Positions 1 through 54,713 of a DNA stretch of 54,713 bases are shown piece by piece. The notes under the pieces were generated by a model. It was given only the letters and a program-made list of their open reading frames with translations. It did no database searches and had not been told where the DNA came from. A program made the position numbers and the translations under genes. Source of the DNA: Halorhodospira neutriphila (GTDB lineage Bacteria > Pseudomonadota > Gammaproteobacteria > Nitrococcales > Halorhodospiraceae); contig NZ_NRSH01000001.1 of NCBI RefSeq assembly GCF_016584055.1, positions 1 to 54,713 on the forward strand. Reading direction: 5' to 3'. The first letter of the stretch is position 1. Every line of letters begins with the position of its first letter.

Positions 1-540
1 CGGCTGTTTTTCGCCCTCTGGCCGCCGCCGTGGCTGCGCGAGGCCCTGGCCGCGCTCCAGCGCGAGCACCCCGGGCGGGGCCGGCCCGTCAGCGCCGAGC
101 AGATGCACCTGACCGTTCTCTTCCTCGGCGCTGCGCAGCCGCCGGCGGCCGCCGCGGCGGGGGCCGCGGCGGCGCGGGAGGCCTCGGCCTTCCGGCTGGT
201 GATCGACCGGCTCGGCTACTTCGCCCGCGCCCGGGTCGCCTGGGCGGGGGCGGAGGCGGCGCCGGCGCCGCTGGCCGATCTCCACCGGGCCCTGCGCCGG
301 GAGCTGCGCCGCCGCGACCAGCCCTTCGACGGCAAGCGCCTCCACCCCCACATCACCCTCTTCCGCAAGGCCGCGCCGCCGCCGCGCGGCGCCCTGGAGA
401 CGCCCCTGGAGTGGCCGGTGGAGCGGCTGACCCTGGTCGCCTCCGAGCGCGGCGTGCAGGGGGCGAGCTACCGGGTCGAGGCGGCCTGGCCCCTCGGCGG
501 GGGCGCGGATGGGGCAGGCGGCGGGACCCTGTTAGAATAG
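1..540 (+). CDS. thpR: RNA 2',3'-cyclic phosphodiesterase (2'-5' RNA ligase family), 5' end cut off
   Basis: The reading frame is open from base 1, so the start codon lies outside the window. It reads RLFFALWPPPWLREAL at the visible N-terminus, the usual beginning of ThpR/LigT proteins. The two catalytic HxTx tetrads of this 2H phosphoesterase family are present: HLTV at about residue 36 of the visible part and HITL at about residue 118. Family members open 2',3'-cyclic phosphates and can ligate 2'-5' RNA; the physiological substrate in bacteria is uncertain. About 179 residues are visible, so few if any are missing. It lies directly upstream of recA in the same orientation. Confidence 0.85.
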   Translation, partial: RLFFALWPPPWLREALAALQREHPGRGRPVSAEQMHLTVLFLGAAQPPAAAAAGAAAAREASAFRLVIDRLGYFARARVAWAGAEAAPAPLADLHRALRRELRRRDQPFDGKRLHPHITLFRKAAPPPRGALETPLEWPVERLTLVASERGVQGASYRVEAAWPLGGGADGAGGGTLLE

Positions 541-700
541 GATCAAGCTCGGCCGGGGGCGGCGCCCGGGTGATGCCCCCGCCCGAGTATGGGATAATTG
601 CTCGTTCTCAAAGCGGGGCGCGGGCCGGCGGCAGGGAGGCTGTCCGGTAGAGGCGCTTCAGCTCCTCCCCGCCCGTGCGTAGGGCCACTAGGCGAAGCAG

Positions 701-2863
701 GTGAGCAAGGCAATGGATGAGGATCGCAAGAAGGCGCTCGGCGCCGCGCTGGGCCAGATCGAGAAGCAGTTCGGCAAGGGGGCCGTCATGCGCATGGGCG
801 ACGCCCGCGCGGTGCGCGGCGACGTCGCGGCCATCTCCTCGGGCTCGCTGGCGCTCGACGTGGCGCTCGGCATCGGCGGGCTGCCCCGCGGCCGCGTGGC
901 CGAGATCTACGGCCCCGAGTCCTCGGGCAAGACGACGCTGACCCTGCACATCATCGCCGAGGCGCAGAAGGCCGGCGGCACGGCGGCGTTCGTCGATGCC
1001 GAGCACGCCCTGGACCCGGACTACGCCGAGGCGGTGGGGGTGGACATCAACGACCTGCTCGTCTCGCAGCCGGATACCGGCGAGCAGGCGCTGGAGATCG
1101 CCGACATGCTCGTGCGCTCCGGCGGCGTCGACGTGCTGGTGGTCGACTCGGTGGCCGCGCTCACGCCCAAGGCCGAGATCGAGGGCGAGATGGGCGACTC
1201 CCACGTCGGCCTGCAGGCGCGGCTGATGTCCCAGGCCCTGCGCAAGCTCACCTCCAACATCAAGCGCTCCAACACGCTGGTGGTCTTCATCAACCAGATC
1301 CGCATGAAGATCGGGGTGATGTTCGGTTGCTTCTCCTACGACTCCCAGGTGCTGCTGGCCGACGGTAGCCGGGAGAAGATCGGCAAGCTCGTCAACCAGC
1401 AGCAGCCCGCCGAAGTGCTCTCCTACAACTTCGAGCACAAGTCGTTCGAGGCGAAGCCCGTCACGGACTGGCACGTCAACGGAGAGACGGACGCATTCCT
1501 GCAGTTCTTCGTGCAGAACCCCACGGGGAACGGCCGTCGCGGGTTCTCCTGTACGCCGGATCACAAGATCTACACGCCCTACGGCTGGCGTCCTGCCAAG
1601 GCGCTGCAGCCAGGCGACGAGATCTCGGCCTGCACCGAGGAGGTGGCGCTTACGGACCATCAAGAGCAGGTCGTGATCGGCGCGCTGCTCGGTGACGGGA
1701 ACATCACCCAGCGGAGCGAGCAGACGGCCTACTTCCGGGAAGAGCACGGCCCCCGTCAGGCTGAGTACGCGGAGTGTCTCGCCGAGGAGCTCGGGGATAT
1801 CGTCTCGAACGTCGCTACGACGCCTCGCGGCACAACCGTCGTAGAGACCCGGCACCTGCTGCGCCTTGGCGATCTGGGCGGGCTTTTCTACCCTGAGCAA
1901 GCGCAGAAGGTCGTGCCCGAGTCCATCGTCGAGCACATCACGCCCCGGGCTATCGCCCACTGGTACTGCGGTGACGGCTCGCTCCAAGCCGGTACCTCGT
2001 ACTGGCGCGGTAAGGCCTATCAGCGACGCCCTGTCGCGAGCCTCTACGTGAACGGGTTCACGGACGCCGAGAGCCAGGAGCGTATTGACCGTATCTTTGC
2101 GCGGTTCGGTATCCAGACGAGCTGGCGCCAGTGCGGCGAGCATCGGGTCATCACCTTTAGTGTCGCCGAGTCGCAGAGGCTGTTTGAGCTGATCGCGCCC
2201 TTCGTGCCCGGGCCGATGGAGTACAAGCTGCCCGCCGAGTACCGTGGCCGCTACCATCGCCGCTCAGGCGAGGAGGGCCCGAGCGAGACAAGCCCGGTCC
2301 TACGGCCGATGCGCGTCAAGGAGATCCGGACGCGGGTGCCCTACCGGGATGGCCAGCGCATTAGCCGGCGGCGCTTCGATATCAGCGTGGCCGATAATCA
2401 CAACTACTTCGTCGACGGCTGCCTCGTCAGCAACTCGCCGGAGACGACGACGGGCGGCAACGCCCTCAAGTTCTACTCGACGGTGCGCCTCGACATCCGC
2501 CGGGTGGGCGGGATCAAGAAGGGCGACGAGGTCCTCGGCAACGAGACCCGCGTGAAGGTCGTCAAGAACAAGATGGCGCCGCCGTTCAAGCAGGCGGACT
2601 TCGAGATCCTCTACGGCGAGGGGATATCCCGCGAGGGCGAGATCATCGACATGGGCGTCAGCCAGGGGATCGTGGACAAGTCCGGCGCCTGGTACAGCTA
2701 CAACGGCGAGCGCATCGGCCAGGGCAAGGACAACGCCCGGCAGTACCTGCGCAACAACCCGCAGGTGGCCGCCGAGATCGAGCAGAAGATCCGCGAGCAG
2801 GTCCTCGGCGCCCCCGGCGAGGCCTCCGCCTCCGAGGAAGAGGGCACCGGGGACGAGGCGTGA
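701..2863 (+). CDS. recA: Recombinase RecA precursor containing an intein
   Basis: RecA drives homologous strand exchange and SOS activation. The precursor has 720 codons from GTG 701; ATG 713 ([10 protein letters not shown]) is an equally good start. Removing the intein leaves about 351 residues, close to the 353 of E. coli RecA. The Walker A loop GPESSGKTT lies at about residue 70. The L2 region reads MKIGVMFG, then the intein, then [13 protein letters not shown], so the exteins rejoin into the normal DNA-binding loop sequence. The tail is acidic ([10 protein letters not shown]), as usual. RecX begins four bases before the recA stop. The only promoter-like element seen upstream is GATAAT at 593-598 without a good -35, and I see no clear LexA box. 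Function requires protein splicing because the insertion interrupts the DNA-binding core. Confidence 0.97.
1328..2434 (+). other. RecA intein with LAGLIDADG homing endonuclease domain
   Basis: This in-frame segment encodes 369 residues with intein landmarks. It has Cys1 ([14 protein letters not shown]), block B TPDH at intein residues 76-79, endonuclease motifs GALLGDGN near 118-125 and [10 protein letters not shown] near 209-218, and block [10 protein letters not shown] near 356-364. The C-terminus is CLVSN followed by extein Ser. Both GDG acidic residues are present, so the endonuclease may be active. Insertion is after MFG in RecA, which from memory is the M. leprae RecA intein site, and that intein has a similar layout and size (about 365 aa). 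The penultimate residue is Ser instead of the usual His. Codon third positions are richer in A/T than the flanking recA, consistent with transfer. Confidence 0.95.
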
Positions 2864-3350
2864 GCGAGGAGCCGGGCGACGAGCCGGCGGCCCGCGCCGC
2901 CGCCCTGCGGCTGCTCGCCCGGCGCGAGCACACCCGCCGGGAGCTGCTCGACAAGCTCGCCCAGCGCGGCTTCGCCGAGGCGCAGGCCGCGCCGGCGCTC
3001 GATGCCCTCGCCGAGGAGGGGCTGCTCGACGAGGCCCGCTTCGCCGAGGCGTTCGTGCGCAGCCGGATCCAGCGCGGCCACGGGCCGGTGCGCATCGAGC
3101 AGGAGATGCGCCGGCGCGGCCTGCCGGGGGCGCTCGCCGACGAGGCCCTCGCCGCCGCCGAGGTGGACTGGCAGGCGCAGGCCCGGGCGGTGCGCGCCCA
3201 GCGCTTCGGCGCGCAGCCCCCGGCGGGGCGGCGCGAGGTCCAGCGCCAGGCGCAGTTCCTGCAGCGACGCGGATTTACGGCTGAGCAGGCGCGGGCCGCC
3301 ACGCTCGGCGCGGAAGACGACGACGAGAAGGGACCCGTATGGGCGGAGAG

Positions 3351-3354
<4 letters not shown>
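2860..3354 (+). CDS. recX: Regulatory protein RecX
   Basis: RecX binds RecA filaments and limits their extension. The 164-residue product is helical and Arg/Glu rich, with the family's three-helix repeats: an N-terminal [14 protein letters not shown], a central [17 protein letters not shown] and a C-terminal [13 protein letters not shown]. The GTG start overlaps the recA stop (GTGA), which implies translational coupling. Its stop codon overlaps the alaS start (ATGA). The recA-recX-alaS order is common in gammaproteobacteria. Confidence 0.93.
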
Positions 3355-5945
<2,591 letters not shown>

Positions 5946-5954
5946 TACGCCTTT

Positions 5955-5978
5955 CACAATCGCCAGCGATTGTGTTTA
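5955..5978 (+). terminator. Hairpin after alaS, probable terminator
   Basis: The sequence CACAATCG-CCAG-CGATTGTG forms a perfect 8-bp stem with a 4-base loop ten bases after the alaS stop, followed by TTTAAT. The T run is short, so termination may be partial; lysC starts 30 bases further on. Confidence 0.55.
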
Positions 5979-6008
5979 ATAGGCGCCCTTTCGGAGCCTG
6001 AGGATCCT

Positions 6009-7262
6009 ATGGGCCTGATCGTACAGAAGTTCGGGGGTACCTCCGTCGGGACGACGGAGCGCATCCAGGCCGTCGCCGACAAGGTCAAGGCGAGCCGGGA
6101 GGACGGCGACGACGTGGTGGTCGTCGTCTCGGCGATGAGCGGCGAGACCAACCGCCTGCTCGAGCTCGCCGAGGCCGTCCACGCCGATCCGCCGGCCCGC
6201 GAGCTCGACGTCCTCCTGTCGACGGGCGAGCAGGTGACCATCGCGCTGCTGACGATGGCCCTCGAGCAGATCGGCTGCCCGGCGCGCTGCTACACCGGTG
6301 CCCAGGTGCGGATCCTCACCGACAGCTCCTTCAGCCGGGCGCGGATCCTCGACATCGACGCCGAGGTGCTGCGCGACGACCTCCAGGAGGGGCGCGTCGT
6401 GGTGGTGGCCGGCTTCCAGGGGGTGGACGAGGAGGGCGCGCTGACCACCCTCGGCCGGGGCGGCTCCGACACCACCGCCGTGGCCCTGGCGGCCGCCCTG
6501 GAGGCCGACGAGTGCCAGATCTACACCGACGTCGACGGCGTCTACACCACCGACCCGCGCGTGGTCCCCGAGGCGCGGCGCCTCGACTCGATCACCGTCG
6601 ACGAGATGCTCGAGCTCTCGAGCCTCGGCTCCAAGGTGCTCCAGATCCGCGCCGTCGAGTTCGCGGGTAAGTACCGGGTCCCGCTGCGGGTGCTCTCGAG
6701 CTTCGAGCCGGGCCCGGGGACACTGATCACCTACGAGGACAACGAGATGGAAGAGCCGCTGATCTCCGGCATTGCGTTCAACCGGGACGAGGCCAAGGTG
6801 GCGGTCATCGGCGTGCCCGACACCCCCGGCATCGCCGCCGATCTGCTCGGCTCCGTGGCCGGCGCCAACATCGAAGTGGACATGATCATCCAGAATATCG
6901 GCCAGCAGGGGCTGACCGACTTCACCTTCACCGTCCACAAGCGCGACTACGAGACCACCCTCGACCTCGTCCAGCGCAAGGCGGAGGAGCTCGGGGCCCG
7001 GCAGGTGGTCGGCGACGACAAGATCGTCAAGATCTCCCTGGTCGGGGTCGGCATGCGCTCCCACGCCGGCGTGGCCAATACCATGTTCAAGGCGCTCTCC
7101 GACGAGGGCATCAACATCCAGATGATCTCCACCTCCGAGATCAAGATCTCGGTGGTCGTCGACGACAAGTACCTCGAGCTCGGGGTGCGGGCCCTGCACA
7201 AGGCCTTCGAGCTGGAGAACGTCACGCCGGTGGCTGAGCTTGAAGGCCTCTCGGAGAGCTAG
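6009..7262 (+). CDS. lysC: Aspartokinase, monofunctional with C-terminal ACT domains
   Basis: Phosphorylates aspartate in the first step of Lys/Thr/Met synthesis. The start is ATG 6009, giving [19 protein letters not shown] with the KFGGTSV substrate loop. An upstream in-frame TTG at 5970 would add a non-conserved 13-residue leader. AGGA sits about 8 bases before the ATG. The product has 417 residues: kinase domain to about residue 240 ([29 protein letters not shown]), then two ACT modules ([15 protein letters not shown] and [20 protein letters not shown]), typical of feedback-inhibited enzymes. It is placed between alaS and csrA, as in several related gammaproteobacteria. Confidence 0.95.
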
Positions 7263-7308
7263 ACTGTCTAGGAAACCGCACCGTAAGAGTCTTGAGGAGT
7301 ACGAATCG

Positions 7309-7536
7309 ATGCTGATACTCACACGGCGGGTAGGTGAGACGCTGATGATTGGCGATGAAATCAGCGTCACCGTGCTCGGGGTCAAGGGCAACCAGGTCCG
7401 CATCGGGGTGAATGCGCCGCGCGACGTCTCCGTCCACCGCGAGGAGATCTACGAGCGCATCCGCCACGAGAGCAGCGAGGAGGGTACGCCCCCTCCCACC
7501 CCTCCGGAGGACAGTTCCGGCTCCAAGATCGAGTGA
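7309..7536 (+). CDS. csrA: Carbon storage regulator CsrA
   Basis: RNA-binding post-transcriptional regulator that recognises GGA motifs in leaders. ATG 7309 gives [18 protein letters not shown], the canonical N-terminus, with GAGGAG nine bases upstream; the open frame continues upstream without conservation. The core [28 protein letters not shown] is complete, with the RNA-contacting L4 and R44-type positions. The protein has 75 residues, longer than the 61 of E. coli because of a Pro/Ser/Glu-rich tail ([15 protein letters not shown]), probably disordered. It is followed by tRNA-Ser and tRNA-Arg, as in E. coli. Confidence 0.97.
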
Positions 7537-7580
7537 CGGGTTTACCTCGCCGGGGGGTATCCCTTAGAGTAATGCGTGCT

Positions 7581-7670
7581 GGAGAGATGGCCGAGCGGTC
7601 GAAGGCGCTCCCCTGCTAAGGGAGTAAGGGCGAAAGCCCTTCGAGGGTTCGAATCCCTCTCTCTCCGCCA
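7581..7670 (+). tRNA. tRNA-Ser (GCT)
   Basis: A 90-base cloverleaf with encoded CCA. The acceptor stem is GGAGAGA/TCTCTCC. The anticodon stem CTCCC/GGGAG carries the loop CTGCTAA, so the anticodon is GCT and reads AGC/AGU. A long variable arm (AAGGGCGAAAGCCCTT region) marks the serine type. The T loop is GGTTCGAATCC. A weak promoter-like pair lies upstream (TTTACC 7541, TAGAGT 7565). Confidence 0.97.
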
Positions 7671-7678
7671 TATCTTTA

Positions 7679-7706
7679 TTGACTAGCATCGTAAAAACGC
7701 TATAAT
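7679..7706 (+). promoter_or_regulatory. Sigma-70 promoter of tRNA-Arg
   Basis: TTGACT at 7679-7684 and a perfect TATAAT at 7701-7706 are separated by 16 bases, with the tRNA beginning 12 bases after the -10 box. It sits in a short AT-rich gap between the two tRNA genes. Confidence 0.8.
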
Positions 7707-7718
7707 AGAGATCTTTAC

Positions 7719-7795
7719 GCGCCGGTAGCTCAACTGGATAGAGCATCTGACTACGGATCAGAAGGTTGGGGGTTCGAATCCTCCCCGGCGCGCCA
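7719..7795 (+). tRNA. tRNA-Arg (ACG)
   Basis: A 77-base cloverleaf with encoded CCA. The acceptor stem GCGCCGG pairs with CCGGCGC, the discriminator is G, and the anticodon stem TCTGA/TCAGA holds CTACGGA, so the anticodon is ACG (wobble-deaminated, reads CGU/C/A). A truncated integrase gene faces its 3' end, suggesting that this tRNA was an attachment site for an integrated element. Confidence 0.97.
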
Positions 7796-7832
7796 AACAA
7801 ATCAAGGGCTTACGCCAAAAAGCACCTCGCGG

Positions 7833-7863
7833 ATCTGGCACAAAATTGCAATCTGGCACAAAA
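7833..7863. repeat. Two 13-bp direct repeats between tRNA-Arg and integrase remnant
   Basis: ATCTGGCACAAAA occurs at 7833-7845 and again at 7851-7863, 18 bases apart start to start. An inverted pair GGGCTTACG (7806-7814) / CGTAAGCCC (7882-7890) encloses them. The position next to the putative attachment site suggests integrase or excisionase arm-binding sites; that role is inference. Confidence 0.45.
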
Positions 7864-7917
7864 CGCCAGCCGCAAGCCCTCCGTAAGCCCGCTCGCTGTC
7901 CCTAGCACAGCGCTCGA

Positions 7918-7940
7918 CGGCGCGGCCCTTGGCCGCGCCG
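7918..7940. terminator. Perfect hairpin downstream of the integrase remnant
   Basis: CGGCGCGGCC-CTT-GGCCGCGCCG is a perfect 10-bp stem with a 3-base loop, 33 bases after the integrase stop on the minus strand. There is no T run, so it may be a structural or weak terminator element. Confidence 0.4.
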
Positions 7941-7972
7941 TTCGTCGTTCGAGGTGCGGTAAAACGTCGCAC

Positions 7973-8590
7973 CTAGCGCAGCGGCTCGACGAGCTGCCCA
8001 GCCCGGTCGCGCAGGTAGATCTCCGTGGTCGTCCAGCTGGCGTGGCCGAGTAGGGCCTGGGGATCGTGGCCGGCCCGCTGCAGGTCGGTAGCCGCCTTCG
8101 CCCGGATATCGTGGAAGCGAAAGCGCTCCACCGCCCCCTCCTTGACCGCCCGGTTCATCAGCCGCTGCCAGTTCGTGTTGAAGCCGTTCACGGTGTACCC
8201 CGAGCCGTCCGGCTTGCACACCAGCGGGTAGGCGCCCCCACGGGGCCGGTCCTTGAGCAGCCGGTCGACGACGTCGCGCACCGCCTCGGTCATGCGGATG
8301 ATCTGGGGGTGGCCGGTCTTCGACTGGCGCAGGTAGATGCCCTCGGCGTCGATATCGCCCTGGCGGATCGCGAGCAGGTCGCCCCGGCGCTGGCCGATGA
8401 GCAGCGCCAGGTCCAGGATCGCCTGCATGTGCTCGTTCGCCAGCGCCTTGACGCGCAGGAACTCCTCGTCCGTGACGTAGCGCGTGCGCTTCCCCTCCTT
8501 GTTGTACCGCACGCCCTCGCACGGGTTGTGGTGCACCAGCTCGCGGTCGCGGGCGCGGTTGAACACGGCGTAGCAGGTACTCCCGAAGTT
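7973..8590 (-). pseudogene. Tyrosine recombinase (phage-type integrase), N-terminus lost
   Basis: The frame encodes the C-terminal catalytic domain of a tyrosine recombinase. Present are the first Arg in LALLIGQRRGDLLAI, the Lys strand near RQSKTGHPQIIRM, HDIRAKAAT (H-x-x-R), LLGHAS (second His) and TEIYLRD with the nucleophile Tyr. Homology starts near NFGSTCYAVFNRARD. Upstream of that the open frame continues only as the out-of-frame remains of another gene, so the arm-binding and core-binding N-terminal domains are missing. It faces tRNA-Arg, the likely integration target. It is probably inactive. Confidence 0.85.
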
Positions 8591-8612
8591 CCCAGCTGGC
8601 GAGCGTGCCTTG

Positions 8613-8825
8613 CTAGTAGGCGGCGCCCTCGAGATCGCGGTCACCGCGCTGACCCGAACTCACCAAGGCGATGCCCGTGGTCGTGGCGCCGGGGTCGAAG
8701 CGCAGTGCCGTGGCTGCACTGTCGAGGCCGCCCGCACCCGGTCCAGCAGCCGGATGACGAACGGCTCACGGCGGACCACCCGCGCCCGCCCCTGGCGGAG
8801 TAGCCGCCGGGCGCGTGGCGGGCTA
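8613..8825 (-). pseudogene. Fragment of an IscB-type (RRXRR/RuvC) protein, frameshifted
   Basis: Minus-strand translation from about 8820 gives ARRLLRQGRARVVRREPF then VIRLLDRV, matching the N-terminal RRXRR/PLMP-type segment of IscB-like proteins. After one frame change near 8710 the other frame reads LRFDPGATTTGIALV, the RuvC-I motif of the same family, and ends at TAG 8613-8615. Nothing of the bridge helix, HNH or later RuvC motifs remains; the sequence passes directly into the integrase remnant. Family identity rests on motif recognition only. IscB proteins are RNA-guided nucleases of IS200/IS605-type elements; this copy is dead. Confidence 0.7.
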
Positions 8826-9053
8826 CTCGACGCGCCAGGTGCGCGGGTTGCCGTCCTGGTCGATGCGGGTGGTGAAGCGCATCTCCGGGGGGCTCCGGCG
8901 CAGGCGCGTCACCGCCCCGCGCAGGTTCCGCAGCGCCCGGCTGCGGTCCTCGTACTGGCGGAGCACGAGCGACTGCCCGACCTCGAGCTGATCGAGGGGG
9001 TAGCGCATGGCACGGGCGGCCGGTGCGGGGACGTCACTCTGGATCTCGTACAT
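8823..9053 (-). CDS. Small conserved phage/mobile-element-type protein, function unknown
   Basis: A 76-residue protein starting MYEIQSDVPAPAA, with YPLDQLEVGQSLVL in the middle and FTTRIDQDGNPRTWRVE at the end. GGAGG lies 7-11 bases before the ATG (minus strand). The pattern of a short N-terminal strand, an 'LEVGQSL' turn, a helix of alternating basic residues and a final R-x-W-R-V-E strand is familiar from small phage and genomic-island proteins, but I know no function. It is intact, unlike its neighbours. Confidence 0.6.
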   Translation of the reverse strand: MYEIQSDVPAPAARAMRYPLDQLEVGQSLVLRQYEDRSRALRNLRGAVTRLRRSPPEMRFTTRIDQDGNPRTWRVE

Positions 9054-9112
9054 CGATCTCCCTCCTTTTGCCGATGACTGCGTGACGCACGCTACGCCTC
9101 GGCCAATGGGGA

Positions 9113-9253
9113 CTACGACGTAGGGCGGGCGTAGCGGAACGTGCCGAGGTCATGCAGATCGTTGTGGGCAGCGCGGATGATATTGGCGGTCGTCCCGGCG
9201 CACTGCTGCCGGCGGAAAAGCTCGGCGGCAGACGCCGTGACCCGTTGCGACAT
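9113..9253 (-). CDS. Short hypothetical ORF or gene remnant
   Basis: A 46-residue minus-strand frame from ATG 9253: MSQRVTASAAELFRRQQCAG and then TTANIIRAAHNDLHDLG. The frame is open further upstream (VIPAQTLESMSQ) to a codon near 9290. Helical composition and codon use look protein-like. No family recognised and no strong ribosome site seen. Confidence 0.35.
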   Translation of the reverse strand: MSQRVTASAAELFRRQQCAGTTANIIRAAHNDLHDLGTFRYARPTS

Positions 9254-9633
9254 CGATTCCAGGGTTTGCGCGGGGATGACCGTCGTTGACAGACTGCACT
9301 AGCAGGTTGTAGGCCGAGGTGTTAGCGACTATCCAAACTACAAGCCTTCACAGAGCGTGGGGTATTGCGCAGTGGGGGATGTTTGGGGAAGATTGGCATG
9401 AATTGCGCTCAAAGGAGGAGCTATGCATTTTCTAGCCTTTTTGCTTGATTTATCTTCCCTCTTTACAGTCGATATTGGCGTTGTGGCCTGGAGGTTTTCG
9501 AGCGGTTAGCGCTGATCATCAAGGCCCTTTGGTAAGGCATCTTCTAGGATTTTCTTTGTGCCATTTTTGATGACTTCGTCAAAGGGATAACTGTCCGCAT
9601 CGAGATGTTCTTTTTGTGTGGATGGAGATGTAA
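9254..9633. other. Intergenic stretch with falling GC, boundary of an AT-rich insert
   Basis: Base composition changes here from the GC-rich chromosome to the AT-rich defence-type genes that follow. It contains one short ORF with a very good ribosome site (9423-9509) and no recognised gene. I see no tRNA or repeat in it. Confidence 0.5.
9423..9509 (+). CDS. Possible 28-residue membrane miniprotein
   Basis: AAAGGAGGAGCT precedes ATG 9423, an almost perfect Shine-Dalgarno sequence at good spacing. The frame encodes MHFLAFLLDLSSLFTVDIGV and then VAWRFSSG, hydrophobic for its first 22 residues. It may be a leader, a small membrane protein or chance. Confidence 0.3.
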   Translation: MHFLAFLLDLSSLFTVDIGVVAWRFSSG

Positions 9634-10401
9634 ATGGCAAAAGCGAGCAAAAAAACACAAAAACGAGTAGCCGAAAGGCTAATTGAATACACCGAGAACA
9701 TGGAAGATTGGGCGCAACCTACAGAAAAAATTCGACGCCTTAGTGCGCACGGTGCCAATAGCTTCCTGATTGGGGTTTTGTTTGATCGTAAAATAGAAGC
9801 TGAGTCTGCGTGGGAGGCGGGTGAATGGATATCTTTGATTTTGGGAGACAATTCCGATCCTTCAGTTTTGTGGAACAATATATATTCGCTTGATCTAAAA
9901 AAACTGAAAGGCTTTGTGCGGTATGGATACGGGGGTCAGCCTTTCCATAGGTTTTGGAAAGAATTCGCGAAAAATCTCAGAGAAATGGCAAGATTGCTTA
10001 TTGAGAATTATGATGGGGATCCAAGAAAAATATGGAATAGCCAAAGAGATGTAGAATATGTCCGGTCTCTTCTTGAAGAATTTCCGGGGATCGGAGACGC
10101 ATTGTCTCGTATGGCAGTTCTTATACTTGTTCGAAATTATGGCCTCATGGGGGGTCAAGAGAGACTGCCTGACCTAGACGTCAAGCCGGATAATCAACTG
10201 AGGAAAGTTTTTTCTCGTGCCGGCCTAATAGACGACGTAGAAGACCATGAGGCTGCAATACTAGCTGCTCGGCGTTTATCGCCAGATTTTCCTGCTTTGC
10301 TTGATCCTTCAGCATGGGAAATTGGGAGAAGCTGGTGCGGAATAACAAACCCTAATTGCGAAGAGTGTTATATAAATGATGTATGCCCTAAGCATTTATG
10401 A
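9634..10401 (+). CDS. Endonuclease III-like HhH-GPD protein with 4Fe-4S cluster, atypical active site
   Basis: A 255-residue protein ending in the iron-sulfur loop of endonuclease III: C-x6-C-x2-C-x5-C in WCGITNPNCEECYINDVC. The helix-hairpin-helix is FPGIGDALSRMAV (about residues 152-164), and an Asp-containing segment PDLDVKPDNQLRKVF follows, like the catalytic Asp region. In E. coli Nth the hairpin reads LPGVGRKTA with catalytic Lys; here the equivalent positions are Asp-Ala, so the AP-lyase lysine is missing. The N-terminal part (FLIGVLFDRKIEAESAWEAG) resembles archaeal-type glycosylases. It is AT-rich and unlike the chromosome, so probably transferred. Role could be damage repair or modified-base recognition. 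Confidence 0.75.
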   Translation: MAKASKKTQKRVAERLIEYTENMEDWAQPTEKIRRLSAHGANSFLIGVLFDRKIEAESAWEAGEWISLILGDNSDPSVLWNNIYSLDLKKLKGFVRYGYGGQPFHRFWKEFAKNLREMARLLIENYDGDPRKIWNSQRDVEYVRSLLEEFPGIGDALSRMAVLILVRNYGLMGGQERLPDLDVKPDNQLRKVFSRAGLIDDVEDHEAAILAARRLSPDFPALLDPSAWEIGRSWCGITNPNCEECYINDVCPKHL

Positions 10402-10425
10402 TGGGTATAGTTCCTAGAGATTGGT

Positions 10426-10465
10426 TGTTGCGACCTGCGTAATTATATAATGCCAAGGAGTTTAT
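10426..10465 (+). mobile_element. Solo left end of an IS481-type element
   Basis: TGTTGCGACCTGCGT at 10426-10440 and the following 25 bases closely match the left terminus of the intact IS481-family element at 34379, including the AAGGAGTTTATG/GAGGAGTTATG stretch. No transposase follows. It is a leftover terminus. Confidence 0.7.
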
Positions 10466-10472
10466 GGCTTGT

Positions 10473-10682
10473 GTAGCTCAACCTCCAAGCGCAACACCCA
10501 CGCCAGTGCGGGGTAGGATGTAGCGATGAGCAACCGATACCAGCACCTCAATACCAGGAGCGCGCCGTCATCTTGAGTAAGCGTTGTCGAGACAGCAGTA
10601 GGCGCTGGAGTTCAGAACGCCCGAGGAGGCCATGACCGAAGAGCTTCAAGCTTTATCGAAGGCTGTTGCGCTTGATTTTTGA
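10473..10682 (+). pseudogene. Remnant of an IS30-type transposase gene with its upstream end
   Basis: ATG 10526 starts MSNRYQHLNT, and one frame over the text continues QERAVILSKR, like the N-terminus of IS30-type transposases. After a large internal deletion the end of such a gene follows: ALEFRTPEEAMTEELQALSK then AVALDF and TGA 10680-10682, like the usual RTPxE C-terminus. The family call is from motif memory. The 28 bases upstream (10473-10500) recur at 12690. Confidence 0.6.
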
Positions 10683-10820
10683 GACCATATTTATAACTAA
10701 ACTGGAATACTTAACAATCGCGTCAATGGGGTTGGTTTGTTCTGGTACTTTCTGCAAACCGGCCAATTACGCTAGCGTTATGTCTCGGGAGCCAAAAAGA
10801 AGGTGGGGAGTAACTAAGCG
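10683..10820. promoter_or_regulatory. Leader region of the ATPase gene with a 14-codon overlapping ORF
   Basis: AT-rich upstream region. ATG 10780 opens MSREPKRRWGVTKR, whose TGA (10822-10824) overlaps the ATPase start codon as ATGA. GGTGGGGAG in the same stretch also serves as the ATPase ribosome site. The mini-ORF has no clear ribosome site of its own, so coupling is speculative. Confidence 0.25.
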
Positions 10821-12110
10821 ATGAGCATTTATAGAGAATGGGGGTTCAGTGACAACCCGTTCCAGACGAATGTTTTGCCACCCAGTGAATTAGGACGAAG
10901 CCTTTTGGTGGGGCGAGAAAATGAGTGGTTTAGACTTAGAAAGAAGCTAGAAAACCCACCGAGGCTTCCAACTATAGAAGGGCTCAATGGCGTCGGAAAA
11001 AGCAGTCTAGTTAATGTGGCGTCCTTTGATTGTTATGAAGCATTCTTGAGAGACCCTGAAAAGCCAATGCTTCTCCCATGTCGGAAGTTGTTTCAACTAA
11101 ACCCTCAGGTAGACTTGGAAGTATTTGTAAGTGATGTTTATCATGAGGTCGTGCAAACTCTGATAGAGCAGGCGTCTTATATAGAGGGTGGGCATATTGA
11201 GGTTGATCCCGCGAAAGAAAAACTGGATAGATGGCTAAACTCACCCCTTTACCATACCTTCAATGCCGGTGGGGCGGGGGCTTCGTTTGGGTATGGAACG
11301 ATAGCTAACCTTAGCGACGGGTTTAGCCGGAGTGGATTTATTCGTGCCGCTAGAGGCTGGCTAGAGGAAATTTTTCCCACTCCTCAAGAAGGTGCCGTCG
11401 TTTGTGTAATTGATAACTTAGAATTACTACAAACGTCCGAAAAGGCAAGGGAGCAATTAGAGGCGTTGAGAGATGAGCTTCTCAGTGTTCACGGCCTTAG
11501 ATGGGTCTTGTGTGGTGCATTAGGGATAGTGTTGGGCGTAGCGGCTTCACCAAGGCTTGAGGGAGTGTTAGAGCCACCAATTGAAGTTGGCGGAGTTGAA
11601 AGCGAACGTGTCACCGAGGTCTTCAATTCACGAATTGAGACTTTCAGGGAGAGCGAGCATTTCTATATCCCAATAATGCCAAATGATTTCCAAAGGCTTT
11701 ATAGGATTCTTTTTTATAACCTTCGAAGCTTATTAGGGCACATTGATTCGTACTGTCAATGGGTGGCAGAAGCCTCCGAACAACCGCCTATTTCCGAGGA
11801 CGAGAAGGCACGATGGTTTGAGGAATGGCTCCGCGAAGCCTGTCAAAGTGCATATGAATCAGCAAATTCTCAATTGAAGCCGCGTGCTTGGGAGGTTTTT
11901 GAAGATGCCATTGCTATTGATGGCTCCTTTAGTCCTAGCGATTATGAGGATTTTCGATTCAATAGTGTTGCTGCTTTCCGGCCTCATGTGAGAGATCTTG
12001 AAGCGGCAGGGCTTGTGGTAAGCACGCAAGATGAAGGTGATAAGCGCCGTAAAACAATACAGGTCACACCTAAAGGATGGTTGGTACAGGAAGGGATGCG
12101 GAGGGCATAA
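10821..12110 (+). CDS. AAA-type ATPase with C-terminal winged-helix-like domain, candidate defence gene
   Basis: A 429-residue protein. The N-terminus IYREWGFSDNPFQTNVLPP resembles ExeA/Orc-type ATPases. Walker A is GLNGVGKSSL (about residues 54-63) and Walker B is VVCVIDNLELL (about 193-203). A following GLRWVLCGAL strand fits sensor 1. The C-terminal 60 residues (FRPHVRDLEAAGLVVST, RRKTIQVTPKGWLVQEGM) look like a winged helix of the MarR/Cdc6 sort. No membrane segments. Codon use is AT-rich relative to the chromosome. A PD-(D/E)XK-like gene follows 96 bases on. The ATPase-nuclease pairing in a degraded island suggests anti-phage defence; that is inference. Confidence 0.7.
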   Translation: MSIYREWGFSDNPFQTNVLPPSELGRSLLVGRENEWFRLRKKLENPPRLPTIEGLNGVGKSSLVNVASFDCYEAFLRDPEKPMLLPCRKLFQLNPQVDLEVFVSDVYHEVVQTLIEQASYIEGGHIEVDPAKEKLDRWLNSPLYHTFNAGGAGASFGYGTIANLSDGFSRSGFIRAARGWLEEIFPTPQEGAVVCVIDNLELLQTSEKAREQLEALRDELLSVHGLRWVLCGALGIVLGVAASPRLEGVLEPPIEVGGVESERVTEVFNSRIETFRESEHFYIPIMPNDFQRLYRILFYNLRSLLGHIDSYCQWVAEASEQPPISEDEKARWFEEWLREACQSAYESANSQLKPRAWEVFEDAIAIDGSFSPSDYEDFRFNSVAAFRPHVRDLEAAGLVVSTQDEGDKRRKTIQVTPKGWLVQEGMRRA

Positions 12111-12125
12111 AAAACTATCAACCGG

Positions 12126-12170
12126 GGCAGCTTAAGGTCCGGCTCCTTCGTCACTGCGTTTTAAGCTGCC
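12126..12170 (+). terminator. Inverted repeat between ATPase and nuclease genes
   Basis: GGCAGCTTAA (12126-12135) and TTAAGCTGCC (12161-12170) are perfect 10-base complements separated by 25 bases and followed by GTTTTG. It can be a terminator or attenuator controlling how much of the nuclease gene is transcribed. Confidence 0.5.
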
Positions 12171-12206
12171 GTTTTGTGCTGTAGGTGTCATACTCGGAGT
12201 GCGAAT

Positions 12207-12653
12207 ATGTCAACACCGCAATGGGTCAAAAAGCTCGGAGGGCATGCAGGAGAACTCTATGTTGCGGCGGAGCTGTCGAAGCGTGGGGTTCCGAACGCCC
12301 TGTTGCCTGAGAACTTCTCGGACGACGATATTATGGCCGGTGGCAAGGATGAGATGCAGCTGTGCTTTATCCAGGTGAAATCGTGCCATCCTGAGAGGTC
12401 AAAGTCATTTATTCTACGTGCCGCCCAGGAGCAATGGGAGGAAGCGCCGGAGAATCAGTTCTTTGTCTTTGTGTGGCTTGGGGCGCCGGGAAAGAATGAG
12501 TCCCCGCAGTATTGGGTCGCCCGAAAGCATGAGGTAGGAGTGGCTTGCAGGCAGCACCCGGCCCACGGAACATCAAATTGGGACGTCGCTTTGAAGCCCG
12601 AGATCTTCCACCAGAGTGGCATAACACGTGGGCCACAATTGAGTCTTACGTGA
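12207..12653 (+). CDS. PD-(D/E)XK-like nuclease, candidate partner of the upstream ATPase
   Basis: From ATG 12207 (MSTPQWVKKLGGHAGELYVA) 148 residues; an upstream in-frame TTG would add a non-conserved leader. The arrangement GELYVAAELSKRG (helix with Glu), FSDDDIMAG (acidic residue) and LCFIQVKSCHPE (strand ending Q-V-K-S) matches the E...D...QxK core of restriction-type PD-(D/E)XK folds such as Holliday-junction resolvases and DUF4365-like proteins. Aromatic NQFFVFVWLG and PQYWVARKHEVG strands follow. GC content is between the ATPase and the chromosome. Specific target unknown. Confidence 0.6.
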   Translation: MSTPQWVKKLGGHAGELYVAAELSKRGVPNALLPENFSDDDIMAGGKDEMQLCFIQVKSCHPERSKSFILRAAQEQWEEAPENQFFVFVWLGAPGKNESPQYWVARKHEVGVACRQHPAHGTSNWDVALKPEIFHQSGITRGPQLSLT

Positions 12654-12689
12654 AGAGCACATAACTATCGGATGGAGAAGTGATAGGCC

Positions 12690-12720
12690 GTAGGCTCAAC
12701 CTTCAAGCGCAACACGCCCA
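12690..12720 (+). repeat. Second copy of the IS30-type upstream end
   Basis: GTAGGCTCAACCTTCAAGCG and the next eleven bases match 10473-10500 with about two differences and one inserted base, same orientation. Together the copies bracket the ATPase and nuclease genes. Confidence 0.55.
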
Positions 12721-12977
12721 ACTTGATCACCGTTTGCTATCTGATTGGCGGCAAGCTTACCCATCTGCCGGCGTCACCCTACACATAACATGTAGGCTAG
12801 CTGCTGCCTGATCTGATGAATCAGTCAACCACACAATCCGGAATGGCGCCGACAATGTCAGGTGATGCCCGCAACCCGGATTATTCACGGCAGGCGGCCA
12901 AATAGGTTGGCGTGACGCCGAAAGCTCTGGACAATCATGAAGATGGAAAGTCCACGGACCAGAGCCGACGCCACGCC

Positions 12978-13365
12978 ATGGGTGAAACGCTACCGCTCTT
13001 CCAGCCATCGTTCAACAAGGCCCTTCGGGTCGAGGCTCGCCCCGAGCGGCTGAGCTCCGACGCCGGGGTGCTCCTGCAGCGCGAGGCCCTGGAGCGCACG
13101 GGCCTCATCGAGTGGATGACCCAGCGTCTCCAGGACCCACGCGATCCGCTCCGCGTCTGGCATCCGCTCAGTACGCTGCTGCGCGACAGCCTCACGATGA
13201 TCGGCCAGGGCTGGGACAGCCAGGGGGATGCCGAGGCCCTCCGGGACGACCCGATGCTCGCCGCCTGCGGCAGCAACCGGCGCGGTGAGCAGGTCGTCGA
13301 TCGGCAGCTCGCCTCGCAACCGACGCTCTCGCGGCTGCTCGACCTCCTCGCCGACGAGCAGAACC
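12978..13365 (+). pseudogene. IS1380-family transposase, 5' part
   Basis: Starts MGETLPLFQPSFNKALRVEA (the frame is open upstream to 12912 without conservation). PERLSSDAGVLLQREALE and LASQPTLSRLLDLLADEQ are family hallmarks of the N-terminal domain. The frame is broken at DEQN by the IS1634-type insertion, after which an unrelated tail RVRQFTL ends at 13391. Non-functional unless the inner element excises precisely. Confidence 0.88.
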
Positions 13366-15290
13366 CCCGAGTTCGGCAGTTCACTCTGTGAGTTGCCCTT
13401 CTCAGATGCTTTAACCGGCTGAGATTGCTTAGATAAGGCGAGGTGCGCCGGAGGCGTCCTGTTGTGACACGCACGTAGGACATGGCATCTTCATGTCATG
13501 CGTATTGAATTGTTAGTGTTGTGCTATGTTCGTGCGCGTGACCAAGTCCGGCCCCCGGCGTTACCTCCGCCTCGTCGAGGGCTACCGCGACACCGAGGGC
13601 AAGGTGAAGCAGCGGGTCGTCGCTAATCTCGGGCGGCTCGACCAGATCGGCGAGGAGGAAATCGATAGCCTCATCCGCAGCTTGCAGCGGGCTGTAGGCC
13701 GATCGGAGCCCGACCCGGAGACGCCGCAATTCGAGCGTGCCCGCGCCTACGGCGATCTCTGGGCCTTGCACCAGATCTGGCAGGAGCTGGGCCTGGATGA
13801 GGCCCTGCGCCGCGCGCTTCGCTCTTCCCGGCGTGCCTTCGATGCCGAGGGGCTGATCCGCGCCATGGTCTTTAATCGTCTGGCCGCACCGCGCAGCAAG
13901 CGTGGGGTCCTGGAGTGGCTGCAGGAGGATGTCCGGATCCCGGGGCTGCGGTCTGAGCAGCTTCGCCACGACCAGCTCCTGCGGGCCATGGACGCGCTGA
14001 TGAGCCACTCGGAGCGGGTCGAGCAGGCCATCGCCGCGCAGCTCAAGCCGCTGCTCGACCAGGATCTCAGCGTCGTGTTCTGGGATCTCACCACGGTGCG
14101 CATCCACGGGGATCGCGAGGTCGCTGGCGATCTGCGCCAGCACGGGATGAGCAAGGATACCGGCGGTATCAGCCGACAGTTCGCCCTCGGGGTCGTGCAG
14201 ACCGCCGACGGGCTACCCATCGCCCACGAGGTCTTCGAGGGCAACGTCGCCGAGACGCGCACGCTGGCGCCGATGCTCCGCCGGCTGCTGGATCGCTACC
14301 CGCTGAAGCGGGTCGTCGTAGTCGCCGATCGCGGCCTGCTCAGCCTCGACAACGTCGACACCCTGGAGGCCCTGGCCGAGCAGGAGGGGCTGGCCGTCGA
14401 CTATATCCTCGCCGTGCCGGGGCGACGCTACGCGGAATTCACGGACATCATGGCCGAGCTGCATCCGCAGCTCGCCGAGGCATCCGAGCAGACCGGGGCG
14501 GAGTCGGTCACCGAGACCGCCTGGCAGGGCCGGCGGCTTGTGGTGGCGCACAATCCGGAGCGCGCCGCCGAGCAGACCCGCGCCCGGCGGCGCAAGGTCG
14601 AGCGCCTTGAGCAGCTCGGCCAAGCCCTGGCGGAGCGGCTGGACAACCAGGACGCCGGCCGTCCGGGGCGCGGACGGCGCTCAACGGATCGCAGCGCCCA
14701 TCGGCGCTTCCACCAGATGGTGCTCCGCCAGCAGATGAGCAGCATCGTCCAGGCGGATCTCGGCGCCGAGACCTTCCGCTACGACATCGACGAGGCGGCC
14801 TGGGCGGCCGCCGAGCGCATGGACGGCAAGCTGCTGCTGGTCACGAGCCTGGAGGCCTACGAGCCGACCGAGATCACCGCGCGCTACCGGGCCCTGGCGG
14901 ATATCGAGCGCGGCTTCCGGGTACTGAAGAGCGATATCGAGATCGCCCCCGTTTACCACCGCCTGCCGGAACGGATCCGGGCCCATGCGCTGATCTGCTT
15001 CCTCGCCTTGGTCCTGCACCGGGTGCTGAGGCAGCGCCTCAAGGCTTCCGGCAGTGAGCACTCCCCGCAGCACGCACTGCGGGTCCTTCGTCGCGTTCAG
15101 CAGCATCGGGTCAAGATCGCAGGCCGGAGCTACGAGGGGGTGACTCGGCCCGATGGGGAGCAGCTCGAGCTGTTCCAGCAACTCGGCGTGGAGGTGCCTC
15201 AGAGCCCCGCTTGAGAGCCGTGTTGTGACAAATTGCGGGTTAGCGATACCCGCATATCAATAAGTTAGGCGCATAACTGCCGAACTCGGG
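13366..15290 (+). mobile_element. IS1634-family insertion sequence, complete (1925 bp)
   Basis: Bounded by a perfect 16-bp terminal inverted repeat, CCCGAGTTCGGCAGTT at 13366-13381 and its complement at 15275-15290. It is flanked by the 6-bp duplication AGAACC at 13360-13365 and 15291-15296. One intact transposase lies inside. The intact repeats and duplication indicate a recent insertion. Confidence 0.93.
13526..15214 (+). CDS. IS1634-family transposase
   Basis: A 562-residue DDE transposase starting MFVRVTKSGPRRYLRLVEGY with GKVKQRVVANLGRLDQI, typical of the family. Catalytic residues: first Asp in VVFWDLTTVRIHGD, second Asp in VVVVADRGLLSLDNVD, and Glu in YRALADIERGFRVLKSDIEI before APVYHRLPERIRAHALICFL. 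No frameshift or stop is seen, so it should be active. It lies alone inside the element. Confidence 0.93.
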   Translation: MFVRVTKSGPRRYLRLVEGYRDTEGKVKQRVVANLGRLDQIGEEEIDSLIRSLQRAVGRSEPDPETPQFERARAYGDLWALHQIWQELGLDEALRRALRSSRRAFDAEGLIRAMVFNRLAAPRSKRGVLEWLQEDVRIPGLRSEQLRHDQLLRAMDALMSHSERVEQAIAAQLKPLLDQDLSVVFWDLTTVRIHGDREVAGDLRQHGMSKDTGGISRQFALGVVQTADGLPIAHEVFEGNVAETRTLAPMLRRLLDRYPLKRVVVVADRGLLSLDNVDTLEALAEQEGLAVDYILAVPGRRYAEFTDIMAELHPQLAEASEQTGAESVTETAWQGRRLVVAHNPERAAEQTRARRRKVERLEQLGQALAERLDNQDAGRPGRGRRSTDRSAHRRFHQMVLRQQMSSIVQADLGAETFRYDIDEAAWAAAERMDGKLLLVTSLEAYEPTEITARYRALADIERGFRVLKSDIEIAPVYHRLPERIRAHALICFLALVLHRVLRQRLKASGSEHSPQHALRVLRRVQQHRVKIAGRSYEGVTRPDGEQLELFQQLGVEVPQSPA

Positions 15291-15296
15291 AGAACC

Positions 15297-16279
15297 AGGC
15301 GGTGCTCGACGAGGCGCTGCTCAAGCTCGTTGAGCAGCGCGTCCGCGCCCGCAGCCAAGGCGCTCGGACGCGGACGATGACCATCGACATCGATGGTGTC
15401 CCGCTGCAGGCCCACGGCCAGCAGCCCGGCAGCGCGTTCAATGGGCACACTGGGCAGCGCCAGCATGACCCGCTGTTCGCCCTCTGCGCCGAGACCGGCG
15501 ACCTGATCGGGGTGCTGCTGCGCCCGGGCAACGCCGGGCCGGCGAGCCAGGCGGCGGCGTGGATCCCGAAGCTGGTCGAGTACCTGCGTGCGCACGTTGC
15601 CCGCCAGGTGCGGGTCCGGCTGGACGCGGGCTTCGCGGATGCCGCCACGCTCGCCGCCCTGGATGCGCACGGCATCGGCTACATCGCCCGGCTGCCACGC
15701 AACGCGGCGCTCGAGCGCCGCTTCGAGCCGCACCGCTACCGCCGGGGACGCCCCGCCAAGCGGGAACGGGAGTGGACCGAGGCGTTCGCGTACCAGGCGG
15801 GCACCTGGGAGCGGCCCCGCCGCGTGGTCATGGTCATCCGTGAGCGCCCGGGCGAGCTCTTCCGGGACGCGTTCTACCTGGTCACCAATATCCAGGGCAG
15901 CCAGCGCTTCGTCCGGCGCCACTACCAGCAGCGCGGTAAGGCCGAGGCGCACTTCGGTGAGTATAAAGACGTCATGGGCGAGTCCCTGCCCTGCACCCGC
16001 CGAGGCCGAGCGACGGAGGCGCAGGCGTTCGCCCGCAGCCAGGCGCTGCTCACCCTCCGGGCGCTCGCCTACCAGCTCCTCCATGTGCTGCGCGACAGCC
16101 TGGAGCGCGGCACCGGCGACGGCTGGAGCCTGCGCCGGCTGCGCGAGCAGGTGCTCAAGAGCGCGGTGCGCGTCCAGCGCCATGCCCGGCGGCTACACGT
16201 CATCCTGGAGCGGCGGGCCGCCTCCCACTGGCGCGCCTTGCTCCGGCGCCTGCCCAGGGTCTACCCGGCCCCTGGATAG
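15297..16279 (+). pseudogene. IS1380-family transposase, 3' part with the DDE core
   Basis: Resumes in frame with AGGCGGTGCTCGAC (QAVLDEALLKLVEQ) after the second AGAACC. Catalytic Asp residues are in MTIDIDGVPLQAHG and VRVRLDAGFADAATL; the Glu is in QQRGKAEAHFGEYKD. The C-terminus LHVILERRAASHWRALLRRL is typical. Precise loss of 13366-15296 would regenerate DEQN-QAVLDE and a full-length protein of about 450 residues. Confidence 0.88.
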
Positions 16280-16485
16280 CTTGCAGCGTGAGGTACAAGC
16301 CGGCCGCGTCAGGCCGCTGGCGTGCCCGGCGGTGGGCCGTTATGGCCTCATGCCGCCGTGCAGCCTTCGGGGAACGGGAAACCGGCCCGAGAGAGCACCT
16401 GGAGAACGCCCCTGCAGCCGTGAGCGGCCCAACTGCTGGCTACGAACTGACCAACCACCGCCATCAACAAGGCCGCATCTTGGCT

Positions 16486-16541
16486 CTTACGGCCTTCTCG
16501 TGAATACGGCAGGCTCACGGCCTTCTCGTGAATACGGCAGG
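16486..16541. repeat. Tandem duplication of the IS1380 right terminus (2 x 28 bp)
   Basis: Unit one CTTACGGCCTTCTCGTGAAT plus ACGGCAGG (16486-16513) is followed at once by unit two, which differs only at the third base (CTCACGG). Each unit contains the element's right inverted repeat. Confidence 0.85.
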
Positions 16542-16560
16542 AATAGTGTTCAGCCACGCT

Positions 16561-17976
16561 TTATTTTGTTCTGCTATGTCTTTCTTCAATCGTTTGAAGA
16601 ATATTTTCGGACGGGGTGGCGTAAAAGCCACGCGGGCTTTTTAGTGGTATATCGTCAATAATTTTCGAGAGTTCTTCTCCGTTTTTTACTTTTGTGATGT
16701 TGTCTTTATTATTGGAATCATTGAAGTATCCTGGGTTTTTTGGGTTATCGATAATTACAGCACGGCATCCGGCAAGGAGTGATTCAATTAATGCAGTTGA
16801 GCTAAGCCCTAAGGCGACCGATGAAGTTATTAGATGTTTTTCTAATTTTGTGTTTTTTTCAATGCGCCAGTTTTTTTCGCAAGTTCTTTCCTTCATTTTT
16901 TTGTGTAGCAAGGAACTATTTTCTTTGGGGTGTGGGCGTATTATGATTTCCCAGTCTGGCCTTTTTTGGGAAAAATCTGACGCAACCTCTATAATAATTG
17001 AAGTGAACAACGGTTGCGATAAAATAAGGAGTTGCTTGGGTCTTTTTAGGTGTGTTTCGTTTTGTTCGGCTATTGACTCCTCGAGTCGTTTATACCCTAC
17101 TATATGAACTTTGCAAGCTCTTGGAAAGCTGACGTGTTTGAACCACTCTGGGCCAAAAGCTAAAAACTCATCCGGAAAATAAGGAACATGACTCCAGTCG
17201 CTATAGTCGTAACCAAGGTGGCCGCGCCCAAAAGCGCCGTGTTGAAATTCAATTGTTTTTATATCTAGCTCTTTAGCTGCTGCTATCAGTTCCTCTAGTC
17301 CGTATGAGCAACCTGTATATAAATACTCTGGTTTTGCTCGATCCAAAAAAGCGGAGTATATGTATTTATTTCCTTTGAAGTTCTTTACTGTGTTATATAC
17401 CAAATTTTCGAGCTGTTGATAGGATTTTGTGTTGCCAATAAAAATTTTTTCTTCAATTCCTTTTATTTTTTGTTTGTCTTTTTTTGTTAATCTAACTTGC
17501 ATCGTAGTGCCTAAGATAGATCCTAGTAGTCTGAGCGCAGTAAGTGAAGGGGGGCCATAGAATGAGTTTGGTTTGTCAAGAGAGTTCTTTTCCAAGATTA
17601 ATGATTTTTCTTTCTGTGAAGGATCCCATAACTGAGAAGCGATTGGGTGAATTTTTTCTCCCTTGTGGCTTGTTTTTCGAATTCCTGATATGATAATACG
17701 TTTAGTTTTAGATTTCTTGAAAAAAAAGGGGTTTCTAAATGATAACAATTTCCATGATTCTGTGTATTTTCTTATTTTTGAAGATTTGGGGAGTTCTTGA
17801 TTTATGTTTTTTAATAGATCTAGTTGGTCACGGTATTCATTGAATAAGTTAAAGCGCAGAACTTTCCATATGTGAATGCCTTCAATTTTCCAGTCTGGCA
17901 GACTTAGTTCTTTTTCTATTTTTTCAAATTCTTGTAAAGATTCTTGAAAGTTAGTTGGTAAAGAAGAGTGAGTCAT
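16561..17976 (-). CDS. GT-B type surface polysaccharide transferase, AT-rich
   Basis: A 471-residue protein without membrane segments. The C-terminal half has IEFQHGAFGRGH, a probable nucleotide-sugar site loop; KQLLILSQPLFTSIIIEVAS; WEIIIRPHPKENSSLL with the RPHPKE motif of capsule/teichoic-type and sialyltransferase-like transferases; and VALGLSSTALIESLLAGCRA, the Ser-Ser/Glu acceptor-side motif of GT-B enzymes. It is last in the pse run, overlapping pseI by four bases, so it may transfer the CMP-nonulosonate made upstream. Its stop lies 20 bases from the IS1380 right end. Much more AT-rich than pseI, so likely acquired separately. Confidence 0.65.
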   Translation of the reverse strand: MTHSSLPTNFQESLQEFEKIEKELSLPDWKIEGIHIWKVLRFNLFNEYRDQLDLLKNINQELPKSSKIRKYTESWKLLSFRNPFFFKKSKTKRIIISGIRKTSHKGEKIHPIASQLWDPSQKEKSLILEKNSLDKPNSFYGPPSLTALRLLGSILGTTMQVRLTKKDKQKIKGIEEKIFIGNTKSYQQLENLVYNTVKNFKGNKYIYSAFLDRAKPEYLYTGCSYGLEELIAAAKELDIKTIEFQHGAFGRGHLGYDYSDWSHVPYFPDEFLAFGPEWFKHVSFPRACKVHIVGYKRLEESIAEQNETHLKRPKQLLILSQPLFTSIIIEVASDFSQKRPDWEIIIRPHPKENSSLLHKKMKERTCEKNWRIEKNTKLEKHLITSSVALGLSSTALIESLLAGCRAVIIDNPKNPGYFNDSNNKDNITKVKNGEELSKIIDDIPLKSPRGFYATPSENILQTIEERHSRTK

Positions 17977-19058
17977 ATTTTGTCTCTATTTGTAGGCGAT
18001 TGTATTAATTGAATTTTGACGGGGGATCCGAAATCTATATTAGCGATTGCATAGGCACCCAATAGAGCTTCATAGTATTTTGGCTCCAACCCATACCCCG
18101 GCCGCACCGATTTCACATTCTCCGACGTAAAAACCTCTCCGGCCTTCATGTCTTTCGCCACGTACAATGACCGTCGTAATGGCCGCTGCGTTGCCTCACT
18201 CTCCCGCGGCCCCTCGCGCACGCAGCCCAGCGCTTGCCAAGCAGTACGCGTCTGCTCCACCAGATCGCGCAACTCCTCCGGCTCCAACGAGAATGCCGCA
18301 TCAGGCCCGCCATCGGCGCGGCGCATGGTGACGTGCTTCTCGATCACGCAGGCACCCAGCGCGGTGGCCGCCACCGGCACGGCCATCTCCAGGGTGTGGT
18401 CGGAAAGGCCCGGCACCACGCCGTAGCGTTCGCCGAGGACGGGGAGGGTGCGCAGGTCCGCCTCCTCGGGTGGAGTGGGATAGCCGGAGGTGCAGTGGAG
18501 CAAGCAGATCTCCTCGCAGCCGGCACGGCGGGCGGTAGCCACGGCCTCCATCACCTCGGTGCGGGTTGCCATCCCCGTGGACATGATCAGGGGGCGCCCC
18601 TTGCTGGCGGCGTACTCGATCAGCGGCAGGTCGACGAGCTCGAAGGAGGCGATCTTGTAGGCGGCCGGCTCGAAGTCCTCGAGGAAGTCCACCGCCGTTG
18701 CGTCGAAGGGCGAGGAGAAGACTGTCAGTCCGCGCTCACGGCCACGCTGAAAGAGCGCCTCGTGCCACTCCCACGGCGTGTGCGCCCATTCGTAGAGCTC
18801 ATAGAGGCTGCGGCCGGCCCACGGGCCTTCAGTGAGCTGGAAGTCCGGCCGGTCGGAGTCGAGGGTCATGGTGTCGGCGGTGTACGTCTGGAGCTTCACC
18901 GCATCGGCGCCGGTCTCGGCGATGGCGTCGATGATGGCCAGCGCCTGCTCCAGGCTGCCGTTATGGTTCGCTGACAGCTCAGCGATGATGTAGGGCGGAT
19001 GGCCCGAGCCGATGGGCCGGCCCTCGAGCTCGAAATGGGGTGATGCGGTCTGGGTCAT
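17973..19058 (-). CDS. pseI: Pseudaminic acid synthase
   Basis: Condenses 2,4-diacetamido-2,4,6-trideoxy-L-altrose with phosphoenolpyruvate to make pseudaminic acid. 361 residues: NeuB TIM-barrel with YIIAELSANHNGSLEQAL (about 23-40), ADAVKLQTYTADTMTLD, TVFSSPFDATAVDFLE, IMSTGMATRTEVMEAV and IEKHVTMRRADGGPDAAFSL with metal/PEP residues. A C-terminal antifreeze-like SAF domain (LRRSLYVAKDMKAGEVFTSENVKSVR) closes the other subunit's active site. The SANHNG and KLQTYTADT wording is PseI-type rather than NeuB-type. The last 30 or so codons become AT-rich, as in the downstream transferase, marking a recombination joint inside the gene. Confidence 0.9.
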   Translation of the reverse strand: MTQTASPHFELEGRPIGSGHPPYIIAELSANHNGSLEQALAIIDAIAETGADAVKLQTYTADTMTLDSDRPDFQLTEGPWAGRSLYELYEWAHTPWEWHEALFQRGRERGLTVFSSPFDATAVDFLEDFEPAAYKIASFELVDLPLIEYAASKGRPLIMSTGMATRTEVMEAVATARRAGCEEICLLHCTSGYPTPPEEADLRTLPVLGERYGVVPGLSDHTLEMAVPVAATALGACVIEKHVTMRRADGGPDAAFSLEPEELRDLVEQTRTAWQALGCVREGPRESEATQRPLRRSLYVAKDMKAGEVFTSENVKSVRPGYGLEPKYYEALLGAYAIANIDFGSPVKIQLIQSPTNRDKI

Positions 19059-19065
19059 GGGCCCG

Positions 19066-20127
19066 CTACCTTGCTGATGGGTCGTGGATCATGTATTGGG
19101 CGCCGTCTGCTAGTTCCGCGACCGTGCGGAAGCCGAGGCGCTCGAAGAAGTTTGGTATGCGCGTCGTCAGGCTGATGACGCCGGGGTTGTCGGCGAGCAG
19201 GGTCTCGACGAGCCGCTCGCCAAGCCCGATCCCGCGGCAATCCGGGTCGACGGCCAGGCTCTCCAGGTGCCCACCCTTGCTGTGCCGCGCGCAGTAGACC
19301 GTGCCGACGATGGCGTCATCCTGTTCCACGGTGTAGAGCGGATCGCCGGGCCGGTAGAGCGCGCACATCCGGTCGAAGACGTCGCGCGGCGGCTTGGGGT
19401 AGCAGCGGTCGAGCAAGGCCTTAAGACCCCCCCCGTTGTGTGGGATATGGTGCTGCCGGTAGATGGTAAACGTCCCGACGAGCCGATCCGATTCCATCTG
19501 GACCCGGGAAAGCTCCATCCGGTGCCCATGCACGTCGAGGAAGGCGCGCGGGTACCCCTCGGCGTCGAGCATGCGGATGAAGTCGAAGAAGTCGTTGAGG
19601 TCTTGGACCGATGCCTCGGCCAAGTCGCTCTCCTCCGGCTTGCGGCGCCGGAAGACCACCGGCTCTCCCTCCTGGGGGTGCGGCTCGGGCTCATCCTGGA
19701 TGATGGCCTCGATCATCGCCTCGATCTCACTGGCTGCCCGCAGGAAGATCTCCGAGGCGGACCCTTCCAGGCAGAGTGGGCGCTTGAGGTAGACGGGCCC
19801 GGCGTCCATCTCCTGCACGCAGCGCAGCGCCGTGAGCTTCGTCTCGTGGTGACCGCGCTGGATCAGGTTCTGCAGCGGGCTTCCGCCGCGCCCGTAGGGC
19901 AGGTCGGTCATGTGGAAGATGACGCACTCGTAGGCTTGGTGAATCGTCTCCGGCACGAGGTACGACCAGTGCGGGAAGAAGACGTAGCGCGGTCCGATCT
20001 GTTCCAGGCGCTCGGGCGTGAGCTCCTCCTTCCGCGTGATGAGGTGGAACGTATGCCCGGTCCGCTCGGCCAGGCGCTGGGCCATGACCTCGTTCCACGG
20101 GCGGGAGGTGGCGATGACGTAATCCAT
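19066..20127 (-). CDS. Formyltransferase-GNAT acetyltransferase fusion
   Basis: 353 residues. The first about 200 are a Fmt/PurN-like formyltransferase: FFPHWSYLVPE, HMTDLPYGRGGSPLQNLIQR (variant of the SLLP-type motif with the catalytic Asp-Leu-Pro), and MDAGPVYLKRPLCLEGSASE. From about 215 a GNAT domain follows, with HLESLAVDPDCRGIGLGERL, whose Q/RxxGxG/A acetyl-CoA loop is RGIGLG, and FFERLGFRTVAEL. A G8 run (19427-19434 on the plus strand as C8) lies in the linker between domains. Likely modifies an amino-sugar intermediate with formyl or acetyl groups. It sits twelve bases after the second formyltransferase. Confidence 0.78.
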   Translation of the reverse strand: MDYVIATSRPWNEVMAQRLAERTGHTFHLITRKEELTPERLEQIGPRYVFFPHWSYLVPETIHQAYECVIFHMTDLPYGRGGSPLQNLIQRGHHETKLTALRCVQEMDAGPVYLKRPLCLEGSASEIFLRAASEIEAMIEAIIQDEPEPHPQEGEPVVFRRRKPEESDLAEASVQDLNDFFDFIRMLDAEGYPRAFLDVHGHRMELSRVQMESDRLVGTFTIYRQHHIPHNGGGLKALLDRCYPKPPRDVFDRMCALYRPGDPLYTVEQDDAIVGTVYCARHSKGGHLESLAVDPDCRGIGLGERLVETLLADNPGVISLTTRIPNFFERLGFRTVAELADGAQYMIHDPSAR

Positions 20128-20139
20128 GGGGCTCTCTGC

Positions 20140-20805
20140 TCAGGCGTGAGCGCCCTGCGCCTTGGTGATCCGCAAGATGTACCGCTGGCCGCGCCAGTCG
20201 AAGAAGACGGGATAGCGCTCGTTGTCGACGACCCGCAGCAGCTCGAACTGCTCGGCAAGGCTGCGCTGCGGATCGAGGCGGCTATCCTCGGGCCGCCGGC
20301 GCGGGTAGAAGCTCTCCTCGCCGCTTTGCTCGTGTCCCTGCGCGGCGCTGGCGGGGAAATCGTCGACAAATGCGCGGCAGAGCGTCCGTGTGGCCTCGGC
20401 CTGGGCCCCGCGCAACTCCTCGATCAGCTCGTGGCCCTCGAAGGCGATCCAGCGCTGGTCGTAGATCGTGCCGCTATCCACCTGCTCGGCAGCCTCAAGG
20501 AGGGTGACGGGGATGCGGCTCTTGCCCTCTAGGATCTGCCAGGTCAGCGGCGACCAGCCCTTGCCGTGGGGCAGGTCGCTCTCGTGGACCACAAGCGTGT
20601 GGCGGTACTGGGCGCGCACGGCCTCGGGAAGGATGCGGCCGAAGCTGAGGCAGAAGCAGAAGTCCCCCGCCTGCGCCTCGCTCGGCTCGTGGGTCCACTG
20701 GACGCGGTGGGCCAGCTCCTCCCAGTCCTCGACCAGCTCCAGCAGGTGCTCGTTGATCCAGCTCCCCTCATCCGAGAGGATCACGATCCGCCGGGGGGGG
20801 GGCAT
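20140..20805 (-). CDS. Formyltransferase family protein with a C10 run at its start
   Basis: From ATG 20805 (MPPPRRIVILSDEGSW) 221 residues. FCFCLSFGRILPEAVRAQYR and LVVHESDLPHGKGWSPLTWQ match the formyltransferase fold; HESDLPHGKG holds the expected His-Ser/Asp-Leu-Pro active-site segment and LLEAAEQVDSGTIYDQRWI the following strand. It uses 10-formyl-THF by family analogy. The acceptor is unknown but the pse context suggests an amino-sugar. The start lies inside pseH (38-base overlap) and codons 2-5 are formed by ten consecutive C, so a one-base slip gives a stop within a few codons (nine C gives MPPPGGS-stop). Confidence 0.75.
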   Translation of the reverse strand: MPPPRRIVILSDEGSWINEHLLELVEDWEELAHRVQWTHEPSEAQAGDFCFCLSFGRILPEAVRAQYRHTLVVHESDLPHGKGWSPLTWQILEGKSRIPVTLLEAAEQVDSGTIYDQRWIAFEGHELIEELRGAQAEATRTLCRAFVDDFPASAAQGHEQSGEESFYPRRRPEDSRLDPQRSLAEQFELLRVVDNERYPVFFDWRGQRYILRITKAQGAHA

Positions 20806-21373
20806 CCTCGCTGTCCCGACGTGCTGCCAGGGCGTCCATCTGCTCGATGCGCTCGCGCAGGCGCTCGCGGTGTTCCGGCCACTCGGGGGCGAGCATGCCC
20901 AGGCGGACGATATCGACCCGCTGCTCGCCGTCGAAGAACTGCTCGCGGAAGCGGCCCTCCTCGGTGAACCCGCACTTCTTATGCAGATGGACCGAGGCGG
21001 TATTGCTGGCCAGCGCCTCGCCATTGAGCTTCTGGAGGCCCAGCTCGCCGAAGCCGTGCTCCAGGGCGGCGTAGAGGATGCGGGTCCCCATTCCTTGGGG
21101 CGCCCCTGACCGCGTGTAGAACCCCCAGAACGCTGTCTGATGGGCCGGATCGATATCGGTGAAGTAGACCACACCCGTGGGCTCATCGTTGGCGTCGCGG
21201 TAGAGGTACCAGCGGGCGCTCGGATCGGCCTGCATGCGCTCGAACCAGGCGCGGTGCTCCTCCGGCGTGATCTCGTGCTGGGTGTACATCTGCCGGCGCA
21301 CCTCGGGGGCGTTGCGCCAGGGCAGGATGAGATCGCGGTCGGTCTCGGTCAGTGGCTGTAGGGAGCCGCTCAT
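20768..21373 (-). CDS. pseH: UDP-4-amino-4,6-dideoxy-N-acetyl-beta-L-altrosamine N-acetyltransferase (PseH-like GNAT)
   Basis: A 201-residue GNAT. The N-terminus PLTETDRDLILPWRNAPEVR is the usual PseH/RimJ start; HEITPEEHRAWFERM and TGVVYFTDIDPAHQTAFWGF follow. GAPQGMGTRILYAALEHGF provides the acetyl-CoA loop and NTASVHLHKKCGFTEEGRFR the C-terminal fold. Acetylates the 4-amino group in the third pseudaminic acid step, with PseG next. It abuts the pseG stop directly. The last codons run through the C10 tract, so slippage would also alter its tail. Confidence 0.82.
   Translation of the reverse strand: MSGSLQPLTETDRDLILPWRNAPEVRRQMYTQHEITPEEHRAWFERMQADPSARWYLYRDANDEPTGVVYFTDIDPAHQTAFWGFYTRSGAPQGMGTRILYAALEHGFGELGLQKLNGEALASNTASVHLHKKCGFTEEGRFREQFFDGEQRVDIVRLGMLAPEWPEHRERLRERIEQMDALAARRDSEDAPPPADRDPLG
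20793..20802. promoter_or_regulatory. Homopolymer run of ten G (C on the coding strand), candidate phase-variation tract
   Basis: Ten G on the plus strand, directly behind the formyltransferase ATG and inside the 3' end of pseH. Only run lengths equal to 10 modulo 3 keep the formyltransferase in frame, while pseH loses or changes only its last few residues. Confidence 0.55.
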
Positions 21374-22468
21374 CTATTCGGTCTTTTCAGGCGCCATCAG
21401 GTAGTTGGCAGCACGTTCCGTCCCAGCGCCATCAACAGTCCGCTTGCTCGCCTCGGCGAGCCTCTGTAGGTGCTCAGGCCGCTGGCGAAGGCTGTGGAGT
21501 GTTGCCGCTAGATCGGCGGCGCTCACCTCGTGGCCGTTGCCCACCCACTCGATGACCCCGTCGTCGGCCATGGCTTCGCAAGCCGGCCGCTGGTTGTCGG
21601 CGATGCTCACCACCAGGCTCGGCAGCCCTAGGCAACAGCGCTCCCAGGTGGTGGTACCGCCGGCCCCGATGGCCAGGTCGGCGGCGGCCATCAGGTCGCC
21701 GAGGTGGGGGCGCGGGGCGTGGAGCGTGGTGCCTGGGCGCGCCTCGGCTTGGGCCGCTAGCGCCTCGCGGTGCGGGTTATTGGGGCCGACCACCACATCG
21801 ATGGCCACACCACGGAAGGCCGGTTCGCTCAAGGCCTCCAACGCGCGGCCGGTGAGGTTGTCCGGATCGGTGCCGCCGAAGAAGACGAAGACCCGCTCGA
21901 GGCGGCCGCTGTGTGGCCCTAAGGCGTTGCGGTACTGCGCGTACTCCGGCCGCAAGAGGGCGTAATCCGGACCTAGCAGGCGTGTGGCGTGTGGCGGTAG
22001 TCGATCGCGGTAGCGGGCCTCGGCATCCCGGCTGTAGTTCTGGTCGAGCAGGGCGTCGCAGTCGTGGTCGCGGTTGGCCAGGTCATCAATCGCCAGGATG
22101 CGCTCGACATGGGGCCGCAGTCGGCGTTCCCACTCGGCGTCGAGACCGTAGTGATCTACTACCAGCCAATCGGGTTGGTCGGGCAGGGCGGCGATGGTCT
22201 CCTCGGCATCCTGGGGCTGGGATACACCGAGCCACCGTGCGTAGTTCTCATCCTCGGCCGAAGGCGTGTCGGCCACGTCCGGCGCGGGCAAGCTGCAGAC
22301 GGCGAAACCCTCGTCTCGCAGCATCGCCATGCCGTGGCCCTCGTGGGCGCGGCAGATGAACGTCACGGCCGCCCCGTGCTTGCGTAGCGCCTGCGCCAGC
22401 GTTCGGCAGCGGATGAGGTGCCCGGTGCCGGCGGCCGCCGACGCATCAACGCGGATGGCGACTCTCAT
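21374..22468 (-). CDS. pseG: UDP-2,4-diacetamido-2,4,6-trideoxy-beta-L-altropyranose hydrolase
   Basis: Removes UDP from the PseH product. 364 residues with GT-B fold. MRVAIRVDASAAAGTGHLIR carries the catalytic His17 in GTGH. LAIDDLANRDHDCDALLDQN, RVFVFFGGTDPDNLTGRAL and AIGAGGTTTWERCCLGLPSL (UDP-binding with Glu) are PseG hallmarks. The pseG start overlaps the deacetylase stop (ATGA). High GC as expected for core island genes. Confidence 0.92.
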   Translation of the reverse strand: MRVAIRVDASAAAGTGHLIRCRTLAQALRKHGAAVTFICRAHEGHGMAMLRDEGFAVCSLPAPDVADTPSAEDENYARWLGVSQPQDAEETIAALPDQPDWLVVDHYGLDAEWERRLRPHVERILAIDDLANRDHDCDALLDQNYSRDAEARYRDRLPPHATRLLGPDYALLRPEYAQYRNALGPHSGRLERVFVFFGGTDPDNLTGRALEALSEPAFRGVAIDVVVGPNNPHREALAAQAEARPGTTLHAPRPHLGDLMAAADLAIGAGGTTTWERCCLGLPSLVVSIADNQRPACEAMADDGVIEWVGNGHEVSAADLAATLHSLRQRPEHLQRLAEASKRTVDGAGTERAANYLMAPEKTE

Positions 22469-23157
22469 CGGAGGTGGCGAGCCAGGAAGAAGGCCTCAGC
22501 GGCTTCGCAGCCGACGGTCGCGCCCCGCCAGCGCGCCAGGTGCTCGACCGCCTCGCGGGAGCGCGGATGCGGCCAATCGCGCATCTCCGCGGCGTAGGCG
22601 TCTAGTGCCTCGAGCTTGCGGGGCAGGGTGGTGCTGATGTCCTCGAACCAGTTCGGCGTGAACGGCACGCCGGAGCCCGGCGGCTGCCACTCGGTGCTCG
22701 AGGCCACCTCAAAGCAGAGGATGGTCCGTACCGGATGGCCAAGCTGCGGACGGCACGCCGTCATTACCGCCTGATGGACGCGACGGTGGTCGATGTTCAG
22801 GTCGCCGGCGTGGTGCGTCACTACCGTATCCGGACGGTAGGTTTCGATCAGTGCTTCGACGCGCTGAGTGATCTGCAATAGCGGGATGGTATCGAGCTGG
22901 TTATCCGGTAGGTCATCGTACTGTACGGAGCTAGCTCCAAGAATCCGCGCCGCCGCCTCCGCAGCCGAGTGGCGCTGCTCTAGCGCCTTGTGCTCGGCAT
23001 CGGAATCGGGGTTGCGAGAGCCGATGCCGTCGGCCAGGAAGGCGAGGTGAACGGCAACGCCTTGATCGGACCAGCGGGCGATGGTGCCGCCGCAGCCTAG
23101 AGCCTCGTCGTCGGGGTGAGCGGCGATGAAAAGTTTTGAAATTTCTTGATAAGCCAT
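22465..23157 (-). CDS. PIG-L/LmbE-family deacetylase
   Basis: 230 residues with the zinc motif AHPDDEALGCGG (about 13-24), DDLPDNQLDTIPLLQI and VVTHHAGDLNIDHRRVHQAV, where H-x-x-D/H residues complete the metal site. The family removes N-acetyl groups from GlcNAc-like sugars. Together with the formyltransferases downstream this suggests de-N-acetylation then N-reacylation of an amino-sugar. The start codon shares a base with the NeuB-like stop (TGATG). GC-rich relative to the genes before it. Confidence 0.85.
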   Translation of the reverse strand: MAYQEISKLFIAAHPDDEALGCGGTIARWSDQGVAVHLAFLADGIGSRNPDSDAEHKALEQRHSAAEAAARILGASSVQYDDLPDNQLDTIPLLQITQRVEALIETYRPDTVVTHHAGDLNIDHRRVHQAVMTACRPQLGHPVRTILCFEVASSTEWQPPGSGVPFTPNWFEDISTTLPRKLEALDAYAAEMRDWPHPRSREAVEHLARWRGATVGCEAAEAFFLARHLR

Positions 23158-24134
23158 CAGCTTAGAACGTCTCCTACCTCATAACAGCGATCTGCATGAG
23201 AGAAAGGCAAAGTAAACGTGAGTTCCGCTGACTTATTCGGGCTTTTATGAATCCACATGTATTTAGCGTTATCAAAGTTTATATAATCGCCCTGCGCTAT
23301 CGGTTTGACCGCCACAAGCTTGAGCCGCCGCTCTCGATAGGTGTTTTCTTCTCTGGAAAGCGCATACTTTTCGGTTGTCCCTAAAGCGGCTTCGGTTTTA
23401 CGGACTAGAGATATGATCCTATCTAGCTCAGAACATTCGACCGCACTTTCACAGTCTATCCTTTCCTCTTCTCTTTGTAATATAATATGTTTCTCTAGCA
23501 TTGAAATTCCAAGGGCTACGGAAGCCGAGTATATAAAATCAGCATTTTCGGAATGATGGGTGTGGTCAGCATAACCAATTGGTAAACTGAATTTTTGCTG
23601 TAGCTGGCGGATTCGGTTAAGGCCGATATCTTCTGACTGGGTAGGAAATGACTGAAAACCAAGCATGAGAGTGACTGATGTGTTTTTAAGACTAGAATAT
23701 TTTTTGACCGCAAATTGAATTTCTTCAAGTGTGTAGCCTGATATCGCAAGAACGAGATCGAGCGGATTTTTATGCGATGCTAGGCAATCATAAAAATCTC
23801 GCCTGAAAAGATTTACAGCGTGTATTTCAATAATGTCTGCTATTTGCTCTTCAAGCACCCATTTTAAAGCTTGCCAGTCCAAAGGGAGAACGAGCAAGCT
23901 TTTTCCAGAAGCCTTTACTTTTTGGAATTGATTTTTCCAAAAGTCCTTATCAAAGGTTAAGGATTCGGCCTTACTTGCCATTGGATGGCTGTCAGCGTAT
24001 TCTAAAGATATTAATACTTGAAATTTGACGATATCGACATCGGTCTCAAGTGCTGATTCTACTAGCCTTTCAAGGTATTCGGAGTTACCCTCATGGGTGA
24101 ATGCTGTTTCTGCGATCGTTTTAATTTTGTCCAT
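23157..24134 (-). CDS. Second NeuB-like sugar-acid synthase, divergent
   Basis: 325 residues: IKTIAETAFTHEGNSEYLER, DVDIVKFQVL, LVLPLDWQALKWVLEEQIAD, LMLGFQSFPTQSEDIGLNRI, PIGYADHTHHSEN and ISMLEKHIIL correspond in order to the NeuB barrel motifs (AE...H.G, K.Q, G...YPT, G.SDHT, EKH). The C-terminal VKPIAQGDYINFDNAKYMW is a short SAF-like segment. Several residues differ from PseI (H-E-G for N-H-N-G), so a different aldose substrate is likely. AT-rich and overlapping the cytidylyltransferase by 14 bases. Confidence 0.75.
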   Translation of the reverse strand: MDKIKTIAETAFTHEGNSEYLERLVESALETDVDIVKFQVLISLEYADSHPMASKAESLTFDKDFWKNQFQKVKASGKSLLVLPLDWQALKWVLEEQIADIIEIHAVNLFRRDFYDCLASHKNPLDLVLAISGYTLEEIQFAVKKYSSLKNTSVTLMLGFQSFPTQSEDIGLNRIRQLQQKFSLPIGYADHTHHSENADFIYSASVALGISMLEKHIILQREEERIDCESAVECSELDRIISLVRKTEAALGTTEKYALSREENTYRERRLKLVAVKPIAQGDYINFDNAKYMWIHKSPNKSAELTFTLPFSHADRCYEVGDVLS

Positions 24135-24957
24135 TTACGTAATCCCGTTCTGTAAGGTTGATTATGAATTGGCTCTTGTTTTTTCTCGCTTCCATGTCCT
24201 TTTCAAATTCCAGCCATTTCATTTTTCCCTTAGGGGTATTTATGGGGGTGTCACCTTTTATGGATAAAAAGGGAATCGCTGATATCTTGTTTAGGTGCAG
24301 TATCTCATGAAGGTAAGGTTGGTTTTTTGGTGCAAGAGTGTCGTAAATATATTCTGTCCGCTTCCAATCTTCAGGTGTGTCTACAGTTAAAGTAGATCTT
24401 TTGGGGGTCCACTCAGAAATATCGATAACGAGCGTATTGTATAGACTGGGGTCAAAAAGAAAAAACATCAGGTACTCAGTTAAATATCGGGGAACCCGGG
24501 ATAAGCAGTCTTTTAATGCCTCCACCCTAATTACTTCTGGTGTTACGCCAAGAGGAGCACCTTCAACTCTTGCATAGTCTGCGCCTACCTCTTTTGATTT
24601 CTTGATTAATATGTCTAAAAGGTGTGGGTCGGTAAAAATGTTATCTCCAGTGACTCGAACGATGTAATCTGCACTTTCAATCGAGGCAATGTCTAGGAGT
24701 CGATCTATAACGGCGTCTTCGCTACCCTGATAGCAATTGATAGATTTAGCCTTAGCGATATCGCAAAGTATTTTGTCTTCTTGCGATACTGAGGTAGCAA
24801 TGTATATATTTTGTAAGTCCTGAGTCATGGCCAAGCGATCGATGATATGCTCTATCATGCTTTGCCCGTAGACAGATTTTAGGACTTTTTTAGGTAGCCT
24901 TGTTGATTTTGTCCTGGCTACAATACAGGTAATGGCTCGAATTGTAGAATTTACCAT
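24121..24957 (-). CDS. SpsF-like cytidylyltransferase
   Basis: ATG 24957 (MVNSTIRAITCIVARTKSTR) overlaps the SDR stop; a GTG nine bases earlier is possible. 278 residues. CIVARTKSTRLPKKVL is the CTP-binding loop of the CMP-sugar synthetase fold; DYIVRVTGDNIFTDPHLLDI gives the second nucleotide motif with GDN; TLTVDTPEDWKRTEYIYD is typical of the SpsF group. It is the only candidate in the island for activating a nonulosonic acid with CMP, since no standard PseF/NeuA is present. Substrate not known. Confidence 0.8.
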   Translation of the reverse strand: MVNSTIRAITCIVARTKSTRLPKKVLKSVYGQSMIEHIIDRLAMTQDLQNIYIATSVSQEDKILCDIAKAKSINCYQGSEDAVIDRLLDIASIESADYIVRVTGDNIFTDPHLLDILIKKSKEVGADYARVEGAPLGVTPEVIRVEALKDCLSRVPRYLTEYLMFFLFDPSLYNTLVIDISEWTPKRSTLTVDTPEDWKRTEYIYDTLAPKNQPYLHEILHLNKISAIPFLSIKGDTPINTPKGKMKWLEFEKDMEARKNKSQFIINLTERDYVNGQN

Positions 24958-25709
24958 ATTGTCCACCCCCCATCTGCAGCGATAATATGCCCAGTTACGG
25001 CGCTGCTTGCTTCTGATGTTAAAAACTCAACGGGACCCGGAATTTCAGAATCATTCAACATCCGCCCGTTCGGGACCATCTGGCCGTAACGCTCTTTGAA
25101 TTTTTCGTTGGTTCTCCCTTCGACACCGCCATACGCCACCGCATTAACCCGGATACCATCGGGCGCCATTCGTACAGCCATCTCGCGTGTTAAATGGTTA
25201 ATAGCGGCTTTCGCAGTACCGTATTGAATAGGTGACTGGTGATGCCGATCACCATGAACATTGGGATTGCCAGCGACAACGCCGTATTGCGAACTCACAT
25301 TAACAATTGTTTCAAGCTCTTCTGGTTGTTCTTTCCATAATGCAACCGACAACTCGTAAGGGACGACTACGTCCAAGAGGTACTCATTGATGAAGTCTTC
25401 TCGTTTGGTAGTGCCGTCTTCTTCTACTTTTAAAAAAGAGAGGCTTCGGGCGTTGTTAACCAAATGGTTAATTTTTATATCTCTGGTCCGTAGTTCGTCC
25501 GTCAACTGCTTAATGGAATCGGTTTTAGTGAAGTCGCATTGAATGCCTACACAACTGCGACCGCATTGGTTATTTTTTTCGAGTTCTTGAGCGCGTGCGG
25601 CCGAGGTGCTCGTAAAAACAACTTGCCATTCTTTTTCTAAAAAATGGCGTATATATTGTTTGCCGAATTTGCCTGTGCCCCCAGTTATGAGGATGGTAGG
25701 GAGTGTCAA
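24951..25709 (-). CDS. Short-chain dehydrogenase/reductase
   Basis: 252 residues with the NAD(P) loop [20 protein letters not shown] at the N-terminus, NHLVNNARSLSFLK (N-A-G-type), IVNVSSQYGVV with the catalytic Ser, and a catalytic Y-x-x-x-K in IQYGTAKAAINHL. Ends AVTGHIIAADGGWTIW as SDRs do. Related to the PtmA-type SDRs in flagellar glycan loci by context. Overlaps the following cytidylyltransferase and the preceding oxidoreductase gene, so it is part of one operon. Confidence 0.85.
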   Translation of the reverse strand: MTLPTILITGGTGKFGKQYIRHFLEKEWQVVFTSTSAARAQELEKNNQCGRSCVGIQCDFTKTDSIKQLTDELRTRDIKINHLVNNARSLSFLKVEEDGTTKREDFINEYLLDVVVPYELSVALWKEQPEELETIVNVSSQYGVVAGNPNVHGDRHHQSPIQYGTAKAAINHLTREMAVRMAPDGIRVNAVAYGGVEGRTNEKFKERYGQMVPNGRMLNDSEIPGPVEFLTSEASSAVTGHIIAADGGWTIW

Positions 25710-26608
25710 CTTTGTCCGGCCTCCACTAAACTGATTGCTTTTTGGTTAAAATGATATGGAGAGCGAGTTGTTTCTGTTGTTATGCCATCAATAAAGTCTT
25801 GAAGGGCAGCTCGGAATGCACTAAAGCTGTCTTTAAATTGAAGTTCAAGCCAGCTTTTTTCTCCATGTAGTCGTAATGTCAGAGGTGCAGCAGCTGAACC
25901 CAACGTATGAAAAATGGTTTGTATCCCACTTTCCCAGGTGACCAGTAAGCTCGCAGCGCCATCGTGGTGGGAAAATGAGGTATATGGGGTCAATTTTTCT
26001 AGTTTGTCGGTGTTATCCAGCAAAGCAAGCGTTGGCTCGATTATATGAATCGCATATTTTGACCAGCTCTTTGGTGTTGTCGCCAATATGGCCTTGAGGC
26101 GACCTAGCGAGGCTGCTGTGTCACTTGTGATCTGCAGCTCATGAGCATAGCGCAGTGCTGAGCAGGTAAAGATCTGGCCCGGATAACGTTCGGCGCTATA
26201 GAGGTGTTCTAAATCTCGGACGGTTAAAGCTGCTGGTTTGTCAATGTATATTGGCTTCCCTAGCTCTAGTGCTGGCCTAGCGAAATCCCAATGGTTTTCC
26301 GCATCATCCCGAGCAAGGAGGACAGCATCTACATTATCGAGTAACTCCTCAACGCTATTACAAACAAGAGGGATTTTGGTTGCGCGAGCAATCCGATCCG
26401 ATTCAATGAGGCTTTGTGTCCAGACAGCAACGACTTCAGCGTTAGAGATCTGCGCTTCGGGCCATCTTTGCTGCTCTAGGTATCGCGGGATTACGGGAAA
26501 CCCACAGTCTTCCATTACTTGTGCGTCGTATCCATTGAAGATAGCGCTCCAAGAGTATGGATGGCCATTGCCTTCTGAAATTCCGATTATGCCGAGCTTG
26601 ATCGTCAT
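25706..26608 (-). CDS. Gfo/Idh/MocA-family oxidoreductase
   Basis: ATG 26608 overlaps the upstream stop (ATGA); an ATG nine bases earlier is also in frame. 300 residues. KLGIIGISEGNGHPYSW is an unusual dinucleotide loop; VDAVLLARDDAENHWDFARP and LGKPIYIDKPAALTVRDLEH contain the EKP-equivalent DKP. The C-terminal half is the usual beta-sheet domain (TLRLHGEKSWLELQFKDSF). Similar proteins (PtmF-like) occur with SDRs in sialic-acid-like loci. Substrate unknown. Confidence 0.8.
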   Translation of the reverse strand: MTIKLGIIGISEGNGHPYSWSAIFNGYDAQVMEDCGFPVIPRYLEQQRWPEAQISNAEVVAVWTQSLIESDRIARATKIPLVCNSVEELLDNVDAVLLARDDAENHWDFARPALELGKPIYIDKPAALTVRDLEHLYSAERYPGQIFTCSALRYAHELQITSDTAASLGRLKAILATTPKSWSKYAIHIIEPTLALLDNTDKLEKLTPYTSFSHHDGAASLLVTWESGIQTIFHTLGSAAAPLTLRLHGEKSWLELQFKDSFSAFRAALQDFIDGITTETTRSPYHFNQKAISLVEAGQS

Positions 26609-27464
26609 AAATTCCACCTAGAAGGGTTCACAAGCTGCTCGTCTTCGATAGCGAGCGAGATAGGTGGATCTACGGGACCGACAGTCAAGGCGGTAGTAAT
26701 CTGCTGAAGATGTGCGGCACTATCTACGCCAACGACGATTTGGTTGATATCTTGGAGTCCGTTGATATATCCAATACTTGCCTCAACGGCAGAGATCTGG
26801 CGCTCTTGCAACCATGCATCATAACGGCTTAGGAGCTGGCTCCATTGATCAAAATAGCGTGGGCGCTTATTGGGAGCCATGAGTAAAAGACCTTGCATAA
26901 AAACGGAACGAGCGTGGACTTCAATGCCTCGGTTGGCTAGCGCGGAGAGCCAGCCTGACGTGATCAGCCGACGGTCGAAGATGTTCAGTGGAGCTTGGAC
27001 GATGTCCGGCTCAAGGTAAGGTGTAGTCATTTCCAAGTCTGTCGGGGAGTAGATAGAGAGGCCGACCGAACGGATTAAGCCTTGTTCCTTGAGTCGTGTG
27101 ACTGCGCTTACCAGTTTTTCGCCAGACGGGCTAGCAATATCAAGCGGGCGATGAAAGAGCAGAGCATGCAGGTTAGGTAGTTTTAGGTCGTTTAGTGTTG
27201 TCGTAACAGTATCGAAGACCCATCCGTCGATATTGGTAATATGTTCGGGTAGGGGGGGGAGCTTAGAGATTACCTGGAAATCAGATACAACTAGCCTTCC
27301 CAGTATTTTTTCGCTGTCACCATAAGCTGGTGCGGTGTCAAGTACCCGGACGTCATGATGACGAGCAAGGTCTAGAATGTTTCGTACTTCGGAGTGGCGT
27401 AGCTTGCCCCGTTGATTGGCGACTCCGTAGTCGAGACCAAACTGTGCGGTACCGAGCGCGAGCT

Positions 27465-27477
<13 letters not shown>
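26605..27477 (-). CDS. Aldo/keto reductase
   Basis: 290 residues. LALGTAQFGLDYGVANQRGK and VRVLDTAPAYGDSEKILGRL are the first strand and the catalytic Asp-Tyr segment; HALLFHRPLDI holds the catalytic His; VGLSIYSPTDLE and VQAPLNIFDRRLI follow the family order; GYINGLQDINQIVVGVDSAA forms the cofactor side. A C8 run on the coding strand (plus-strand G8 at 27252-27259) lies in codons for LPPLP. The start overlaps pseC by 13 bases. Role probably reduces a keto-sugar intermediate. Confidence 0.82.
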
Positions 27478-29623
<2,146 letters not shown>

Positions 29624-29630
29624 CTAAGGG

Positions 29631-30035
29631 TTATCCGTCCGTGAAGCTGAAGGGAAAGTCGTCGTCGGGGTCGAAGGTGCCGGCGTAGTACTCGATAACC
29701 TGCGCGTCCGCGAGCGCCTCGAAGCGATGGGCGATGCCCGGCGGAATAGCGACCTTGGTGCCGGCCTCGACCTCCAGCGTGTCCCGCTCCCCGCTGGCGA
29801 CCTGGCAGAGTTCGATGCGCAGGTGGCCGCTGATGACGTAGAAGCGCTCGGTCTTGCGCTGGTGGTAGTGCCCGCCGCGGTAGCCCTGGCCGGCGAGCAG
29901 GGAGAAGTAGCCGAGGTGCTCAAAGGACTCGCCATCCTCAATCAGCGCCAGTTCGCCGCGGGGCTGGATGAGGCGCTTCTGGCGGCGGAACTCCTCGGTG
30001 ATGGGGAGTGGCTCGATCTCGATCCAGGCGCTCAT
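29631..30035 (-). CDS. Small cupin-domain protein
   Basis: 134 residues: GYFSLLAGQGYRGGHYHQRK (metal His-x-His followed by K-x-E in KTERFYVISGHLRIEL) and VAIPPGIAHRFEAL form the two cupin motifs. ITEEFRRQKRLIQPRGELAL precedes. Similar cupins in nonulosonate loci are annotated as WxcM-like or phosphomannose-isomerase type II-like, and could be a sugar isomerase/epimerase. The ATG overlaps the stop of the truncated transporter remnant, implying that it originally followed the ABC transporter gene. Confidence 0.7.
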   Translation of the reverse strand: MSAWIEIEPLPITEEFRRQKRLIQPRGELALIEDGESFEHLGYFSLLAGQGYRGGHYHQRKTERFYVISGHLRIELCQVASGERDTLEVEAGTKVAIPPGIAHRFEALADAQVIEYYAGTFDPDDDFPFSFTDG

Positions 30036-30230
30036 TCCACGCCCACTGCCATCGCCCGAAACCGCTCACTCCGCCCCTGTAGCTCCTCGAACCCGCCTGC
30101 AGCTGTAATCCGCCCCTTCTCCAGCAGCACCATCTGATCGCAGTTGCGCACGGTGCTCAGGCGGTGGGCGATGAGGATGATGGTCTTCTGGTGGTGGAGG
30201 GCGTCGATGGCCTCCATGACCGCCTTCTTA
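30032..30230 (-). pseudogene. Duplicated 3' end of the PglK-like ABC transporter gene
   Basis: Encodes AVMEAIDALHHQKTIILIAH through GRSERFRAMAVGVE, nearly identical to the end of the intact transporter at 35477. Nucleotide match runs over 30045-30230 versus 35489-35674 in the same orientation. There is no ATP-binding Walker A or membrane domain. The copy ends with the native stop overlapping the cupin start. Confidence 0.9.
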
Positions 30231-30237
30231 CCGTATG

Positions 30238-30314
30238 GTGCGCGTGTAGCGCTTGCCGAAGCTGCCGGTGCTGCCGGTGCTGCCGGTGATGAGGAAGGAG
30301 GCGTCGTTGAACAT
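30238..30314 (-). pseudogene. Fragment of a second pseB 5' end
   Basis: ATG 30314 opens MFNDASFLITGSTGSTGSFG and continues KRYTRT, the pseB N-terminus, with an extra 9-base GGCAGCACC unit compared with the intact gene. It then runs directly into the transporter fragment, giving a meaningless 3-gene chimera. Confidence 0.85.
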
Positions 30315-30388
30315 GAGGGGTCTGAGTCCAAGAAGCTAAGGAGTTTAAATTGAAACAAGTGGATGGGTAATGCGAAGTGCAAATGAAT

Positions 30389-31390
30389 TTACGTTCTAGT
30401 TGTGCGGATTCGGTTTTTTATGTAATCAGGCATTATACTCCAACCCTTTGATAAAACTTTTTTGAAAGGGTATTTGTAGTAATATTTTTTTGCTCCCTGG
30501 TCAAAGCTGATAAGCAATTTATAGTCGTCTTCTTTCAAAAGCGCTGCTCTAATCTTAGAGAACGTTTTGCTAAACTCATACTCAATCCACGACTCTATAA
30601 GTGATGATCTTTTTGATCCGAAGTAATTCGTCAAATTTTCAGCTAATGGCCTCAAAGATCTCAATTGAGATATGCGAGATTCTAAGTGATAATATTTTCC
30701 GCCGTGTGTGTCTTGAATTTGAGTTTCAACTTGATATTGCTTATTGCTTAACACTACATTGGTTTTGAAACAGTTTTGATCGTAGAGGTAAACGGCTAAT
30801 GCGAAGCCAAACATCGGATAGAGCCAAACAATTTCATTATCTTCGTTATCCTTTATAAAAGGAATTATCTTTTTTGCGTGCTGGGCATTGTAAAGTAAAC
30901 CTGATCCGTAGTTTGAAGATGGCCTTATATTGTTAGCGGTTATTTTTTTGTCACCTGATCGATATAGTTTGTGGCCATAAAAGCGAACAGCTCCAGAGAC
31001 AAAAGATACGTCATTATTCTTAATATAGTCAAGTGCCCACAAAACCCCTTGTTTTTCGAATTGATCTTCATCGCTGTTAATTAGTATGTACTGACTGTTG
31101 CAAAATTCGAACAATGAGAGGACGTTTCCGAATAGTTGCACGTTCTTATTTTGGCGCAGGATTTCAATATTTTTTTGTCCATCAGCTACTTCTAAAAGTT
31201 TTTCATAGGTTCCGTCTTCAGAGTGATTGTCGATTATTAAAATGCGGGCGTAGTGATTTAATTCTTTACTTATTATATCTTTCAGGTTTTTTGTGACTAT
31301 TTCAGCTCTGTTATAAGTGGGAATAGCTAATGTTAACAAATGGTCATCTGCTGGGTGTGCCTCTTCTTGCACTTGTTTTTTGTTAGACAT
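30389..31390 (-). CDS. Family 2 glycosyltransferase, AT-rich
   Basis: 333 residues of GT-A fold: LTLAIPTYNRAEIVTKNLKD, ARILIIDNHSEDGTYEKLLE (D-N-x-S/D UDP loop), NIEILRQNKNVQLFGNVLSL and QYILINSDEDQF, where SDEDQ takes the DxD place. The C-terminus ends basic (KKVLSKGWSIMPDYIKNRIR). No membrane span. Overlaps the following fusion gene by 8 bases. Donor and acceptor not known. Confidence 0.85.
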   Translation of the reverse strand: MSNKKQVQEEAHPADDHLLTLAIPTYNRAEIVTKNLKDIISKELNHYARILIIDNHSEDGTYEKLLEVADGQKNIEILRQNKNVQLFGNVLSLFEFCNSQYILINSDEDQFEKQGVLWALDYIKNNDVSFVSGAVRFYGHKLYRSGDKKITANNIRPSSNYGSGLLYNAQHAKKIIPFIKDNEDNEIVWLYPMFGFALAVYLYDQNCFKTNVVLSNKQYQVETQIQDTHGGKYYHLESRISQLRSLRPLAENLTNYFGSKRSSLIESWIEYEFSKTFSKIRAALLKEDDYKLLISFDQGAKKYYYKYPFKKVLSKGWSIMPDYIKNRIRTTRT

Positions 31391-33407
31391 TCAATTTGCT
31401 CCTTTTGATATGTTCGGCAACTTCTTTAGCATTTGTGACAGAAGTTAATATTTTTCCGCCTAACAGTGACCAAACACCAAAACCATGATTATGTATAAGG
31501 GTGGGACGGTTCCAAAAGTTGTTTGTTTGATTTTGTATTGCTTTATAGGAAATCCAGGATTGTATATATTTGGCTTCAGCTAGAGCTGGTATGTATTCTT
31601 TTGCAGCTGATAGTATGTTTGAATAAGAATCTGTTTTTGTTACGTAACCAGAGACCGGAGAAGTTAAGTCATGGGTTTTTAATCGGCGCCTTACTGAGTG
31701 GTCGCGATGCGACAGTAAAAATTTGTTTTCATGTCCCATACTAGTTAAAGAAATAAATGGTCCATCAATGATGGTTAAACAAATATCGTCAATATCTGCC
31801 TCAATCTCAAGTAATTCGACTTCTTCGATTCGCAGATCGATTTGTGGCAAAGAAAGATAATCAATGATAAGTCCCAGATTTGCGTAGGTGCAGTTAATTA
31901 CGAAGTCGTAATCATTTTTCCAGCAGCTATGGCTGTTTTGTAAGTAAATGGTTTTTGTTGAGTCTTTTTTTATTTTGCCTGACGTGACTTCAGTGCTAAG
32001 AAGTTTCCTGATATTACAATTTTTTTGGATGTTTTTTTCTATGATTTCTTGCATTTTTGGGATGTCATAGATGCCTTCATCTGTTTCTAAACATACGGAA
32101 GTAGATCCATCTTTTAAGTGGCGTGGCGGGGGTGTTATTCTATAGTTAAGATTATATAAATTACATGCAGAGAGGTAACGCTCAGCTGGGATTTCTCTAG
32201 CATATGACGAAACTAGGTAGTATGAGGTATAAGAATATTTGATAGCTTCCTGGAAAATACTTTCAAATTCTTTTTTTGTTTCTTTTATTTCCTGTGCTGT
32301 CTCAAAAGATAATGGGTAATGAAAACCCGAATGATGGCGCCATTGGTTTAAATATGACGATTCATTCATAAGGCTTTTGTTTTTTTCTATTAAGTCGACA
32401 TCACAGAACTTAGCGAGTTCTATGGCACTTGTCGCACCAAAAACCCCCCCACCGATTACAGCTACTCGTGGTTTGTGTTTTTTTGTTTTGTTTATTTTTT
32501 TATCGATACCTGTTGCTTTTAAAACAGTTTTTGCGTTATTGAATGTAGTTCTTAATGATTCGCGTTGATCGATGGCGTTGATGAAGTTGAGAATCTGATC
32601 TCGTATTGAGGTTTGTTCTTTTTTTAGGCAGAACTTCTCGAATTTGTCTGAGTTTTTCTTAAGTGCAACTTCATTATTTATGAAATCTAGGTGGAGTGAT
32701 GCGGAATCATAGAATATTTCTAGCCATCTTTTTTTAGTGTTTTCTGTGTGCCACCCAAGCGTGAATTCTCCGGTGGCGCCGTTTTGGTATGCCACAAAAA
32801 GATGAGCAGAATTTCTGAAAGGTTCTTTCCACGTGTGAATTGGTGTTGACCCATAAAAATAATCGCAAATATCTAAAAGGTGGATCATCTCGAGTTCTGG
32901 AGATTCGAAGCTTTCTCGATTGTTTTCTGGGTTAAGGAATTCTCCTTTTATTTGGATAGGCGTGGAATTGTATGTTTTTATTAGAGTTTTTGCCTTTTCA
33001 GTGACTGGATGAAAGCGAAATATATGTCCAGGAGCAAATAGATGATTGCTTTCTTTTTGTATTAGTTGCTCCAAATTTCTTGTTTCGCATTCGGTTGTAG
33101 CAATTGGCTTTTCTGCTAGGACGTTTGTGTATGGGAGATATTTTTTAATCAGCTTTGCGTGTGTTTCTTTTGGAGTTGCAATAATAACTGCATCCACCTG
33201 GGTTGCATCATAAGTCGTATATTCGTCTTCTCTGTCGATTAATTCTTCAGGTACGTCACTTACAGGGGAGCCGCTTTTGGTTAGTATTTTTGAGATTCTT
33301 ATCAGGTTTTGTTTTTCGAGCTTGGAGAGTTCGTTGTAAATCTTTATTCCAAAAGATCCACAGCCGATAAGTGTAATGTTTTTGGGGTGGAAGGGGGGAG
33401 TATGCAT
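31383..33407 (-). CDS. Fusion of a Gfo/Idh/MocA oxidoreductase and an FAD-dependent oxidoreductase
   Basis: 674 residues. About 1-325: NAD-dependent domain with ITLIGCGSFGIKIYNEL, VDAVIIATPKETHAKLIKK, NVLAEKPIATTECETRNLEQ (E-K-P motif) and the partner beta domain. About 340-674: a second Rossmann loop RVAVIGGGVFGATSAIELAK typical of DAO/GlpD-like FAD enzymes, WRHHSGFHYPLS and FVINCTYANLGLIID; end HGFGVWSLLGGKILTSVTNA like the FAD C-terminal loop. The linker is Lys-rich (KKINKTKKHK). AT-rich. Likely performs consecutive redox steps on one sugar, possibly in the glycan; substrate unknown. Confidence 0.75.
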   Translation of the reverse strand: MHTPPFHPKNITLIGCGSFGIKIYNELSKLEKQNLIRISKILTKSGSPVSDVPEELIDREDEYTTYDATQVDAVIIATPKETHAKLIKKYLPYTNVLAEKPIATTECETRNLEQLIQKESNHLFAPGHIFRFHPVTEKAKTLIKTYNSTPIQIKGEFLNPENNRESFESPELEMIHLLDICDYFYGSTPIHTWKEPFRNSAHLFVAYQNGATGEFTLGWHTENTKKRWLEIFYDSASLHLDFINNEVALKKNSDKFEKFCLKKEQTSIRDQILNFINAIDQRESLRTTFNNAKTVLKATGIDKKINKTKKHKPRVAVIGGGVFGATSAIELAKFCDVDLIEKNKSLMNESSYLNQWRHHSGFHYPLSFETAQEIKETKKEFESIFQEAIKYSYTSYYLVSSYAREIPAERYLSACNLYNLNYRITPPPRHLKDGSTSVCLETDEGIYDIPKMQEIIEKNIQKNCNIRKLLSTEVTSGKIKKDSTKTIYLQNSHSCWKNDYDFVINCTYANLGLIIDYLSLPQIDLRIEEVELLEIEADIDDICLTIIDGPFISLTSMGHENKFLLSHRDHSVRRRLKTHDLTSPVSGYVTKTDSYSNILSAAKEYIPALAEAKYIQSWISYKAIQNQTNNFWNRPTLIHNHGFGVWSLLGGKILTSVTNAKEVAEHIKRSKLNV

Positions 33408-33487
33408 AAGCTTAGGATATATTCACAAACAGGTGGAACAAGGATAAAAATTTTTTGAGTGGAGTTTTGGGTTTTTTTGAGAGGGGG

Positions 33488-34258
33488 TTATATCCAAGTT
33501 GCCCAAGGAGGTTTGCTACATTGCCATAGATTTTCTAGGTGAATTTTGTCTCTTAAAGTGTCGAGTGGTTGCCAAAAACCGCTATGCCGATATGCAACCA
33601 TCTGACGATCTTGAGTCATTTTTTCCATCGGGCCACGTTCCCAAATGGTTTCGTCACCGTCGATATAATCAATTGCTTTCGGAGAAAGGACAAAGAACCC
33701 ACCATTAATCCAACCGCTCTCACCTTCTGGTTTTTCTTGAAATCCAGTTATTTCATCGCCATCTAGATTTAAAGCGCCAAAACGGCCCGGTGGCTGTGTT
33801 GCAGTAAGGGTGGCTATTTTTCCATGTTCTCTATGAAATTGTGTAAGTCTTGTGATATCAACGTCGCTTAGGCCGTCGCCATAGGTAAAACAAAAGTCTT
33901 CTTCTCCCAAGTAGTCGCGAATTCGCTTTAAACGACCTCCAGTTTCGGTTTTCTCGCCAGTATCAATTAAAGTCACACGCCATGGTTCAGCTTTTCGTTC
34001 GTGAACTTCCATGTTATTACTGCTCATGTCAAAGGTGACATCGGACATGTGCAGAAAATAATTGGCGAAATATTCTTTTATTACGTAGCCTTTGTATCCG
34101 CAACATATTAAAAATTCGTTGATGCCATGAGCGGAGTACAATTTCATGATGTGCCAGAGAAGCGGTTTCCCCCCGATCTCAATCATAGGTTTAGGTTTAA
34201 GGTGGGTTTCCTCGGATATTCGGGTCCCAAACCCACCTGCTAGGATAACGGCTTTCAT
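33488..34258 (-). CDS. rfbF: Glucose-1-phosphate cytidylyltransferase
   Basis: 256 residues: KAVILAGGFGTRISEETHLK and PKPMIEIGGKPLLWHIMKLY form the NTP loop; FCFTYGDGLSDVDITRLTQF contains the metal Asp; FGALNLDGDEITGFQEKPEG is RfbF-specific, as are WINGGFFVLSPKAIDYIDGD and GFWQPLDTLRDKIHLENLW. Makes CDP-glucose. The usual partner RfbG (CDP-glucose 4,6-dehydratase) is absent here, so either the product is made elsewhere or the gene is stranded after a rearrangement. AT-rich, 80 bases upstream of the fusion gene. Confidence 0.92.
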   Translation of the reverse strand: MKAVILAGGFGTRISEETHLKPKPMIEIGGKPLLWHIMKLYSAHGINEFLICCGYKGYVIKEYFANYFLHMSDVTFDMSSNNMEVHERKAEPWRVTLIDTGEKTETGGRLKRIRDYLGEEDFCFTYGDGLSDVDITRLTQFHREHGKIATLTATQPPGRFGALNLDGDEITGFQEKPEGESGWINGGFFVLSPKAIDYIDGDETIWERGPMEKMTQDRQMVAYRHSGFWQPLDTLRDKIHLENLWQCSKPPWATWI

Positions 34259-34378
34259 TGTATTATTACCTTTGGAATAGATTTAGGTTTGCAAATGTGA
34301 GAGCTTTTTAAGCATGGGGTATTTAAGCTCAGAACTGCGGTTTTTGTCTTTTTCTGAGATCGTAGTTTTTGGTCTAGG

Positions 34379-35463
34379 TGTTGCGACCTGCGTGATCATA
34401 TACCGCCGAGGAGTTATGCTCTCTTCCAAGCCCGGTTGGCGTTGCAAGAGCTGGGCGAGAGCCTGAAGGCGGAAAGACGAGGTCGGTGACATGGGCGGAG
34501 CGACCATCCACAAGCAATCCCGCACGACGCCGCAGCTGCGCGAGGAGATCCGCAACTCGCCGCTGTCGGAGCGGGCCCTTGCGGAGAAGTACAACATCAG
34601 CCGCGCGACGGTGCGCAAGTGGAAGTACCGGGAGACGAGCGAGGACCGGAGCCATCGTCCGCACCGACTGCACACGGCGCTCACCCCGGCGCAGGAGGCC
34701 ATCGTGGTGGAGCTGCGCCGGACGCTGCTGCTCGCCACCGACGACCTGCTGGTGGTCGTGCGTGAGTTCATCAAGGCGGACATGGTTCGCTCGGCGCTGC
34801 AGCGGCTGCTGGTCCGCCACGGGGTCTCGCAGCTCAAGGAGCTGATCCCGCGCCCGGAGGGCGAGGCGCAGCCGCCGAAGACGTTCAAGGACTACCAGCC
34901 GGGCTACGTGCACGTCGATATCAAGTACCTGCCGGAGATGGCCGACGAGCAGGGGCGCACGTACCTGTTCGTGGCCATCGACCGAGCCAGCCGCTGGGTC
35001 TACCTGGAGCGCCACCGCGCGAAGTCGCGCAAGTCGGCCGTGCGCTTTCTCAAGCGGCTCCACGAGCAGGCGGCGTTTCGGATCCACACCCTGCTCACGG
35101 ACAACGACCTGGCCTTTACGGACCGCTTCACCCAGAAGGACCGACGCCCCTCGGGGCGACACGCCTTCGACGCGCTGTGCGCCCGCTACCGTATAGAGCA
35201 CCGCCTCACGCCGCCGCGCAGCCCCCAGACCAACGGGCTGGTGGAGCGCTTCAACGGCCGGATCAACGAGATCCTGCGCACGACCCACTTCGACTCGGCC
35301 GCCGATCTCGACTCGATGCTCTGGCACTATCGCCGGCTCTACAATCACCACATTCCCCAGCGCGCACTCGGGCACATCACCCCCGTCCAAAAGCTCAAGC
35401 GGTGGTACGAGGAGCAACCCGAGTTATTTCGTAAGCTGGTATATGACCAGTCAGGTCTTGACA
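34379..35463 (+). mobile_element. IS481-family insertion sequence, complete (1085 bp)
   Basis: Ends are imperfect inverted repeats: left TGTTGCGACCTGCGTGATCA then TATACC; right (other strand) TGTCAAGACCTGACTGGTCA then TATACC. A 6-bp TCTAGG lies on both sides (34373-34378 and 35464-35469). It separates rfbF from the ABC transporter. Confidence 0.9.
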
Positions 35464-35468
35464 TCTAG
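34491..35468 (+). CDS. IS481-family transposase
   Basis: 325 residues. N-terminal HTH: LREEIRNSPLSERALAEKYN and ISRATVRKWK. rve domain: GYVHVDIKYLPEMADEQGRT (first Asp), HTLLTDNDLAFTDRF (second Asp), LTPPRSPQTNGLVERFNGRI (Glu). The frame continues through the right terminal repeat, and its final Ile codon and TAG stop use bases of the target duplication (35464-35468). A complete gene, probably active. Confidence 0.93.
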   Translation: MGGATIHKQSRTTPQLREEIRNSPLSERALAEKYNISRATVRKWKYRETSEDRSHRPHRLHTALTPAQEAIVVELRRTLLLATDDLLVVVREFIKADMVRSALQRLLVRHGVSQLKELIPRPEGEAQPPKTFKDYQPGYVHVDIKYLPEMADEQGRTYLFVAIDRASRWVYLERHRAKSRKSAVRFLKRLHEQAAFRIHTLLTDNDLAFTDRFTQKDRRPSGRHAFDALCARYRIEHRLTPPRSPQTNGLVERFNGRINEILRTTHFDSAADLDSMLWHYRRLYNHHIPQRALGHITPVQKLKRWYEEQPELFRKLVYDQSGLDI

Positions 35469-35476
35469 GGAGTCGG

Positions 35477-37279
35477 CTATACTGTTCCCACCGCCATCGC
35501 CCGAAACCGCTCACTCCGCCCCTGCAGCTCCTCGAATCCGCCCGCAGCCGTAATCTGCCCCTTCTCCAGCAGCACCACCTGGTCGCAGTTACGCACGGTG
35601 CTCAGGCGGTGAGCGATGAGGATGATGGTCTTCTGGTAGTGCAGGGCATCGATAGCCTCCATCACGGCCTTCTCGGTGACCGTGTCGAGGGCGCTGGTGG
35701 CCTCGTCGAAGACCAGCACGCTGGGGTCGTGGTAGAGGGCGCGGGCGATGCCGATGCGCTGGCGCTGGCCGCCGGACAGGCGCACGCCGCGCTCGCCGAC
35801 GATCGTCTCGTACTGCTGCGGCATCTCCTGCATGACGAAGTCGTGGAGCTGCGCCATGCGCGCGCAGCGCTCGACCTGCGCGTGGTCGATCTGCTCGGGC
35901 GGCACGCCCAGGGCGATGTTCTCGGCCACCGAGGCGTCGGTGAGGAAGATCTCCTGCGGTACGTACCCTAGCGCCTGCTGATAGGCGCGAAGGCTCGCGT
36001 CCGTCACCGGCTCGCCGTCCACGGTGATGGCGCCCTGGGTGGGGCGTAGCAGCCCCAGGATGACGTCCACCAGGGTGGTCTTGCCGGCACCGGTGCTGCC
36101 CACCAGCCCCACGGCGCTGCCCACGGGGATGTGCAGGTCGATGCCGTCCAGCGCCGGGGCCGGGGCGTTGGGGTAGGTGTAGGTCACCCCGTCCAGCGCC
36201 ACCGCCCGCTGCGGGATCAGCGGCGCTGGGGCGCGCTTGCGGATCTCGGCGAGCTCCTCGCGCCGGTGCAGGTCGTCGTGGACGCTGTCCATCGCTGCAC
36301 CGCCGAAGCGTAGTTGAGCCGCGCCCTGGTAGAGTCGCTGTGCGGCGGGGAGCATGCGGTAGCCGGCGAAGGCGTAGAGCCCGAGCACCGGCAGGACCTC
36401 GCCCAGCGCGCCGCCGGTGGCGCCGCCGTGGGTAGCCATGAGCACCAGGGTCAGGGCGATGATGCCGCCGAAGGCCACCGCCTCGATGACGAACTTGGGC
36501 ACCTCGGCGAGCGTCTGGCTGGTAGCCTGGTGCCTGGCGAAGCGGGTCGACGGGCCGCGGAAGCGCGACAGGTAGGCGTGCTCGCGGCCGAGGAGCTTGA
36601 TGTCCTTGATCCCGCCCAGGGCCTCGCCGGCGGCCTGGAAGCGCTCCTGGTTGGCCCGCACCCGGTCGCGGCCGATGCGGTCCAGGAAGCCGCGGATCGT
36701 CCAGTAGATGAGGGCGTACATCCCGCCGAGGACCGCCGCCGCGCCGGCGGCGAGGACCGGATCGATGGCCACCAGTAGGGTGACGATGGCGATCAGCACC
36801 ACGCCGTAGGCCACGGCATTGAGTCCAGGCCTGATGACCTGCCCTAAAAGCTGCTGCGTCTCCGTGAGGATGTTCTTCGACATGTCGCCGCTGTGGCGGT
36901 TGAGGAAGAAGGCGTAGGGCTGGCGCAGGTAGGTCTCCAGCAGCCGCTCGCTGAGGCTGTGCATGCGCATCATCGCCCAGCGGTTCATGGCGTAGATGGT
37001 CACGGAGCGGAAGGCGGCGGAGAAGACAATCAGCGCGAAGGCGCCGGCGCCGAGGGCGAGGAGGAACTGGTCCACCGACGCGAAGCCGAGCCCCTCGTAG
37101 GCCCGGCTGAGGAGGGGGTTGGTGGTCACCGTCTCCGGGTTGCCGAGGACGCTGAGGAACGGCATCACCGAGGCGACGCCGGCGGTCTCGAGCAGGGCCA
37201 TGACGACGACCATGCCGAGGACTACGGCGCCGCGGCGCTTCTCCTGGCGGCTGAGCAGGCTGAGGAGTTTCTTGAGCAA
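35477..37279 (-). CDS. PglK-like ABC transporter/flippase (fused membrane and ATPase domains)
   Basis: 600 residues. The first about 330 hold six membrane segments (for example AVVLGMVVVMALLETAGVAS; AVAYGVVLIAIVTLLVAI). The ATPase has Walker A GLVGSTGAGKTTLVDVILGL, signature LSGGQRQRIGIARAL and Walker B PSVLVFDEATSALD, then the H-loop in LIAHRLSTV. PglK-type proteins flip lipid-linked oligosaccharides or export glycan. It originally preceded the cupin gene; a copy of its 3' end remains there. The complete gene ends AVGTV instead of AVGVE. Confidence 0.85.
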   Translation of the reverse strand: MLKKLLSLLSRQEKRRGAVVLGMVVVMALLETAGVASVMPFLSVLGNPETVTTNPLLSRAYEGLGFASVDQFLLALGAGAFALIVFSAAFRSVTIYAMNRWAMMRMHSLSERLLETYLRQPYAFFLNRHSGDMSKNILTETQQLLGQVIRPGLNAVAYGVVLIAIVTLLVAIDPVLAAGAAAVLGGMYALIYWTIRGFLDRIGRDRVRANQERFQAAGEALGGIKDIKLLGREHAYLSRFRGPSTRFARHQATSQTLAEVPKFVIEAVAFGGIIALTLVLMATHGGATGGALGEVLPVLGLYAFAGYRMLPAAQRLYQGAAQLRFGGAAMDSVHDDLHRREELAEIRKRAPAPLIPQRAVALDGVTYTYPNAPAPALDGIDLHIPVGSAVGLVGSTGAGKTTLVDVILGLLRPTQGAITVDGEPVTDASLRAYQQALGYVPQEIFLTDASVAENIALGVPPEQIDHAQVERCARMAQLHDFVMQEMPQQYETIVGERGVRLSGGQRQRIGIARALYHDPSVLVFDEATSALDTVTEKAVMEAIDALHYQKTIILIAHRLSTVRNCDQVVLLEKGQITAAGGFEELQGRSERFRAMAVGTV

Positions 37280-37324
37280 AGGGGCTCCCTTCGGCGGGGG
37301 TCGGGTTCGGGCCGTGGGCGAGGG

Positions 37325-37729
37325 CTATGGGCCCGGCGGCGTCGGGGGCGTGCCGGGCCTTTCCGCCTCGTCCCCGGCCTCGTCGGCGGCCGGCTCGCCG
37401 CCGGGCTCGGCGGCCTCCACCTCCGCGCGCAGCGCGTCGATCTCCGCCATCAGCCGCTCGTGCTCGGCGCGCTTGCGCTGCAGGTGGCGGTAGGCCAGGC
37501 GCGTCTTCTCGCGCACGCCGGCGGGGGTGAGCTGGTAGAGGTAGCGGCGCTTGTCGCTCGCGTGGGAGAAGTTCTCGAGCTTGATCCAGCCGCGCTCGAG
37601 CACCGAGCGCACGGCGTAGTGGGTCTTGCCGACGGACAGGCCCAGCTCGCGGGCGAGCTGGCGCTGGCTGAGCTGGGGGTTGTCGCCGAGCAGGCGCAGG
37701 ACGCGCAGCTGGAGCTCTTCGGGGTCCAT
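37325..37729 (-). CDS. MarR-type EPS-associated transcriptional regulator
   Basis: 134 residues. Winged helix: LRVLRLLGDNPQLSQRQLAR, ELGLSVGKTHYAVRSVLERG, WIKLENFSHASDKRRYLYQL. This is the architecture of the MarR family regulators that head exopolysaccharide loci. An Arg/Glu coiled coil (YRHLQRKRAEHERLMAEIDA) and a disordered Pro/Glu tail follow. First gene of the minus-strand island, 45 bases upstream of the transporter start, so it may regulate the whole cluster. Confidence 0.82.
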   Translation of the reverse strand: MDPEELQLRVLRLLGDNPQLSQRQLARELGLSVGKTHYAVRSVLERGWIKLENFSHASDKRRYLYQLTPAGVREKTRLAYRHLQRKRAEHERLMAEIDALRAEVEAAEPGGEPAADEAGDEAERPGTPPTPPGP

Positions 37730-37743
37730 GGGGTCGTCGCTAA

Positions 37744-37882
37744 TCTCGGGGGCCGCGGGCGGCCGGGATCGGGCGTTCGGGCACGCTACCGCCGGGACGG
37801 TGACGCCTGAGGAAGGCCCGCCCGGCGAGGGGTGTTCGGATTGTGAGCGAATATGGAATCACAGGTGGGGCGAGGGGGCAAG
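37744..37882. repeat. Dispersed repeat, copy A
   Basis: Shares with copy B about 120 bases including GGGCGTTCGGGCACGCTACC and GCCTGAGGAAGGCCCGCC. The core CGCTACCG-CCGGGA-CGGTGACG is a near-perfect hairpin. The copy ends with GCGAGGGGGCAA beside the hepT stop. Confidence 0.8.
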
Positions 37883-37897
37883 CGCACTCTCCCGACC

Positions 37898-38311
37898 TCA
37901 GAGGAACTCCGCAAAGACCGCCTGCAGCGCCCGCAGATCGTCCAGGTGATGCTGGAGGATCTCGTAGACCTGGTGCCGATCCAGGTCCAGATAGGCGTGG
38001 ACCAGGATGTTCCGGAAGCCGATCATCCGCAGCCAGGTCTCCGCGAGCTCGGCATCCAGGTAGCCCTGCTGCTGCAGGATCGCGGGGATGTCCCGGCTCT
38101 TGTCCACCGGGCCGAGCCCAAGGTCCGCGATGACGTGGTTGCCCAGGTCCAGGAAGGCCTCGAGCGAGAGCTGCAAGAAGCGCTCGGCTGCGCCGTACCG
38201 CTCGGGCTCCTCAAGGAAGGTGGTCTCGCTGTAAGTCGCGAGGCGCTCGAGGACGCTCAGATGCTCGGTCAGCGCATCAAGACGCCGGCGGATGATCTCG
38301 GCTTGCACCAC
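37898..38311 (-). CDS. hepT: HepT-like HEPN ribonuclease toxin
   Basis: 137 residues, all helical. Contains the HEPN catalytic R-x4-H-x-Y as RNILVHAY in WLRMIGFRNILVHAYLDLD, plus GNHVIADLGLGPVDKSRDIP. In characterised systems the MNT partner attaches AMP to the Tyr of this motif and silences the RNase. It overlaps the 3' end of the nucleotidyltransferase gene by 35 bases. Confidence 0.9.
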   Translation of the reverse strand: MVQAEIIRRRLDALTEHLSVLERLATYSETTFLEEPERYGAAERFLQLSLEAFLDLGNHVIADLGLGPVDKSRDIPAILQQQGYLDAELAETWLRMIGFRNILVHAYLDLDRHQVYEILQHHLDDLRALQAVFAEFL

Positions 38312-38714
38312 GCTGGAGCCTCCGTTTCAGGGCGGCGCGCTGGACGCGTAGATACGGCTCGAGGTCCCAGTATTCGCGGACGATGCGGGAGAAGTAGGTC
38401 CCGCGCTGGAAGTCGGGCCGCGCATAGATCAGGCAGTTGTGGCGGACGGCCTCGAACTGCAGGGCCGGATCGGCACGATCCAGGAGGACCAGGTCGATGC
38501 GCTCGAGGCCGGCGCGGGTTAGCTCCGTCAGAAGGTCCAGGCGTTGCGCCTCGAGGCGCTCCGGCGGCCCGGCGAGGCCCAGGTCGATGTCACTGTCGGC
38601 CCGAGCGCGCCCCGTCGCGTGGGACCCGAATAGGAAGGCGGCCTGCACGTCCGGGAAGGCCTCCAGGACGGGCTGGACGGCCTGCTGGATGGCCTCGATG
38701 CGATCTTGTGTCAT
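38277..38714 (-). CDS. mntA: MntA-like minimal nucleotidyltransferase antitoxin
   Basis: ATG 38714 (MTQDRIEAIQQAVQPVLEAF) chosen; an upstream ATG would add nine residues. 145 residues with AAFLFGSHATGRARADSDID, the G-S-x10-D-x-D nucleotidyltransferase motif, and VRHNCLIYARPDFQRGTYFS. Pairs with hepT. Confidence 0.9.
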   Translation of the reverse strand: MTQDRIEAIQQAVQPVLEAFPDVQAAFLFGSHATGRARADSDIDLGLAGPPERLEAQRLDLLTELTRAGLERIDLVLLDRADPALQFEAVRHNCLIYARPDFQRGTYFSRIVREYWDLEPYLRVQRAALKRRLQRGASRDHPPAS

Positions 38715-38780
38715 GACGTCATGGTAACGCGCAGTGCGCATGAACGCGCAGCTGGTGTGAGGGAGGCAACCGCCGGGGCT

Positions 38781-38833
38781 CTATCCGTGGAGCAGGCACT
38801 CTTGGGGCGTCAGCGGGGGCGGGGCGAGTCCCG
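38781..38833 (-). pseudogene. 3' remnant of a PIN-domain toxin
   Basis: Minus-strand codons read GLAPPPLTPQECLLHG-stop, matching the last residues of the broken vapC at 39887 (ALTPQEFLLRG). Nothing of the rest remains. It lies directly after the nucleotidyltransferase stop. Confidence 0.6.
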
Positions 38834-39169
38834 TCAGCTCACCTGCTCGCAGGAGTCGGACTGGGCGATGGGTATGCCCTGCTCCCGTGCGATGGCGGCG
38901 ACGGCTTTCAGGGGGTGTGCCGGATCCTGAACGACCAGGTCCACGGGCCGGTCGAGGGCCTCCTCAAGGCTTGGTCGAAGATCGCGCGCTACGGCAGCCC
39001 GCTGTGTGGCATCCGCGCCCTCGAGCTCCAGATAGAGGTCCACATCGCCGCCCCGGGCCTGCTCATCAAGGCAGGAGCCGAAGACGCGCAAGCGCCATAT
39101 GAGGTCGGCCGGCAGGTGACTGTGGCAAACGGAGCGGATCGTGGCTTGCTCGGCGGGTGTTAATCGCAC
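38834..39169 (-). CDS. MNT-domain nucleotidyltransferase antitoxin, second HEPN/MNT pair
   Basis: Start GTG 39169 (VRLTPAEQATIRSVC) chosen because GGAG precedes it by 7 bases; the frame is open upstream. 111 residues. LRVFGSCLDEQARGGDVDLY is the G-S...D-x-D motif with 9 residues between. LAPPEL-type tail absent; ends SDSCEQVS. Overlaps the HEPN gene by 10 bases. Confidence 0.85.
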   Translation of the reverse strand: MRLTPAEQATIRSVCHSHLPADLIWRLRVFGSCLDEQARGGDVDLYLELEGADATQRAAVARDLRPSLEEALDRPVDLVVQDPAHPLKAVAAIAREQGIPIAQSDSCEQVS

Positions 39170-39651
39170 GACGTTACTCCATGCTTGTCTTGGGCGTACT
39201 GGGCACATCGCTGTGCAACGCTCAGCAAGGGGGGCGTCAGCTGCCAAGCGGCGTTCAGGTTTGCCGCCTTCTCACCATGATCGTCTGGGTACTCGTGGGC
39301 GAACTGGTTGCGGACCTCCCGGATCTGTCGCCACTGCGCGGCGTCGAGGATGCCACGACGTTCCATCAGCGCGATCCGCTCGCGGGTGGTCAGCTCCTGC
39401 CCGGAGGTCTCGTCCTCATCCGCCATCGCCAGGCTGCGGAAGGTCGTGCGTCCGAGCATGTCCTGGAGGTCAGCGAACCGCGTACGGAATGCGTCTAGGC
39501 CCATCGCCACCTCCACGGGCAGCATGTCCGGGTCGAACTGCTCGGGGTCAAGGGGGAAGTGCGGGCGCAGCACCTCGATGGCCTGCTCGAGGCGGTATGC
39601 AAGGCGTTGGGTCGCCCGCAGCTGATGGGCTAGAGCCGTGGTGTTGGCCAT
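39160..39651 (-). CDS. HEPN-domain toxin, second pair
   Basis: 163 residues, helical. QIREVRNQFAHEYPDDHGEK gives R-x4-H-x-Y (RNQFAHEY). LEQAIEVLRPHFPLDPEQFD and MEVAM-type helices differ from HepT, so it belongs to a distinct HEPN subfamily. It is placed upstream of its MNT gene, the reverse of the hepT/mntA order next door. Confidence 0.82.
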   Translation of the reverse strand: MANTTALAHQLRATQRLAYRLEQAIEVLRPHFPLDPEQFDPDMLPVEVAMGLDAFRTRFADLQDMLGRTTFRSLAMADEDETSGQELTTRERIALMERRGILDAAQWRQIREVRNQFAHEYPDDHGEKAANLNAAWQLTPPLLSVAQRCAQYAQDKHGVTSCD

Positions 39652-39705
39652 GTTACAGACTGACTCAGATAGGCGCAGACGTTCCGGAAAGCGAGCATCC
39701 GCGGT

Positions 39706-39862
39706 GCATGGGGCGGTCGCTGGTCTCAGGGCTTCGGGCGGCCGGGGTAGGGCGTTCGGGCACGCTACCGCTGGGACGGTGGCGCCTGAGGGAGGCCCGC
39801 CCGGGGAGGATAGTTCAGTTTGTGAGCGAGCATGGAAGCACAGGTAGAGTGAGGGGGCAACC
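39706..39862. repeat. Dispersed repeat, copy B (longest)
   Basis: Begins CATGGGGCGGTCGCTGGTCT, has the GCACGCTACCGCTGGGACGG core, and ends GTGAGGGGGCAACCGCCGGG. Its last part continues into the vapC remnant, as also seen near 38757, so the full unit is repeat plus toxin 3' end. Confidence 0.8.
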
Positions 39863-39886
39863 GCCGGGTGCTGAGCGCGCTCGGCG

Positions 39887-39990
39887 CTATCCGCGAAGCA
39901 GGAACTCCTGGGGCGTCAGCGCGGGTACGGGCGAGCCTTTAAAGTCCTTTGGAGGACGTCCAGCAGGACGTTGAGATCGAGCATGATCAC
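39887..39990 (-). pseudogene. VapC-type PIN toxin with internal deletion
   Basis: GTG 39990 overlaps the antitoxin stop (GTGA) and encodes VIMLDLNVLLDVLQR, the PIN N-terminus with the first catalytic Asp. Then the frame breaks, and another frame supplies the C-terminus GSPVPALTPQEFLLRG-stop. About three quarters of the gene is missing. Confidence 0.75.
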
Positions 39991-40232
39991 GAGCGGTGCT
40001 TCTCAGCTAGATGATCGCGGTATGCCTGCTCGGCATCGAGATCGGCCGGCAGCAGCCCGGTGATGGCGTCCAGCTCGGCGCTCGGCGTATGTCGCTCGAG
40101 CGCCCTGAGCTGGCGCAGGTGACGGTCGATGACCTCGGTCATGCTGATGCCGTGCGCCTTGGCGTACGCCTTCGCGAACTCGACGTCCTGCTTCGGTAGC
40201 CGGATGGTGATTTTCGTGGTTTCCTGCTCCAT
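39987..40232 (-). CDS. VapB-type antitoxin, orphaned
   Basis: 81 residues: KITIRLPKQDVEFAKAYAKA is a ribbon-helix-helix DNA-binding start, followed by HGISMTEVIDRHLRQLRALE. The C-terminal half (LDAITGLLPADLDAEQAYRD) would wrap the toxin. Its toxin partner is deleted, so the gene may persist as a repressor or decoy. Confidence 0.8.
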   Translation of the reverse strand: MEQETTKITIRLPKQDVEFAKAYAKAHGISMTEVIDRHLRQLRALERHTPSAELDAITGLLPADLDAEQAYRDHLAEKHRS

Positions 40233-40365
40233 CCAGAGGCCTCTGGTGTACGGCTTAATTGTTTAAAGTGTACGGCACCCTGCGGGGCGAGGGAAGCCCA
40301 GGATCCCATCACGCAGGATGCGGTGCACCAGGTCGACCGGTGCCTGCTCGATGTCACGGCGCTCC

Positions 40366-40427
40366 TTCATGGGGCAGTTGCTGGTCTTGGGGGTCGCGGC
40401 TATGGGCGGGCGTTCGGGCGCGCTCCG
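40366..40427. repeat. Dispersed repeat, copy D (partial)
   Basis: CATGGGGCAGTTGCTGGTCT then TGGGGGTC and GGGCGGGCGTTCGGGCGCGC match the first half of copy B; the hairpin core is missing. It lies just downstream of the vapC stop. Confidence 0.6.
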
Positions 40428-40430
40428 TTC

Positions 40431-40859
40431 TCACTGCTCGCGCTCATCCCACGGGCTTATCACGGGCGTGGGTAGGTCGTTGAAATGTTTGATGTTGCGA
40501 GTGGCCAGGGTGGCGCTGTGAACGATAGCGATGCCGGCAATGAGGGTATCCCGCGTATCGACGGGGCGTCCGCGGAGCTTACGCTCCGCCGCTAGCTGGG
40601 CGGCCTGATTGGCGGCACGCACGTCGAGGACGGCGATCCGGTTGGCAAGGTCATAGCGGACAACCTCCTCAAAGCGCTCCTGCAGTAGGGCTTTCCGCCG
40701 TCCTTCGTCGAGCAGCTCAAGCCCATACCGCGCCTCGAACAGTGTGATGCTGCTGATCCAGACAGCTTCGGCCGGCTGGCTGTCCAGCCACTCCACGACC
40801 CTGGCGTCGGGGCGGCGCTGCATCAGTGCCGAGAGCACGTTGGTGTCGATGATGATCAT
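40431..40859 (-). CDS. fitB: FitB/VapC-type PIN ribonuclease toxin
   Basis: 142 residues. MIIIDTNVLSALMQRRPDAR carries the first Asp; VWISSITLFEARYGLELLDE the Glu; RPVDTRDTLIAGIAIVHSAT the D-x-x-I/A motif; LATRNIKHFNDL the last Asp/Asn. Complete PIN domain, metal-dependent RNase. Overlaps the antitoxin by four bases. Confidence 0.9.
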   Translation of the reverse strand: MIIIDTNVLSALMQRRPDARVVEWLDSQPAEAVWISSITLFEARYGLELLDEGRRKALLQERFEEVVRYDLANRIAVLDVRAANQAAQLAAERKLRGRPVDTRDTLIAGIAIVHSATLATRNIKHFNDLPTPVISPWDEREQ

Positions 40860-41104
40860 GTGTCGAAGGGCATCGGATCTGCCTCATCGCCCCGCAGCTC
40901 TGGCAGTGGCTCGTCGAGGCCTGTGCCCGTAAAGCGTGCGGCTATGCGTGAGCCAAGCTCGACCGGGGCGGTAGGCGTCTCATTGACGGCCCGGCGCAGG
41001 ATCTGGCGGATTTCCTCTTCCGTGCTCCATCCGTGTTGTCTTGCGCGATGCTTGAGAGCCTCTTTGATGTCGTCCTCAAGGTTCCGAACGATGACCTGGG
41101 CCAC
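40856..41104 (-). CDS. fitA: FitA-type antitoxin
   Basis: GTG 41104 gives VAQVIVRNLEDDIKEALKHR with GGGAGG about 6 bases upstream; longer frames are not conserved. 82 residues. The RHH fold (VIVRNLEDDIKEALKHRARQ, HGWSTEEEIRQILRRAV) and the toxin-binding tail with RFTGTGLDEPLPELRGDEAD are FitA-like. Confidence 0.88.
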   Translation of the reverse strand: MAQVIVRNLEDDIKEALKHRARQHGWSTEEEIRQILRRAVNETPTAPVELGSRIAARFTGTGLDEPLPELRGDEADPMPFDT

Positions 41105-41140
41105 GGCGTACCTCCCGCTCAACCTGTACATGCCTGCCAT

Positions 41141-41162
41141 GCACGATATCACGATATCATGT
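41141..41162 (-). promoter_or_regulatory. Probable fitAB operator
   Basis: GCACGATATCACGATATCAT holds two GATATC palindromes 8 bases apart start to start, 37 bases upstream of the antitoxin start. FitA-type proteins autoregulate by binding such repeats; the role here is inference. Confidence 0.5.
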
Positions 41163-41260
41163 GTCGGGCAGTCGCTAGTCTCGGGAGTGTGGGCGCCAGA
41201 GTAGGGCGTTGAGGCACGCTACCGCCGGGACGGTGACGCCTGAGGAAGGGCCGCCCGCTC
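41160..41260. repeat. Dispersed repeat, copy C
   Basis: CATGTGTCGGGCAGTCGCTA, GTAGGGCGTTGAGGCACGCT and ACCGCCGGGACGGTGACGCC match copies A and B, in the same orientation. It lies between fitA and the RES toxin gene. Confidence 0.75.
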
Positions 41261-41296
41261 ATCTCATCGTCCATGAGCTGGAGATGCTGTCATTGC

Positions 41297-41776
41297 TCAC
41301 GGCTTTTCGGCTCCGACCAGTCGCGGGTCGACCGTGATGCGCTCGTGCCAGACTTGCGACAAACGGGTCATGCTGGTGTGTTCAGGGTTCAGTACGATGT
41401 TCCGTTCCTCGGCTACTGGAATGATGGCCGAAGGTGCGACTAGGGCCACGGTCTCGCCGGTGTTGAGCCAATCCGCGCCGAGTCGCCGCACGGTCTCGGC
41501 GACAGGGTACGTACGCCAGTTCTCTGGGAGATCGCCAAGCTCGAGCCGGGTTATCGGTTCATCGGCTGGGAGCTCGTAGGCGATCGCGACCAGCTCTGGC
41601 GGCGCATCGCCTGGGTCAACATGCGCGAGCCATTCGAGGACGGCGAGAGACAGCGTCGTCGATGTGTACACGGCCGCTTGCCCTGGATGATTCCAGCGTC
41701 CGCCGAAGCGCCGAGCCCCTTCGCCGGAGAGCGCCTGTTCAGCACGACGCGGTAGCACTACGCGCCACAACCGCAC
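41297..41776 (-). CDS. RES-domain toxin
   Basis: 159 residues from GTG 41776 (VRLWRVVLPRRAEQALSGEG), with GGAG upstream. GARRFGGRWNHPGQAAVYTS holds the RES Arg region, TLSLAVLEWLAH the Glu, and ALVAPSAIIPVAEERNIVLN the Ser and C-terminal part. Characterised RES toxins degrade NAD+. Three bases separate it from the Xre gene. Confidence 0.88.
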   Translation of the reverse strand: MRLWRVVLPRRAEQALSGEGARRFGGRWNHPGQAAVYTSTTLSLAVLEWLAHVDPGDAPPELVAIAYELPADEPITRLELGDLPENWRTYPVAETVRRLGADWLNTGETVALVAPSAIIPVAEERNIVLNPEHTSMTRLSQVWHERITVDPRLVGAEKP

Positions 41777-41779
41777 CGA

Positions 41780-42232
41780 TTAGCTCCAGACACCCCAGTC
41801 GATTCGTCCGAGGACGTTGCGGACTTCCTCGTAGCCGGCCTCGGTGGCGATCAGATCCAGCGGGCGTGCCCCGCCGAGCGTACGGTTCTCCCGATGTAGC
41901 CAGCTCGCCGCTTTCGCGCGGGAGCCGAGCACCTCGGTCGCCTCGCACAGTATGACTGCCGCCCGCCACAGTCGGTCCGTCTCGCCGGGTGACAAGCGCG
42001 CCTCGGTCTGCTCGCGGCGTTGCAGCGTGCGTTTTTTGATCCCGAGGAGCTGTGTCAGATCCTCGCTGGAGAGATCGTAGTAGGCTGCGAATCGGCGAAT
42101 CGCTTTGCCCTCGATGCCCTTGGCGAGCAGTCGATGGACGTCGAGAGCCGATTGGACGTCGGCTCTGACTGCTGCCGAGCGGCCGAGGCTTTCGAGAATC
42201 CCTTCGTAATCGGGTTGCGCGGTTGCCTCCAT
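41780..42232 (-). CDS. Xre/MbcA/ParS-type antitoxin of the RES toxin
   Basis: ATG 42232 (MEATAQPDYEGILESLGRSA) preferred; an upstream ATG adds ten residues. 150 residues. YYDLSSEDLTQLLGIKKRTL is an Xre-like HTH, and the C-terminal part (ASWLHRENRTLGGARPLDLI, YEEVRNVLGRIDWGVWS) is the DUF2384 toxin-binding region. Forms a TA pair with the RES gene. Confidence 0.88.
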   Translation of the reverse strand: MEATAQPDYEGILESLGRSAAVRADVQSALDVHRLLAKGIEGKAIRRFAAYYDLSSEDLTQLLGIKKRTLQRREQTEARLSPGETDRLWRAAVILCEATEVLGSRAKAASWLHRENRTLGGARPLDLIATEAGYEEVRNVLGRIDWGVWS

Positions 42233-42473
42233 TGGGCCTTGCCTTCTCTGCCATCGTGTCACGCCACCACGTCATGATGGCACGGCTGTCGATGTCTGGT
42301 CACCGTAGGTCGATAGTTGCCGGATGCACGCCGACGTCAACGCGGCGTGGCCGAGGGGGGAAACCACCTGAGGCAGGGATACACAGCCAGGGAACATGGT
42401 ACGGTTAATAGAGGACCAACCAGGCAGCGGCCCCGTCCGCTGACCGCCCGGCAGCACTGGAGCGAGAGACCCC

Positions 42474-43040
42474 ATGAGCGAGGAGCAAGACCCGAGCAAG
42501 CGCGGCGAGTCGCACCACCTCCTGCGCGGCTACGAGCGCATGCTCGAGCGCCTGCGCGAGCGCTTCGCCCACGGCGAGGGCCAGCAGCACGCCCCGCGGC
42601 TGCGCGAGGCGCTGGAGCACGTCAAGGAGCGGGCCGTGGCCCTCGGCGAGATGACCCGGGAGGAGGCCGAGCACGTCGGCGAGTACCTGCGCCGCGACGT
42701 CGAGGAGGCCGGCGGCTGGCTCGCCGCCCGGGGCCGCGACCAGCACCTCGGCGACTGGCTGCGCATGGACCTGCAGATGCTCGAGAGCTGGCTCTGGGAG
42801 GCCTTCTCCTCGGTGGCGGACCGCACGGAGCTGGAGCTGCGCGGCTTCACCACCACCGGCGAGCCGAGCGTCTACCACACCGGCGAGATCGCCGGCCCGG
42901 GGACGCTGGTCTGCATGGCGTGCGGCCGTGAGGTGACCTTCGCCCGCCCGGCCCACATCCCGCCGTGCCCGGGCTGCCACCACACCCAGTTCGTCCGGCC
43001 GACACAGGCCGGGGAGTCCGGCGACCAGCCCGAGGAGTAG
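42474..43040 (+). CDS. Zinc-ribbon DUF1451 (YbeL-like) protein
   Basis: 188 residues. A helical N-terminal part (LLRGYERMLERLRERFAHGE and HVGEYLRRDVEEAGGWLAAR) is followed by a zinc ribbon C-x2-C...C-x2-C (LVCMACGREVTF, IPPCPGCHHTQFVRP). E. coli YbeL has the same plan; function unknown. It lies 13 bases before the RND operon but may not belong to it. The promoter region upstream has GGTTAATAGAGG. Confidence 0.85.
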   Translation: MSEEQDPSKRGESHHLLRGYERMLERLRERFAHGEGQQHAPRLREALEHVKERAVALGEMTREEAEHVGEYLRRDVEEAGGWLAARGRDQHLGDWLRMDLQMLESWLWEAFSSVADRTELELRGFTTTGEPSVYHTGEIAGPGTLVCMACGREVTFARPAHIPPCPGCHHTQFVRPTQAGESGDQPEE

Positions 43041-43053
43041 GCGACCCCGCCGG

Positions 43054-44436
43054 ATGTCCGTGGACGCCGCGCGCGGCCTGATCCCGCTGGCCCTGGCGGC
43101 GGCGCTGCTCGCCGGCTGCGCGAGCGCGCCCCCGGAGCGGGAGCCGCCGGTGGACCTGGCGTCGGCCTTCTCCCGCTCCGGCTCGGCGCAGGTGCCTGAG
43201 CGCTGGTGGCAGGCCTTCAGCGATGAGCGGCTCAACGACCAGGTGGCCACGGCCCTGCGCGGCAACCTCGACCTGCGTAGTACCTGGGAGCGCCTGGAGG
43301 CGGCGCGGGCGGTGCTCGACCGCGAGTCCGCCGGGCTCTTCCCCAGCCTGGAGGGCTCGGCCCAGGCCCGGGAGCGCGATCCGGAGCCGCGCGGCGACGA
43401 GACCCTGCGCCTGGGGCTGAGCGCCGAGTACGAGGTGGACCTGTGGGGCCGGATCCGCGCCGGGGTCGAGGCCGAGCGCCGCCGCGCCCGGGCCCTGCGC
43501 GCCGACTACCGGGCCGCGGCGCTCTCCCTGGCGGCGGAGGTCACCCGGGGGTGGTACCGGCTCGCCGAGGCGCGGGCGCGGCTGGCGCTGCTCGAGGAGC
43601 AGATCGAGACCAACGCCCAGCAGCTGCGCCTGGTGCGGGTCCAGGTGGCCAACGGCCAGGCCCGCCGCGCCGACACCCTGCGCCAGCGCCAGCTCCTCGA
43701 GGCGACCCGGGAGCGGCGCTACGCCGTGCAGGCGCAGATCCGCACCCTCGAGCACCAGCTGGCGGTGCTCCTCGGCCGCCCGCCCCAGGAGGGGCTCGAC
43801 GCCGAGGCGCTCCCCGCGGCGCTGCCGGCGCTGCCCGCCCTGCCGGAGACGGGGCTGCCCGCCGAGCTCGTCCAGCGCCGCCCCGACGTGCGCGCCGCCT
43901 TCCACCGGCTCCAGGCCGCCGACCGCGACGTGGCCGCCGCCGTGAGCCGCCAGTTCCCGCGCCTGACCCTCACCGCCGAGGCGGCGGCCTCCGACGAGGG
44001 CGCCAGCGCCCTCTACGAGGACTGGGCCCGCACCCTTACCGCCGGGCTGGTGGCGCCGCTATTCGACGCCGGCGAGCGCCGGGCCCAGGTCGAGGAGGCG
44101 CGGGCCGTGGAGCGCCAGCGCCTCGCCGAGTACGGCCAGGCCGTGCTTACCGCCTTCCAGGAAGTGGAGGACGCCTTGATCCAGGAGCGCAAGCAGGGCG
44201 AGCAGGTCCGCAGCCTGCGCCGCCAGGTCGCCGACGCGGCCCAGGCCCACGAGGCGCTGCAGCGCCAGCACCGCAACGGCACGGCGAGCTATCTCGACGT
44301 GCTCAGCGCCCGCACCCAGGAGCAGCAGCTGCGCCGGGACCTGCTCGCGGCGCGGCTGCAGCGCCTCGAGTCCCGCATCGCCCTCTACCGGGCCCTGGCC
44401 GGGGGCTTCGCGACGGAGCGGGAGGCGGCGTCTTGA
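43054..44436 (+). CDS. RND efflux outer-membrane factor, TolC/OprM-like lipoprotein
   Basis: 460 residues. The lipobox is LLAGC at about 21-25, so it should be lipid-anchored in the outer membrane. VPERWWQAFSDERLNDQVAT, GNLDLRSTWERLEAARAVLD and LSAEYEVDLWGRIRAGVEAE are NodT/OprM-family landmarks; QRRPDVRAAFHRLQAADRDV and APLFDAGERRAQVEEARAVE close the second repeat. First gene of the operon. Confidence 0.92.
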   Translation: MSVDAARGLIPLALAAALLAGCASAPPEREPPVDLASAFSRSGSAQVPERWWQAFSDERLNDQVATALRGNLDLRSTWERLEAARAVLDRESAGLFPSLEGSAQARERDPEPRGDETLRLGLSAEYEVDLWGRIRAGVEAERRRARALRADYRAAALSLAAEVTRGWYRLAEARARLALLEEQIETNAQQLRLVRVQVANGQARRADTLRQRQLLEATRERRYAVQAQIRTLEHQLAVLLGRPPQEGLDAEALPAALPALPALPETGLPAELVQRRPDVRAAFHRLQAADRDVAAAVSRQFPRLTLTAEAAASDEGASALYEDWARTLTAGLVAPLFDAGERRAQVEEARAVERQRLAEYGQAVLTAFQEVEDALIQERKQGEQVRSLRRQVADAAQAHEALQRQHRNGTASYLDVLSARTQEQQLRRDLLAARLQRLESRIALYRALAGGFATEREAAS

Positions 44437-45672
44437 GCGCAGGGGGCGAGGCCGGCCAGGCGCGCCGCGGCGGGCTCGGCCGGCGGGCGACGCTGCTGGC
44501 CGCCGCCGGGCTGATCGGCGCCGGGGCGGCGGTGGTGGCGGTCATCCTCAATACCGAGCCCACGGCCACCCGGGAGTCGGCGCGCAAGGAGACGGCCATG
44601 CTCGTCGAGGTCACCGAGGCGCGCGAGGGGACCTTCCGGCCGCGCTTTACCGCCACCGGCACGGTGCGCCCGGCCCGGGAGGTAATCCTCCGCCCGCGGG
44701 TGGAGGGCGAGGTGGTCGAGCGCGCCCCGGCCCTCGACCCCGGCGGGGTCGTCGAGCAGGGGCAGACGCTGCTGCGCCTCGATCCGGCCGACTACGAGAG
44801 CCGCCTGCGCGAGCGGCGCAGCGAGCTCGCCCAGGCGCGCTCGGAGCTGCGCCTGGAGCGGGGCCAGCAGCGCGTCGCCGAGGCGGAGTACGAGCTCCTC
44901 GAGCAGGAGCTCACCCCCGGTAACCGCGCCCTGGTGCTGCGCGAGCCGCAGCTCGAGGCGGCCCGCGCCCGGGTCGAGGCGGCCCGGGCCGCCGTGGAGC
45001 AGGCGGAGCTGGCCCTGGCGCGGACCACGCTGCGCGCGCCCTTCGACGCCCAGGTGCTCAGCCGCGAGGTGAGCGTCGGCTCCCAGGCGGCGCCGGGCGA
45101 TGCGCTGGCGCGGCTGGTGGGCACCGAGACCTACTGGGTGGAGGCCACGCTCCCCGTGGACCGGCTGCGCTGGCTGGCCTTCGTTGCCGAGGGGGCGGGG
45201 GAGGGCGCCCGGGTCCGCCTGCGCGACCGCAGCGCCTGGCCGGCGGACGCCGCGCGCACGGGGCGGCTCGAGCGGCTCATCGGCGAGCTCGGCGAGCGGA
45301 CCCGCTTGGCCCGGGCGCTGATCGCCGTCGACGACCCGCTGGCCCGCGGCGAGGGGGCGGCGGAGCGGCCGCGGCTGCTGCTCGGCGCCTACCTCGAGTG
45401 CCGCATCCGGGGCCGGCCCCTGGACGGCGTCGTCCGCCTCGAGCGCGAGCACCTGCGCGAGGACGAGACCGTCTGGGTCTACGACGACGGCGAGCTGGCC
45501 ATCCGCGAGGTGGCGATCGCCGTGCGCGACGCCGAGTACGCCTATATCCGCTACGGGCTGAGCGGCGGCGAGCGGGTGGTCACCAGCGACCTGGCGGCGG
45601 TGCGCGAGGGCGCGGCGCTGCGCCTGAAGGGCGCGGCGGCGGACGAGGCGCCGGCAGAGGAGGGCGGCGGCC

Positions 45673-45680
<8 letters not shown>
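44433..45680 (+). CDS. RND efflux periplasmic adaptor (membrane fusion protein)
   Basis: The start is probably TTG 44433, overlapping the previous stop (TTGA); 415 residues. A membrane anchor ([20 protein letters not shown]) is followed by a lipoyl-type beta domain ([20 protein letters not shown]), a coiled coil ([20 protein letters not shown]) and the returning strand ([20 protein letters not shown]). The C-terminal beta-barrel and membrane-proximal domains follow. Connects the pump and the outer-membrane factor. Confidence 0.88.
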
Positions 45681-48774
<3,094 letters not shown>

Positions 48775-48897
48775 GGCGGTGTAGGGCAGCAGGGTAGCCG
48801 AACGTGGTTGCCGGCGCTCGCGGAACGAACTCGTGCCGCTAGAGGGGCATTGTAAGGGGCGCTTGCGAGAGTGCTTAGCGGGAAAGGGAGGGGAAGC

Positions 48898-48972
48898 TGG
48901 AGCGGGTGATGGGATTCGAACCCACGACCCCAACCTTGGCAAGGTTGTGCTCTACCACTGAGCTACACCCGC
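48898..48972 (-). tRNA. tRNA-Gly (GCC)
   Basis: 75 bases with encoded CCA (TGG at 48898 on the plus strand). The acceptor stem GCGGGTG pairs with CACCCGC. Anticodon stem CAACC/GGTTG with loop TTGCCAA gives anticodon GCC. The T arm is GTGGGTTCGAATCCCAT. Confidence 0.97.
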
Positions 48973-48991
48973 TGTGTCGCTACAGGTGTGC

Positions 48992-49019
48992 ATTCTACAG
49001 AGTGTGGCGCCGGCGTCAA
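48992..49019 (-). promoter_or_regulatory. Promoter of tRNA-Gly
   Basis: On the minus strand TTGACG (49019-49014) and TAGAAT (48997-48992) are 16 bases apart and lie 20 bases upstream of the tRNA 5' end. Confidence 0.7.
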
Positions 49020-49040
49020 CACCTCCTGCGCAAGAGCGGT

Positions 49041-49071
49041 CCGCCCGGGTGGTGGTCCACCACCCAGGCGG
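49041..49071 (-). terminator. Hairpin after the VWA gene
   Basis: CCGCCCGGGTGGTGG pairs with CCACCACCCAGGCGG with one mismatch, giving a long GC-rich stem 30 bases past the VWA stop. There is no T run, so the terminator call is tentative. Confidence 0.45.
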
Positions 49072-49099
49072 GTTGCTACATGGGCCCAGGCGCTACGGC

Positions 49100-49885
49100 C
49101 TAGGTGCTCGCCCGGCGGCGGCGCAGCGGGCCGGCCGCCAGGGTCGCCAGGCCCAGCCCGAGGATCGAGGCCGTGCCGGGGAGGGGGACGTTGTTGACCT
49201 CTGTGCTGATCTTCTCCACCACGGCGTTCTCGAAGTCCTCGAACGTCTCGGCGGTGAAGACGGCGCTGTCACTGCCCGCCGGGGCGCCGATGACGTTGTT
49301 CCGGTAGTAGTCGGTGAGGCTGATACCGGTGTTCTCCTCGATGGGGAGGCCGTTGATGATCATGCCCTCAGCGATCGCCCGGTCGCGGGCGTCGGCAGGC
49401 TCGCCCAAGGTGTTGTCGGTGCCATCGCCTGAGATGTCGATGACCTGCCGCTCCTGGGCGACGAAGTCGTTGGTCTGGATGGCGTTAATAGACCAGTCGA
49501 TCGCCTGGGAGATCCCCGTAAGACCGCTGGAGGAGCGCGACGCGGCGTCGATGGCGTCGGCGAAGCTGTTCGCCTCGGTGGGCGAGGAGATCTGTGTCCA
49601 CCCGACCTGCGGGGACTGCTGGTTTGCGCTGGACCACTCCATGTAGGTCACGGCGATGCTCCCCAGCGCCCCGTTGGTGATGGCGTCGTGCACCTGCGGG
49701 TTGCGGAACGCCGCCGCGTACCCGTCCTTCTGGGTCTCGTAGCGGGGGTTGTTGATGCTGCCCGAGACGTCGACCCCCAGGACGAGCTCGTGGTCGACCG
49801 GGATCGGCTGGGCCCAGGCCTGCGTGGGAATGGTGATGGCGAAGGCGATCGCGCCGCCGATCAGCGAAAGGTTTGTCCGTCTCAT
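49100..49885 (-). CDS. Secreted VWA-domain (DUF1194-like) protein with PEP-CTERM-like anchor
   Basis: ATG 49885 with AGGAG upstream gives a signal peptide (MRRTNLSLIGGAIAFAITIP, cleavage near AWAQ). 261 residues. VDHELVLGVDVSGSINNPRY contains the MIDAS D-x-S-x-S, with the GDGTDNT-type Thr/Asp loop in VIDISGDGTDNTLGEPADAR. C-terminal NNVPLPGTASILGLGLATLA then an Arg cluster (PLRRRRAST) has the PEP-CTERM plan: short motif, hydrophobic span, basic tail. Probably sorted to the surface by an exosortase. Confidence 0.85.
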   Translation of the reverse strand: MRRTNLSLIGGAIAFAITIPTQAWAQPIPVDHELVLGVDVSGSINNPRYETQKDGYAAAFRNPQVHDAITNGALGSIAVTYMEWSSANQQSPQVGWTQISSPTEANSFADAIDAASRSSSGLTGISQAIDWSINAIQTNDFVAQERQVIDISGDGTDNTLGEPADARDRAIAEGMIINGLPIEENTGISLTDYYRNNVIGAPAGSDSAVFTAETFEDFENAVVEKISTEVNNVPLPGTASILGLGLATLAAGPLRRRRAST

Positions 49886-50249
49886 GGTGATTGCTCCTGA
49901 TCCTTGTCCTTGCTCCTTGTGGACCTCTTTAGAGGGGGGCGTGGCGGGCATTGCAAGTGTCGTGCCGCTATACATTAAGCGTTGATTTCACGGGATCTTT
50001 TGCGGAGCGGGTGGAGGCGCTGAGCCGGGATGTGTAAACAGGGTCGACGGAGGAGGGCGGACAGGCGTCGGAAGGCTTGACACTTCCGGCCTGGGGGCGG
50101 GCCGTTCGGCGTTCCCTGGGGCTACAGCTGTAAGGGGAGTCGACGGAGGCGGGTACCCGCCCGGCGTCGACCTCGCCTCGCCGGTCGGGCGATAATCGCG
50201 GCGGGGGCGGTACCCCGCCCACCGGCAACGCCCTTGGCGAGGAGGCCCT

Positions 50250-50822
50250 ATGGGCTCGGCTGTTGAGCTCTACGAGAAGCTGCGCTCCGCCCCCGACGAT
50301 CAGACCCGCGCCCGGCTGATCGCCGAGGCCTTCGAGCAGATGGAGGAGCGCTACCCGGAGATCACGGACCTGGCCACCGCCAGCCACGTCCGCGAGAGCG
50401 AGCTGCGCCTGCAGAAGGAGATCGAGCAGGTCCGGGCGGAGCTCAAGACGGATATCGAGCGCCTGCGCGGCGAGATGCACGAGGCGGACGGGCAGCTGCA
50501 GAAGGAGATCGAGCAGGTCCGGGCGGATCTCAAGACGGACATCGAGCGCCTGCGCGGCGAGATGCACGAGGCGGACGGCCAGCTGCGGAAGGAGCTCGAG
50601 CAGCTGCGCACCGAGATGCACGCCATGGACGGCCGGCTGACCAAGGAGATCGCGCAGCTGCGCAGCGAGATGCACGCCATGGATGGGCGGCTGACCAAGG
50701 AGATCGAGCAGGTCCGCGCCGAGCTCGCCCACACCAAGGTGGAGGTCCTCAAGTGGACCGCCGGGATGCTGGCGGTCCAGCTCGGCCTCTTCGGCGCCTT
50801 GGTCAAGCTCCTGGTGCCCTGA
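50250..50822 (+). CDS. Coiled-coil protein with C-terminal membrane segment
   Basis: 190 residues. LYEKLRSAPDDQTRARLIAE starts, then a long heptad region built of near-identical units (LQKEIEQVRAELKTDIERLR GEMHEADG style; two 29-residue units followed by 18-residue units with EMHAMDGRLTKEI). The last about 25 residues (WTAGMLAVQLGLFGALVKLL) span the membrane. Resembles DUF1640-type proteins. Two 87-bp DNA repeats lie within 50410-50590. Function not known. Confidence 0.75.
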   Translation: MGSAVELYEKLRSAPDDQTRARLIAEAFEQMEERYPEITDLATASHVRESELRLQKEIEQVRAELKTDIERLRGEMHEADGQLQKEIEQVRADLKTDIERLRGEMHEADGQLRKELEQLRTEMHAMDGRLTKEIAQLRSEMHAMDGRLTKEIEQVRAELAHTKVEVLKWTAGMLAVQLGLFGALVKLLVP

Positions 50823-51002
50823 GCGGCCTCCAGCGTCGACGCCGGGGCCCGGCCCCGGGCGGCACGGGGCCCGCGCCGCGCGCCTGGACGAGCGTGCCCT
50901 GTTGCCACAAGATAGTCGCCTTATCCGCAGCCCCGTCCGGCCCGCCAGGGGCCGCCTTGCCGCGGGGGCGCCACGACACAACGGAGCGAGCAGCCGGAAG
51001 GT

Positions 51003-53465
51003 ATGGACGAGCAGTATCGACCGCAGCAGATCGAGGCCGAGGCGCAGGCGTACTGGCAGGAGCACGACAGCTTCGCGGCGCGGGAGGACGACCCGCGGCC
51101 GAAGTACTACTGCCTGTCGATGTTCCCCTACCCGAGCGGGCGGCTGCACATGGGCCACGTCCGCAACTACACCATCGGCGATGTGGTCAGCCGCTACAAG
51201 CGCATGCAGGGCTACCACGTCCTGCAGCCCATGGGCTGGGACGCCTTCGGCCTGCCCGCCGAGAACGCCGCCATGGAGCGCGGCGTGCCGCCGGCGGCGT
51301 GGACCCGCGAGAACATCGCCGCCATGCGCGAGCAGCTCAAGGGGCTGGGCTTCGGCTACGACTGGTCCCGGGAGCTGGCCACCTGCGACCCCGAGTACTA
51401 CCGCTGGGAGCAGTGGCTCTTCACCCGGCTCTACCGCAAGGGGCTGGTCTACCGCGACACCGCCGTCGTCAACTGGGACCCGGTGGACCAGACGGTGCTC
51501 GCCAACGAGCAGGTCATCGACGGCTGCGGCTGGCGCTCCGGGGCGGTGATCGAGCACCGCGAGATCCCGCAGTGGTTCCTGCGCATCACCGACTACGCCG
51601 ACGAGCTCGTCGACGCCCTCGACGGCCTGGCGGGCTGGCCGGAGCAGGTGCGCACCATGCAGCGCAACTGGATCGGCCGCTCCGAGGGGGTCGAGCTGAC
51701 CTTCGAGCTGGCCGGCCGCGACGAGCGGCTGAGCGTCTTCACCACCCGGCCGGATACCCTCTACGGCGTCACCTACATGGGGCTGGCCCCCGAGCACCCG
51801 ATCAGCCTCGAGCTGGCCGAGCAGGACCCGGCCATCGCGGCGCTGGTCGAGGAGGCGCGCACCGGCGGCACCTCCGAGGCCGAGCTGGCCACCCGCGAGA
51901 AGCGGGGCGCGCCCACCGGCCTGGCGGCGCTCCACCCGCTCACCGGCGAGCGCATCCCCGTCTGGGTGGCGAACTTCGTGCTCATGGAGTACGGCTCCGG
52001 CGCGGTGATGGCCGTCCCCGCCCACGACCAGCGCGACTGGGAGTTCGCCCACGCCTACGGGCTGCCCATCCGCGACGTGGTCCACCCGGCCGACGGCAGC
52101 GAGCTGGACCTCGGCGAGGGCGCCTTCAGCGACTACGGCGTGCTCGTCGGCTCCGGGCCGTTCACCGGCATGCCCTCGGAGCGCGCCTTCACGGCCATCG
52201 CCGAGCGCCTCGAGGCCGAGGGCCGCGGCCGGCGGCGGACGCAGTACCGGCTGCGCGACTGGGGGGTCTCCCGGCAGCGCTACTGGGGCGCGCCGATCCC
52301 CATGGTCCACTGCGAGCACTGCGGCGCCGTGCCGGTCCCCGACGAGGACCTGCCCGTGACCCTGCCCGAGGACGTCGAGATCACCCCGGGCGGCGGCTCG
52401 CCGCTCAAGCGCATGCCCGCCTTCTACGAGACCACCTGCCCCGCGTGCGGGGCGCCGGCGCAGCGCGAGACGGACACCTTCGACACCTTCATGGACTCCT
52501 CCTGGTACTTCCTGCGCTTCGCCTGCGCCGGCCAGGAGGGGGCCATGCTCGACGGGCGGGCGGACCAGTGGACGCCGGTGGACCAGTACATCGGCGGCAT
52601 CGAGCACGCCGTGCTCCACCTCCTCTACGCCCGCTTCTTCCACAAGCTGCTGCGCGATGAGGGCCTGGTCGGCTCCGACGAGCCCTTCACGCGGCTGCTT
52701 ACCCAGGGGATGGTGCTCAAGGACGGGGCGAAGATGTCCAAGTCCAAGGGCAACATCGTCGACCCGCAGGCGCTCGTCGACCGCTTCGGGGCGGACACGG
52801 TGCGGCTGTTCACCATGTTCGCCGCGCCGCCGGACCAGTTCCTGGAGTGGTCCGACTCCGGCGTCGCCGGGGCCCACCGCTTCCTGCGCCGGCTCCACGG
52901 CCTGGTCCGCGACCACCTCGCCGGCGGCCCGGCGCCGGCGCTCGAGCCGGCGGCGCTGAGCGACGAGCAGCGCGCCCTGCGCCGCAAGGTCCACGAGACC
53001 ATCGCCAAGGCCTCCGACGACATCGGCAAGCGCTTCACCTTCAACACCGCCATCGCCGCGGTCATGGAGCTCTCCAACGCCCTGGGCAAGGCGCAGGGGG
53101 ACGCCAGCGACGCCGGCCGCGCGGTGATGCAGGAGGGCCTGGAGACGGCGGTGCTCCTGCTCGCGCCGATCACCCCGCACCTGTGCCACCACCTCTGGCA
53201 CGCCCTCGGCCACGAGACGCCGGTGGTCGACGCCGCCTGGCCCCAGGCCGACCCGCAGGCCCTCGAGCGCGACGCGGTGGAGCTGGTGGTCCAGGTCAAC
53301 GGCAAGCTGCGCGGCCGGGTGACGCTGCCGGCCGACGCCGGCGAGGACCAGGCCCGCGAGGCGGCCCTGGCCGAGCCGAACGTCCAGCGCTTCGTCGAGG
53401 GCAAAGAGCTCAAGAAGGTCGTCTTCGTGCCCGGCAAGCTCGTCAACGTGGTGGTCGGCTCTTGA
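51003..53465 (+). CDS. leuS: Leucine--tRNA ligase
   Basis: Charges tRNA-Leu. 820 residues, class [21 protein letters not shown] holds the HIGH motif; CP1 editing domain around [20 protein letters not shown]; zinc-type [16 protein letters not shown] and [25 protein letters not shown] in [20 protein letters not shown]. Anticodon-binding C-domain complete. It begins the leuS-lptE-holA operon with overlapping starts. A weak promoter-like TTGCCA lies upstream. Confidence 0.98.
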
Positions 53466-53956
53466 GGCGTCTGGGGCGCCTGGCCCTGGTCGCCCTCCTC
53501 GCCGGGGCGCTCAGCGCCTGCGGCTGGCAGCTGCGCGGCGGCTCCGGCGGGCTCTCCCTCGACGGGCAGGCGGTCCAGGTGGTGGACGAAGCCGGCAGCG
53601 CGGCGCTGCGCCGGGCCGTGCGCAGCGGCGTCGAGGGGGCCGGCGGGCGCCTGGCTTCGGGCCCGGAGGCTGCCGACCTGGTGCTGACGCTCCACGGCCA
53701 GGGCTCGAGCCGGGAGGCGGTCTCGGTGGGCGTCAGCGAGGGGGAGCGGGAGTACCGGCTGCGCTACCGGATCGACTACAGCGTCCGCGAGCCCGGCGGC
53801 GAGGCGCTGATCGCCCGGGAGACGGCGGGTGCCGAGCGGCGCTTCACGGACCCGGCGGGCGGGGCGGATCAGCGCCGCTCCCGGGAGGCGGAGCTGGCCG
53901 CGGAGCTGCGCGACGAGGCGGTCCAGATGCTGATGCTGCGGCTCCAGGCGCTGTAG
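53462..53956 (+). CDS. lptE: LPS-assembly lipoprotein LptE
   Basis: The TTG start at 53462 overlaps the leuS stop (TTGA). 164 residues. The signal peptide [19 protein letters not shown] ends in lipobox LSAC, then GWQLRGG, the typical LptE start after the lipid Cys. [20 protein letters not shown] and [16 protein letters not shown] match. Acts with LptD in the outer membrane. Confidence 0.9.
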
Positions 53957-53958
53957 GG

Positions 53959-54713
53959 ATGGCCGCCGAGCGCCCGGAGGCCCTCCACCGCCGCCTCGAG
54001 GCCGGCGAGCTGCCCCGGGTGTGCCTGATCGCCGGCGAGGAGCCGCTGCTCCAGCGCGAGGCGGCGGACGGGGTGCGCCGTGCGGCCCGGGAGGCCGGCT
54101 ATACCGAGCGCGAGGTCCTCGACGTTGAGGCCGGCTTCGACTGGTCCCGGCTCACCGAGGCGGCGGGGACGCCCTCGCTGTTCGGCGACCGGCGGCTGCT
54201 GGAGCTGCGCATGCCCGCGGGCAAGCCGGGCCGCGAGGGCGCCGAGGCGCTGCAGGCGTACTGTCGGGCGGTGCCGCCGGATACGGTGCTGCTGGTCACC
54301 TGCAACCGGCTCGAGCGCTCGGGCCGGGAGTCGGCCTGGGCGCGGGCGCTGGCCGAGGCGGGGGTCTTCGTCTACTGCTGGCCGGTGCCGGCGGAGCAGA
54401 TGCCGCGCTGGGTCGAGCAGCGCCTGCGCCGGGGCGGGCTAGCGCCGGAGCGCGAGGCCGTCGAGCTCATCGCCGAGCGCGCCGAGGGCAACCTCCTCGC
54501 CGCCGATCAGGCGGTGGAGAAGCTGCGGCTGCTCGTCGGCGCCGGCGCGGTGGGGGTCGGGGAGGCCGAGCAGGCCCTCGCCGACAGCGCCCGCTACGGG
54601 GTCGACGACCTGGCCGACGCCGCCCTCGACGGCGAGCTGGCGCGGGCGCTGCGCATCCTCGCCGCCCTGGAGGAGGAGGGGGTGCAGCCGCCGCTGATCC
54701 TCTGGGCCCTGGC
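53959..54713 (+). CDS. holA: DNA polymerase III delta subunit, 3' end cut off
   Basis: Starts ATG 53959, two bases past the lptE stop: MAAERPEALHRRLEAGELPR. VCLIAGEEPLLQREAADGVR is the HolA start, GFDWSRLTEAAGTPSLFGDR and ELIAERAEGNLLAADQAVEK follow. The clamp-loader delta subunit opens the sliding clamp. 251 codons are visible; the gene runs past the window. Confidence 0.92.
   Translation, partial: MAAERPEALHRRLEAGELPRVCLIAGEEPLLQREAADGVRRAAREAGYTEREVLDVEAGFDWSRLTEAAGTPSLFGDRRLLELRMPAGKPGREGAEALQAYCRAVPPDTVLLVTCNRLERSGRESAWARALAEAGVFVYCWPVPAEQMPRWVEQRLRRGGLAPEREAVELIAERAEGNLLAADQAVEKLRLLVGAGAVGVGEAEQALADSARYGVDDLADAALDGELARALRILAALEEEGVQPPLILWAL

Follow-up and report, generated by a model that had tools for sequence, protein, structure and literature searches.

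A slip-prone C tract at the junction of PseH and a formyltransferase, and a candidate switch for tethering two pseudaminic-acid enzymes

Results

The window, by which we mean the whole analyzed stretch of 54,713 nucleotides of the Halorhodospira neutriphila draft genome, carries a pseudaminic-acid gene cluster in which pseH and a gene for a formyltransferase (FT) meet at a run of ten C (Table 1). An earlier note on this DNA had placed the run at the start of the FT and the tail of pseH, and it does lie within both frames. The minus-strand letters 20805-20791 read ATG-CCC-CCC-CCC-CGG, the tract forming codons 2-4 and the first base of codon 5 of the FT when counted from this ATG. The ATG opens a 221-residue frame that ends at 20140, and the conserved domain of the FT starts right behind the tract, with most homologues aligning from residue 5-7. 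The pseH frame crosses the tract and ends soon after it at a TGA (20768-20770, minus strand). A GAGG directly abuts the ATG, which is poor spacing for a Shine-Dalgarno sequence, and neither promoter-like nor terminator-like sites were found near the junction.

Table 1. Coordinates of the junction tract and of the surrounding sugar genes in the window
Feature	Position	Strand	Basis
C10 homopolymer, proposed contingency tract at the pseH/FT junction	20793..20802	-	Sequence (plus strand G10)
ATG immediately 5' to the tract, at which the FT may start separately	20803..20805	-	ATA in L106
pseH, UDP-4-amino-4,6-dideoxy-AltNAc N-acetyltransferase, 201 aa	20768..21373	-	TIGR03585 138.9 bits, cut-off 93.1
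Formyltransferase (FT), PseJ-like, 221 aa if from ATG 20803-20805	20140..20805	-	Pfam Formyl_trans_N; PDB PseJ 6ci2/6ci4
pseG	21374..22468	-	TIGR03590 300.8 bits; stop codon abuts pseH ATG
Second formyltransferase with fused C-terminal GNAT domain	19066..20127	-	Profile matches
pseI, pseudaminic acid synthase	17973..19058	-	TIGR03586 491.5 bits
PIG-L deacetylase, same sugar cluster	22465..23157	-	Profile match
pseC aminotransferase	27465..28622	-	TIGR03588 575.4 bits

Relatives of the second formyltransferase accompany the FT, PIG-L and PseI in many FT loci, so that a pair of formyltransferases and a deacetylase move as a set. Beside the pse genes there is perhaps a second nonulosonic-acid pathway, with a further, divergent NeuB-like synthase (23157-24134) and, close by, a cytidylyltransferase (24121-24966) and an oxidoreductase. 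Two DDE transposase genes (13526-15214 and 15302-16279) adjoin the pseudaminic-acid cluster, the GC content around it swings from 36% to 70%, and the other genomes of the genus have neither a close PseH nor a close FT, all of which suggests that the cluster is an acquired island. The genus accordingly offers no near sister.

A frame table covering tract lengths C7 to C13 demonstrates that changing the number of repeat units alters both frame and product, as in phase-variable genes. At C10 the pseH frame stops soon after the tract and the FT is open from its own ATG only. At C9 or C12 the pseH frame runs on into the FT, giving a PseH-FT fusion of 410-411 residues. At C8 or C11 there is neither a fusion nor an ATG-started FT, and PseH keeps a short tail. 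The predictions made earlier for the frame from the FT ATG were right in that nine C gives MPPPGGS-stop and eleven C an early stop, after a 12-residue peptide. The accompanying claim that only ten C keeps the FT open was mistaken, as C9 and C12 place pseH and the FT in one frame.

The 2.39 Mb draft genome has runs of at least nine C or G at 6 sites and of at least ten at 3, this tract among them, making a C10 in a coding region unusual for the genome. The other long runs are located at a contig end, in a spacer following a tRNA gene, near a contig end and, as two short runs, in open reading frames. That C runs are overabundant throughout the genome was considered as an explanation and rejected on account of where these few others lie. 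The run at the contig end, one of the three of at least ten, is 16 bases long (L003, G000:C9:28992-29007); this G16 closes its contig and more likely marks where the assembly broke off than another switch. In the GC-rich window, C8 matches by themselves are not rarer than chance, and the case for the C10 tract therefore rests on comparison: it is the comparative enrichment of repeats, not the statistics of the window, that gives the tract its significance.

The closest relative, L106, belongs to a gammaproteobacterium of another order and has an FT 78% identical to that of the window. Here a C9 tract lies within an in-frame PseH-FT protein of 404 residues, the PseH domain of which scores 147.3 bits against TIGR03585 (cut-off 93.1), and the position of the window ATG is occupied by ATA. 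Since L106 is fused at C9 and has no ATG at this place, the locus probably began as a PseH-FT fusion, and the window ATG may be an incidental or secondary start. A GTG at residue 7 was considered as a tract-independent FT start and discarded, this codon being GCG in L106. No second PseH-FT copy was found in the order of L106.

We gathered relatives of the FT from genome contigs and whole genomes by FT similarity alone, not by the presence of repeats; the resulting set has one genome per species, and the species are mostly distant. In 19 distinct genomes, spanning Gammaproteobacteria, Cyanobacteriota, Actinomycetota and Methanomicrobiales, PseH or a PseH-like GNAT lies directly upstream of the FT and is often itself fused behind PseG, the latter fusion being present in most PseH-FT loci other than the window. 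A frame-shifting repeat is located in the short PseH-FT linker in 17 of the 19, and its position is kept among relatives though its length and unit vary, again as in phase-variable genes. The junction has poly-C of 7-11 in the window, L106, Baaleninema (L019), L121, L137, L125 and an Acidimicrobiaceae genome (L054), and poly-G of 8-12 in Methanospirillum (L024, L025, L114) and other Methanomicrobiales (L029, L115, L117, L135). Elsewhere it carries (CAAT)8 (Nodularia, L020), (AAAC)4 (Marithrix, L031) or three copies of a 13-mer (the cyanobacterium L122), so that the repeat unit at this spot differs between the sister cyanobacteria L020 and L122. The repeats of L114, L121 and L122 lie on long single contigs. 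The two exceptions among the 19 are L032, a fixed in-frame PseH-FT fusion without a repeat, and L118, a decayed locus with a broken FT.

In the linker preceding the FT of L115, a 13-mer (CATACCCGATGGA) is present three times directly before the G8, placing two frame-shifting repeats together. The broken FT of L118 and an internal TAA in that of L125 indicate that the formyltransferase is sometimes lost. In L023, L030, L034, L052, L070 and L123, PseG is fused in frame directly to the FT with neither PseH nor a repeat, which is another route to tethering the FT.

Under a strict rule (a homopolymer of at least 8, at least 4 tetranucleotides, or comparable), repeats are present at 16 of the 19 PseH-FT junctions as against 2 of 50 FT starts that lack PseH (p = 7e-11 in a Fisher test, a value that overstates the number of separate events because rows within a clade are not independent) and 14 of 1042 control tiles from the same loci. 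Likewise, C or G runs of at least 8 number 10 in 1,248 nt of junction and 3 in 71,980 nt elsewhere in these loci. About 4 changes along the FT tree are required to explain the PseH-FT arrangement, and strong branches force at least 2 of them. Plasmid and phage collections yielded no useful FT relative, FT relatives on viral contigs have neither PseH nor a repeat at the FT start, and no further PseH-FT members were found in Acidimicrobiia or in the order of Marithrix. The analogy with epsilonproteobacteria drawn in the earlier note is only partly apt, given that repeats occupy the same junction in cyanobacteria, an actinobacterium and methanogenic archaea.

The junction is in frame in 5 of the 17 repeat loci (L106, L019, L029, L115, L117) and out of frame in 12, with both possible offsets represented: offset 1 in the window, L024, L025, L054, L114 and L135, and offset 2 in L020, L031, L121, L122, L125 and L137. 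In five of the out-of-frame loci (L020, L122, L137, L031, L025) there is no ATG, GTG or TTG in the FT frame between the preceding stop codon and the domain, so that the FT there should arise only as a fusion. The FT is under purifying selection even where both genomes compared are out of frame (dN/dS 0.08-0.24, p 3e-4 to 1e-33, for the pairs L024/L114, L024/L025, L114/L025 and L020/L122). This is predicted by a reversible off state and not by a long-dead gene.

The GNATs of the window and L106 are above the PseH equivalog cut-off of 93.1 bits, and ten others in the same TIGR03585 scan fall below it; most of the middle domains beyond these two are thus PseH-like. The L137 GNAT, which lay outside the scan, is 37% identical to the window PseH over 162 residues. 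The window FT belongs to the Formyl_trans_N fold family (PF00551, 38.1 bits, cut-off 26.1) and matches PseJ in the PDB along the greater part of the N-terminal domain (E 5e-5 for the single sequence, 2.5e-8 for a profile), with ArnA, Fmt and 1ZGH scoring higher; the function assigned to PseJ here follows its PDB name. His73 and Asp109 of the FT are invariant in 15 sequences. The Asn-His-Asp triad of folate-dependent formyltransferases is incomplete, the Asn position of ArnA aligning with Val71 of the FT, and this column is Val in nearly all of the 15. Since the canonical catalytic Asn of Fmt and ArnA is Val in this family, formylation by the FT is not certain, and its acyl donor or mechanism may differ from the canonical one. 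Val71 alone does not exclude kinship with PseJ. Of the 24 FT loci with pseC, pseG and pseI all present, 21 have no pseH within the 3 kb flanks, and the FT probably takes the PseH step in these clusters as a PseJ-like N-formyltransferase.

Discussion

It is likely, in our judgment, that the C10 run is a phase-variation tract in the linker of an ancestral PseH-FT fusion, tethering and detaching the FT. Slipped-strand mispairing at replication would change the length of the tract. At C9 or C12, PseH and the FT would be translated as one bifunctional enzyme. At C10, the length in the present assembly, PseH would end soon past the tract, and a detached FT would be made at a low level or solely by initiation at the ATG ahead of the tract. 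At C8 or C11 there would be no FT, and PseH activity would be retained in every state. PseC makes the 4-amine that PseH acetylates. Because PseH acts on this amine and the FT probably replaces PseH in most related clusters, tethering where both enzymes are present would probably shift the product from acetyl towards formyl, and the group affected is probably the later position-7 group of pseudaminic acid, which would go from N-acetyl to N-formyl and so vary a surface glycan. The sequence data show the tract, its frames, the fusion in L106, the recurrence of frame-shifting repeats at the junction and the selection on out-of-frame FTs; that the tract slips in living cells, how each state is expressed, what chemistry results and what carries the glycan are our inferences.

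The proposal in the earlier note, that the tract toggles the formyltransferase and spares PseH, survives in its general form, since a slip-prone tract that varies the FT and leaves PseH intact is well supported by the comparison. The specific version, in which a stand-alone FT is read from the ATG at 20803-20805 and is on at C10 and off at C9 or C11, with fusion irrelevant, draws on the presence of the ATG and on the 221-residue frame that C10 holds open. We nevertheless think it unlikely. L106 has ATA and is fused, the GAGG is badly placed with respect to the ATG, the FT frame of five out-of-frame relatives offers no start codon, and C9 necessarily yields the fusion frame. The main switch is probably between fusion and detachment, even if the ATG would allow the FT to act as a gene of its own at C10. 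We hold programmed ribosomal or transcriptional slippage, in which a constant DNA of one tract length would give a fixed share of fusion, to be less probable still. C and G runs are able to promote frameshifting, and the net +1 shift needed in the window is possible on CCC-rich runs. However, the out-of-frame loci need differing shifts (offset 1 in six, offset 2 in six), five loci are already in frame, and the CAAT, AAAC and 13-mer repeats, which can slip in DNA, are not known to provoke frameshifting. Repeat-induced ribosomal frameshifting was likewise rejected as a general explanation, as the repeat units and the required shifts differ between loci.

Two further explanations seem to us very improbable, and to about the same degree. 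Were the FT being lost, with the C10 a plain frameshift and the tract lengths elsewhere drift, one could account for an in-frame share (5/17) near the random one third, for the decay of L118 and for the stop codon in the FT of L125. Such loss is difficult to reconcile with purifying selection in the out-of-frame pairs, with an FT that is full-length in nearly all loci, or with the concentration of many kinds of repeat at the PseH-FT junction. An assembly or sequencing miscount of a real C9 run is conceivable in a draft of 287 contigs, homopolymers of 10 being easily miscounted. Yet other genomes would still have repeats at this position, in L114, L121 and L122 on long single contigs, and a real C9 would just be the fused state.

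Tethering and detachment by a slipping linker may extend well beyond the window. We lean, if only somewhat, towards a general phenomenon of reversible domain-tethering, in which PseH or PseG-PseH alternates with PseH-FT or PseG-PseH-FT, which arose repeatedly with interchangeable repeats in bacteria and methanogenic archaea, and which switches acetyl and formyl on a surface nonulosonic acid. A single C run thereby becomes part of a recurrent pattern in which the same joint between enzymes has gained several kinds of slip-prone repeat in distant lineages, cultured methanogens and cyanobacteria included. The predicted phenotype in these environmental organisms is N-acetyl as against N-formyl pseudaminic acid on surface glycans, a difference that could affect recognition by phages or predators. 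More broadly, phase variation may set the physical coupling of two enzymes, beyond turning a gene on or off. Few phase-variable loci are known from methanogens and cyanobacteria. An open-access literature search, which is weak evidence of absence, found no account of a PseH-FT switch or of its cross-phylum pattern.

Among characterized proteins, the FT matches PseJ (PDB 6CI2, 6CI4, 6CI5, 6EDK) through most of the N-terminal domain, but distantly. Both the window and L106 have GNATs that exceed the PseH equivalog cut-off (TIGR03585) by a wide margin; the window PseH differs in a C-terminal extension that ends in the slippery tract, and that of L106 in being fused to the FT. Phase-variable homopolymers are well known. 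The simple-sequence contingency loci of Campylobacter, Helicobacter and Neisseria likewise have a repeat in a coding region, the length of which shifts the frame, and surface-glycan targets. In contrast to these, the PseH-FT repeat lies at the joint of two enzyme domains and determines whether they are joined, and it occurs in cyanobacteria, an actinobacterium, gammaproteobacteria and methanogenic archaea. The phase-variable genes listed for Campylobacter fetus include one with a G(9-10) tract for a "Formyltransferase domain-containing protein" (PMC6321876), and in Helicobacter canadensis the formyltransferase gene HCAN_0643 ends in a G11 of its own rather than having it where PseH adjoins (PMC2823697). 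The closest parallel in arrangement is H. canadensis HCAN_0660/0661, where a frame change at a poly-G near the 3' end would merge one coding sequence with the next, and Snyder et al. (2010; PMC2823697) call such separate-versus-joined products "perhaps unprecedented". As at the PseH-FT junction, a repeat near the 3' end of the first coding sequence could join two proteins. Those of HCAN_0660/0661 are hypothetical proteins of one species, whereas the PseH-FT repeat links two annotated families of pseudaminic-acid enzymes and, with varying repeat units, recurs at this one junction across four phyla.
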